Part shown: positions 1-33,111 of the stretch, one piece after another
How positions within the stretch are numbered: the stretch's first letter is position 1
Layout of the letters: each line of letters starts with the position of its first letter
Virus record (IMG/VR): IMGVR_UViG_3300025543_005073
Span: 1 to 33,111 of that record
DNA from: a virus
Length of the DNA: 33,111 nucleotides
Direction: 5' to 3' (one strand)
Position numbers and translations under genes: made by a program
Notes under the pieces: generated by a model
The model's input: only the letters and a program-made list of their open reading frames with translations
What the model was told of the DNA's origin: nothing
The model's database searches: none

Positions 1-81
1 TCACTGATTGGTGATGTTGAAGTAGTCATGCATTTAACTGAATTTGGTGTTGTGATGATGCTATTTTTAGTGGGTGTATAG
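1..81 (+). pseudogene. Kef-type antiporter gene fragment, interrupted by the prophage
   Basis: Frame 1 reads SLIGDVEVVMHLTEFGVV followed by MMLFLVG, then V and a TAG stop at 79-81. This matches the conserved transmembrane stretch of KefB/KefC-type monovalent cation:proton antiporters (CPA2 family), which normally continues LEL after FLVG. The homology ends abruptly at about base 74, where phage-like sequence beginning TGTA starts. I infer host DNA split by prophage insertion. Only about 25 codons are visible, so the exact paralogue cannot be named and the other half of the gene lies outside the window. Confidence 0.72.
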
Positions 82-170
82 GGTCTAGTTAAATGAACAC
101 TGCATAACGTTAGGGATCAAATTGGATCTATGTGGAATAGACGGGATCGTAAAGTGGATTAGATCTAGAT
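75..170. other. Candidate left end of the Mu-like prophage with transposase-site-like repeats
   Basis: Host coding homology stops at about 74, and the next bases are TGTA, the same first four bases as the ends of phage Mu. Three imperfect GGG(A)TC-led repeats follow, at 81, 113 and 143, spaced 32 and 30 bp, close to three helical turns. The second and third share a downstream TGGAT. Mu-type transposases bind several spaced end sites, so these are candidate L-end sites. The exact boundary is inferred because the right end and the 5-bp target duplication are not in the window. Confidence 0.5.
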
Positions 171-177
171 ACAGCGC

Positions 178-207
178 GGGGCTCAAGGTTTTTAAAACTT
201 GGGCCCC
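178..207. terminator. Strong GC-rich hairpin at the left end
   Basis: Bases 178-192 (starting GGGGC) pair with 194-207 (ending GCCCC), with one bulge and one mismatch; the centre is TTTTTAAAA. No long T run follows on either side, so this may be a bidirectional terminator or insulator rather than a classic intrinsic one. It lies downstream of the leftward repressor gene and would separate phage and host transcription. Confidence 0.45.
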
Positions 208-242
208 TTACTTATTTTAAGCATTCTGTAATCTGAGCAGGT

Positions 243-292
243 TTGAGCACTCCTTTTAAAATGTGCTGATTTAGCCTAGTAGATTGAGCACT
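243..292. repeat. Direct repeat TTGAGCACT x2 with an inverted GTGCT
   Basis: TTGAGCACT occurs at 243-251 and 284-292, 41 bp apart. AGCAC at 246-250 can pair with GTGCT at 263-267 around a TTTTAAAA core. This lies in the non-coding stretch between the left end and the repressor gene. It may belong to the transposase or repressor-tail regulatory region. Nothing else was recognised between 208 and 314. Confidence 0.35.
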
Positions 293-314
293 AGCTGATT
301 ATGTTAGAACTCAG

Positions 315-339
315 TTTAAAACCCGTTTAAACATTTAAA
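315..339. repeat. TTTAAA 11-bp phased pair (site 1)
   Basis: TTTAAA at 315-320 and 326-331 are 11 bp apart (TTTAAAACCCG then TTTAAAC), and a third TTTAAA follows at 334-339. It abuts the stop codon of the repressor. It belongs to the family of paired elements seen at 3512, 7690, 17361, 19567 and 31273. Confidence 0.6.
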
Positions 340-1020
340 TCAGTCGCCGATATCCTTTGAGATATGGACCACTTGCCCGACTACTGTGAACTGATGTTGG
401 TCTTCCTGTTTAACATCAACCTTGTCATATAGCTGGTTATCACTAATCAAGCGCCAGGAGCCTAGAACGCTTTGATAGCGTTTCACAAATAGCTCATCAC
501 CATTTCTAAAAATATAGATGTGCCCATCTGCTGGCTTGCATCTACCAATATGAACAACAAGCGTATCGTTATTGTTTATCGTTGGTTCCATGCTATCGCC
601 TTTGGCCCATACGATTGCTAAATCTTTTTCGTTGAATCCTCTGAACTTCAACCACTTGCGCCTGAATGCGAGATGCCTTACTGGCTCTAATTGTTCTGGA
701 TTAAGCGCACCATGTCCTGCGGATACTTGAATCCTATAGCCAGGTATTAACGCGAACTCATCCATGAAGTTAGGCACGATAGGTAAAAATGAATAACGCT
801 GTGGTGCCTCAGATATCCCGCTTATATCGTCACCTAATAAACTTCTCTGTGTGTCAGGTGGTAGCAGGCTGATGTGATATTCAAACGCCTTAGTACCTTT
901 CCGTTTTCTGCAAAGATGCTCTTTCCCGTCAACTAATAACTTTAAATGATCCCTTGTCCATCTATCGGATGTTGGAAAACTTCCATGTCCAGCCAATTCG
1001 GATGCAGTAAACCATGCCAT
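340..1020 (-). CDS. c: Mu-like phage repressor, Mu-type DNA-binding domain plus S24 peptidase
   Basis: Lysogeny repressor of 226 aa. Residues 1-63 form a Mu-type DNA-binding domain strikingly similar to the start of the transposase A encoded here (shared SELAG, SDR, RKR/RKRQGTK and EYHISLLP blocks), as expected if both proteins read the same operators. Residues 100-226 resemble a LexA/S24 peptidase: a VSAGHG segment, catalytic Ser143 in GDSMEP and Lys180 in LFVKRY, 37 residues apart as in LexA. The Mu c protein has no such peptidase. RecA-stimulated autocleavage and SOS induction are inferred from the family. The ATG at 1020 is preceded only by weak GGTG/GGG ribosome-binding sequence. Transcribed leftwards, divergent from ner, across the operator array. 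Confidence 0.93.
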   Translation of the reverse strand: MAWFTASELAGHGSFPTSDRWTRDHLKLLVDGKEHLCRKRKGTKAFEYHISLLPPDTQRSLLGDDISGISEAPQRYSFLPIVPNFMDEFALIPGYRIQVSAGHGALNPEQLEPVRHLAFRRKWLKFRGFNEKDLAIVWAKGDSMEPTINNNDTLVVHIGRCKPADGHIYIFRNGDELFVKRYQSVLGSWRLISDNQLYDKVDVKQEDQHQFTVVGQVVHISKDIGD

Positions 1021-1173
1021 CCGTTGCCCATCACCATCAACGGATGATTAATCCGTTTCTAGTTTTTCAGCATCCGTTTCGACTAAATCATTGTTTGTAT
1101 TATGTTTGTTCATGTTTAAACCTAAGTATTTAAAATATAGAAACGGATGCAACATCAAATTAATCATCCGTTG
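1019..1173. promoter_or_regulatory. Operator array between repressor and ner: six ATCCGTT/AACGGAT copies in nested inverted repeats
   Basis: Copies start at 1019, 1039, 1051, 1072, 1142 and 1166. An outer 13-bp inverted repeat, CAACGGATGATTA (1038-1050) and TAATCATCCGTTG (1161-1173), encloses an inner 11-bp one, GCATCCGTTTC (1070-1080) and GAAACGGATGC (1140-1150). Position and multiplicity correspond to the Mu O1-O3 operators, which also serve as the transpositional enhancer. The AT-rich centre (1081-1139) carries TTTAAAC at 1115 and TTTAAA at 1129. Likely bound by the repressor and by the similar N-terminus of A. Confidence 0.82.
1048..1113 (-). CDS. Possible 21-aa leader peptide upstream of the repressor
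   Basis: On the minus strand an ATG at 1113 opens 21 codons (MNKHNTNNDLVETDAEKLETD) ending at TAA 1048-1050, just before the repressor start. An AGG lies 7 nt upstream of the ATG. The duplicated ETD comes from two operator copies lying in the same frame. It is weak as a gene: it may simply be open by chance in operator DNA, or it could be a translated leader coupled to the repressor. Confidence 0.25.
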   Translation of the reverse strand: MNKHNTNNDLVETDAEKLETD

Positions 1174-1176
1174 CTA

Positions 1177-1205
1177 TTGACCGATTCATCCCTTTAATCC
1201 ATTAT
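1177..1205 (+). promoter_or_regulatory. Candidate early promoter for ner-A-B
   Basis: TTGACC at 1177-1182 and CATTAT at 1200-1205 are separated by exactly 17 bp, giving five of six and four of six matches to the sigma-70 boxes. The -35 box lies 3 bp after the outer operator arm (ends 1173), so repressor bound there would block polymerase. Transcription would start near 1212, upstream of the GTG at 1244. Confidence 0.55.
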
Positions 1206-1243
1206 CTAGTTACTAAGTAGAGCAACGCACAGGGGTTACTAAG

Positions 1244-1501
1244 GTGAATAACGAAATAGTCTCTCAAAAAAGCAACCAATATGGAAGCGATTGGCATCGA
1301 GCCGACATTATCGCCGCATTAAAAAAGCGCGGTTTGTCCGTTCGTCAACTATCAAGGGACGCAGGATTAGGTGAAAACACACTAGCTAATGCACTGCGTT
1401 CACCTTGGCCTAAAGGTGAGAAGATCATCGCAACTGCGATAGGTATGAAACCGGAAGAAGTTTGGCCTAGCCGTTACCGCTCATTGCGCGCAGCGAGTTA
1501 A
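1244..1501 (+). CDS. ner: Ner-like DNA-binding regulator
   Basis: An 85-aa protein of the Ner/Nlp (SfsB) winged-helix DNA-binding family. Family hallmarks are DWHRADIIAALKKRGLS, a helix-turn-helix around residues 30-50 (RQLSRDAGLGENTLANAL), then the RSPWPKGEKIIATAIG block and a WPSRY tail. In Mu, Ner represses both early and repressor promoters during lytic growth. It starts at GTG 1244 after the operator region and is the first rightward early gene. The A transposase begins 11 nt after its stop, whose final A starts the AAGGAG ribosome-binding site of A. The role is inferred from family and position; recognition is firm. Confidence 0.93.
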   Translation: MNNEIVSQKSNQYGSDWHRADIIAALKKRGLSVRQLSRDAGLGENTLANALRSPWPKGEKIIATAIGMKPEEVWPSRYRSLRAAS

Positions 1502-1512
1502 GGAGAATTCGT

Positions 1513-3516
1513 ATGTGGCTATTAGCTAGTGAATTAGCAGGCGTTGTTGGCTTGCCAGGTTCTGACAGAAATGTTCGTGAGCAATTAAAAAAGCTTGCCA
1601 CTGAAAATCCAGAACTCGCGAGAAAAAGACAAGGGACGAAAGGGACTGAATACCATATCAGCCTATTGCCCACTGCAACCCAAACCGCCCTTTATAAAAT
1701 CAAAGGCCAAATCAAAGTTGGCGATCAAGTACTGGCATTGCCTAAAAAGAAAAGCCAGCAAACCTATTGCCGTGAAGCACTTTGGGCGCGTTGGAATAAA
1801 ACTAATCATGCAGCCCAGGCTAAAGCGCAATTCGCTTTGCGTACTGTGCAAGCCGTGTTTGCGCTTAAGCGTAATGGCATCAAATTGATGGATGCATATG
1901 ACTCAGTTTGTGCCGAGTACGACATTGCACTTAGCACGCTGCGCCGCCATTGCTCTATGGTCAAAGGGATTGATGAAGCAGATTGGGCGCCAGCCTTGCT
2001 GCCGAAACACTTTGAAGCCTCACAGGCCAAGAAGAAAAACCAATTTGCATTTGTATCACCAGATGCATGGGAAGCCTTTAAAGCTGATTACCTGTCATTA
2101 GAACAACCTGCAATGACAGTGTGTTACGAGCGCTTAAAAGATACCGCTAAAGGTAAAGACTGGGTGTTACCCAGTTTAAAAAGCCTTGCCCGCCGCATCG
2201 CCCATGAAATACCCGCGCAGCAATTAGTGCTACTGCGTGAAGGTGAACATGCCTTGCACCAACTATACCCACCACAAGAACGCACAGTCGAAGGCTTGCA
2301 TGCGCTTGAATGGATAAATGGTGATGGCTACTTACACAACGTGTTTGTGAAGTGGTTTAACGGTGAAGTGCTGCGCCCTAAAACGTGGTTTTGGCAAGAC
2401 ATCTACAGCCGTAAGATCATTGGCTGGCGTTGTGATATCAGCGAAAACACCGACAGCATTCGCTTGTCACTTATGGACGTATGCGAAAAGTATGGTGTGC
2501 CAAAAGAAATCACGATCGATAACACCCGCGCAGCGGCCAATAAATGGATGACCGGAGGCGTAGCTAACCGCTACCGCTTTAAAGTCAAAGAGGATGATCC
2601 ACTCGGCATTATCCCAATGCTTGGGATCAAGCTGCATTGGTCAAGCGTGATTCTTGGTAAAGGCCACGGCCAAGCTAAGCCTATTGAACGTATGTTCGGC
2701 GTGGGTGGGCTTGAGGAATACATAGATAAACACCCGTTATGCCGTGGTGCCTATACAGGCCCTAACCCAATGGCGAAGCCGGATAACTACGGTAGCAAAG
2801 CCATAGCAGCAGAGGACTTTTTAAAAGCCATTGCTAAGGGTGTTGAAATGTACAACGCCAAAGAAAACCGTAATACCGAAATCTGTAAAGGCTTTATGAG
2901 CTTTGATCAGGCATTTGATACCAGCTATCAAAACGCTGAAATACGCAAAGCCACCAAGGCACAGCTGCAACTGATGATGCTGCAAGCAGAAGCGGTACGA
3001 GTATCTAAGCACGGTACGATTGTGCTCGATGCTGGCGGCAGTATCAAAGGCCGTAAAAACCGTTATTTCAACGAGACGATGATGAACTATGTCGGCCAAA
3101 AACTGGTTGCTCGTTTTGACCCGTTAAAGCTGCATGACTCGTTAGAGATCTACGCCCTCAACGGTGTGCATATTTGTACTGCTGAATGTCTTGAAAAAGA
3201 TGCCTTTGGTGATACCCAATCAGCCCGTGAAACCAAGCGTAAACGCACCCAGTTTACTAAGAGCAACAAGCTGGCTGCGGCTGCAAAAATCAGCGTAGAC
3301 CAACTAGAACTGGCCGCAATGATGCGCCCAGCAGCAGAAGAGATTATCCCCGAAACCAAAGTGGTAATGATGGTGCGACCGACCTCAATCGGTAATACAG
3401 CTGCCGCCATTGCTTACGACCACGAACACGACTCAGACCACCAAGCCGAGTGCGCCGCTAACTTTAGCGAAAGCGTTGCCTACCTGCGTGAACTGAAAAG
3501 TAAAAACCGTCTTTAA
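1513..3516 (+). CDS. A: Mu-type DDE transposase A
   Basis: Catalyses strand transfer for integration and replicative transposition. 667 aa, close to MuA (663 aa). Residues 1-60 are the operator/enhancer-binding domain shared with the repressor. End-binding helical domains follow at about 90-250. The RNase H-like core carries the catalytic triad D271 (WINGDGYLHN), D336 (ITIDNTRAA) and E392 (KPIERMFG), almost the same residue numbers as in MuA. A C-terminal beta domain and a basic tail, probably for contact with B, complete it. AAGGAG at 1500-1505 sits 7 nt before the ATG. The stop codon falls inside the first TTTAAAC of the element at 3512, 33 nt before B. Confidence 0.98.
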   Translation: MWLLASELAGVVGLPGSDRNVREQLKKLATENPELARKRQGTKGTEYHISLLPTATQTALYKIKGQIKVGDQVLALPKKKSQQTYCREALWARWNKTNHAAQAKAQFALRTVQAVFALKRNGIKLMDAYDSVCAEYDIALSTLRRHCSMVKGIDEADWAPALLPKHFEASQAKKKNQFAFVSPDAWEAFKADYLSLEQPAMTVCYERLKDTAKGKDWVLPSLKSLARRIAHEIPAQQLVLLREGEHALHQLYPPQERTVEGLHALEWINGDGYLHNVFVKWFNGEVLRPKTWFWQDIYSRKIIGWRCDISENTDSIRLSLMDVCEKYGVPKEITIDNTRAAANKWMTGGVANRYRFKVKEDDPLGIIPMLGIKLHWSSVILGKGHGQAKPIERMFGVGGLEEYIDKHPLCRGAYTGPNPMAKPDNYGSKAIAAEDFLKAIAKGVEMYNAKENRNTEICKGFMSFDQAFDTSYQNAEIRKATKAQLQLMMLQAEAVRVSKHGTIVLDAGGSIKGRKNRYFNETMMNYVGQKLVARFDPLKLHDSLEIYALNGVHICTAECLEKDAFGDTQSARETKRKRTQFTKSNKLAAAAKISVDQLELAAMMRPAAEEIIPETKVVMMVRPTSIGNTAAAIAYDHEHDSDHQAECAANFSESVAYLRELKSKNRL

Positions 3517-3529
3517 ACCCTATTTAAAC
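3512..3529. repeat. TTTAAAC 11-bp phased pair (site 2), between A and B
   Basis: TTTAAAC at 3512-3518 and 3523-3529, spaced exactly 11 bp. The TAA of the first copy is the stop codon of A. It fills the short A-B gap, followed by the AAAAGGA ribosome-binding site of B. Confidence 0.65.
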
Positions 3530-3549
3530 CAGCAATAAAAGGAATGAAT

Positions 3550-4494
3550 ATGACCAACGTACACAGCCTAGCGAAGGCCGAAAGCAAGCAAACAGACGTC
3601 ATCATGCGCATCGCTGCATTGATAAACGCAAAGCGTGTTACCTCGGGACAAGTGGCGCAAGAAATCAGCGTTTCCCCGTCTACCTTAAGCCAAGTTTTGA
3701 ACGGTTTATACAAAGCTGATCCGGTCAAAATTGTGGAGAAGTTAGAGAACTGGCTGCGCCTACGTGAACAACGCGACTCAAACCCAAGCACTGACCCTGG
3801 CTTTGTATTAACACCCACCGCCAAGTTGATTATGGACGACCTAACCTATGCCCAAATCACCGAATCTATTGTGGTGATCTACGGTGCATCCGGCGTCGGT
3901 AAAAGTAAAACGCTGGATGAATACCAACGCACTAACAACAACGTCTGGAAAGTCACCGCCAGCCCAAGCCGTTCAAGCCTGACCGAATGCTTATACGAGA
4001 TAGCGATGGAACTGGGCATGGATCAAGCGCCACGCACTAAGGGCCCACTGGCCCGAGTTATCCGCCAGCGCCTTAAAGGCAGCGAGGGCTTACTGATTGT
4101 TGACGAGGCTGACCACCTCGATTACCCCACGCTAGAAGAGCTGCGCATCCTCCAAGAAGAAACAGGCGTGGGCATGGTGCTTGTGGGCAACAACAAGGTT
4201 TATACGCAGCTTACTGGCGGACGCCGTAACGAAGAATTTGCTCGCTTGTTCTCGCGCATTGCTAAGAAGCGCGGCATCCATAAAACCAAAGTTGCTGACG
4301 TTCGTGCCATTGCAGAAGCGTGGCATGTCGGCGGCAGCACTGAAATGAACGTGATGATCCAAATCAGTGAGCGACCAGGTGGCCTGCGTCTACTGACTAA
4401 GACCATCAAGCTTGCCGCCATGTTTGCTAAAGGTGCGGTGATCACAGAGCAATTGCTACGCACAGCACTTGCTGAACTAGAAACCAACGAGTGA
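3550..4494 (+). CDS. B: Mu-type target-capture ATPase B
   Basis: AAA+ ATPase of the MuB family that coats target DNA, brings it to the A transpososome and gives target immunity. 314 aa (MuB is 312). An N-terminal helix-turn-helix lies around residues 30-55 (SGQVAQEISVSPSTLSQVLNG), Walker A GASGVGKS around 112-119, and Walker B LLIVDEAD around 181-188. A helical C-terminal domain ends the protein. An ATG at 3544 is also in frame, but AAAAGGA ends at 3543, directly against it, so 3550 is the better start. The next gene begins 8 nt after the stop. Confidence 0.97.
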   Translation: MTNVHSLAKAESKQTDVIMRIAALINAKRVTSGQVAQEISVSPSTLSQVLNGLYKADPVKIVEKLENWLRLREQRDSNPSTDPGFVLTPTAKLIMDDLTYAQITESIVVIYGASGVGKSKTLDEYQRTNNNVWKVTASPSRSSLTECLYEIAMELGMDQAPRTKGPLARVIRQRLKGSEGLLIVDEADHLDYPTLEELRILQEETGVGMVLVGNNKVYTQLTGGRRNEEFARLFSRIAKKRGIHKTKVADVRAIAEAWHVGGSTEMNVMIQISERPGGLRLLTKTIKLAAMFAKGAVITEQLLRTALAELETNE

Positions 4495-4502
4495 GGTGAG
4501 TG

Positions 4503-4778
4503 ATGGCTACTGTATTAACCGAAAAAATGAAAGCCGCAATCTTTGGTGCAGTCACCATAAGTGGATGTGATTTCAAGTATTCAAGTGCCGTAGAAATAGA
4601 CAACAAACTTAAGCTTTCTCACAGAGTAATGATTAGAGGTGAAGTTACAAAAGGTGAGTGGATATGGGTTGGTCATAGCACAGACGGTATATATGAATTT
4701 GAGTCGGCAGCACAAGCTCGTCTTTTCATTGCAGAAATGAAAGCTGAATTTAAATCAAGAAAGCAAAGCGAGGTATGA
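4503..4778 (+). CDS. Hypothetical early protein, 91 aa
   Basis: Not recognised. It is a small protein with a predicted beta-rich middle (MIRGEVTKGEWIWVGHS) and a C-terminal helix (QARLFIAEMKAEFKSRK). Its base composition is more AT-rich than A and B, suggesting a later acquisition. GAGGTGA at 4493-4499 overlaps the B stop and favours ATG 4503 over the in-frame GTG at 4500. The next gene starts 1 nt after the stop, so both are likely co-translated. In Mu this position carries kil and other host-takeover genes; sequence similarity to those is not evident. Confidence 0.75.
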   Translation: MATVLTEKMKAAIFGAVTISGCDFKYSSAVEIDNKLKLSHRVMIRGEVTKGEWIWVGHSTDGIYEFESAAQARLFIAEMKAEFKSRKQSEV

Positions 4779-4779
4779 C

Positions 4780-4995
4780 ATGGAAACAGTAAACAAGATT
4801 GAAGAGAAAGTGATTGCAGTCATCAAGGGTAAGCCAGTTGAAGCAGACCGCTTTATCACGAATCGCCAAGGTAAAAAGTTTGAGTTTGATCGCGTGGCTG
4901 TCAATACCCGCGGCGGGTTCTGTTTAGACCAAATGCGTGATGACGAAGTCATCGTTAAGCCTGGGCTTATCTACCGTGAAGTAAAGGAGGCATGA
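4780..4995 (+). CDS. Hypothetical early protein, 71 aa
   Basis: No family recognised. A short charged protein (METVNKIEEKVIAVIKGKPV at the start, DDEVIVKPGLIYREV near the end) that reads like a small beta-strand fold. GAGG lies 6-9 nt before the ATG, and the next ORF starts 1 nt after its stop, so it belongs to the compact early operon. No membrane segment or metal-binding cysteine pair is present. Candidates are a nucleic-acid-binding accessory or a host-interaction protein, but nothing in the sequence decides. Confidence 0.72.
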   Translation: METVNKIEEKVIAVIKGKPVEADRFITNRQGKKFEFDRVAVNTRGGFCLDQMRDDEVIVKPGLIYREVKEA

Positions 4996-4996
4996 G

Positions 4997-5317
4997 ATGA
5001 AAACTCAACTCGAAAAACAAGCGCAAGCACTCATCGCTGTTGGTCGTTTAAATCTGCATGGTTGCACAGTGATCAGCATTAACAGTCAGCACTTAACTCC
5101 AGTGATCGACGTAGATAAACCGCCGTTCAAACTGCGTTCAAAAGCGGTTCGCATTACCGAAGTACTGCACGGCATGGTCAATCAAATCTGTGTTGCCAGT
5201 TACAACGGCTGCCTAGTGCGTTGGGTAGATGATGGCATGGAAATACCAGAGCAGATTTGCCAAACCCTTAATCAATATTCACCTGAGTTAATCAGCGTGT
5301 GGCCGAAGAATTTTTAA
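4997..5317 (+). CDS. Hypothetical early protein, 106 aa
   Basis: Not recognised. Residues 1-20 form a helix (LEKQAQALIAVGRLNLHGC), then alternating beta segments with several hydrophobic patches. It starts within the tight 4503-5952 cluster, its RBS (AAAGGAGG at 4983-4990) lying in the end of the previous gene. No catalytic motif seen. It is a conserved-looking small early gene by context only; a DNA-mimic or nuclease-inhibitor role, as for Mu Gam, cannot be supported from sequence. Confidence 0.72.
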   Translation: MKTQLEKQAQALIAVGRLNLHGCTVISINSQHLTPVIDVDKPPFKLRSKAVRITEVLHGMVNQICVASYNGCLVRWVDDGMEIPEQICQTLNQYSPELISVWPKNF

Positions 5318-5331
5318 TAAGGAACTTATAG

Positions 5332-5952
5332 ATGAACACCACTAACCAACCCGCCCCACAGGGCTTCCGCTTAAATGCACTCGGCCATGCTGTACCAGAA
5401 AGCCAAGTGAAAGATATCGACAAACTGCGTGATGAAGTCGTGCTCAAAATCGTCATGGCTGCCAAAGAAATGCAAGGCCACATGGCGACCTATAAAGCGA
5501 CCTCAATGCGAGCAGTGGCAGACTTTATCGACCTCAGTGCCAGCGAATTTGGCGTTAAGTTTGGCGGCACTAAGGGCAATGTCTCGCTGGTGTCATTCGA
5601 TGGTAAATACAAGGTCCAGCGCAGCATAGGCGAGCACCGTATTTTTGATGAACGGATACAAGCGGCCAAGGTGAAAATTGATGAATGCATCAAACGTTGG
5701 TCGGTAGGTTCGAGCGACCAAATCAAAGCGTTGGTGGAGCTTTCATTCAAGGTGAATAAGCAGGGTTATATCGACGTTAACCAAGTGCTGAGCCTGCGCC
5801 AGTTAAACATAGATGATGCTGATTGGCGTGAGGCAATGGATGCCATCGCTGACTCAATCCAAGTGATGGGAAGTACGCCTTACCTGCGCGTTTACGAACG
5901 CCAAGACGATGGCACCTACAAGCAGATTGCGCTCGATATCGCCAAGTTGTAG
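5332..5952 (+). CDS. DUF3164 family phage protein
   Basis: 206 aa, matching the DUF3164 family common in the early region of Mu-like phages: an N-terminal PQGFRLNALGHAVPESQVK segment, a helical DKLRDEVV...MAAKEMQ stretch, a central FGGTKGNVSLVSFDGKYKVQR block and an EAMDAIADSIQVMGS C-terminal region. The biochemical role is unknown. TAAGGA at 5318-5323 precedes the ATG by 8 nt. It is the largest conserved member of the post-B cluster and is followed 2 nt later by the next gene. Confidence 0.88.
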   Translation: MNTTNQPAPQGFRLNALGHAVPESQVKDIDKLRDEVVLKIVMAAKEMQGHMATYKATSMRAVADFIDLSASEFGVKFGGTKGNVSLVSFDGKYKVQRSIGEHRIFDERIQAAKVKIDECIKRWSVGSSDQIKALVELSFKVNKQGYIDVNQVLSLRQLNIDDADWREAMDAIADSIQVMGSTPYLRVYERQDDGTYKQIALDIAKL

Positions 5953-5954
5953 CC

Positions 5955-6233
5955 ATGCAATATCTGCTACTGACCCGCTACGGAGAAGTAACCGTAAGTC
6001 GCCACGCTGTACAAAGGTGGCGACAACGAACGGGCCGCAACTGGCCGCAGATGGTCGAGGCGATAACTACCGCTCACCGACCCACTAAGCAGCAGCTGCG
6101 GCGGATAAGGAAGCGTTCAGGCTGGCAACCAAAACGAATATTGGAATGCGAGTGTGCCTACTTCCTTATCACTAACCACAACATAGTCACCGTGTATGAC
6201 AAGACACGAAGGATTGAAACCGATGATGAATGA
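5955..6233 (+). CDS. Hypothetical basic early protein, 92 aa
   Basis: A strongly basic small protein. SRHAVQRWRQR near residues 14-24 and a second basic helix (TKQQLRRIRKRSGWQPKR) are followed by a beta-strand end (CAYFLITNHNIVTVYD). The RHA..R..R pattern and terminal strands loosely recall small RelE-like or DUF4258-type RNA/DNA-binding proteins, but I cannot assign a family. It overlaps the next gene by 11 nt, indicating translational coupling. Confidence 0.7.
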   Translation: MQYLLLTRYGEVTVSRHAVQRWRQRTGRNWPQMVEAITTAHRPTKQQLRRIRKRSGWQPKRILECECAYFLITNHNIVTVYDKTRRIETDDE

Positions 6234-6486
6234 TCTTAAATGGCTGTTCACCGCGCCCTACAGCAAAGGTGAATTAGAACGTGAAATCGTAATGGCCCAA
6301 GCATTGATCGAAAGCGAACGCGCTGGCACGGCATTCCCTGATTCGACCTTTGAGGATGGTTATATCGCCGCCCTTAACTTTGTACTGGGTAATGAAGGTT
6401 CCAACGTACGCGAAGAATACGAGGCGCTTTGTGCTGAGCATTCAACCACAGATGTGCAGGCTGGTGACTATGAGCAAACGGCATGA
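6223..6486 (+). CDS. Hypothetical early protein, 87 aa
   Basis: Starts at ATG 6223 (MMNDLKWLFTAPYSKGELER); GAAGG at 6208-6212 lies 10 nt upstream. An in-frame ATG at 6196 lies deep in the previous gene without a ribosome-binding site and was not used. Acidic, mainly helical, with GTAFPDSTFEDGYIAALNFVLG in the middle. A similar arrangement is found in small Mu-like early proteins, but no function is known. It overlaps neighbours on both sides by 11 and 17 nt. Confidence 0.7.
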   Translation: MMNDLKWLFTAPYSKGELEREIVMAQALIESERAGTAFPDSTFEDGYIAALNFVLGNEGSNVREEYEALCAEHSTTDVQAGDYEQTA

Positions 6487-6652
6487 GGACATCATCAAAA
6501 ACATCATGGCTTATGGCAGGTTCAAAACCAAAGAACTCGCTGAGGATTGGGCAATAAAAGAGTTTGGTAGCGACTGGCGTACACGCAGTGCAGTAAAGGC
6601 CAAGCGGATCATTATGACAAACCCGCATGAGAAGGAATGGGACGATGAATAG
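6470..6652 (+). CDS. Hypothetical early protein, 60 aa
   Basis: Begins at ATG 6470 (MSKRHEDIIKNIMAYGRFKT) after a GGTG at 6463-6466, and ends at 6652. The frame is open further upstream, but that part is antiphase to the preceding gene and has no ribosome-binding site. A compact, basic helical protein with a probable helix-turn-helix-like layout (KTKELAEDWAIKEFG, then RSAVKAKRI). It overlaps the genes on both sides, as is usual in this operon. Confidence 0.68.
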   Translation: MSKRHEDIIKNIMAYGRFKTKELAEDWAIKEFGSDWRTRSAVKAKRIIMTNPHEKEWDDE

Positions 6653-7316
6653 CAAAATATTAGACAAGATTAAAAAGCTACTAAGACTAGCAACATCAAG
6701 CAATCAACACGAAGCAGCTTTGGCGCTTTCTCGGGCTCAAAAACTAATGCAAGAGCACGGTATTGAAAGTGATGATCCAGCGTTAGCAGGTGTTAAAGAT
6801 GCCACTATTTCAGCGTTGTTTAGAGCAAGGGTGCCAACTCAATACTTATTAATTTTGGCTTACTCGATCGCTAAAGCTTTTGGGTGTGAGTTCTACTTTA
6901 AACCCACATTTAAGAATATGCAGATCGTGTATATCGGCCATAACGAACGCCCAGAAGTAGCTGGTTATGTATTCAATGTTTTAGAACGACAGCTCACCAA
7001 AGCCCGCAAAGAGTTTCTAGACACACTCAGCACCAGAATGAAACGCGCCAATAAAACCAAACGAGCAGATCAGTTTTGTGAGGGTTGGTGTATGGGGGTG
7101 CATAACAAGATTGAACAGTTTGCGCTTACTGAAAAAGAACGAACTGAACTGATCGCTTTTAAAGACAACGTTGACATGGTTAAAGGCGAGGCAAGAGAGG
7201 CTAAAGGCTCTGGCCGTCTCGCTGATGATGCTAAGTACCAAGGCTATAAATCCGCTAAGAACGTGACTTTAAACCATGGCGTTAACGGTCAAGCACAACA
7301 ACGCATTGCATCTTAA
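6645..7316 (+). CDS. DUF2786 family phage protein
   Basis: 223 aa from ATG 6645, with GAAGGAA at 6631-6637. The N-terminus (ILDKIKKLLRLATSSNQHEA then ALSRAQKLMQEHGI) is the signature of DUF2786, found in many Mu-like and other phages. The C-terminal part (YIGHNERPEVAGYVFNVLER and FCEGWCMGVHNKIEQF) also resembles the DUF7168-type extension often attached to it. The function is unknown; its position suggests an early DNA-metabolism or host-interaction role. It ends the first early gene block: a hairpin lies just downstream. Confidence 0.88.
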   Translation: MNSKILDKIKKLLRLATSSNQHEAALALSRAQKLMQEHGIESDDPALAGVKDATISALFRARVPTQYLLILAYSIAKAFGCEFYFKPTFKNMQIVYIGHNERPEVAGYVFNVLERQLTKARKEFLDTLSTRMKRANKTKRADQFCEGWCMGVHNKIEQFALTEKERTELIAFKDNVDMVKGEAREAKGSGRLADDAKYQGYKSAKNVTLNHGVNGQAQQRIAS

Positions 7317-7321
7317 GCGAA

Positions 7322-7351
7322 ACAAGCAAGGCGCTGTGGTGCCTTGCTTGT
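7322..7351. terminator. Perfect 11-bp stem hairpin after the DUF2786 gene
   Basis: ACAAGCAAGGC (7322-7332) pairs perfectly with GCCTTGCTTGT (7341-7351) around an 8-nt loop. No T run follows on the plus strand, so efficient intrinsic termination is uncertain. It could be a processing or pausing element separating the 4503-7316 genes from the regulator at 7401. Confidence 0.5.
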
Positions 7352-7400
7352 CTGTTCGGCGTGGTAGCCGAGCACTGATGAGCAGCCAAAGGAAGCTTAA

Positions 7401-7694
7401 ATGAAAATGTTACTACGTGGTGCAGAGTCACCAGAGCGCATAAAGCTAATGCTTAAGATGACGGGTATTAGAAGTCCCGAAATCATTGCCGCGATTTATG
7501 AGCATTTGCAATTCGGTATGCGTGAAAAGCATGCCGCGATTAAGCATGGTGTCGAACAACAAAATTTGAATAGAGCGTTAAATAATCTCAATGAGTTTGC
7601 GAAAGATTATGAAGAACTCAAGGCGCTAGATTGGCAACACTTAAATAAATTACATCACAAAAGTGATGTTAAAAATTCAAGTTTAGAAATTTAA
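7401..7694 (+). CDS. PapB/FocB-like transcriptional regulator
   Basis: 97 aa. Residues 18-72 (MTGIRSPEIIAAIYEHLQFG, then the helix AAIKHGVEQQNLNRALNNLN) resemble the helix-turn-helix core of the PapB/FocB/AfaA fimbrial regulators, which bind AT-rich repeats co-operatively. Similar proteins occur in other Mu-like phages. AAGGAAG at 7389-7395 precedes the ATG. Its stop codon TAA lies inside the first unit of the densest TTTAAAC array in the window (7690-7730). That makes autoregulation, or control of the next gene block, a reasonable inference. Family assignment is by pattern only. Confidence 0.72.
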   Translation: MKMLLRGAESPERIKLMLKMTGIRSPEIIAAIYEHLQFGMREKHAAIKHGVEQQNLNRALNNLNEFAKDYEELKALDWQHLNKLHHKSDVKNSSLEI

Positions 7695-7730
7695 ACGCGG
7701 TTTAAAACCAAAGTAAACGGGGGTTAAAAC
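7690..7730. repeat. Four-unit 11-bp TTTAAAC array (site 3)
   Basis: TTTAAAC at 7690, TTTAAAA at 7701, AGTAAAC at 7712 and GTTAAAA at 7723, each exactly 11 bp after the previous one. The first two are exact matches to the paired element found elsewhere and the last two are degenerate. The array fills the gap between the PapB-like gene and the zinc-ribbon gene at 7732 and contains the GGGGG ribosome-binding site of the latter. Confidence 0.65.
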
Positions 7731-7731
7731 T

Positions 7732-7986
7732 ATGTTCGGTGAATACACGCCATTGATGAAGCCCATGCTGATAGCTCGCCGCATGGAACGCGGTACGGCC
7801 ATTGTTGATGATGTACTCGGCCTGCTAAAACTTTGCCCCCGCTGCCAAGAGTTTTGGCCGCAAGATACGCTGTTTTGGTCTACCTCTTCACGCGAAGCTG
7901 ATGGCCTGCAATGCCATTGCAAGGCGTGTCAGTCAGAGCACCGCAGTGAACGAATTCAACGTAACGAAAGCCGCAACGCGGCATAG
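7732..7986 (+). CDS. Small zinc-ribbon protein, 84 aa
   Basis: The C-terminal half holds CPRC (about residues 35-38) and CHCKAC (about 61-66), spaced like a four-cysteine zinc ribbon related to those in phage HNH or transcription-associated proteins. No HNH catalytic histidines follow, so it is probably a binding module only. The N-terminus (EYTPLMKPMLIARRMERGTA) is helical and basic. The GGGGG at 7719-7723 precedes the ATG. The next zinc-binding gene starts 9 nt downstream. Confidence 0.75.
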   Translation: MFGEYTPLMKPMLIARRMERGTAIVDDVLGLLKLCPRCQEFWPQDTLFWSTSSREADGLQCHCKACQSEHRSERIQRNESRNAA

Positions 7987-7995
7987 GAGATCTGT

Positions 7996-8250
7996 ATGTC
8001 AAAAGCAAAATTAGCTGAGTACAACGAGTGGATGATTAAAGCAGAAGATGCAGGTTTTAATCTGTTGGTATTTAAAACCCCATGCTGTGATAAAGACCTA
8101 AAGACTATTGCGCCATCTGATAAAGGTTCTATGTGGGATTCGTTTGCTGTCTGCCCCCATTGTTCACAACCGTTTTTAAAAGAAGTCTACGTTGATCGTG
8201 TGGTAGTACAGCGCCTTGATCATCCATCAACCAACTTGAAAACAGCTTAG
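7996..8250 (+). CDS. Small cysteine-rich protein, 84 aa
   Basis: Contains CC at about residues 30-31 and CPHC at about 53-56, consistent with a rudimentary zinc ribbon, followed by a beta-rich VYVDRVVVQRL segment. AGGAGA at 7986-7991 precedes the ATG. No family recognised. It sits directly behind another zinc-ribbon gene, and the two may act together, for example on RNA polymerase or a host nucleic-acid enzyme; that is inference from context. Confidence 0.72.
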   Translation: MSKAKLAEYNEWMIKAEDAGFNLLVFKTPCCDKDLKTIAPSDKGSMWDSFAVCPHCSQPFLKEVYVDRVVVQRLDHPSTNLKTA

Positions 8251-8260
8251 GGTGGTCAAA

Positions 8261-8725
8261 ATGGATAAGTTGAAAATGATAAGTGATATAAAAAAACTAC
8301 AATCTCTATTTGATGAAAATCAAGCTGAACTAAAATCTCAAATTGAACTTTTACGTGATGCTTTGGGTGCACTCTATGATATAGCGAATAAACATACAGG
8401 TGAACTTGCATCACAAGTTGCAAAAATCAGTGATGATGCATTGCTAAAAACTGGTTATGAGTCGTTGTTAGATGTTAAAAAACGCTGTGTGATTGAGGTA
8501 TTGCCAGACATAAAGAAAAGACCAAGGCAGAATTGGACAAATTACCAATGGGCTGAGCATGTAGGTGGTCGTTATCAGGGTGGTAATCCACGCAATTATT
8601 ATGAATTTGGTTCTATGTTTGCTGTGGGTGAATTGATTAAACAAGTTCATATTGATGGTCAGAAGTCTGGTTGGAATCAATGCATATCAGAAATATCAAA
8701 GGCGGCAGGAGTTAGTGATGTCTAA
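8261..8725 (+). CDS. Hypothetical protein with N-terminal coiled coil, 154 aa
   Basis: Residues 1-60 are heptad-like (IKKLQSLFDENQAELKSQIE then LLRDALGALYDIANK), followed by a globular part with GGRYQGGNPRNYYEFGSMFAVG. Not recognised. AT-rich relative to its neighbours, suggesting separate acquisition. GGTGG at 8251-8255 supports ATG 8261 over the in-frame GTG at 8252. Its last 8 nt overlap gemA, and it carries gemA's AGGAG within its own coding sequence, so the two are coupled. Confidence 0.72.
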   Translation: MDKLKMISDIKKLQSLFDENQAELKSQIELLRDALGALYDIANKHTGELASQVAKISDDALLKTGYESLLDVKKRCVIEVLPDIKKRPRQNWTNYQWAEHVGGRYQGGNPRNYYEFGSMFAVGELIKQVHIDGQKSGWNQCISEISKAAGVSDV

Positions 8726-9257
8726 CGCCCTTAAGCTGGTGCAAATAGGTAAACGTGATCTGCAACTTGATGATGCTATGTACCGCGATTTGTTAGAACA
8801 GATCACAGGCGAACGCAGTGCCAAGGGACTGAGTGAAACCCAACTCAATGCCGTCGTGGCCGCAATGAAGTTGCGCGGCTTTAAGCCAAAGCCTAAGCCT
8901 CAACCACAGGCGGCGGAGGTGCCGAAGATCCACGCTATCTGGCTAACCATGTATGACCAAGGCTTTGTGCGTAGTCGAACCGAAGTCGCGCTTAATACCT
9001 ACGTTAAGCGCATGACTAAAACCAGCAACGGCCAAGGCATTGACCGCATTGAATGGTTAAAGTCAGCACAAGCTGTGATGGTATTAGAGGCGTTAAAGAA
9101 GTGGCATTGGCGCTGTATGTCTGATGCAATTATCGCCCGTGGTAGCCGTGTTCCGCTCAATGATAAATTGACTGACAAGGCAGGCTATGAAAAGTTGGCC
9201 GCACACTATGAAGAGTTTTACATTAAGCGCAAACCAGACCAAAACCCAATCCCATGA
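8718..9257 (+). CDS. gemA: GemA regulatory protein (Mu gp16-like, DUF1018)
   Basis: 179 aa, GemA/DUF1018 family: an N-terminal KLVQIGKRDLQLDDAMYRDL segment, ITGERSAKGLSETQLNAVV, then the conserved IHAIWLTMYDQGFVRSRTE and WLKSAQAVMVLEALKKW blocks. In Mu this late-early protein alters host gene expression, with reported effects on DNA supercoiling. It starts at ATG 8718 behind AGGAG 8707-8711; the longer open frame upstream lacks a ribosome-binding site and lies over the previous gene. A hairpin overlaps its stop, and a terminator follows before mor. Confidence 0.93.
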   Translation: MSNALKLVQIGKRDLQLDDAMYRDLLEQITGERSAKGLSETQLNAVVAAMKLRGFKPKPKPQPQAAEVPKIHAIWLTMYDQGFVRSRTEVALNTYVKRMTKTSNGQGIDRIEWLKSAQAVMVLEALKKWHWRCMSDAIIARGSRVPLNDKLTDKAGYEKLAAHYEEFYIKRKPDQNPIP

Positions 9258-9287
9258 AGATGGGATCACCTATGCCGTATACTTAAC

Positions 9288-9312
9288 ACACCTCGCCATG
9301 CGGGGTGTTTTT
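9288..9312 (+). terminator. Rho-independent terminator between gemA and mor
   Basis: ACACCTCGC (9288-9296) pairs with GCGGGGTGT (9300-9308) around a CAT loop: 9 bp including one G-T pair, followed by TTTTT. It should reduce early read-through into mor, so Mor level would depend on leakage or an unseen promoter. A smaller 7-bp hairpin (ATCCCAT / ATGGGAT, 9249-9266) overlaps the gemA stop. Confidence 0.8.
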
Positions 9313-9333
9313 CTATCCGGTGAGAGGTGCCAC

Positions 9334-9765
9334 ATGACTCAATCAACAAATCGCAAACATAGCGCAGCGAACGAAGACAACGCTGACTGGGTTGGCTTTG
9401 ACAGCTTAAGCCTAGATGATATTGATCGCATGGCTGACGACGATGAGTCATATCGCTGGCCTGAAACCATGCGGGACATTTATGATTTATTCAAAAGCGA
9501 ATTGACCAAGCAAGATATCGATCCCAAGATTGCTATCCCGCTATTACATCGCCTTTGTCGTGAGTTCGGTGGGTTGCAGATGTACTTGCCACGCGGCCAC
9601 TTACTTGAAATTGAGATGATGAATTTATCAATATGGCATGAGTTCAACGGTAAGAACGTTGAAGACCTTGCTCGCAAGTACAATAAGTCGATGCAGCATA
9701 TCTATCGAGTTATTGCTAAGATGCGCAAACGTGAAATGAAGACTAGACAACCAGATTTGTTTTAA
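9334..9765 (+). CDS. mor: Middle/late transcription activator Mor
   Basis: 143 aa of the Mor/C family. The middle part (YDLFKSELTKQDIDPKIAIP, LLHRLCREFGGLQMYLPRG) matches the dimerisation domain, and residues about 105-137 (NGKNVEDLARKYNKSMQHIY then RVIAKMRKRE) form the DNA-binding helix-turn-helix. In Mu, Mor turns on the middle promoter and then C activates late promoters. No second C-like gene is seen here, so this protein may do both jobs. It starts at ATG 9334 after GAGAGG at 9322-9327; the longer frame back to 9187 overlaps gemA and crosses the terminator, so it was rejected. Confidence 0.95.
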   Translation: MTQSTNRKHSAANEDNADWVGFDSLSLDDIDRMADDDESYRWPETMRDIYDLFKSELTKQDIDPKIAIPLLHRLCREFGGLQMYLPRGHLLEIEMMNLSIWHEFNGKNVEDLARKYNKSMQHIYRVIAKMRKREMKTRQPDLF

Positions 9766-9775
9766 GGGAATGATG

Positions 9776-10231
9776 ATGAAAAAGTTACTGTGTTTAGTAG
9801 CGTGTGTTTTACCGCTATTTGTTTCTGCTAAAGAGCTTCCACCACAGGAAGATATAATGGCGAGACTAGACCAGTCTGGCATGACTAAAAGCAATCAATG
9901 GAAAAGTATCGGCAATGGTTTTCAACAGGATGTGAAAGGCGGTATTTTGTTTGTGTCTGCTGGTAGCGTGTCATCTATGATGACCATTTCAAATAATGAA
10001 GATGAGATACAAGATTCATTTGCTTACGCAGGTATGCATTGTGCGGCATCATCTATTATTTCAATTGATATGCAACAAAACAAAACCCTATTAAATAATA
10101 TGCTGTTAAGTTTTTCTGATACTCTAAAATCCTATCAGAACAAAAATACCACTATGGTGTGGGGTTATAACTTTGACACTGAATTAATAAAAACAGAGAA
10201 AGGAATAATTGCAAACTGTACATTAAAGTAA
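9776..10231 (+). CDS. Exported protein of unknown function (candidate moron), 151 aa
   Basis: Begins with a clear Sec signal peptide: KK, the hydrophobic LLCLVACVLPLFV and a VSA cleavage site around residue 18, giving a periplasmic protein of about 133 aa. Two cysteines in the mature part (AGMHCAAS and IIANCTLK) could form a disulphide. AT-rich compared with mor and the endolysin. Of three tandem ATGs, 9776 is best placed behind AAGGGA (9764-9769). It lies between mor and a strong terminator, outside the conserved virion order, as expected for an acquired cargo gene such as a superinfection-exclusion factor. No family is recognised. Confidence 0.8.
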   Translation: MKKLLCLVACVLPLFVSAKELPPQEDIMARLDQSGMTKSNQWKSIGNGFQQDVKGGILFVSAGSVSSMMTISNNEDEIQDSFAYAGMHCAASSIISIDMQQNKTLLNNMLLSFSDTLKSYQNKNTTMVWGYNFDTELIKTEKGIIANCTLK

Positions 10232-10270
10232 TGGATAACCGCCGTTAATTAATCCAGCATATCTATAAAG

Positions 10271-10311
10271 AGCACAATCCGATTAGGCTATTTTAATCAG
10301 GTTGTGCTTTT
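10271..10311 (+). terminator. Rho-independent terminator before the lysis cassette
   Basis: AGCACAA (10271-10277) pairs with TTGTGCT (10302-10308). The stem continues inward to about 15 pairs with one mismatch and one wobble, then TTTT to 10311. The endolysin ATG is the very next base (10312), so late transcription of lysis genes must start at or beyond this structure, read through it, or begin at a later start codon. Confidence 0.8.
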
Positions 10312-10896
10312 ATGTTTTCATCCTCTCACTCTTTTGTCGGCATAGCGTTTTCTACCGCTGGATACTCGCCTGAGTTTATCCATGCTGTACGCTTTATTCT
10401 GATTGAAGAAGGTGCACTCCATCAAGACGGCACACCCAAGCCTAACCTTGGCTATGTGAATGATCCCAAAGATGCTGGCGGTGAAACCAAAGGCGGTATC
10501 AGTAAACGCGCTTTCCCTAACCTCGACATTGCTGCGCTCACCTTAGATAAAATCGTTTCTATTTATCACACTTATTATTGGAAACCCGCGTTCTGTGCAG
10601 AGTGGTCTGGGCCTGTTGCGCTGTATACCTTCGATGCTGCGGTACAGCATGGCGTGACCAATGCGCTATTGATGCTGCAAGAAATCGCGGGTACTAAAGC
10701 CGATGGCAAGATTGGCCCTGCCACTCGCGCCGCCGTAAATGGCTGCGATGTTGAATACCTCTGTGCCCGTTATGGTCTGCGCCGTGCGCGTTTTTATGCC
10801 CGTATCATCATAAAGAATATTACCCAAGGTCGTTTCCTTGAGGGCTGGCATAACCGCTTAGTCAGCCTTACTAGTGCGGCGTGGGAGATTCAATAG
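10312..10896 (+). CDS. Endolysin, glycoside hydrolase family 108 type
   Basis: Degrades peptidoglycan for host lysis; 194 aa as annotated. The catalytic Glu is in IEEG (residue 33), followed after a 13-residue insertion by GYVNDPKDAGGETKGGIS, the GH108 hallmark. The C-terminal third (IAGTKADGKIGPATRAAVNG) is the peptidoglycan-binding PG_binding_3 region. This family includes Mu gp22. No Shine-Dalgarno precedes ATG 10312, which abuts a terminator T run, so the first 15-20 residues are doubtful. The following gene starts directly after the stop. Confidence 0.92.
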   Translation: MFSSSHSFVGIAFSTAGYSPEFIHAVRFILIEEGALHQDGTPKPNLGYVNDPKDAGGETKGGISKRAFPNLDIAALTLDKIVSIYHTYYWKPAFCAEWSGPVALYTFDAAVQHGVTNALLMLQEIAGTKADGKIGPATRAAVNGCDVEYLCARYGLRRARFYARIIIKNITQGRFLEGWHNRLVSLTSAAWEIQ

Positions 10897-11157
10897 ATGG
10901 GTAAGAACTGGGACTACTCAAAAGCTAAGGGGCGCGAAATGCGCCTTAATGCTGAACTGCGTTTTTACCACACTGGCGAGCCTGTACCTCAGCCGCCGTT
11001 GTTTAGCCATTGCGGCACTATGCAAGCGCACTTTAATCATGCCTGGCATAACGTTTCCCAATGCGATATCCGCATTCATCTCAATCAATCTATTGTGCCA
11101 ACTGGCACAGACAAATTATCAAAACTTAGGAGCTTACGACAATGGCACTCCCTTTAA
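10897..11157 (+). CDS. Hypothetical lysis-region protein, 86 aa
   Basis: Starts immediately after the endolysin stop and overlaps the holin gene by 16 nt. No membrane segment, so it is not an obvious holin or spanin. The N-terminus MGKNWDYSKAKGREMRLNAE is basic; the middle has PQPPLFSHCGTMQAHFNHAWH with scattered His and Cys. Not recognised. Position between endolysin and holin implies a lysis-cassette accessory. Its last 16 codons run into the holin start, which is unusual but common in this compact phage. Confidence 0.7.
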   Translation: MGKNWDYSKAKGREMRLNAELRFYHTGEPVPQPPLFSHCGTMQAHFNHAWHNVSQCDIRIHLNQSIVPTGTDKLSKLRSLRQWHSL

Positions 11158-11750
11158 TTATGGCCGTGGCACAAATGGCTATGCAGGTTGGCCCTGCTGC
11201 AATACGTGGTATTTCATCACTCTTTGGCGGCAGTGATACCGCCGATAAAATCGCAGGAATGGTTGAACAAGTCGATGACGTACTTGGCTTTAGCAGTGAG
11301 CAAAAGGAAATGGCGCTGACTCGCAAAATGCAAACACTATCACCTGAGTCGATGGTAGAACTTGAGCGCATTAAGGTTGAGATGGAAAAGGAAATCACCC
11401 GCCGCCAAGAGCTTGCGCTTAATGATAAGCAAGCAGAACACCACGAAACCCAAGAGACAATCCGCAGTGGTGACAAAGCCGAAGATCCTTACATTCGTAC
11501 CACTCGCCCGTTAATGGCGCGTCAGTCTATGTGGGCAGTAATGCTGTACTGTTTTTTGATGGAAGGCTTACATGCCTTTAGCTATGGCGTTGGCGTTGAT
11601 ATGTCTGTAGCTATGCTGCTATCGAGCCCAGCGTGGGCTTACCTTGGCTTACGTACCCTAGACGGCTTTGCCCCGCACCCCAAAGGCAGCGGCCAAAAAG
11701 TGGTTAGCACACTGATGAACGTTGGCGCCAACGTTATCAAGGGGCGTTAA
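11142..11750 (+). CDS. Holin, 3TM type (GTA_holin_3TM-like)
   Basis: Forms membrane lesions that release the endolysin. 202 aa: an amphipathic N-terminus (about 1-30), a charged helical stretch (about 55-110), an RTTRPLMARQ motif around 119-128, then hydrophobic segments near 128-150 and 153-171. This architecture fits the 3TM holin family first described for gene-transfer agents and found in many Mu-like phages. TTAGGAG at 11127-11133 precedes the ATG by 8 nt. The stop overlaps the next start by one base. Confidence 0.82.
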   Translation: MALPLIMAVAQMAMQVGPAAIRGISSLFGGSDTADKIAGMVEQVDDVLGFSSEQKEMALTRKMQTLSPESMVELERIKVEMEKEITRRQELALNDKQAEHHETQETIRSGDKAEDPYIRTTRPLMARQSMWAVMLYCFLMEGLHAFSYGVGVDMSVAMLLSSPAWAYLGLRTLDGFAPHPKGSGQKVVSTLMNVGANVIKGR

Positions 11751-11965
11751 TGACTGACCCATTTGATCGCGCTCAAGAAGTCGAGCAGGCGTTTAGAGAT
11801 AACGCCATTGCTCGGCAGTTAGACCATGCCGTTGAGCAACCCTTAATAGATAAACACGGTAGCCGTTTTTGTGTCGATTGTTGCGAGCCAATCCCGCCAG
11901 CGCGTTTAGCTGCTAACAAAAATGCGGTGCGCTGTATTGATTGCCAAACGGCTAAGGAACGCTAA
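11750..11965 (+). CDS. TraR/DksA-type C4 zinc-finger protein
   Basis: 71 aa with FCVDC (Cys41, Cys44) and RCIDC (Cys62, Cys65), the CxxC-17-CxxC zinc finger of TraR/DksA proteins, and an EPIPPARLAA loop typical of the family. TraR-like proteins enter the RNA polymerase secondary channel and mimic DksA with ppGpp. The N-terminal acidic helix (FDRAQEVEQAFRDNAIARQL) is present. Co-linear with holin and DUF2730 through one-base overlaps. Modulating host transcription during late growth is inferred from the family. Confidence 0.93.
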   Translation: MTDPFDRAQEVEQAFRDNAIARQLDHAVEQPLIDKHGSRFCVDCCEPIPPARLAANKNAVRCIDCQTAKER

Positions 11966-12267
11966 TGGAGATCTGGCTTAAAGCCTATTGGCCGATGCTG
12001 TGGGCGGCATTAAGTTCCATTGGCTTAATGATTCTTGCGCTGTTATCTAAGACATACGCTAAGCATGAAGACCTCGCTAAGGTTGAAAAGAAAGTGGATG
12101 ACTTAAAGGCACATGTCGATAGCTTGCCGACTCAAAAGCAAATCACAGAATTGATGGTTGAGCTGGCAAACACACGCGGTGAGATTAAAGAACTGAGAGC
12201 AAACATTCAGCCCGTAGAACACTTAGCAAGACTGCTATTAGAACAGCGTTTAAAGGATGATAAATAG
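11965..12267 (+). CDS. DUF2730 family membrane-anchored coiled-coil protein
   Basis: 100 aa. One N-terminal transmembrane segment (about 8-28, PMLWAALSSIGLMILALLS) is followed by a coiled coil (DLAKVEKKVDDLKAHVDSL, MVELANTRGEIKELRANIQ). It matches DUF2730, the family of Mu gp25. The topology of a short anchor plus a long periplasmic or cytoplasmic coiled coil is also that of an inner-membrane spanin, so a lysis role is possible. No embedded Rz1-like lipoprotein gene was found. Confidence 0.85.
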   Translation: MEIWLKAYWPMLWAALSSIGLMILALLSKTYAKHEDLAKVEKKVDDLKAHVDSLPTQKQITELMVELANTRGEIKELRANIQPVEHLARLLLEQRLKDDK

Positions 12268-12275
12268 GGGATCAT

Positions 12276-12566
12276 ATGTCATTTAAAGAGCTATTAATCG
12301 AAGACCAACGGCTAGTGATCTTACGCTCTTTGCGTGAGATGCCAGCCTATGAAGCCAATGAATCAATTGTTGATTCTTGTCTTGAAGCCTATGGGCATAA
12401 CATTAGCCGCGACCAAGTACGCACTCATTTAGCATGGCTCGAAGAGCAAGGCTTAGTATCAGTGCGTAATTTATCCGAGTGTCAAATTGCCCGCTTAACT
12501 GGCCGTGGTGAAGATGTGGCATCCGGTCAAGCAACAGTGCCAGGTGTTAAACGCCCACGGGCATAA
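12276..12566 (+). CDS. Mu gp26-like winged-helix protein (VpaChn25_0724 type)
   Basis: 96 aa. The RLVILRSLREMPAYEANESI start, VDSCLEAYGHNISRDQVRTH and LAWLEEQGLVSV form a winged-helix DNA-binding layout. This is the gp26-type protein found just before the small terminase in Mu-like phages. Its exact role is unknown; it is probably DNA-binding and linked to packaging or late regulation. Its tail (GQATVPGVKRPRA) is basic and flexible. Followed 9 nt later by the small terminase. Confidence 0.87.
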   Translation: MSFKELLIEDQRLVILRSLREMPAYEANESIVDSCLEAYGHNISRDQVRTHLAWLEEQGLVSVRNLSECQIARLTGRGEDVASGQATVPGVKRPRA

Positions 12567-12575
12567 GGGGGCACT

Positions 12576-13169
12576 ATGTCTAATCTTACTAATGCAAAGA
12601 GTAGCCGTAAGTCGAAAGTGAATTTGCTGCCGCAGGAAATACGCGATCAACTGCATGCACTGTTACGCAGTGGCAGCATGCATCAAAAAGATATCCTTGA
12701 AGCCGTGAATCAAATGATTGATGAAGCGGGTTTGCCAGAAGATGCCAAGCTATCGCGCACTGGTTTTAATCGCTTTGCTAAAAAGTTTGAAACCATTGGT
12801 GAACGTATTCGCCAAAGCCGCGAAGTTGCCGAGGTGTGGACAGCCAAACTAGGCCAAGCGCCCACTTCTGATGTGGGGAAATTACTACAAGAGTTTGTGC
12901 GCACCATGGCGTTTGAAACCTCAATGAAGATGATGGATGCATCTGATGAAGAAGATGCAAAACCCATTGATCCAAAAGCCCTAGGGCAGTTGGCATTAGT
13001 AATACAACGTGTTGAAGCGGCAGCGATGTCGAGCATTAAAGTGGAGAAAGAGATCCGCAGTGCCTTTGCAATTGAAGCGGCGGATAAAGTAGAGAAGGTT
13101 GCCAAAGCCGCAGGTTTAAGCAAAGAGTCTGTTGAGCTATTTAAGCGTGAACTCTTGGGGATCGCATAA
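12576..13169 (+). CDS. Small terminase subunit (DUF3486, Mu gp27-like)
   Basis: Recognises DNA for packaging. 197 aa: a basic N-terminus (SSRKSKVNLLPQEIRDQLHA), a helix-turn-helix-like segment (RSGSMHQKDILEAVNQMIDE then LSRTGFNRFAKKF) and a long helical middle and C-terminus (MDASDEEDAKPIDPKALGQL, EKVAKAAGLSKESVELFK). This is the DUF3486 family of Mu gp27. The final TAA overlaps the ATG of a short membrane protein by one base. Confidence 0.92.
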   Translation: MSNLTNAKSSRKSKVNLLPQEIRDQLHALLRSGSMHQKDILEAVNQMIDEAGLPEDAKLSRTGFNRFAKKFETIGERIRQSREVAEVWTAKLGQAPTSDVGKLLQEFVRTMAFETSMKMMDASDEEDAKPIDPKALGQLALVIQRVEAAAMSSIKVEKEIRSAFAIEAADKVEKVAKAAGLSKESVELFKRELLGIA

Positions 13170-13315
13170 TGAGCCCTACGACAATTGCGACTATTGAGTA
13201 CTTATTTCATTGGTTAATTATCACCATGCCACTATCAGCTGCGGTGCTCGGGTTTATGGATGGTGTTCGTTCTGCTGGTTGGCCAATAGTCATAGGTGAT
13301 GAAGATGAGCATTAA
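13169..13315 (+). CDS. Small one-TM protein between terminase subunits, 48 aa
   Basis: ATG 13169 overlaps the small terminase stop (ATAATG) and the frame runs to TAA 13315, overlapping the large terminase start by 11 nt. The sequence (MSPTTIATIEYLFHWLIITM, PLSAAVLGFMDG) contains one probable membrane helix at about 8-30 and an acidic tail (GDEDEH). Tight coupling on both sides argues it is translated and not chance. The function is unknown; it might carry the large terminase ribosome-binding site as its main role. Confidence 0.62.
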   Translation: MSPTTIATIEYLFHWLIITMPLSAAVLGFMDGVRSAGWPIVIGDEDEH

Positions 13316-14963
13316 GCAAAAGGTACTAGGTGCCGCTGCTGGGGTGGCATTGGCGCTGAGCAGTTCGGCCAGTACCTTTGATCCTACTTATGAAGCCTCA
13401 GTTCTCAGCCGCTTTGATCCTACTGCTGTATTGCTCGGCTACCAAAAAGATTGGATAGCCGACGAAGCCCCATTAAAGATTGGCGAGAAGTCACGCCGAA
13501 CTGGGCTCACTTGGGCTGAGGCATGTGATGCTTCACTGTCTGCCAGTGCGGCACGCGGCCAAGGTGGGACCAATCATTTCTATGTGGGTTCCAACAAAGA
13601 AATGGCGCGGGAGTTTATTGATGCGGCGGCAATGTGGGCCAAGGTATTTAATAAAGCGGCTGGCGAGATCCAAGAAGAATTATTTATTGACGATGGTCAG
13701 GAAGGTAAAGAGATCCTGACCTTCTGCATTTACTTTGCATCCGGCTTTAAAATTCAAGCGCTATCCAGTAACCCAGCAAACTTACGGGGTATGCAGGGTA
13801 ATGTCACCATTGATGAGGCCGCATTCCACGAGAAGCTAGCCGAAGTCCTTAAGGCCGCTTTAGCGCTCACTATGTGGGGCGCAAAGATACGCTTGATCTC
13901 CACCCACAACGGCACCGATAACTTATTCAATACCCTGATTAACGATTCCCGTGCGGGTAAAAAAGATTACTCAGTGCACCGCATCACCTTAGATGATGCC
14001 TGCGCCGATGGCCTATACAAACGTATCTGTCAGGTACGCGGTAAAGAGTGGAGCCAAGCGGCTGAGGATGAATGGAAAGCAGGCTTGATCAAAGCCACTG
14101 CAACCGAAGAAGACGCCCAAGAAGAATACTACTGTGTACCTAAGAACGGCGGCGGCGCTTACATTAGCCGTGGCCTGCGTGAACGCGCCGCGATACTCGA
14201 TGCTCCCGTGCTGCGCTTTACCGGATCAACTTTGTTTAACCAAGCCAGCGAACATGCCCGTAAGGGTGAGATGCAAGAATGGTTAGAGCAAGAGCTTGAG
14301 ACTGTGCTTAAGAACTTGCCTGTAAATCTACGCCATGCACTTGGTGAAGACTTTGCGCGGAGTGGCGACTTAACCGTGTTCGCTCCAATCACTGTTGAAG
14401 AAAACACTAAGCGTACTGTGCCGTTTTTAGTTGAGTTAAAAAACGTGCCGTTTAAGCAGCAAGAACAAGCGCTGTATTATATCTGTGATCGCCTGCCAAG
14501 GCGGGATGGTATCTATCTCGATGCCCGTGGTAACGGCCAATATTTAGCCGAGCAAGCCCGTTATAAGTACGGTGCCGAGGTGGTTGAGGTCATGCTGTCG
14601 GTGGCTTTCTATCGCGAGAACATGCCACGCTTTAAAGCCTTATTTGAAGACGATGAGATCTTGCTGCCTAAGCATGAGGATGTGATTACCGACTTAGGCC
14701 AGATCCAAATCTATCGTGGTGTGCCAGGCATTGACGATAGCCGCACCACTGGCAGCGATGGTAACAAGCGCCACGGCGATAGTGCAGTCGCTATCTTCTT
14801 AGGGATCTTGGCGTCAAAAGCCGACATCACTCGTTATGAACTGCACACCATTAAAGCCGAGCAAGATGAGCAACACCGCAAATTCTTTGGCACAGCCGCC
14901 GATAACAACCGATTTGAAGACAGACCGCACCAAGACTTACGCGGCAAAGGGATAAGACTATGA
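13305..14963 (+). CDS. Large terminase subunit (Mu gp28-like)
   Basis: ATPase-nuclease motor for headful packaging. 552 aa from ATG 13305, with AGG at 13294-13296. Deviant Walker A SRRTGLTW lies around 63-70 and Walker B VTIDEAA around 167-173. RNase H-like nuclease acidic residues are in GEDFARSGD (about 350), IYLDARGNG (about 425) and HGDSAVAIF (about 508). The first 38 residues are odd: K-rich then AAAGVALALSSSAS, looking like a signal peptide before the usual LLGYQKDWIAD start. Upstream in-frame GTG 13296 and ATG 13299 are less well spaced. The stop overlaps the portal start by 4 nt. Confidence 0.95.
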   Translation: MSIKQKVLGAAAGVALALSSSASTFDPTYEASVLSRFDPTAVLLGYQKDWIADEAPLKIGEKSRRTGLTWAEACDASLSASAARGQGGTNHFYVGSNKEMAREFIDAAAMWAKVFNKAAGEIQEELFIDDGQEGKEILTFCIYFASGFKIQALSSNPANLRGMQGNVTIDEAAFHEKLAEVLKAALALTMWGAKIRLISTHNGTDNLFNTLINDSRAGKKDYSVHRITLDDACADGLYKRICQVRGKEWSQAAEDEWKAGLIKATATEEDAQEEYYCVPKNGGGAYISRGLRERAAILDAPVLRFTGSTLFNQASEHARKGEMQEWLEQELETVLKNLPVNLRHALGEDFARSGDLTVFAPITVEENTKRTVPFLVELKNVPFKQQEQALYYICDRLPRRDGIYLDARGNGQYLAEQARYKYGAEVVEVMLSVAFYRENMPRFKALFEDDEILLPKHEDVITDLGQIQIYRGVPGIDDSRTTGSDGNKRHGDSAVAIFLGILASKADITRYELHTIKAEQDEQHRKFFGTAADNNRFEDRPHQDLRGKGIRL

Positions 14964-16525
14964 GCAGCATTTTAGACCCGTCCACGGGCCAGCCTTTTAA
15001 AGTCGATCAGCAGGTAATGAGTACTGATATTGCCCGTGCTTATACCACTGGGGTGCGCAATCCACGCGCCAACCCAGTAGCGTCAAGTTTAACGCCCCAC
15101 CGTTTGGCGGCTGTGCTGCGTAGTGTGATCGACGGTAACGACCCCGAAGCCTACATGACGCTGGCCGAAGAAATTGAAGAGCGCGATCTGCATTACTCGG
15201 CGCAGCTGCGAACCCGCAAGTTAGCTGTGGCCGCAATAGCACCAACCGTGGAAGCGGCCAGTGATGAAGCTATTGATGTGCTAATGGCTGAACGTGTGCG
15301 GGAGATCATGGACGATGACCAAATCCCTGAGTTGTTTTTCGACTTGCTCGATGGCCTAGGTAAAGGCTTGGCCGTGGTGCAAATTCTTTGGGATACCCAA
15401 TCAACCCCATGGAAACCACAGGATTATAAATGGGTAGACCCACGCTACTTACGTCAAGACCAAGAAACGCTTGAGCAGATATTGTTGATTAGCGAAGATG
15501 CGCCAATGGGTGCACCACTTGATCCATACAAGTTTATCTTACACACGCCACGTTCCAAATCTGGTAGCGTGTGGCGCAATGGCCTAGCGCGTTTAGTCGC
15601 TGTGATGTACATGCTTAAGTCGTTCACCATTCGAGATTGGTGGGCGTTCGCTGAGGTGTTTGGCATCCCAGTGCGCATTGGTAAGTACGGCGCGAACGCC
15701 AGCACAGATGACATTGATACCTTGATTAATGCTATTGGCCGAATTGCCAGCGATGCGGGGGCAGTGATCCCCGAGTCAATGAAAATCGAAATGGTTGAAA
15801 CGGCCAAGGGCAATGGCGGTAATACCCTGTTTGAGAACATGGCACGTTGGTGTGATGAGCAAGTCTCAAAAGCGGTACTCGGCCAAACCATGACCGCTGA
15901 TAACGGCAGCTCGCAATCGCAAGCGACTGTGCATAACGAAGTGCGGATCGACATAGCCAAATGGGATGCGCGGCAACTTGAGTCATCAATCAATGAGTAC
16001 CTGATAAAGCCATACATCATCCTTAACTGGGGTGTGCAGTTACGTTATCCGAAAGTGCGGATCAAGGTGCCTGAGCCAGAAGATTTAAAGATGTTTGTCG
16101 AAAGCATCACGCCATTAGTTGACCGTGGCCTAAAAGTCTCGACCTCTGAAATGTCTGATAAGTTTGGTTTGAGTACGGTTAAAGATGGCGATGAAACCTT
16201 AGTGCCGCTACAGTCTGCCAGTATGCTTGATATGCCGATTGCAACGAATCGCCAGCATGAGCAGCGTATAGCTATTAACCGCGTGATGAATACTGCGGAA
16301 GCTGAGATTGATGCACTGACTAATGAGGCTATGAGCGAGTGGGAACAAGTCGCTGACGAGTTTATGAATCCGATTATTGAACTTGCTAACAAGTCAGCCA
16401 GCTATGAGCAGTTCGCAGCAGGCTTGCCAGCATTGCAAGAGCAGCTCGGCGCGGAACAGTTCATTGCCCAAATGGCGCAGTACATGTTTCAGCTGCGTGG
16501 ATTAGGAGATGCGCAAGATGGCTAA
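14960..16525 (+). CDS. Portal protein (DUF935, Mu gp29-like)
   Basis: Dodecameric portal vertex for DNA entry and tail attachment. 521 aa, DUF935: HRLAAVLRSVIDGNDPEAYM, EEIEERDLHYSAQLRTRK, GKGLAVVQILW and the DWWAFAEVFGIPVRIGKYG block. A conserved AVLGQTMTADNGSSQSQATVH loop and the helical C-terminus (QFIAQMAQYMFQLRGLG) are present. It starts in an ATGA overlap with the terminase and ends overlapping F by 8 nt. It lies in the order small terminase, large terminase, portal, F, as in Mu. Confidence 0.95.
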   Translation: MSSILDPSTGQPFKVDQQVMSTDIARAYTTGVRNPRANPVASSLTPHRLAAVLRSVIDGNDPEAYMTLAEEIEERDLHYSAQLRTRKLAVAAIAPTVEAASDEAIDVLMAERVREIMDDDQIPELFFDLLDGLGKGLAVVQILWDTQSTPWKPQDYKWVDPRYLRQDQETLEQILLISEDAPMGAPLDPYKFILHTPRSKSGSVWRNGLARLVAVMYMLKSFTIRDWWAFAEVFGIPVRIGKYGANASTDDIDTLINAIGRIASDAGAVIPESMKIEMVETAKGNGGNTLFENMARWCDEQVSKAVLGQTMTADNGSSQSQATVHNEVRIDIAKWDARQLESSINEYLIKPYIILNWGVQLRYPKVRIKVPEPEDLKMFVESITPLVDRGLKVSTSEMSDKFGLSTVKDGDETLVPLQSASMLDMPIATNRQHEQRIAINRVMNTAEAEIDALTNEAMSEWEQVADEFMNPIIELANKSASYEQFAAGLPALQEQLGAEQFIAQMAQYMFQLRGLGDAQDG

Positions 16526-17306
16526 AGCTCCGAATACATTTGTCCCCAAAGAGGCGCTTGAGTGGTTCAAGCGCAAAGGCATAAAGCCAGGCTTTGACTA
16601 TCGCGATGTGTGGTTGGAAGAACAAGCTAACTCCTTTACTGTGGCCAAGATGCTGAATGCCGATTTGCTAGTTGACGTTAAGCAGCTGATTGTGGAAGCC
16701 AAAATCCAAGGCCAAACCTTTGAACAGTTCCGCGATATCCTTAAACCGCTATTAGTAAAGTCCGGTTGGTGGGGTGTGCAGACCATGCAAGATCCATTGA
16801 CCGAAGAAACTAAGCTGGTGCAACTGGGTAGCGAAGGCCGTATAAAGACCATTTATAAAACCAACATGCGCACCGCCAGAAGCGCAGGCCAATGGGAACG
16901 TATCCAACGCACTAAACGCACCTTGCCCTATTTGCTTTATCAACTGGGGCCAAGTGAGCAACACCGCATTGAGCATCTAAAGTGGAATAACACTTTGTTG
17001 CCTGCTGATGATCCATGGTGGGACGTTCACATGGCACCAAACGGTTGGGGCTGCAAATGTTGGATAAGGCAAGTCTCGCAGTATGAAGCCGACAAGTTGA
17101 TCGCCTCGGGTAAAGTGTCTACCACTTCACCCGCTAGTAAAAATAAGCGCTGGGTAAATCGGCGCACAGGCGAAGTGGAAGAACTGCCGGAGGGGATTGA
17201 TCCAGGTTGGAACTACAACCCAGGCAAAGGGCGTGAAAGTATGCTTGCCAATGACCTATCTGAAAAAGAAGCGCGAATGCGTCAAACGCTCGCTACTGAT
17301 GCTTAA
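16518..17306 (+). CDS. F: Head morphogenesis protein, Mu F-like (SPP1 gp7 family)
   Basis: Minor head protein associated with the portal. 262 aa from ATG 16518 (MAKAPNTFVPKEALEWFKRK). AGGAG at 16504-16508 directly abuts an earlier in-frame ATG (16509), so 16518 is the functional start. Conserved features are MRTARSAGQWERIQR, EHLKWNNTLLPADDPWWD and a Zn-type GWGCKCW with downstream IRQVSQYEADKL, typical of Phage_Mu_F. Shorter than the Mu F protein, whose extra C-terminal part is missing here. It ends a transcription block: two terminators follow. Confidence 0.92.
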   Translation: MAKAPNTFVPKEALEWFKRKGIKPGFDYRDVWLEEQANSFTVAKMLNADLLVDVKQLIVEAKIQGQTFEQFRDILKPLLVKSGWWGVQTMQDPLTEETKLVQLGSEGRIKTIYKTNMRTARSAGQWERIQRTKRTLPYLLYQLGPSEQHRIEHLKWNNTLLPADDPWWDVHMAPNGWGCKCWIRQVSQYEADKLIASGKVSTTSPASKNKRWVNRRTGEVEELPEGIDPGWNYNPGKGRESMLANDLSEKEARMRQTLATDA

Positions 17307-17340
17307 CTGACTACTGGCTACAAAGTTACTCGCAAAAAAG

Positions 17341-17378
17341 TTTAAACGTCTGTGGGAAGATTTAAACAGGGTTTAAAC
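17341..17378. repeat. TTTAAAC phased copies (site 4), after F
   Basis: TTTAAAC at 17341, 17361 and 17372; the last two are exactly 11 bp apart and the first pair 20 bp apart. It lies in the 342-bp gap between F and the protease gene, 19 bp upstream of a terminator. The gap also corresponds to where Mu carries the C-dependent late promoter P_I, but no convincing -10/-35 pair was identified. Confidence 0.6.
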
Positions 17379-17398
17379 TAGGTTGCGCTGGTTGTTTT

Positions 17399-17438
17399 AG
17401 GTTGGCTTGCCGTTGTTCGCTTGCCAACCTGTTTTTTT
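17399..17438 (+). terminator. Rho-independent terminator after F
   Basis: AGGTTGGC (17399-17406) pairs with GCCAACCT (17423-17430), followed by G and seven T. It terminates packaging-gene transcription. Confidence 0.85.
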
Positions 17439-17519
17439 AGGGTAATCTTTAAGCCCTCATGTTCTTGCTATCAATCTGCATTCGTCTCTCTTTCCCCAAT
17501 AATTAAACCCCACTATTAG

Positions 17520-17555
17520 AGCAACCGACGTTATTTATCGTCAGTTGCTTTTTTT
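17520..17555 (+). terminator. Second rho-independent terminator in the F-I gap
   Basis: AGCAAC (17520-17525) and GACG (17527-17530) pair with CGTC (17539-17542) and GTTGCT (17544-17549), with one mismatch and an 8-nt loop, followed by seven T (17549-17555). Two tandem terminators separated by about 80 bp imply strict insulation, so the protease gene probably has its own promoter between or after them. Bases 17519-17536 also recur inside the gp45 gene. Confidence 0.85.
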
Positions 17556-17565
17556 ATGCATGCTG

Positions 17566-17648
17566 AACTCCGTTGTTAATCAATATCAGATTACCCATAC
17601 CAACCACGATTAGGAGGTTGATATGTAATTCTTAACGGAGTTTAACCC
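17566..17648 (+). promoter_or_regulatory. Protease leader: inverted repeat with start-stop element over the ribosome-binding site
   Basis: AACTCCGTT (17566-17574) is perfectly complementary to AACGGAGTT (17634-17642), which contains GGAG, the ribosome-binding site of the protease ATG at 17649. Inside the arms, ATATCA (in 17583-17588) can also pair with TGATAT (17620-17625). The loop carries an ideal AGGAGG (17612-17617) and, 5 nt on, ATG immediately followed by TAA (17623-17628), a one-codon ORF. The layout suggests translation- or ribosome-occupancy-controlled unmasking of the protease start. It is inferred from base pairing only. Confidence 0.5.
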
Positions 17649-18605
17649 ATGTCAGTCACTGCCCTAACAGCGCTTTGCTTCAACATGATGGCACTCGAAG
17701 CCAATGCGCCAGGCATTTGGCTGCCGATGATACCCGCAGGAAACTTTACAGGGATTGATGGCCGTTCATGGATGAACCCTAATCCTGATGCTGTCGTCGC
17801 TAGCTTTACTAAAAAACGTCCCTTCGACGTTGAACACGCCACTCATCTAAAAGCGCCAAATGGCGAACCCGCTCCGGCTTACGGTTGGATAACCAAACTT
17901 GAAAACCGAGCTGGTGAGATTTGGGGTTATGTCGAGTGGAATGCCGAAGGCCGCGAAATGATTGATGAGAAGAAGTATGCCTTCTACTCACCAGGCTTTG
18001 CCCATGATCCAGCGACAGGCATTGTCTACAGCCTAGCAAGCGCTGGCCTCACTAACAGCCCAAACCTAGATGTACCAGCCCTAAACAGAAAAGAGGATGA
18101 CCCAATGAAGCTGCCAAAGCTTTTGACTGATCTGCTTGGCCTTGCAGAAGATGCCAGCGCAGAACAAGCCGTAGTTGCGATTAACGCAATTAAGCAAGCC
18201 GAACAGATTGCGCTTAACCGCAGCAATACACCGGACTTAAACAAGTTCATTCCCATTGAGACGCACCAAGTCGCGCTTAACCGTGCCACCACGGCAGAGA
18301 CTGCGCTCAAGGCCATTACAGATAAAGAAATTGATGCACTGGTACAAACCGCCATTGATAGCGGCAAGGTCGCACCGGCTAACAAAGATATGTATGTCGG
18401 CCTTTGTCGTAGTGAAGGTGGCATTGAACAGTTCAAGGCATTCATAGGTACAGCGCCAGTGATTGCGACTAACGCACAGAAGAAGCCGCCTGTTACTGAA
18501 AAGGGTGAAGGCGAACTGACTGCTGATGAAGTGGCTATGTGTCGTGCAATGAACGTCACACCAGAAAGCTGGATTGCTTCTCGTCACCACAAACCGAATT
18601 ACTAA
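17649..18605 (+). CDS. I: Head maturation protease with scaffold (Mu gpI-like)
   Basis: Processes head proteins during capsid assembly; 318 aa. The N-terminal half carries the Mu I protease features (GIWLPMIPAGNFTGIDGRSW, a PFDVEHATH segment with candidate catalytic His, AYGWITKLE and AFYSPGF). The C-terminal half is the scaffold, rich in helix (AEDASAEQAVVAINAIKQAE). As in Mu, an internal start at 18105 would make the scaffold alone. The ATG follows GGAG at 17637-17640 inside a possible sequestering hairpin. The only upstream late terminators are in the preceding gap. Confidence 0.93.
   Translation: MSVTALTALCFNMMALEANAPGIWLPMIPAGNFTGIDGRSWMNPNPDAVVASFTKKRPFDVEHATHLKAPNGEPAPAYGWITKLENRAGEIWGYVEWNAEGREMIDEKKYAFYSPGFAHDPATGIVYSLASAGLTNSPNLDVPALNRKEDDPMKLPKLLTDLLGLAEDASAEQAVVAINAIKQAEQIALNRSNTPDLNKFIPIETHQVALNRATTAETALKAITDKEIDALVQTAIDSGKVAPANKDMYVGLCRSEGGIEQFKAFIGTAPVIATNAQKKPPVTEKGEGELTADEVAMCRAMNVTPESWIASRHHKPNY
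18105..18605 (+). CDS. Z: Scaffold protein from an internal start in I (Mu gpZ-like)
   Basis: In-frame ATG 18105 (MKLPKLLTDLLGLAEDASAE) is preceded by GAGGA at 18093-18097 with 7 nt spacing, a proper ribosome-binding site inside the protease gene. It would give a 166-aa helical scaffold identical to the C-terminal half of I. Mu makes its scaffold Z in the same way from gene I. No separate coding signal is possible because the frame is shared, so the call rests on the ribosome-binding site and the Mu precedent. Confidence 0.75.
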   Translation: MKLPKLLTDLLGLAEDASAEQAVVAINAIKQAEQIALNRSNTPDLNKFIPIETHQVALNRATTAETALKAITDKEIDALVQTAIDSGKVAPANKDMYVGLCRSEGGIEQFKAFIGTAPVIATNAQKKPPVTEKGEGELTADEVAMCRAMNVTPESWIASRHHKPNY

Positions 18606-18620
18606 CAGGGGTTATCCACC

Positions 18621-19520
18621 ATGGCTTTTACTCAAGCACAGATTATTGAAGCGTTAACGATTGGCAGTAATGCTGCGTTCACGCAAGGTCTAGGCGCAAT
18701 CACTCCACAGTGGGACAAGATTGCAACTAAGGTTCCATCGTCAGGCAGTGCCGAGTTTTACGGCTGGTTGAAAGACTTGCCAGGCATCACCGAATGGGTG
18801 AGCGATCGTATGCTGGTTGAACTGGGTTCAAACGGTTATCAGATCATCAACAAGAACTATGAAGCCTCCATCAAAATCAAACGGACTGATTTAGATGATG
18901 ACTTGATTGGCAAGTACAGCGTGCTTGCATCTGCATGGGGCCGTGAATCAGCACTGTTCCCAGACAAAAACTGTTATGGCCTATTGGCGGCTGGCTTCTC
19001 TACGCTGTGCTTTGACGGTCAAAACTATTTCGATACTGATCACCCGCTGGAAACTACCCCAGCCACAACCTATTCAAACGTGGTCGGTGATCCTTCAACT
19101 GATACGGGTTCACCTTGGTTCTTACTCGACAATAGCCAATTGCTAATGCCGATTATTTATCAAGACCGTAAGCCACTCATGCTTGAGTTCGTGGGTGCAA
19201 CATCGGAATACGCATGGTTTAACAACATGGTTGCCCAAGGTGTAGATGGCCGTGCTGGCTTTGGTTTCAGCTTCCCGCAAATTGCGATTGGTTCAAAGGC
19301 TGCGTTAACAGAAGCCAACTTTGAAGCGGGTAAACAGTTACTGGCTGGTATGAAAAAAACCAACGGCACACCGCTTGGCACTATGGCAACCACTATTGTT
19401 GTTGGTCCTAGTAACGAAGCCGCAGCACGTTTGATTGTAGGTCGCCAGCTATTGGCAAACGGTGGTTCAAACATCTACTACAACAACGTCGAGATCGTCG
19501 TTTCTCGTTACTTACCTTAA
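18621..19520 (+). CDS. T: Major head subunit (Mu gpT-like)
   Basis: HK97-fold major capsid protein of the Mu T family, 299 aa (Mu T is about 305). Signatures: GLGAITPQWDKIATKVPSSG, EFYGWLKDLPGITEW, the YEASIKIKRTDLDDDLIGKY block, NYFDTDHPLE and a C-terminal ASRLIVGRQLL-like segment (AARLIVGRQLLANGGSN). GGGG at about 18607-18611 precedes the ATG. It forms the capsid together with the protease-processed scaffold, and it lies between the scaffold gene and the TTTAAAC site at 19567. Confidence 0.96.
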   Translation: MAFTQAQIIEALTIGSNAAFTQGLGAITPQWDKIATKVPSSGSAEFYGWLKDLPGITEWVSDRMLVELGSNGYQIINKNYEASIKIKRTDLDDDLIGKYSVLASAWGRESALFPDKNCYGLLAAGFSTLCFDGQNYFDTDHPLETTPATTYSNVVGDPSTDTGSPWFLLDNSQLLMPIIYQDRKPLMLEFVGATSEYAWFNNMVAQGVDGRAGFGFSFPQIAIGSKAALTEANFEAGKQLLAGMKKTNGTPLGTMATTIVVGPSNEAAARLIVGRQLLANGGSNIYYNNVEIVVSRYLP

Positions 19521-19566
19521 CTAAGGTTGGGCAGGTAAGCATTAGATAGGCGGTATTTACCGCCTA

Positions 19567-19584
19567 TTTAAACCTTGTTTAAAA
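19567..19584. repeat. TTTAAAC 11-bp phased pair (site 5), after major head gene
   Basis: TTTAAAC at 19567-19573 and TTTAAAA at 19578-19584, exactly 11 bp apart, in the 74-bp gap between T and gp35. The second copy runs into the AAAAGGAG ribosome-binding site of gp35. A short GGCGGTATTTACCGCC hairpin (19550-19565) sits just before it. Confidence 0.62.
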
Positions 19585-19594
19585 GGAGTTCAAC

Positions 19595-20230
19595 GTGAGT
19601 GGACAACAAACTAAAGCGCAGAAAGCTAAGGCCGTTGCGGCCAATGGAGTTGCACCAGTGGCAACGGATACTGCCATCAATGCGCCGCAAACCGAACAGA
19701 ACGCGGCCGTAAATAGCGATGAAGCCAAAGCCAAAGCTGATGCAGAAGCAAAAGCTAAGGCAGAAGCAGACGCGTTAGCCAAGGAACAGGAAGAAGCCAA
19801 GGCTAAACAGCAAGCAGAAGAACAGGCTAAAGCAGAAGCTGAGGCGAAAGCTAAAGCGGAAGAACAAGCCAAAATCAACCTAGCAAATCAGAAAGGTTCA
19901 AATGAAGGTTATGTATCGCAAGGTAATGATGTCGCTAATGGTGCTAACGGTAATGCTCTGCACATCCTTGGAGCCTTTACAGTACGCGCTAAAACGGACG
20001 CTGGATTTTGGCGCTCGGGTGTGCAGTTCCATCGTCTCACAGAAACATTGGTGCTCGTGGTTGATGGGGATCATGTCGGTCAGAACGATGTATCTACGCT
20101 TGAGCATGATGCAGAGCGCGTGGTGTGCCTCAGTCGTGAAAAGGCTCAGCGTGTCCACAGTGAACCCCACTTGGTCGTGGTCGATGTTGAACTTGAAGAC
20201 CTTATCGATCCAGCCAGTGTAATTAAATAG
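19595..20230 (+). CDS. HI1506-related protein with Ala/Lys/Glu repeat (Mu gp35-like)
   Basis: 211 aa, GTG start behind AGGAG (19584-19588). Residues about 45-98 are a low-complexity coiled-coil built of AKAKAEA/AEEQAKAE units, like the TolA helical region. Residues about 122-190 (ILGAFTVRAKTDAGFWRSGV and FHRLTETLVLVV) match the HI1506 domain found in Mu gp35 homologues. It lies between the major head protein and gp36. The family function is uncertain, probably head-tail joining or capsid decoration. The repeat could be unstable in length between strains. Confidence 0.85.
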   Translation: MSGQQTKAQKAKAVAANGVAPVATDTAINAPQTEQNAAVNSDEAKAKADAEAKAKAEADALAKEQEEAKAKQQAEEQAKAEAEAKAKAEEQAKINLANQKGSNEGYVSQGNDVANGANGNALHILGAFTVRAKTDAGFWRSGVQFHRLTETLVLVVDGDHVGQNDVSTLEHDAERVVCLSREKAQRVHSEPHLVVVDVELEDLIDPASVIK

Positions 20231-20243
20231 TAAGGCGGCAGTG

Positions 20244-20675
20244 ATGGCAGTTTATGCAACTAAGCAAGACCTGATTGATCGTGATGAGTCGATGCTGTGG
20301 AACTTTGCGATTGATCGCACCACAAGCGAGCTAAGCGATACCGTTATCAATCAAGCGTTGGAGCAAGCAGATGATGAGATTAACTCATTCCTTACCCGCT
20401 ATGTGCTGCCCTTGGCCGTAGTGCCAAGCATGCTCAATAAACTCGCCATCACTATCGCATTCTACTGGTTAGCGGATCGTGACCAGCAGGCCACTAACTT
20501 GTTAGAAGAGCGCTACAAAATGGCGCTTACCACATTAAGGGAAATTGGCGCAGGGAAGCGCGACCTAGGTTTACCCGTGACCGATAAGCCCACTGAAACC
20601 AGTTTAGGCAAGGTGGAGTTAGTGCAAAGCAATGAGCGCATCTTTACCCGCGATAGCTTACGGGGCGTTCTGTAA
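20244..20675 (+). CDS. Head-tail joining protein gp36-like (DUF1320)
   Basis: 143 aa of the DUF1320/gp36 family: start YATKQDLIDRDESMLWNFAI, then DTVINQALEQADDEINSFLT, RYVLPL and LLEERYKMALTTLREIGAGK. In Mu-like phages it sits between the major head protein and tail-completion proteins, consistent with an HK97 gp6-like adaptor fold. ATG 20244 with AAGG at 20232-20235 is preferred to GTG 20241. One-base overlap with the next gene. Confidence 0.9.
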   Translation: MAVYATKQDLIDRDESMLWNFAIDRTTSELSDTVINQALEQADDEINSFLTRYVLPLAVVPSMLNKLAITIAFYWLADRDQQATNLLEERYKMALTTLREIGAGKRDLGLPVTDKPTETSLGKVELVQSNERIFTRDSLRGVL

Positions 20676-21217
20676 TGTCGATTAGTGTGCAGGTCACAGG
20701 GACCAATGAGCTGCAACGCTATCAGCAGCTCATGGATACCCTTGGCGATCCTAAGCACAAAGATGAATTGTTAGATGCCCTCGGCGGCATAGTTGAAAGC
20801 CAGACTCGGAGACGTATTGCTGATGAAAAATCATCTCCTGATGGTAAGCCTTGGGCTGCGTGGTCTAGTGCGTATGCCAAGACTCGTCACGGTAATCAGT
20901 CGCTATTACAGGGTGACGGGGATTTGCTCGATTCAATCCAGTACGTGGTTGCAAAGGACCAAGTCCATATTGGCTCTCCTTTGGCCTATGCCCATGTACC
21001 TCAAGACGGCTTTAGCGGTGCGGTTCAAGTGGATGCGCACACGCGCCTTATTACACAGGCATTTGGCAAAGCGTTGGCGTTCCCAGTCTATCAATCAGTC
21101 AGGGCTTTTAGCCGGCTAATGAATATCCCACAGCGAGAGTTTTTAGGCTTAAGCCGTGACAACCAAAACGAAGTGTATGCCGTACTGGGTAGCTTTTTTG
21201 AAGGACTGATGCAATGA
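20675..21217 (+). CDS. G: Virion morphogenesis / tail completion protein (Mu gpG-like)
   Basis: 180 aa, Phage_tail_S / Mu G family: VQVTGTNELQRYQQLMDTLG, then IVESQTRRRIADEKSSPDGK with the WAAWS block, and a typical LLQGDGDLLDSIQYVV middle. C-terminal PQREFLGLS is the conserved signature. It probably acts at the tail end that joins the head. In Mu, G lies just after F; here it has moved behind gp36, a common rearrangement in relatives. It overlaps the next gene by 4 nt. Confidence 0.9.
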   Translation: MSISVQVTGTNELQRYQQLMDTLGDPKHKDELLDALGGIVESQTRRRIADEKSSPDGKPWAAWSSAYAKTRHGNQSLLQGDGDLLDSIQYVVAKDQVHIGSPLAYAHVPQDGFSGAVQVDAHTRLITQAFGKALAFPVYQSVRAFSRLMNIPQREFLGLSRDNQNEVYAVLGSFFEGLMQ

Positions 21218-21807
21218 CAACCAGACCCACGTTTAGTGTCGTAGGCTCAACCGTTTGGGCATGCCAACAAGTTGTTGATTATCTAAAGCCAGAGCTTGAA
21301 GGCACAGATAAGCAACTTGATCGAGTGCAAACGGTTGAGCGCCATGTCGGCAAGTTTGATACGCCGACTGATATTAAGCGCTGGATAGCGAATCGTGATG
21401 GCGGCGTTCGTGTCGCTGCGTTGCGTGTGCCGCAGTACGAGAGCATAGGCAATCGCATCATAGGTACTGTTAACTTTGTGGCTTACGTCTTTACGACTGA
21501 CCAATTTGGGTACCAGAAAGACGAACGCGCCGAAGTTATTGCGGGAAAGCTCGCGGGTTTATTGCTGCGCCGTGGGGCCCTGCCAACCGCCTACAGTAAG
21601 GCCGAAGCAATACGCGGTGACAACCTTTACAGCGCACAGGTGGATGACCTTGGCCTTGCAGTGTGGTCGGTTAGCTGGACTCAGCAATGGTATTTAGATG
21701 AAGAAATCGACTTAAGCACGCTCGATAACTTCGAACGGTTTGGCATTAAAGCCGAATTAGCAGACGGTGCGCCATTGCTTGAAGGCGTAGTGGAATTGCC
21801 GCAATAA
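21214..21807 (+). CDS. Mu gp37-like protein (DUF1834)
   Basis: 197 aa with DUF1834 features: a GSTVWACQQVVDYLKPELEG helical start and conserved KFDTPTDIKRWIANRDGGVR, ALRVPQYES, VNFVAYVFTTDQFGYQKDER motifs. It belongs with tail terminator-like proteins in the head-tail joining cluster, followed by DUF2635 and the sheath gene exactly as in Mu. ATGA overlap with G indicates coupling. Confidence 0.88.
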   Translation: MTTRPTFSVVGSTVWACQQVVDYLKPELEGTDKQLDRVQTVERHVGKFDTPTDIKRWIANRDGGVRVAALRVPQYESIGNRIIGTVNFVAYVFTTDQFGYQKDERAEVIAGKLAGLLLRRGALPTAYSKAEAIRGDNLYSAQVDDLGLAVWSVSWTQQWYLDEEIDLSTLDNFERFGIKAELADGAPLLEGVVELPQ

Positions 21808-21857
21808 CGTCTGCAGTGCTAACGACAACTAATTTTATTAACAACAGGAACATAGCC

Positions 21858-22031
21858 ATGTTGATCAACATAAAACCCGCTAAAGCTGCGGTGCCAGTAC
21901 GTAAACAAAATGGCGAGTACCTTGCCGACACAGGCGAGAAAGTTGAGCGCTCATCTTTTTGGGTACGTCGCTTAAACGATGGCGATGTAGTCGAAGTTAA
22001 AGCTGCCAAAGCAGCAACCACTAAAGCATAA
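21858..22031 (+). CDS. Mu gp38-like small protein (DUF2635)
   Basis: 57 aa beginning MLINIKPAKAAVPVRKQNGE, then SSFWVRRLNDGDVVEV, matching DUF2635. AGGA at 21845-21848 lies 9 nt before ATG 21858; the frame is open back to GTG 21816, but that start has no ribosome-binding site. It always precedes the sheath gene in Mu-like phages. The function is unknown, presumably tail assembly. The Ala/Lys-rich tail is probably disordered. Confidence 0.87.
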   Translation: MLINIKPAKAAVPVRKQNGEYLADTGEKVERSSFWVRRLNDGDVVEVKAAKAATTKA

Positions 22032-22045
22032 GCAGGAGCATAACC

Positions 22046-23527
22046 ATGTCACTCGGTAGCATCCCTAACGATATTAAGGTCCCTCTCGTTTATATCGAGA
22101 TCGACAACTCTAACGCGCTATCGGGTACGCCTGCACTTGCGCAAAAAGTATTGGTGATCGGTCAGCAGCTGGTAGCAGGAACCGCCACCGCACTGACCTT
22201 AAACCGCATCACCAACAGCGAAAGCCAAATGGATGCACTCTACGGTAGAGGCTCGATGCTGGCGCGAACGCTTAAGATGTTCCGTAAGTCAAACAGCTAT
22301 ACCGATGTCTATGCCCTTGGCGTAGCAGACCTCAGCGCAGGTAGTGCGGCGAAAGGTGAGATCACTATCGCGGCCACTGCGGCTAAGGCGGGTGTGATTG
22401 CCTTATTAATTGCGGGTGAGTCGGTGCAAGTGGGCGTTGATGAAGCTGCTACTGCGGCGACTATTGCTACGGCAATGATTGCTAAAATCAATGCCAATGC
22501 AAACCTGCCTGTAACCGCTGCGCTTAAAGCCGCCACTACTGAAACGGTTGAGTTAACCGCTAAATGGAAAGGCCAAACGACTAACGACATCGATGTGCGT
22601 TTCAACTACTACGATGGCGAGCAGTTGCCACAGGGTGTAACCCTGACGCTAGTTGATATGACGGGCGGCGCAGGTACACCGGATATGGATGCGGTAATCG
22701 CGACCATTCCGAACGAGTGGTACAACCATATCGTAATGCCTTATAACGATACACAAAGCATGAACAAGCTGCGTGATGAGCTGGTCAATCGTTGGGGCCC
22801 ACTCAAGATGATTGAAGGCATTGCTTATACCGCGTTCCGTGGCACCTTTGCTGAGTCCGGTGTGTTTGGTGTAGCCCGTAATGATTACCTATTTACCTGC
22901 ATGGGTACCAACAAAGCGCCCCACTCACCATGGGAATGGGCAGGTGCTTACGCAGGCCAAGCATCCTTTTCGTTAGGCATTGATCCTGCGCGTCCATTGC
23001 AAACGCTGGTGATGACTAGCCTGTTGCCACCTGCTAAAGAAATCCAGTGGGACCCTACCGAACGCAACTTGTTATTAGGTGACGGCATTGCTACCTACAT
23101 GGTGACACCAGGCGGTGAAGTGGCGATTGAGCGCGAAGTGTCTATGTATCGCGAGAATGCCTACGGCGATCCAGACCCAAGCTATTTGGATATTACCACC
23201 CCAGCGACCTTGGCCTACTTGCGTTATTCACTGCGCGTAATGGTGACTAACCGTTTCCCTCGCCACAAGTTAGCTAACGATGATGTATTAGCGCGGCTTG
23301 ATCCAGGTCAGCCCGTCGTCACGCCGAAGAACATGCGTAACACCATCCTTGAGTTGGCTAACAATGATTGGGTACCAAAAGGCTTAATGGAAGACTTCGA
23401 AGGCTTTAAAGAAACTCTTGAAGTGTACCGCGACAACAGCGATCAGAACCGCCTTAACTGTGTGTTCAAGCCTGACATCGTTAACCAGTTGCGCATCTTC
23501 GCTGCGTTGATGCAGTTCAAACTCTAA
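22046..23527 (+). CDS. L: Contractile tail sheath protein (Mu gpL-like)
   Basis: 493 aa tail sheath, forming the outer contractile layer around the tube. It begins SLGSIPNDIKVPLVYIEIDN, the conserved Mu L N-terminus, with an inserted Ala/Thr-rich domain at about 100-190 and conserved C-terminal blocks (LAYLRYSLRVMVTNRFPRHK, VFKPDIVNQLRIFAALMQFK). The size agrees with Mu L (495 aa). GCAGGAG precedes the ATG. The tube gene follows 15 nt downstream. Confidence 0.97.
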   Translation: MSLGSIPNDIKVPLVYIEIDNSNALSGTPALAQKVLVIGQQLVAGTATALTLNRITNSESQMDALYGRGSMLARTLKMFRKSNSYTDVYALGVADLSAGSAAKGEITIAATAAKAGVIALLIAGESVQVGVDEAATAATIATAMIAKINANANLPVTAALKAATTETVELTAKWKGQTTNDIDVRFNYYDGEQLPQGVTLTLVDMTGGAGTPDMDAVIATIPNEWYNHIVMPYNDTQSMNKLRDELVNRWGPLKMIEGIAYTAFRGTFAESGVFGVARNDYLFTCMGTNKAPHSPWEWAGAYAGQASFSLGIDPARPLQTLVMTSLLPPAKEIQWDPTERNLLLGDGIATYMVTPGGEVAIEREVSMYRENAYGDPDPSYLDITTPATLAYLRYSLRVMVTNRFPRHKLANDDVLARLDPGQPVVTPKNMRNTILELANNDWVPKGLMEDFEGFKETLEVYRDNSDQNRLNCVFKPDIVNQLRIFAALMQFKL

Positions 23528-23542
23528 TAGGAGCATAAGCAC

Positions 23543-23896
23543 ATGGGACAAATCCTAGGTGAAGTGGTTATTCGTGCCAATGGCAAACAGCTGAAAACGA
23601 AAAAAGGTTCTACGTTAAACCCAGGCGGTTATACCCGCACCCCACATGTTGGCCCTGGTCGCGTATGGGGCCAGTCTAACGAGTACACAGTACCCACCAT
23701 TGCTGTAGTGATTGCGGCGGATGAAGATGTGGATGTGCTTGAGATCAACAAGATCACTAATGCCACATTAACGTGGCAAGGCGATAACGGTGTGGACTAT
23801 ATGATGACCGATGCAGCCCCACAGGCTCCGTTCACCATTAGTGATAGTGGTGATGTAACGGGCACGTTCCAAGGTAATCAGGTCGAGCGCATCTAA
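23543..23896 (+). CDS. M: Tail tube protein (Mu gpM-like)
   Basis: 117 aa: GEVVIRANGKQLKTKKGSTL, then NPGGYTRTPHVGPGRVWG, and a C-terminal GDVTGTFQGNQVE. This matches the Mu tail tube family, which polymerises inside the sheath. The TAATAGGAG region upstream supports the ATG. It ends in a one-base overlap with the tail chaperone gene, the expected order sheath, tube, chaperone, tape measure. Confidence 0.95.
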   Translation: MGQILGEVVIRANGKQLKTKKGSTLNPGGYTRTPHVGPGRVWGQSNEYTVPTIAVVIAADEDVDVLEINKITNATLTWQGDNGVDYMMTDAAPQAPFTISDSGDVTGTFQGNQVERI

Positions 23897-24240
23897 TGGC
23901 TGACATGACGTTTGACCTAGAACATGGCCTCAAGGTTGGCGAATCTGTCAACCTTGAGGTTGGCCTACGTGAGCTAACCTCGGGTGATTATATTGATGCC
24001 CAGTTAGCCGCCGAGAAAGTGATCGTACAAGACGGTAAGGCAATTTGCTACACCTCAGATGTGCTATACGGCTTGGAGCTATTAGTACGCCAAGTCGAAT
24101 ACATTGGCAAAGTGAAAGGGCCTATTAGCGTGAAGGAACTGCGCAAGCTGCACCAAGACGACTTCACTATGTTGCAGGTTAAGGCTAGCGAACTTGACCA
24201 GATGATTGCAGAGGCGCTTGCAGAACGGGGGCGATCTTAA
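23896..24240 (+). CDS. Tail assembly chaperone (Mu gp41-like), short form
   Basis: 114 aa phage tail assembly protein: VNLEVGLRELTSGDYIDAQL, AICYTSDVLYGLELLVRQVE and KVKGPISVKELRKLHQDDF. It corresponds to the first of the two chaperone ORFs before the tape measure in long-tailed phages. Its last codons contain a run of five G (24227-24231) followed closely by the TAA, where a ribosomal frameshift would continue into a second open frame (see next entry). It guides tape-measure-dependent tube assembly. Confidence 0.92.
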   Translation: MADMTFDLEHGLKVGESVNLEVGLRELTSGDYIDAQLAAEKVIVQDGKAICYTSDVLYGLELLVRQVEYIGKVKGPISVKELRKLHQDDFTMLQVKASELDQMIAEALAERGRS

Positions 24241-24382
24241 GGCGCTAGCCGATATTTGCGAGGACTTACAGCTTGCTATGAGTTCTCGCATTCCGCTAAG
24301 CGTCTCATCTGGAATGTCTCTGCGTCGCCTTGTTCGTACCTACCGAAAGTTAAGAGAGTTAATCCATGGCCCAGCAACTTAA
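24227..24382 (+). CDS. Tail chaperone frameshift extension (Mu gp41-42-type)
   Basis: At CGGGGGCGA the zero frame stops within three codons of the G run. A -2 slip on GGGGG (or a +1 slip) enters a frame open from the slip to TAA 24380-24382, encoding about 50 residues: GDLKALADICEDLQLAMSSR, IPLSVSSGMSLRRLVRTYRK, LRELIHGPAT. There is no independent ribosome-binding site plus start, and the tape measure ATG (24366) overlaps its end. Programmed frameshifting at this position is conserved among long-tailed phages, and a -2 event has been reported for Mu. P-site GGG can re-pair perfectly two bases back. Confidence 0.82.
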   Translation, partial: GGDLKALADICEDLQLAMSSRIPLSVSSGMSLRRLVRTYRKLRELIHGPAT

Positions 24383-26099
24383 AACAGACATTATTTTAAA
24401 CCTTGCTGGCAACCTTGCTGCTAAAGCGCGTCAGTACGGCACATCGATGAGTGACTTTGCTAAAAAGAATGACACGGCAATGACTATGATTAAGCGCTCT
24501 ACCGAAGTAGCTGGCCGTGGCATTGATACGCTCGGCAATCGCTATGTGGGGATTGCTGCGGCATTTGCTACGGGTGCCACAGTGCGTAGTATTGGCAACT
24601 TTAGTGAGCAGATGACCCGCCTAGGTACTAACGCCAAACTGACTGATGACCAAGTTGCCACGCTTAAAGGCAATATTCTTGAGCTAGCAAATCAAAAAGA
24701 CATCCGCATTGATACCACCCAATTTACTGCGGCTGTTGACGAGCTGCTTGGCAAGACGGGTGACTTTGAATTTGTGAATAATAACCTTGAGAACATGGGT
24801 TTATTCATGCAAGCGTTTGGTGCCGATGCTAAATCAAGCGGCGCGTTATTTGCTCAGTTCCGCGAGAAAGGTATTAAAGACGCTAAAGATGTGATGAACG
24901 TGATTGATGACTTATACAGTCAGTTCGCAGTGGGTAGCGTTAACGTAAAAGATTTAGCATCAATATCAGAGCAGTTATTTGCTACTTATCAGAGTAAGGG
25001 GCCACAAGCGATTACTCAGATGGGTGCCTTAGTGCAGTTATTTGCTAAAGCTAAGGGCAATGCCAATGAATCATTAACCTCTATCCAAGGGGTATTTGCG
25101 GTATTTAGTGATAAGACAAAAGTTGAGTTTTTAAGTAAGCAAGGTATCGAGGTATTTAAAAAAGGCACTAAGGAATTACGCCAGCCTGTTGAATTATTAT
25201 TAGAGATTTTAGATAAAGCTAAAAATGATCCACTTAAATTAAGTGATGTTTTTGATGCTACTTCTTTGCAAGGCTTGGCAGCTTTATATTCAGAAGATAA
25301 TAAAAAGCTTTTAAAAAGTATGACAGTTTCAACAGGTGAATATGGTGAAACCCAAAAAGCCGCCGCTAAAAATGCCGCTGAATTTAATAATGCGGTTAAG
25401 TCATTAAACACGTCATTTAGTCAATTTGCTGAAAGTCGTTTATCAAAGCCTATTCAAGACCTCGCTGATGCAATTAACGAGGTAGACGATAAAACCATAG
25501 ATAACTGGCTCAAGTGGGGTGAGACAGCCCTATGGGTAGTGGGTGGTTTAGTTGCAGCTAAAAAAGGATTAGACCTAGCAGGCTCAATTAAAAACGTTTT
25601 TGGCAGCAGCAAGGGCAGTGCTGGCGGTAAAGGTGGCATGACAGATATGGGCGTGATGCCTGTGTATGTCGTCAACATGGGTGCGGGTGGTATGGGTGGC
25701 GGTATTGCTGATGTTATGGGCGGTAAAAATACTCCCGCTAATCCAACTAAGACATCCCGTTTTTTTAATCGCCAAACAATAGCCACGCTCGGCGCTGTGG
25801 GTTATGGCCTAAGCGTTGCCGATGAGTTCTCACCCGTTAACATTCGCCGTGCAGCTTCTGTTGATCCTGCCTTATCAAAAGGTATTCCAGTGCAGCCTGG
25901 TCTGCTGGATGCGATCGACGATTTTAAAAAGTGGTTCTCAGGTGCGCAGAACGGTGACGCCGCAAGCATAGTGAATAACATGAATGCCGTGGGCAGTAAG
26001 TTAGATTTAAAAATTGCGGTATCTGATGACCGTATCAAAGTCACCCCTGTTTATGTGCCTAAAGGCATCAACATTGATTCAGATACTGGCATTAACTAA
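24366..26099 (+). CDS. Tail tape measure protein (Mu gp42-like)
   Basis: 577 aa, setting tail length. It begins AQQLKTDIILNLAGNLAAKA, then FSEQMTRLGTNAKLTDDQVA and IDTTQFTAAVDELLGKTGD, matching TP901-type tape measures. A hydrophobic helix sits near 390-405 (WVVGGLVAAKKGLDLAGS) and a Gly/Met-rich segment near 415-455 (GGKGGMTDMGVM, NMGAGGMGGGIADVMGG). About 25050-25450 is markedly more AT-rich, hinting at a recombined segment. The start overlaps the frameshift extension by 17 nt. The length is short for a tape measure, implying a short contractile tail. Confidence 0.92.
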   Translation: MAQQLKTDIILNLAGNLAAKARQYGTSMSDFAKKNDTAMTMIKRSTEVAGRGIDTLGNRYVGIAAAFATGATVRSIGNFSEQMTRLGTNAKLTDDQVATLKGNILELANQKDIRIDTTQFTAAVDELLGKTGDFEFVNNNLENMGLFMQAFGADAKSSGALFAQFREKGIKDAKDVMNVIDDLYSQFAVGSVNVKDLASISEQLFATYQSKGPQAITQMGALVQLFAKAKGNANESLTSIQGVFAVFSDKTKVEFLSKQGIEVFKKGTKELRQPVELLLEILDKAKNDPLKLSDVFDATSLQGLAALYSEDNKKLLKSMTVSTGEYGETQKAAAKNAAEFNNAVKSLNTSFSQFAESRLSKPIQDLADAINEVDDKTIDNWLKWGETALWVVGGLVAAKKGLDLAGSIKNVFGSSKGSAGGKGGMTDMGVMPVYVVNMGAGGMGGGIADVMGGKNTPANPTKTSRFFNRQTIATLGAVGYGLSVADEFSPVNIRRAASVDPALSKGIPVQPGLLDAIDDFKKWFSGAQNGDAASIVNNMNAVGSKLDLKIAVSDDRIKVTPVYVPKGINIDSDTGIN

Positions 26100-26120
26100 C
26101 CCCACACAAAGGAGTTTTAA

Positions 26121-27437
26121 ATGGCATTTGAAGACCGTTTAACCGCCTCGTTTCGGGGCGTTGAATTTTTACTAGAAGAGGCCGACGGTGAAAGTGGCCG
26201 TCGTGCTATCCCCCATGCTTACCCTAAAAAAGAAATTGGCTATACCGAAGATAATGGCAAGGTATTAACCCAAGAGCGCATTAGTGGCCGTGTTGTCGGT
26301 GAAAATTACTTTGAGCAATTACAAGCGATTCTTGAGGCATTGAATAAACAAGGCCCAGGCGAATTAGTTCACCCTTGGTTTGGTATTCGTAAAGTTCAAG
26401 TCGGCAAAGTAAGCCATAAATTAGTGAATCGCATTGATGGCACTGCGACTATTAACTTTGAAGTATTTGAAGTGGGTGAAAACTTATTCCCCAATTCAAA
26501 ATCTGATACCGCTACTCAAGTAAAAACAGAATCAGCAAATACTAAAGACGCGGTTAATACAGCATTTGAGAATGACTTTGATACCAATACCCTTGATGGC
26601 ATGGGCGACATGGTTGATGTATTTTTAGATGACTTAGATGAACTCACCCGCAATTTACCCTCGCTACCTGATGACCTGCGCCAATGGACTGATCGCCTTA
26701 TGCGCACTAAAGATTCAGTTGGCAAACTACTCGCTTATCCTGGTGACTTAGCCCGTGAAACAATGGGCTTGCTTGAGGATATTAAAGGCGTAGTCAAAGA
26801 CCCGATCCGTGCCTTAGATGTTTATTCCAATGTGCAAAATCGTTGGAATGGTATGCGCGCCGAACTGGCAGTTACAGGTGGGCTAGCACGCAATATATCA
26901 AGTGAAGGTGGCATGGCATCATCTGTACCTAAGTTTGCTAACCCCTCTAAAAATGCGGCGATATTAGCGAATGCACAGGCATTTAAAACCCTCACCTTAA
27001 ACAGTGCAGTATTGGCGCAATGCTCCGCATTAGCTGAGGCTGACATAGTGCAAAAGCTAGATGACACCGCACAAGTTGTTGAGAGCTTATCGGGTGCAGA
27101 ACGCAATGCGATCCTGACAGGCCAACAGCTGAAAAATATTGGGTATGGCATTGCAGATCAGTTAGCGCTTTATGCCGCAGCTGCGGTTGAGTCGGGCAGT
27201 TCGTCAGTGTGGCGTCAGATGCGTATATTACGCCAAGCCGTGTTGGCCGATACCCGTTCGCGTGCCGAACTGCTACCTCAAATCAGCATTTATAAACCGC
27301 TTGATACCGTACCAGTGGCTTTAGTTGCATGGCAGCAAACGGGTAACACTGAACGCCGTGACAGCATAGTGCAGCGTAATGGCTTTAGTAACCCTGCGTT
27401 TATATTGCCGACTGATACGGTTGAGGTGGTTCAATAA
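26121..27437 (+). CDS. N: DNA circularisation / tail protein N (Mu gp43-like)
   Basis: 438 aa. The N-terminal DNA_circ_N domain covers FEDRLTASFRGVEFLLEEAD, RRAIPHAYPKKE, VLTQERISGRVVGENYFEQL and WFGIRKVQVGKVSH. The middle is helical (FLDDLDELTRNLPSLPDDLR). The family is named for the Mu N protein, a baseplate/tail-tip component. AAAGGAG precedes the ATG. The final TAA overlaps the ATG of P by one base. Confidence 0.95.
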   Translation: MAFEDRLTASFRGVEFLLEEADGESGRRAIPHAYPKKEIGYTEDNGKVLTQERISGRVVGENYFEQLQAILEALNKQGPGELVHPWFGIRKVQVGKVSHKLVNRIDGTATINFEVFEVGENLFPNSKSDTATQVKTESANTKDAVNTAFENDFDTNTLDGMGDMVDVFLDDLDELTRNLPSLPDDLRQWTDRLMRTKDSVGKLLAYPGDLARETMGLLEDIKGVVKDPIRALDVYSNVQNRWNGMRAELAVTGGLARNISSEGGMASSVPKFANPSKNAAILANAQAFKTLTLNSAVLAQCSALAEADIVQKLDDTAQVVESLSGAERNAILTGQQLKNIGYGIADQLALYAAAAVESGSSSVWRQMRILRQAVLADTRSRAELLPQISIYKPLDTVPVALVAWQQTGNTERRDSIVQRNGFSNPAFILPTDTVEVVQ

Positions 27438-28519
27438 TGGCCGAGGAAATCGTATTAAAAGCCGGAGGCCAGATTTATGAAGGCTGGACTAAGGTTAGCG
27501 TTACGCGCTCACTTGATGCGATGTCTGGCGCATTTGACTTGGAACTGACTTGGAAATACCAAGACAGTGAACAGCAGTATAAAAAGTTTATTGAACCGAT
27601 TCAGCAGGGCCAAGCCTGCACAGTTGACATAGGCGGTGAGCGTGTGATCACCGGCTACGTCGATGACTTTATCCCCAGTTATGATGATGTCACTGTCACC
27701 ATTAGCGTGAGTGGCCGTGATAAGACCGCTGACTTAGTTGATTGCTCTATTGACTATCCAAGCGGCCAATTTAACAGCCAAACGATTAGCCAAATTGCTG
27801 AGGTCGTTTGTAAGCCTTTTGGCATTAATGTGATCGTCAACACTGATGTGGGTGAGCCGTTCGAGCGCATTCAAATTGAACAGGGTGAAACCCCTCACGA
27901 ACTATTATCACGCCTGGCTAAACAGCGTGGCGTGCTGCTAACCAGTGATACCTTTGGCAATTTAGTGATCACCCGTGCCAGTAAAGTTAAAGCGGGTGTG
28001 TCGTTAATATTGGGCAAGAACGTTAAAGCGGCTAGGGGCCGTTTTAGTTGGCGTCAGCGTTTCAGTAAATTCACCATTAAAGCCGCAGGCGCAGCACATG
28101 GAGCTAATTGGGATACTGCACCTATCTCGGCAGTCGGCGGTATTAAAGCTGATGTGACTGATAATGAGATTGGCCGCTATCGCCCCTTAATTATCGTCAA
28201 TGAAGAAATCACTACCGCCGAAGGTGCAGCCAAGCGCGGACAGTGGGAACGCCAGCGCAGCATAGGTAAATCAAACACAGCTGAATATACGGTAACAGGC
28301 TGGCGCATTCCACAAACGGGCAAGCTATGGAACATCAATACCCTAGTACCAGTGGTTGACGAGATCATGGGGCTGGATGAAGAATTTTTGATTGTCTCGA
28401 TCATGTTTAGTGAAGATGATTCAGGCCGTTTAGCCGTGGTGAGTGTAGTTCGTCCTGATTCAATGGACATCCCAGCCCAAGCTGCTAAGGATACCAAACT
28501 AGGCGGTGGCCAATGGTAA
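27437..28519 (+). CDS. P: Baseplate hub protein P (Mu gp44-like)
   Basis: 360 aa of the Mu P / gp27-hub fold: IVLKAGGQIYEGWTKVSVTR, the GERVITGYVDDFIPSYDD block, VSGRDKTADLVDCSIDYPSG and ERIQIEQGETPHELLSRLAK followed by TSDTFGNLVITR. It forms the ring at the tail tip that holds the spike. The last codons overlap the spike gene by 7 nt (the P stop lies in ATGGTAA). Confidence 0.95.
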   Translation: MAEEIVLKAGGQIYEGWTKVSVTRSLDAMSGAFDLELTWKYQDSEQQYKKFIEPIQQGQACTVDIGGERVITGYVDDFIPSYDDVTVTISVSGRDKTADLVDCSIDYPSGQFNSQTISQIAEVVCKPFGINVIVNTDVGEPFERIQIEQGETPHELLSRLAKQRGVLLTSDTFGNLVITRASKVKAGVSLILGKNVKAARGRFSWRQRFSKFTIKAAGAAHGANWDTAPISAVGGIKADVTDNEIGRYRPLIIVNEEITTAEGAAKRGQWERQRSIGKSNTAEYTVTGWRIPQTGKLWNINTLVPVVDEIMGLDEEFLIVSIMFSEDDSGRLAVVSVVRPDSMDIPAQAAKDTKLGGGQW

Positions 28520-29160
28520 CGGAACGCTATATTGATCGCTTACTTGCACCTATTCGCCGCCGTATTACGGGCATGCTAACCCGTGCGGTAGTGAGCGGCA
28601 TAGTGGAGGACCTACAGCGCCAAAACTTGCAAGTGAAACTGCATGCTGATGAGTCAGCCGATAACATTGAACGCTTCCAAAACTATGGCATGAGTTCTTA
28701 TCCACCCGAAGGCGCTGAGGCAATTGTCGCGGCATTGGGTGGCTCGTTATCTGGCTTAGTCGCTATTGCAGTTGAAGATAAAAAATGTCGGCCACAGGGT
28801 GAACTTGGCGATGTTTTTCTATACCATCTCGAAGGTCACAAAATCCGCTTAACCAAAGACGGTAAGATTATCCTTACTGCAACAGACGTTATTTTTGAAA
28901 TCCAAAACAGCTTCACGATTGGAGCAACCGACGTTATTTTCAATGCCTCCAACTCATTCACTATCATCTCACCAGAGTCTTTAATTCAAGGTCCTTTACA
29001 CGTCACTGGTGGCATATCAACAGACCTAGGGATTTATGCGGTAAGCGGCATTACTTCAGACAGTGTTATCACTGGATCTGATTTTAGCGCGAACAGTATT
29101 AGTTACCTTGGGCACATCCATCAAGACGCTGAGAGCAGACCAACTACACCACCTGAGTAG
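28513..29160 (+). CDS. Baseplate spike assembly protein (Mu gp45-like)
   Basis: 215 aa membrane-piercing spike: an OB-fold-like N-terminus (RAVVSGIVEDLQRQNLQVKL, FQNYGMSSYPPEGAEAIVAA, LGDVFLYHLEGHKIRLTKDG) then a beta-helical part. That part contains two tandem repeats (ATDVIFEIQNSFTI and ATDVIFNASNSFTI) and ends with HIHQDAESRPTTPPE, a HxH motif typical of iron-binding spike tips. Bases 28922-28939, in the second repeat, are identical to part of the terminator at 17519-17536. Confidence 0.93.
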   Translation: MVTERYIDRLLAPIRRRITGMLTRAVVSGIVEDLQRQNLQVKLHADESADNIERFQNYGMSSYPPEGAEAIVAALGGSLSGLVAIAVEDKKCRPQGELGDVFLYHLEGHKIRLTKDGKIILTATDVIFEIQNSFTIGATDVIFNASNSFTIISPESLIQGPLHVTGGISTDLGIYAVSGITSDSVITGSDFSANSISYLGHIHQDAESRPTTPPE

Positions 29161-29167
29161 GTTGTTT

Positions 29168-29620
29168 ATGAGCGTTAGCATCGTGTTCGACATGATGAAA
29201 AGCATAGGGGTAATCATCGAGGGAGGAGATGCCAGTGGCGTAGTTTCCTCCCTCGTTTTGATCTCACTCTTCACTGACGCCAGAGCGGATAGCTCAGATA
29301 CCTTACCTGATAACTCAAAGGATTTTAGAGGCTGGCCTGGTGATACCTTTTATGCTGCGCCATGGGGCTCAAAATTGTGGTTATTATCACGCGAAAAGCT
29401 CACCACAGATGTGCGCAATAAAGCCGTTAAGTATGCACAAGATGCCCTTGCATGGATGCTGGTTGATGAGGGGAATGGCGCAATGGCGAAAAGCGTAGCT
29501 GTGACAGGTTCAATCCCACGCTTTCAAACCTTAGCCCTAAATATCGTGATTACTAAGCCAGATGGTGAGGTCATTTCTTTTACGGTATCAAAACGATGGG
29601 AGACACAAATTGCCATTTAA
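29168..29620 (+). CDS. Baseplate protein gp46-like (GP46 family)
   Basis: 150 aa from ATG 29168, with AGG at 29159-29161. The longer open frame back to 29063 runs antiphase inside gp45 and was rejected. SLVLISLFTDARADSSDTLP and DFRGWPGDTFYAAPWGSKLW are the family signature (GP46, T4 gp25-like wedge). The C-terminal part contains a VTGSIPRFQTLALNIVITKP beta region. It overlaps the next gene by 11 nt. Confidence 0.93.
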   Translation: MSVSIVFDMMKSIGVIIEGGDASGVVSSLVLISLFTDARADSSDTLPDNSKDFRGWPGDTFYAAPWGSKLWLLSREKLTTDVRNKAVKYAQDALAWMLVDEGNGAMAKSVAVTGSIPRFQTLALNIVITKPDGEVISFTVSKRWETQIAI

Positions 29621-30677
29621 TGTACCCACGATCCGCAGTCTAATCGAAAGCGGTTTAATCGACATTGAGGCATCATTAGATACCATCTTACCTAAGTTCG
29701 GTATTGAACAGGCGCTCAATGCTGCGGTAAGCGGTAGCCTGCGCGACTTATATGATTATCAGAGCTGGATAGTACGCCAGATCATCCCCTCGTCTGAGTC
29801 TGAAAACCAAACCATTATTGATACTGCCCGTTCTGAGGGCGTGATTCAAAAGCTGGCTACTAATGCAACGGGCCCTGTGACCTTTGCGGGTAATTCAGCG
29901 ATCCCAATTGACACTGTGATGACGCATTCAGATGGCCGCTTATATCAAGTGACGCTATCGAATGCGCCATCCGGTGGCAATGTTATTGTGCAGGTTGAAG
30001 CGAAAGCTACAGGTGCCGCTGGCAACCTGATAGCGGGTGAGACATTAACCTTAGTTTCAACTGTGCCAGGCATTCAACCCAATGGCCTTTCTGGCGGCAT
30101 TACTGGCGGTGCAGAGTTAGAGACACCCGCACAGGTACTTGAGCGTTTATTATTCCGTAAACGCAATCCACCTATGGGTGGTGCTGTACATGATTATGTG
30201 GGTTGGTGCCGTGAAGTAGCAGGCGTTGATCGTGCGTGGGCCGTTGATAATTACCAAGGGCCAGCCACGGTTGGCTACGCATTTGTATTCGACTCTCTCC
30301 CCGACATTTTACCCACCTACATCGACCAGTTGACTATGGCCGATTATATCTATCGTCATAAAGATCCAGCGACAGGAACCGACGTTGGGCGACCAGGTGG
30401 CATAGAAGCGGTTTACATCCCCTTGACGCTGAAAACCACCCCGCTGGCTATTACGATATATCCCGATAATGCTGACCTACGCCAAAGCGTTCAGGCCAGT
30501 ATCAATGGTTATTTTAAGACATTAAGCCCAGGTTCGATCTTGCTATTAAGCATGGTTAGAACAGCCATTGGATCAACGGTTGGCATAAGTGATTACGAGC
30601 TAGATTTAAGCGCTGATATCACCGCAGAAGCGACAGAGCTACATGCATTAGGAGCCATTACATGGGGCACTCCGTAG
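29610..30677 (+). CDS. Baseplate wedge protein J-like (Mu gp47), TTG start
   Basis: 355 aa. The best start is TTG 29610, giving PFNVPTIRSLIESGLIDIEA, the family's usual beginning, behind GGGAG at 29598-29602 with 7 nt spacing; an upstream in-frame ATG at 29562 lies well within gp46. Baseplate_J features: FAGNSAIPIDTVMTHSDGRL, AKATGAAGNLIAGETLTLVS, the ELETPAQVLERLLFRKRNPP block and YVGWCREVAGVDRAW. It connects the baseplate wedges to fibres. It overlaps gp48 by 16 nt. Confidence 0.94.
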   Translation: MPFNVPTIRSLIESGLIDIEASLDTILPKFGIEQALNAAVSGSLRDLYDYQSWIVRQIIPSSESENQTIIDTARSEGVIQKLATNATGPVTFAGNSAIPIDTVMTHSDGRLYQVTLSNAPSGGNVIVQVEAKATGAAGNLIAGETLTLVSTVPGIQPNGLSGGITGGAELETPAQVLERLLFRKRNPPMGGAVHDYVGWCREVAGVDRAWAVDNYQGPATVGYAFVFDSLPDILPTYIDQLTMADYIYRHKDPATGTDVGRPGGIEAVYIPLTLKTTPLAITIYPDNADLRQSVQASINGYFKTLSPGSILLLSMVRTAIGSTVGISDYELDLSADITAEATELHALGAITWGTP

Positions 30678-31246
30678 CGCAGTGGACTAATGCCATCCTG
30701 TCACAGATGCCCCGTGGTGTGCTGTGGCAGCGTTCTACATCATTAGACCTTTATAAGTACAGCCAAGGTTATGCGCCACGTTTAGAGCAGGCCGAAGTCA
30801 GTGCCGATAATCTGCTGCTTGAGATGCGGCCAGAAACAACCTTGCAGATGCTGGACGAGTGGGAAACCTATTTGGGGCTGCCTGAGTGTGTAGCAGAGCC
30901 AGTATCAAGTATTGAATATCGTCGTTATTCAGTGGTTGAGAAGTACCACCGTAAGGGTGGTTTGCAAGCGTGGAATATCCAGAAATTAGCGACTGATTTG
31001 GGCTTTACGGTTGAAGTTGATGAAACGTTCCCGCACCACTGTTTGCGCTCATGCACTTACCCATTATGGGAACAGAAATACCGCTACATCTTACGGGTAA
31101 ATGTTTACGGCATACCAGGCGCATACATGACTTGTTTGGATGATGTATTAACCCCTTTGCTGACGTCTGATGCCCGTGTGCTCGAATGCACCCTACAGCG
31201 CTACAAAGTGGGCGGATTGTATTACGAGTTTTACTACGCCGTTTAG
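30662..31246 (+). CDS. Tail protein gp48-like (DUF2313 / YmfQ)
   Basis: 194 aa: SVAQWTNAILSQMPRGVLWQ, a YAPRLEQAEVSADNLLLEM region, DEWETYLGLPE and conserved YHRKGGLQAWNIQKLATDLG. This is DUF2313, the last conserved baseplate gene before the fibre in Mu-like phages, proposed to attach the tail fibre network to the baseplate. A TTTAAAC pair lies 26 nt after its stop. Confidence 0.93.
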   Translation: MGHSVAQWTNAILSQMPRGVLWQRSTSLDLYKYSQGYAPRLEQAEVSADNLLLEMRPETTLQMLDEWETYLGLPECVAEPVSSIEYRRYSVVEKYHRKGGLQAWNIQKLATDLGFTVEVDETFPHHCLRSCTYPLWEQKYRYILRVNVYGIPGAYMTCLDDVLTPLLTSDARVLECTLQRYKVGGLYYEFYYAV

Positions 31247-31272
31247 GCATTTTTCAACATCAACAAAACCGC

Positions 31273-31290
31273 TTTAAACAGCGTTTAAAT
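31273..31290. repeat. TTTAAAC 11-bp phased pair (site 6), before the tail fibre
   Basis: TTTAAAC at 31273-31279 and TTTAAAT at 31284-31290, exactly 11 bp apart, in the 67-bp gap between the DUF2313 gene and the fibre gene. It is followed by the TTAGGAG ribosome-binding site of the fibre (31300-31306). Confidence 0.65.
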
Positions 31291-31313
31291 GAATTTCGAT
31301 TAGGAGAGTTAAC

Positions 31314-33017
31314 ATGCATAAGTTACGCAATGGTTCACAAGCCACAGAGCGCCCAGCAGCCAAGCCAGTATCTGGTTCACCAGGATGGTTTACTGAGTCT
31401 GGTGATGACAATAAACCAAGCTTTCCTGGTGCGGATTGGTTCAACCATAACATCGCTGAGTTTCAGAATGCGTTAGCAGAGATGGGTATTCCTTTTAACC
31501 CAGATTCTGAGCTGAATTTAGCGAGCTTAGTAACAAAAATTTATGACCATGCTACTGTTAGTTCTGGCACTCATATAATGAATATCGATGCGATTGCCCG
31601 TATTGGTAGAGCAACTCAATTTGATATAGCGGGTTCACTTGTTATTTTGAGTGATAGTATTGGTGATGGTGAGGGAGCAACATCACTGGAAAAAAGCTTT
31701 CCTAGATTAGTACAGTATGCATTGTCAGATGTTCAAGCTGGAGGGTACGGAGCTGATAACGAAGTCATTTTTAATTGGACTAGTATGGGTAATGTTGCGT
31801 TATCCGGACAGACAGCTGGAAATTCTGGACCAATTCAGCGTAGTCAGATAATTGGAACCAACGGCACGATAACAGTAATTAGATCAAACGCAACTAAAAT
31901 TGCGTTCTACTTTGATAGGACTCCAACAAGCGGGATGGTAGAGATTCGTCAAAATGGGGTTTTGCTTAGCACAATTGATTGTTCCGGCACAGCACGAAAA
32001 ACAGTATTATCAGAATATACTAATATAGTTGCTGGCGGTGCTAGCGTACAATTTAAAGTTATTAACAACCCTGTTGAGTTTTTGGCTATTGTACCAATAA
32101 AAGATAATAGTAAGCAGCCAAATATCACCATGAATATGCGAATGGCTGTAGCAGGTTTTAATAGTAGCGATTTTCTAGTCTCACCTGATCAGCTTGTAAG
32201 CATAGGAGAGTGCGGGGCAATTGGTGGAGCAGATTCTATTTATGTGCTTGCATTTGGTACAAATGATATATATACATCCGCGCGTACTCCTACTGAATTT
32301 GTAGAAAACTTAAGAACTATTGGTGAAACTCTGCAAAGTTTTCGCCAGTCTAATGTGATAGTACTAACTGTACCACTTATTGCAGATGAAACAATTTTTC
32401 CGCCAGCCATAAGTGGTTATACTCATGCAGATTACAAAGATGCTATATATAAACTAGGGTTTGAGAAAAAATGGGTAGTAGTTGATCATTCAAACTTGCG
32501 ATTTAAGGAGAGGAATCTTTATATAGATGGTATTCATCCCAATGACCGTGGGCATCAGATTCTAGCTACAAATTTACTATATTGCTTGGGTATGACGCTT
32601 AAAAAACCTTTGTCAGGGGTTATATCTGAAGCAATTGCTGCAAAAAGTGATTCTATTCTTTATCGTAAACGTGCAGATTTGACAACGTTCACAGGAACAA
32701 CCATACGAGAAAAAACACTTACTTCGTTTGGTGTTACATCGAGCGATTTCATAACTGGGATCTATTTAAAATGGAAATCAAGCGGAGTTATGATTCCCAT
32801 TGAGCATGTGCAAAACTTTACGACTGGTAAAGGAATACAGGTGTTACGATCATTTAGTGGCGCTGAATACTCTGTTGCTAAGTTGTTTTATAGTAGTCCT
32901 GCTAATGATGGTGCAGGCTTTGCAAATCCGCAGGGGCCATTATTGTCTAGTATTACAGAAGATGAAACTGATGTTGAAGTAATAGTAGAATTTATAAGGT
33001 CATCAAAAATTACCTAA
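31314..33017 (+). CDS. Tail fibre with SGNH/GDSL hydrolase domain
   Basis: 567 aa receptor-binding fibre. Residues 1-90 are a conserved virion-attachment segment (GWFTESGDDNKPSFPGADWF, EFQNALAEMGIPF). Residues about 107-430 look like an SGNH hydrolase: block I SDSIGDG (Ser115, with SDS in place of the usual GDS), block III FGTNDI (314-319) and block V DGIHPN (Asp405, His408). A beta-rich insertion lies between blocks I and III at about 175-290. It could deacetylate host surface polysaccharide. The region after about 31550 is AT-rich compared with other virion genes, suggesting horizontal exchange of the host-range part. The ATG follows TTAGGAG. Confidence 0.88.
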   Translation: MHKLRNGSQATERPAAKPVSGSPGWFTESGDDNKPSFPGADWFNHNIAEFQNALAEMGIPFNPDSELNLASLVTKIYDHATVSSGTHIMNIDAIARIGRATQFDIAGSLVILSDSIGDGEGATSLEKSFPRLVQYALSDVQAGGYGADNEVIFNWTSMGNVALSGQTAGNSGPIQRSQIIGTNGTITVIRSNATKIAFYFDRTPTSGMVEIRQNGVLLSTIDCSGTARKTVLSEYTNIVAGGASVQFKVINNPVEFLAIVPIKDNSKQPNITMNMRMAVAGFNSSDFLVSPDQLVSIGECGAIGGADSIYVLAFGTNDIYTSARTPTEFVENLRTIGETLQSFRQSNVIVLTVPLIADETIFPPAISGYTHADYKDAIYKLGFEKKWVVVDHSNLRFKERNLYIDGIHPNDRGHQILATNLLYCLGMTLKKPLSGVISEAIAAKSDSILYRKRADLTTFTGTTIREKTLTSFGVTSSDFITGIYLKWKSSGVMIPIEHVQNFTTGKGIQVLRSFSGAEYSVAKLFYSSPANDGAGFANPQGPLLSSITEDETDVEVIVEFIRSSKIT

Positions 33018-33021
33018 AATG

Positions 33022-33063
33022 ACTAGCAAAATGAGCAAAGATATCTTTGCTCATTTCGCTAGT
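33022..33063. terminator. Nearly perfect 42-bp palindrome after the tail fibre
   Basis: Two 21-nt arms centred on GATATC (33040-33045) pair with one mismatch (A33028 against C33057): ACTAGC, A, AAATGAGCAAAGAT and its complement. No T run follows. It starts 4 nt after the fibre stop, so it is probably a bidirectional transcription terminator or 3' end stabiliser. A recombination or inversion site is an alternative. Bases 33064-33111 contain no recognised gene. Confidence 0.7.
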
Positions 33064-33111
33064 ACTTGCTGCTAATTTATCTCGGCTCGGCTCAGTGTTA
33101 GCCAATCCTGC

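What the first reader, a model, noticed from the sequence alone, without database searches (positions are those of the whole stretch)
4503..6652. Cluster of small overlapping orphan genes after B, without a recognisable Gam
Seven tightly spaced early genes, mostly under 110 aa, sit where Mu keeps kil, gam and related host-takeover genes. None but DUF3164 is recognised. Such clusters are a good hunting ground for anti-restriction, nuclease-inhibitor or host-shutoff factors.
Basis: inference. Interest (0 to 1): 0.5.

Follow-up and report, generated by a model that had tools for sequence, protein, structure and literature searches.

The report
Likely Gam stand-in in Mu-like phages
The small-gene cluster behind the transposition genes of this Mu-like phage contains a relative of Mu's cell-shape toxin Kil and an uncharacterised protein, DUF3164, that in related phages takes the place of the DNA-end protector Gam and was not found together with it, so it probably does Gam's job by other means.

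Summary
The seven tight plus-strand ORFs are real and lie between B and GemA/Mor of a Mu-like phage (nearest named relative: Shewanella phage MuM16-2). Gam (PF07352) was not found. The claim that only DUF3164 is recognisable is wrong: ORF 4997-5317 is Mu Kil by profile (E 2.7e-16 against 167 Mu frames). ORFs 5-7 are conserved phage families of unknown function, ORF 2 is rarer, and ORF 1 is an orphan.

The main result concerns DUF3164 (5332-5952). It and Gam alternate. Of 130 MuA-selected loci, 114 have DUF3164 only, 11 Gam only, 0 both and 5 neither; on inspection none of the five is a clear case of a complete early region lacking both. A MuA tree needs at least 9 switches. Near-identical phages differ at this gene: JBD30 (Gam plus gp14) against Ab30 (DUF3164 alone), with flanks 98.4% and 96.6% identical. 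Further swaps are L128/L331 and, as a larger cassette, H72/H71. Sequence profiles show no homology to Gam; the fold comparison is uninformative.

Best reading: DUF3164 is a non-homologous counterpart of Gam, protecting linear phage DNA from RecBCD-type nucleases. Interchangeability is well supported. The biochemistry is inferred and testable, since JBD30 Gam is reported to license Gabija defence.

The parts
3544..4494 (+). MuB-like target-capture ATPase; upstream anchor of the cluster
   Evidence: homologous block to MuM16-2, whose gene is annotated DNA transposition protein; MuB profile family
4503..4778 (+). ORF 1, 91 aa, orphan, GC 39%; single-gene insertion between B and ORF 2
   Evidence: no match in phages, in 331 loci except copies of the window or in seven relatives
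4780..4995 (+). ORF 2, 71 aa, small conserved protein of unknown function
   Evidence: 31 loci; dN<dS
4997..5317 (+). ORF 3, 106 aa: Kil, homologue of Mu Kil with a C-terminal extension of about 30 aa
   Evidence: PHROG 6381/2743; profile of its relatives hits Mu Kil E 2.7e-16, hhalign 98.2%; blastp 15 of 42 identical
5332..5952 (+). ORF 4, 206 aa: DUF3164 (PF11363), proposed counterpart of Mu Gam
   Evidence: Pfam E 2.9e-84; alternates with Gam
5955..6233 (+). ORF 5, 92 aa, very basic (pI 10.4), with motifs RHA..RW.QRT and IVTVY invariant in 8 aligned relatives; function unknown
   Evidence: PHROG 6182 E 8.8e-32; 83 loci; alignment A5; pI
6223..6486 (+). ORF 6, 87 aa, acidic (pI 4.1); function unknown; start could also be 6196
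   Evidence: PHROG 6680 E 1.9e-34; pI; longer frame
6470..6652 (+). ORF 7, 60 aa; function unknown
   Evidence: PHROG 6594 E 1.3e-15
6645..7316 (+). DUF2786 + DUF7168 protein, 223 aa; overlaps ORF 7; variable accessory gene
   Evidence: Pfam; not found in five of seven close relatives
7996..8250 (+). 84-aa protein with a zinc-ribbon-like cysteine pattern, similar to Mu gp6 (E5)
   Evidence: blastp 32% over 65 aa, single-comparison E 6e-10
8718..9257 (+). GemA; downstream anchor of the early region
   Evidence: Pfam GemA E 2.1e-33

Best explanation
The cluster is the semi-essential early region of a Mu-like phage. Two of its genes have roles that can be named. ORF 3 is Kil (shown by homology), expected to disturb host cell shape or division early in the lytic cycle (inferred from Mu Kil). 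ORF 4, DUF3164, is the counterpart of Mu Gam. Transposable phages carry one or the other in the same part of the early operon and switch between them by gene or cassette replacement (shown). The simplest account is that both meet the same need (inferred): during infection the linear phage DNA must be kept from RecBCD/AddAB-type nucleases. I propose that DUF3164 binds DNA ends or the nuclease itself and keeps it off the DNA (inferred). Its long N-terminal helix, residues 28-72 in the model, may serve for dimerising (inferred). The remaining small ORFs are accessory early genes at gene junctions around these two, ORF 1 being one such insertion.
For: Kil; iterated profiles started from window ORF 3 and from Mu Kil end with 269 shared ORFs (270 and 269 in all).
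Mutual exclusion: Gam (PF07352) in 0 of 50 records with DUF3164 (50 of 75 loci given) and 0 of 50 further MuA-selected DUF3164 records; DUF3164 (PF11363) in 0 of 50 records with Gam (50 of 80 loci given). Nothing rang in those three calls; the same two families do ring. MuA-selected sample, 130 of 146 loci with at least 6.5 kb downstream: 114 DUF3164 only, 11 Gam only, 0 both, 5 neither; the 16 shorter loci: 7 DUF3164, 0 Gam, 9 neither. Of the five: L209 holds a divergent Gam (PF07352 E 3.8e-9); L234 has DUF3164 on the opposite strand in a rearranged segment, L235 runs into unknown bases inside B, and L252 and L253 match only about 100-120 residues of MuA.
Repeated switching: 10 changes on a MuA tree of 83 representatives of 203 loci, 9 forced by starred branches; 9 and 9 on a mixture-model tree of 77 rows without the longest branches.
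Same slot: JBD30 against Ab30, 98.4% identical up to the start of gam/DUF3164 (7597/7629) and 96.6% from 8316/8241, 718 against 611 bases exchanged. DMS3 against Ab30 likewise. L128 against L331, MuA 99.4% identical: an 84-aa ORF plus Gam against DUF3164 alone; 97.2% identical upstream, downstream 72% over 159 bases and then 96.0%. H72 (Gam) against H71 (DUF3164), flanks 98.3% and 97.8%, a larger cassette.
Specificity: of 231 pairs of early gene families in 80 representative loci, DUF3164/Gam ranks first for complementarity, 0 both, 78 of 80 covered.
Role of Gam: JBD30 gp13 is a Gam homologue; Mu Gam dimerises, binds DNA ends and blocks RecBCD loading (PMC12407980, section 10 read).
Against: No biochemical or genetic result on DUF3164 was found in the passages and searches made. 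No sequence homology to Gam: hhalign probability 0.3%. No PDB match of the DUF3164 model at E<=0.001. Gam's own model was poor (pTM 0.36), and the known Gam structure 2p2u, which its sequence does find, is not in that model's list, so folds could not be compared. DUF3164 was detected in virions of marine phages by mass spectrometry (PMC5488378, section 14), which is not required by the model, though an injected end-binder would fit. Mutual exclusion can arise from slot replacement without shared function. In L128/L331, JBD30/Ab30 and H72/H71 the exchanged segment holds at least one gene besides Gam, so the replaced unit may be Gam plus a partner. DMS3 is reported not to exclude RecBCD efficiently (PMC12407980, passage) although it has Gam.
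Confidence: 0.62

Rival explanations
1. Modular exchange without shared function: a recombination hot spot in the early operon swaps cassettes, and DUF3164 and Gam merely sit at the same spot while doing different, dispensable things.
For: Early regions are mosaic; other genes come and go at neighbouring junctions. H71/H72 exchange a 2.5-2.9 kb stretch, not one gene.
Against: No clear case of a complete early region with neither gene remains after inspection, and no other pair among 231 is as complementary. The exchanged segment of Ab30 holds DUF3164 alone.
Confidence: 0.2
2. DUF3164 is Gam itself, diverged beyond sequence recognition: the same Ku-like end-binding fold and an ancient common ancestor.
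For: Similar order of elements in both models: long N-terminal helix (28-72 against 20-79), hairpin, helix, C-terminal strand. A Gam-like protein of phage F8 shares only 14.3% identity with JBD30 Gam (PMC12407980).
Against: Profile comparison gives 0.3%; PHROG keeps them as separate families 846 and 491; the few fold-search targets shared by the two models are below significance.
Confidence: 0.2
3. DUF3164 serves transposition or replication (for instance remodelling of transposition ends) and replaces Gam in a role other than nuclease protection.
For: It sits in the operon of A and B, downstream of Kil in all 112 MuA-selected loci in which both were found.
Against: Gam's described role is end protection; no transposition role for Gam was met in the passages and sections read.
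Confidence: 0.12

Closest known systems
Mu Gam (PF07352, PHROG 491 'Mu Gam-like end protection')
   Same: Same place in the early operon; alternates with DUF3164 in near-identical phages; similar length (174 against 206 aa); long N-terminal helix in both models
   Different: No sequence or profile similarity; DUF3164 replaces Gam plus a small neighbour in JBD30 and L128; end binding not shown for DUF3164
DUF3164 family (PF11363, PHROG 846)
   Same: The window protein is a plain member (E 2.9e-84); relatives by tblastn in 105 of 50,697 phage records
   Different: No difference seen; the family has no assigned function in Pfam or PHROG
Mu Kil (PHROG 2743/6381)
   Same: ORF 3 is homologous over about 65 residues and lies downstream of B
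   Different: About 30 extra C-terminal residues; separated from B by two small ORFs. PMC3961180 (passage) reports spherical cells for Mu kil and no similarity to lambda or Rac kil
Shewanella phage vB_SspM_MuM16-2 early region
   Same: ORFs 2-7 and DUF2786 in the same order; 91.4% DNA identity over 76% of the first 12 kb
   Different: Lacks ORF 1; has other small genes before and after Kil (p06, p08)

Membership tests
Mu Kil | Sequence-profile match to Mu Kil | tested here: met
   Profile without any sequence from Gam loci hits Mu Kil alone among 167 Mu frames, E 2.7e-16; hhalign 98.2%
Mu Kil | Early gene shortly downstream of B | tested here: met
   a Kil match lies behind MuA in 116 of 130 MuA-selected loci
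Mu Kil | Expression makes host cells spherical / kills | not testable with these tools
   Spherical cells reported for Mu kil in PMC3961180 (passage)
DUF3164 (PF11363) | Match above the family cut-off | tested here: met
   282 bits against cut-off 23.7
Mu Gam (PF07352) | Match above the family cut-off | tested here: not met
   No match in the window at E<=1; hhalign 0.3%
Mu Gam (PF07352) | Gam fold (2p2u; Ku-like) | tested here: inconclusive
   No significant PDB match for DUF3164; Gam's own model did not recover 2p2u either
Mu Gam (PF07352) | Position in the early operon after Kil | tested here: met
   Median 472 (DUF3164, 112 loci) and 758 (Gam, 11 loci) bases from Kil frame start to frame start; swaps
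Mu Gam (PF07352) | Binds dsDNA ends and blocks RecBCD | not testable with these tools
   Needs purified protein or plating assays

The most novel reading that the evidence does not exclude
DUF3164 is a second, unrelated DNA-end or RecBCD antagonist of transposable phages, and the recurrent Gam-DUF3164 exchange is driven by defence systems such as Gabija that sense Gam: switching the antagonist keeps the phage's DNA protected while removing the alarm.
Probability: 0.25. Interest if true: 0.78.

Novelty: new variant of a known kind. Interest (0 to 1): 0.6.

Why it matters
DUF3164 is widespread (105 of 50,697 phage records) and has no assigned function; only two papers in the searched library contain the name. 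A 2021 study of transposable prophages wrote that whether genes such as Gam are truly absent from some genomes or merely unrecognised 'is impossible to conclude' (PMC8705779, section 21). The natural swaps make that testable with existing P. aeruginosa phages whose early regions differ little apart from this gene. It also bears on a current question: JBD30 Gam is one of the proteins reported to license Gabija defence (PMC12407980), so a replacement might evade it.

Tried and rejected
Homology of DUF3164 to Gam: hhalign with 62 against about 60 sequences and with a wider set, both negative. Fold search of DUF3164 in PDB: nothing at E<=0.001, best VIA Z 4.8. BFVD: the only row at E<=0.001 is a 79-aa protein with 51% identity; the next three are unnamed or uncharacterised phage proteins at E about 0.002 with TM-scores of 0.33-0.43, and the best-superposing other row in the list (A0A8S5LCU2, 124 aa, TM 0.57 by target, E 0.018) is uncharacterised too, so none helps. 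Gam's model was too poor to serve as a yardstick; 2p2u is not in its list.

A broad host-genome sample (369 genomes of one class): 8 genomes with Gam, 10 with DUF3164, no genome in both lists. With about 0.2 shared genomes expected by chance this says nothing about exclusion.

ORF 5 as a RelE/BrnT-like toxin was my recalled impression from its motifs; a profile search of PDB sequences found nothing (best E 0.54), so it is not claimed. PADLOC: no match for ORFs 1-7 or DUF2786. A weak match of the 8252-8725 ORF to a reverse-transcriptase model (E 0.003, 14 bits) was dropped as chance.

My own Gam profile is narrow and missed the divergent Gam of L209 (found by Pfam). PF07352 itself was run on 50 of the 114 DUF3164-only loci and on 50 DUF3164-selected records; for the others the narrow profile is the only test.

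Rows dropped: 16 of 146 loci with under 6.5 kb downstream (7 with DUF3164, 0 Gam, 9 neither); in the tree, loci with under 480 matched MuA residues, loci with under 5.5 kb downstream and neither gene, and near-copies (over 88% identical with the same state), so 'neither' is under-counted there. One search left out six further rows. In one search my script's GemA coordinates were one base off; that translation was not used.

Lower-identity pairs on either side of a switch (L119/L032, L127/L031, L243/L246) were also aligned: flanks align at 65-80%, the Gam/DUF3164 stretch does not. They support the slot but give no sharp boundary.

Phage names carrying both genes: none seen by eye in the rows shown against 69 and 117; not all of the 105 and 132 records were listed.

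Literature: passages on Gam were sought in PMC4378225, PMC5977238, PMC4482731 and PMC2628397; no occurrence of the word. PMC7761591 (passages) reports DUF3164 near a DDE transposase and ATPase in Bacteroidetes prophages. 'PF11363' found one unrelated paper. PMC8705779 speaks of a gam gene in B3 (passage), but PF07352 finds none in the B3 record, where B3ORF6 is DUF3164; those authors may already have grouped the two, which I could not check. I saw no statement of the swap in the listings of searches or in the passages and sections opened. That covers this library only, and most listed papers were not opened.
Full report
What is there. The window is a Mu-like phage: repressor, Ner, A, B, then the cluster, then DUF2786, a PapB-like regulator (below Pfam's cut-off; PHROG 10566, a regulator family, E 5.4e-35), two proteins with zinc-ribbon-like cysteine patterns, GemA and Mor (repressor, Ner and Mor by resemblance and by MuM16-2's annotation). 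Its nearest named relative is Shewanella phage MuM16-2, 91.4% identical over 76% of the first 12 kb. The seven ORFs of the finding are confirmed, with gaps of 1-14 bases or short overlaps. ORFs 2-7 have relatives and show dN below dS where both could be computed. ORF 1 has none and is a single-gene insertion: MuM16-2 lacks it, and instead has small genes between ORF 2 and Kil and between Kil and DUF3164.

Kil. ORF 3 matches two PHROG families named Kil. To test membership I built a profile from its 50 unique relatives outside loci that carry Gam. Against 167 frames of Mu's first 11 kb it hits only Mu Kil, E 2.7e-16, and hhalign gives 98.2%. Iterated profiles started from ORF 3 and from Mu Kil end with 269 shared ORFs. 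The RefSeq record of Vibrio phage martha 12B12 names the equivalent gene Kil.

Gam and DUF3164. PF07352 finds no Gam in the window or in six relatives that have DUF3164, while Mu and SfMu have Gam and no DUF3164. I then asked whether this is general. Of 75 loci fetched with DUF3164, 50 records were searched and none has Gam. Of 80 loci fetched with Gam, 50 records were searched and none has DUF3164. To avoid choosing by either gene, I fetched loci by the transposase MuA (66 from genomes, 80 from viral contigs). Of these 146, 130 hold at least 6.5 kb downstream: 114 have DUF3164 only, 11 Gam only, none both, 5 neither. The five were read one by one. L209 has a divergent Gam. L234 has its DUF3164 on the opposite strand in a rearranged segment. 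L235 runs into unknown bases inside B. L252 and L253 match only about 100-120 residues of MuA. Fifty of the 114 were searched again with PF07352: none has Gam. Searches had no positive of their own; the same families ring. Among the 356 loci held plus the window, 238 hold DUF3164, 106 hold Gam, none both (many are overlapping copies of one contig).

Independence. On a MuA tree of 83 representatives the two states change 10 times, 9 of them forced by well supported branches. Without the longest branches and with a mixture model it is 9 and 9. This is fewer than with shuffled labels (means 14.0 and 12.2), so the state is mostly inherited and switches now and then. The trees are quick ones with SH-aLRT support only, and part of the rows had been fetched because they carry one of the genes, so the count of switches is not a rate.

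Swaps. Pseudomonas phages JBD30 and Ab30 are 98.4% identical up to the start of gene 13 and 96.6% identical from the last bases of the exchanged unit. JBD30 has Gam plus a 67-aa gene in between (718 bases), Ab30 has DUF3164 alone (611 bases). DMS3 against Ab30 shows the same, and CF28a carries the DUF3164 form. In the Mu clade, contigs L128 and L331 (MuA 99.4% identical) exchange an 84-aa ORF plus Gam for DUF3164. They are 97.2% identical upstream; downstream they align at 72% over 159 bases and then at 96.0%. In B3-like phages, H72 has Gam and H71 DUF3164 within a larger exchanged stretch, flanks 98.3% and 97.8%.

Control for the pattern. ORFs of 80 representative early regions were clustered into families. 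Among 231 pairs of families present in at least 8 loci, DUF3164/Gam is the most complementary, with no co-occurrence and 78 of 80 loci covered. The pairs ranked next pair a near-universal family (MuB, or an unlabelled 184-aa family) with a rare one. The measure was chosen after the pattern had been seen.

What DUF3164 is like. AlphaFold2 gives a model with pLDDT 86.8 and pTM 0.60, with a 45-residue helix, a hairpin and a C-terminal alpha/beta part. No PDB match is significant. Twenty positions are invariant in 34 sequences, several in the motif GGxKGN...SFDGKYKVQ. Sequence profiles do not relate it to Gam.

Interpretation. The two genes are interchangeable in evolution, and no clear case of a complete early region lacking both was found. 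The economical account is a shared task. Gam's described task is to dimerise at DNA ends and block RecBCD loading (PMC12407980, section 10, which also calls it homologous to Ku). Whether DUF3164 binds ends, binds the nuclease or does something else is not shown. JBD30 Gam licenses Gabija defence in that preprint (abstract, sections 10 and 12 and passages seen; Ab30 and LPB1 do not occur in it). A link between Gabija and the swap is my speculation.

Prior knowledge. Two papers in the library contain 'DUF3164'. One notes that two roseophages lack Gam and, separately, that DUF3164 is frequent and was detected in virions (PMC5488378). It does not connect the two in the passages read. PMC8705779 (passages, sections 12 and 21) treats Gam as formerly universal and speaks of gam in B3, whose record has DUF3164 and no PF07352 match, so a tacit grouping may exist.

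Other ORFs. ORF 5 is a basic protein with conserved motifs, found in 83 loci. Its family, lumped by my clustering with ORF 6, occurred in 23 of 64 DUF3164 loci and 0 of 14 Gam loci. That may reflect relatedness. ORFs 6 and 7 are phage families without function. No defence-library model matched ORFs 1-7.

Noticed in passing
L209:14856-15398: A divergent Gam (PF07352 E 3.8e-9, PHROG 491) in a Mu-like element that at first looked as if it had neither gene.
   Followed up: yes
L332:7597-7878 and L334:8118-8321: Small genes directly behind Gam in DMS3 and JBD30 are exchanged together with Gam for DUF3164; PHROG 18351 is matched by Mu Gam at its front and by DMS3-12 at its back, which suggests a Gam partner or domain.
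   Followed up: partly
window 7996-8250: Similar to Mu gp6 (E5), in Mu directly behind Kil, here about 2.7 kb downstream of Kil.
   Followed up: partly
window 340-1020 (-): Repressor whose N-terminus resembles the N-terminus of this phage's MuA, followed by what looks like an S24 peptidase part (by eye).
   Followed up: no
window 9770-10231: ORF with an apparent signal peptide just behind Mor; possible periplasmic accessory protein (by eye).
   Followed up: no
window 6645-7316: DUF2786+DUF7168 protein of unknown function, variable between close relatives (found in two of seven compared).
   Followed up: partly
L234:6868-8850 (-): Photorhabdus prophage with a segment holding the end of A, B and DUF3164 on the opposite strand to the start of A: an inversion or assembly error.
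   Followed up: no
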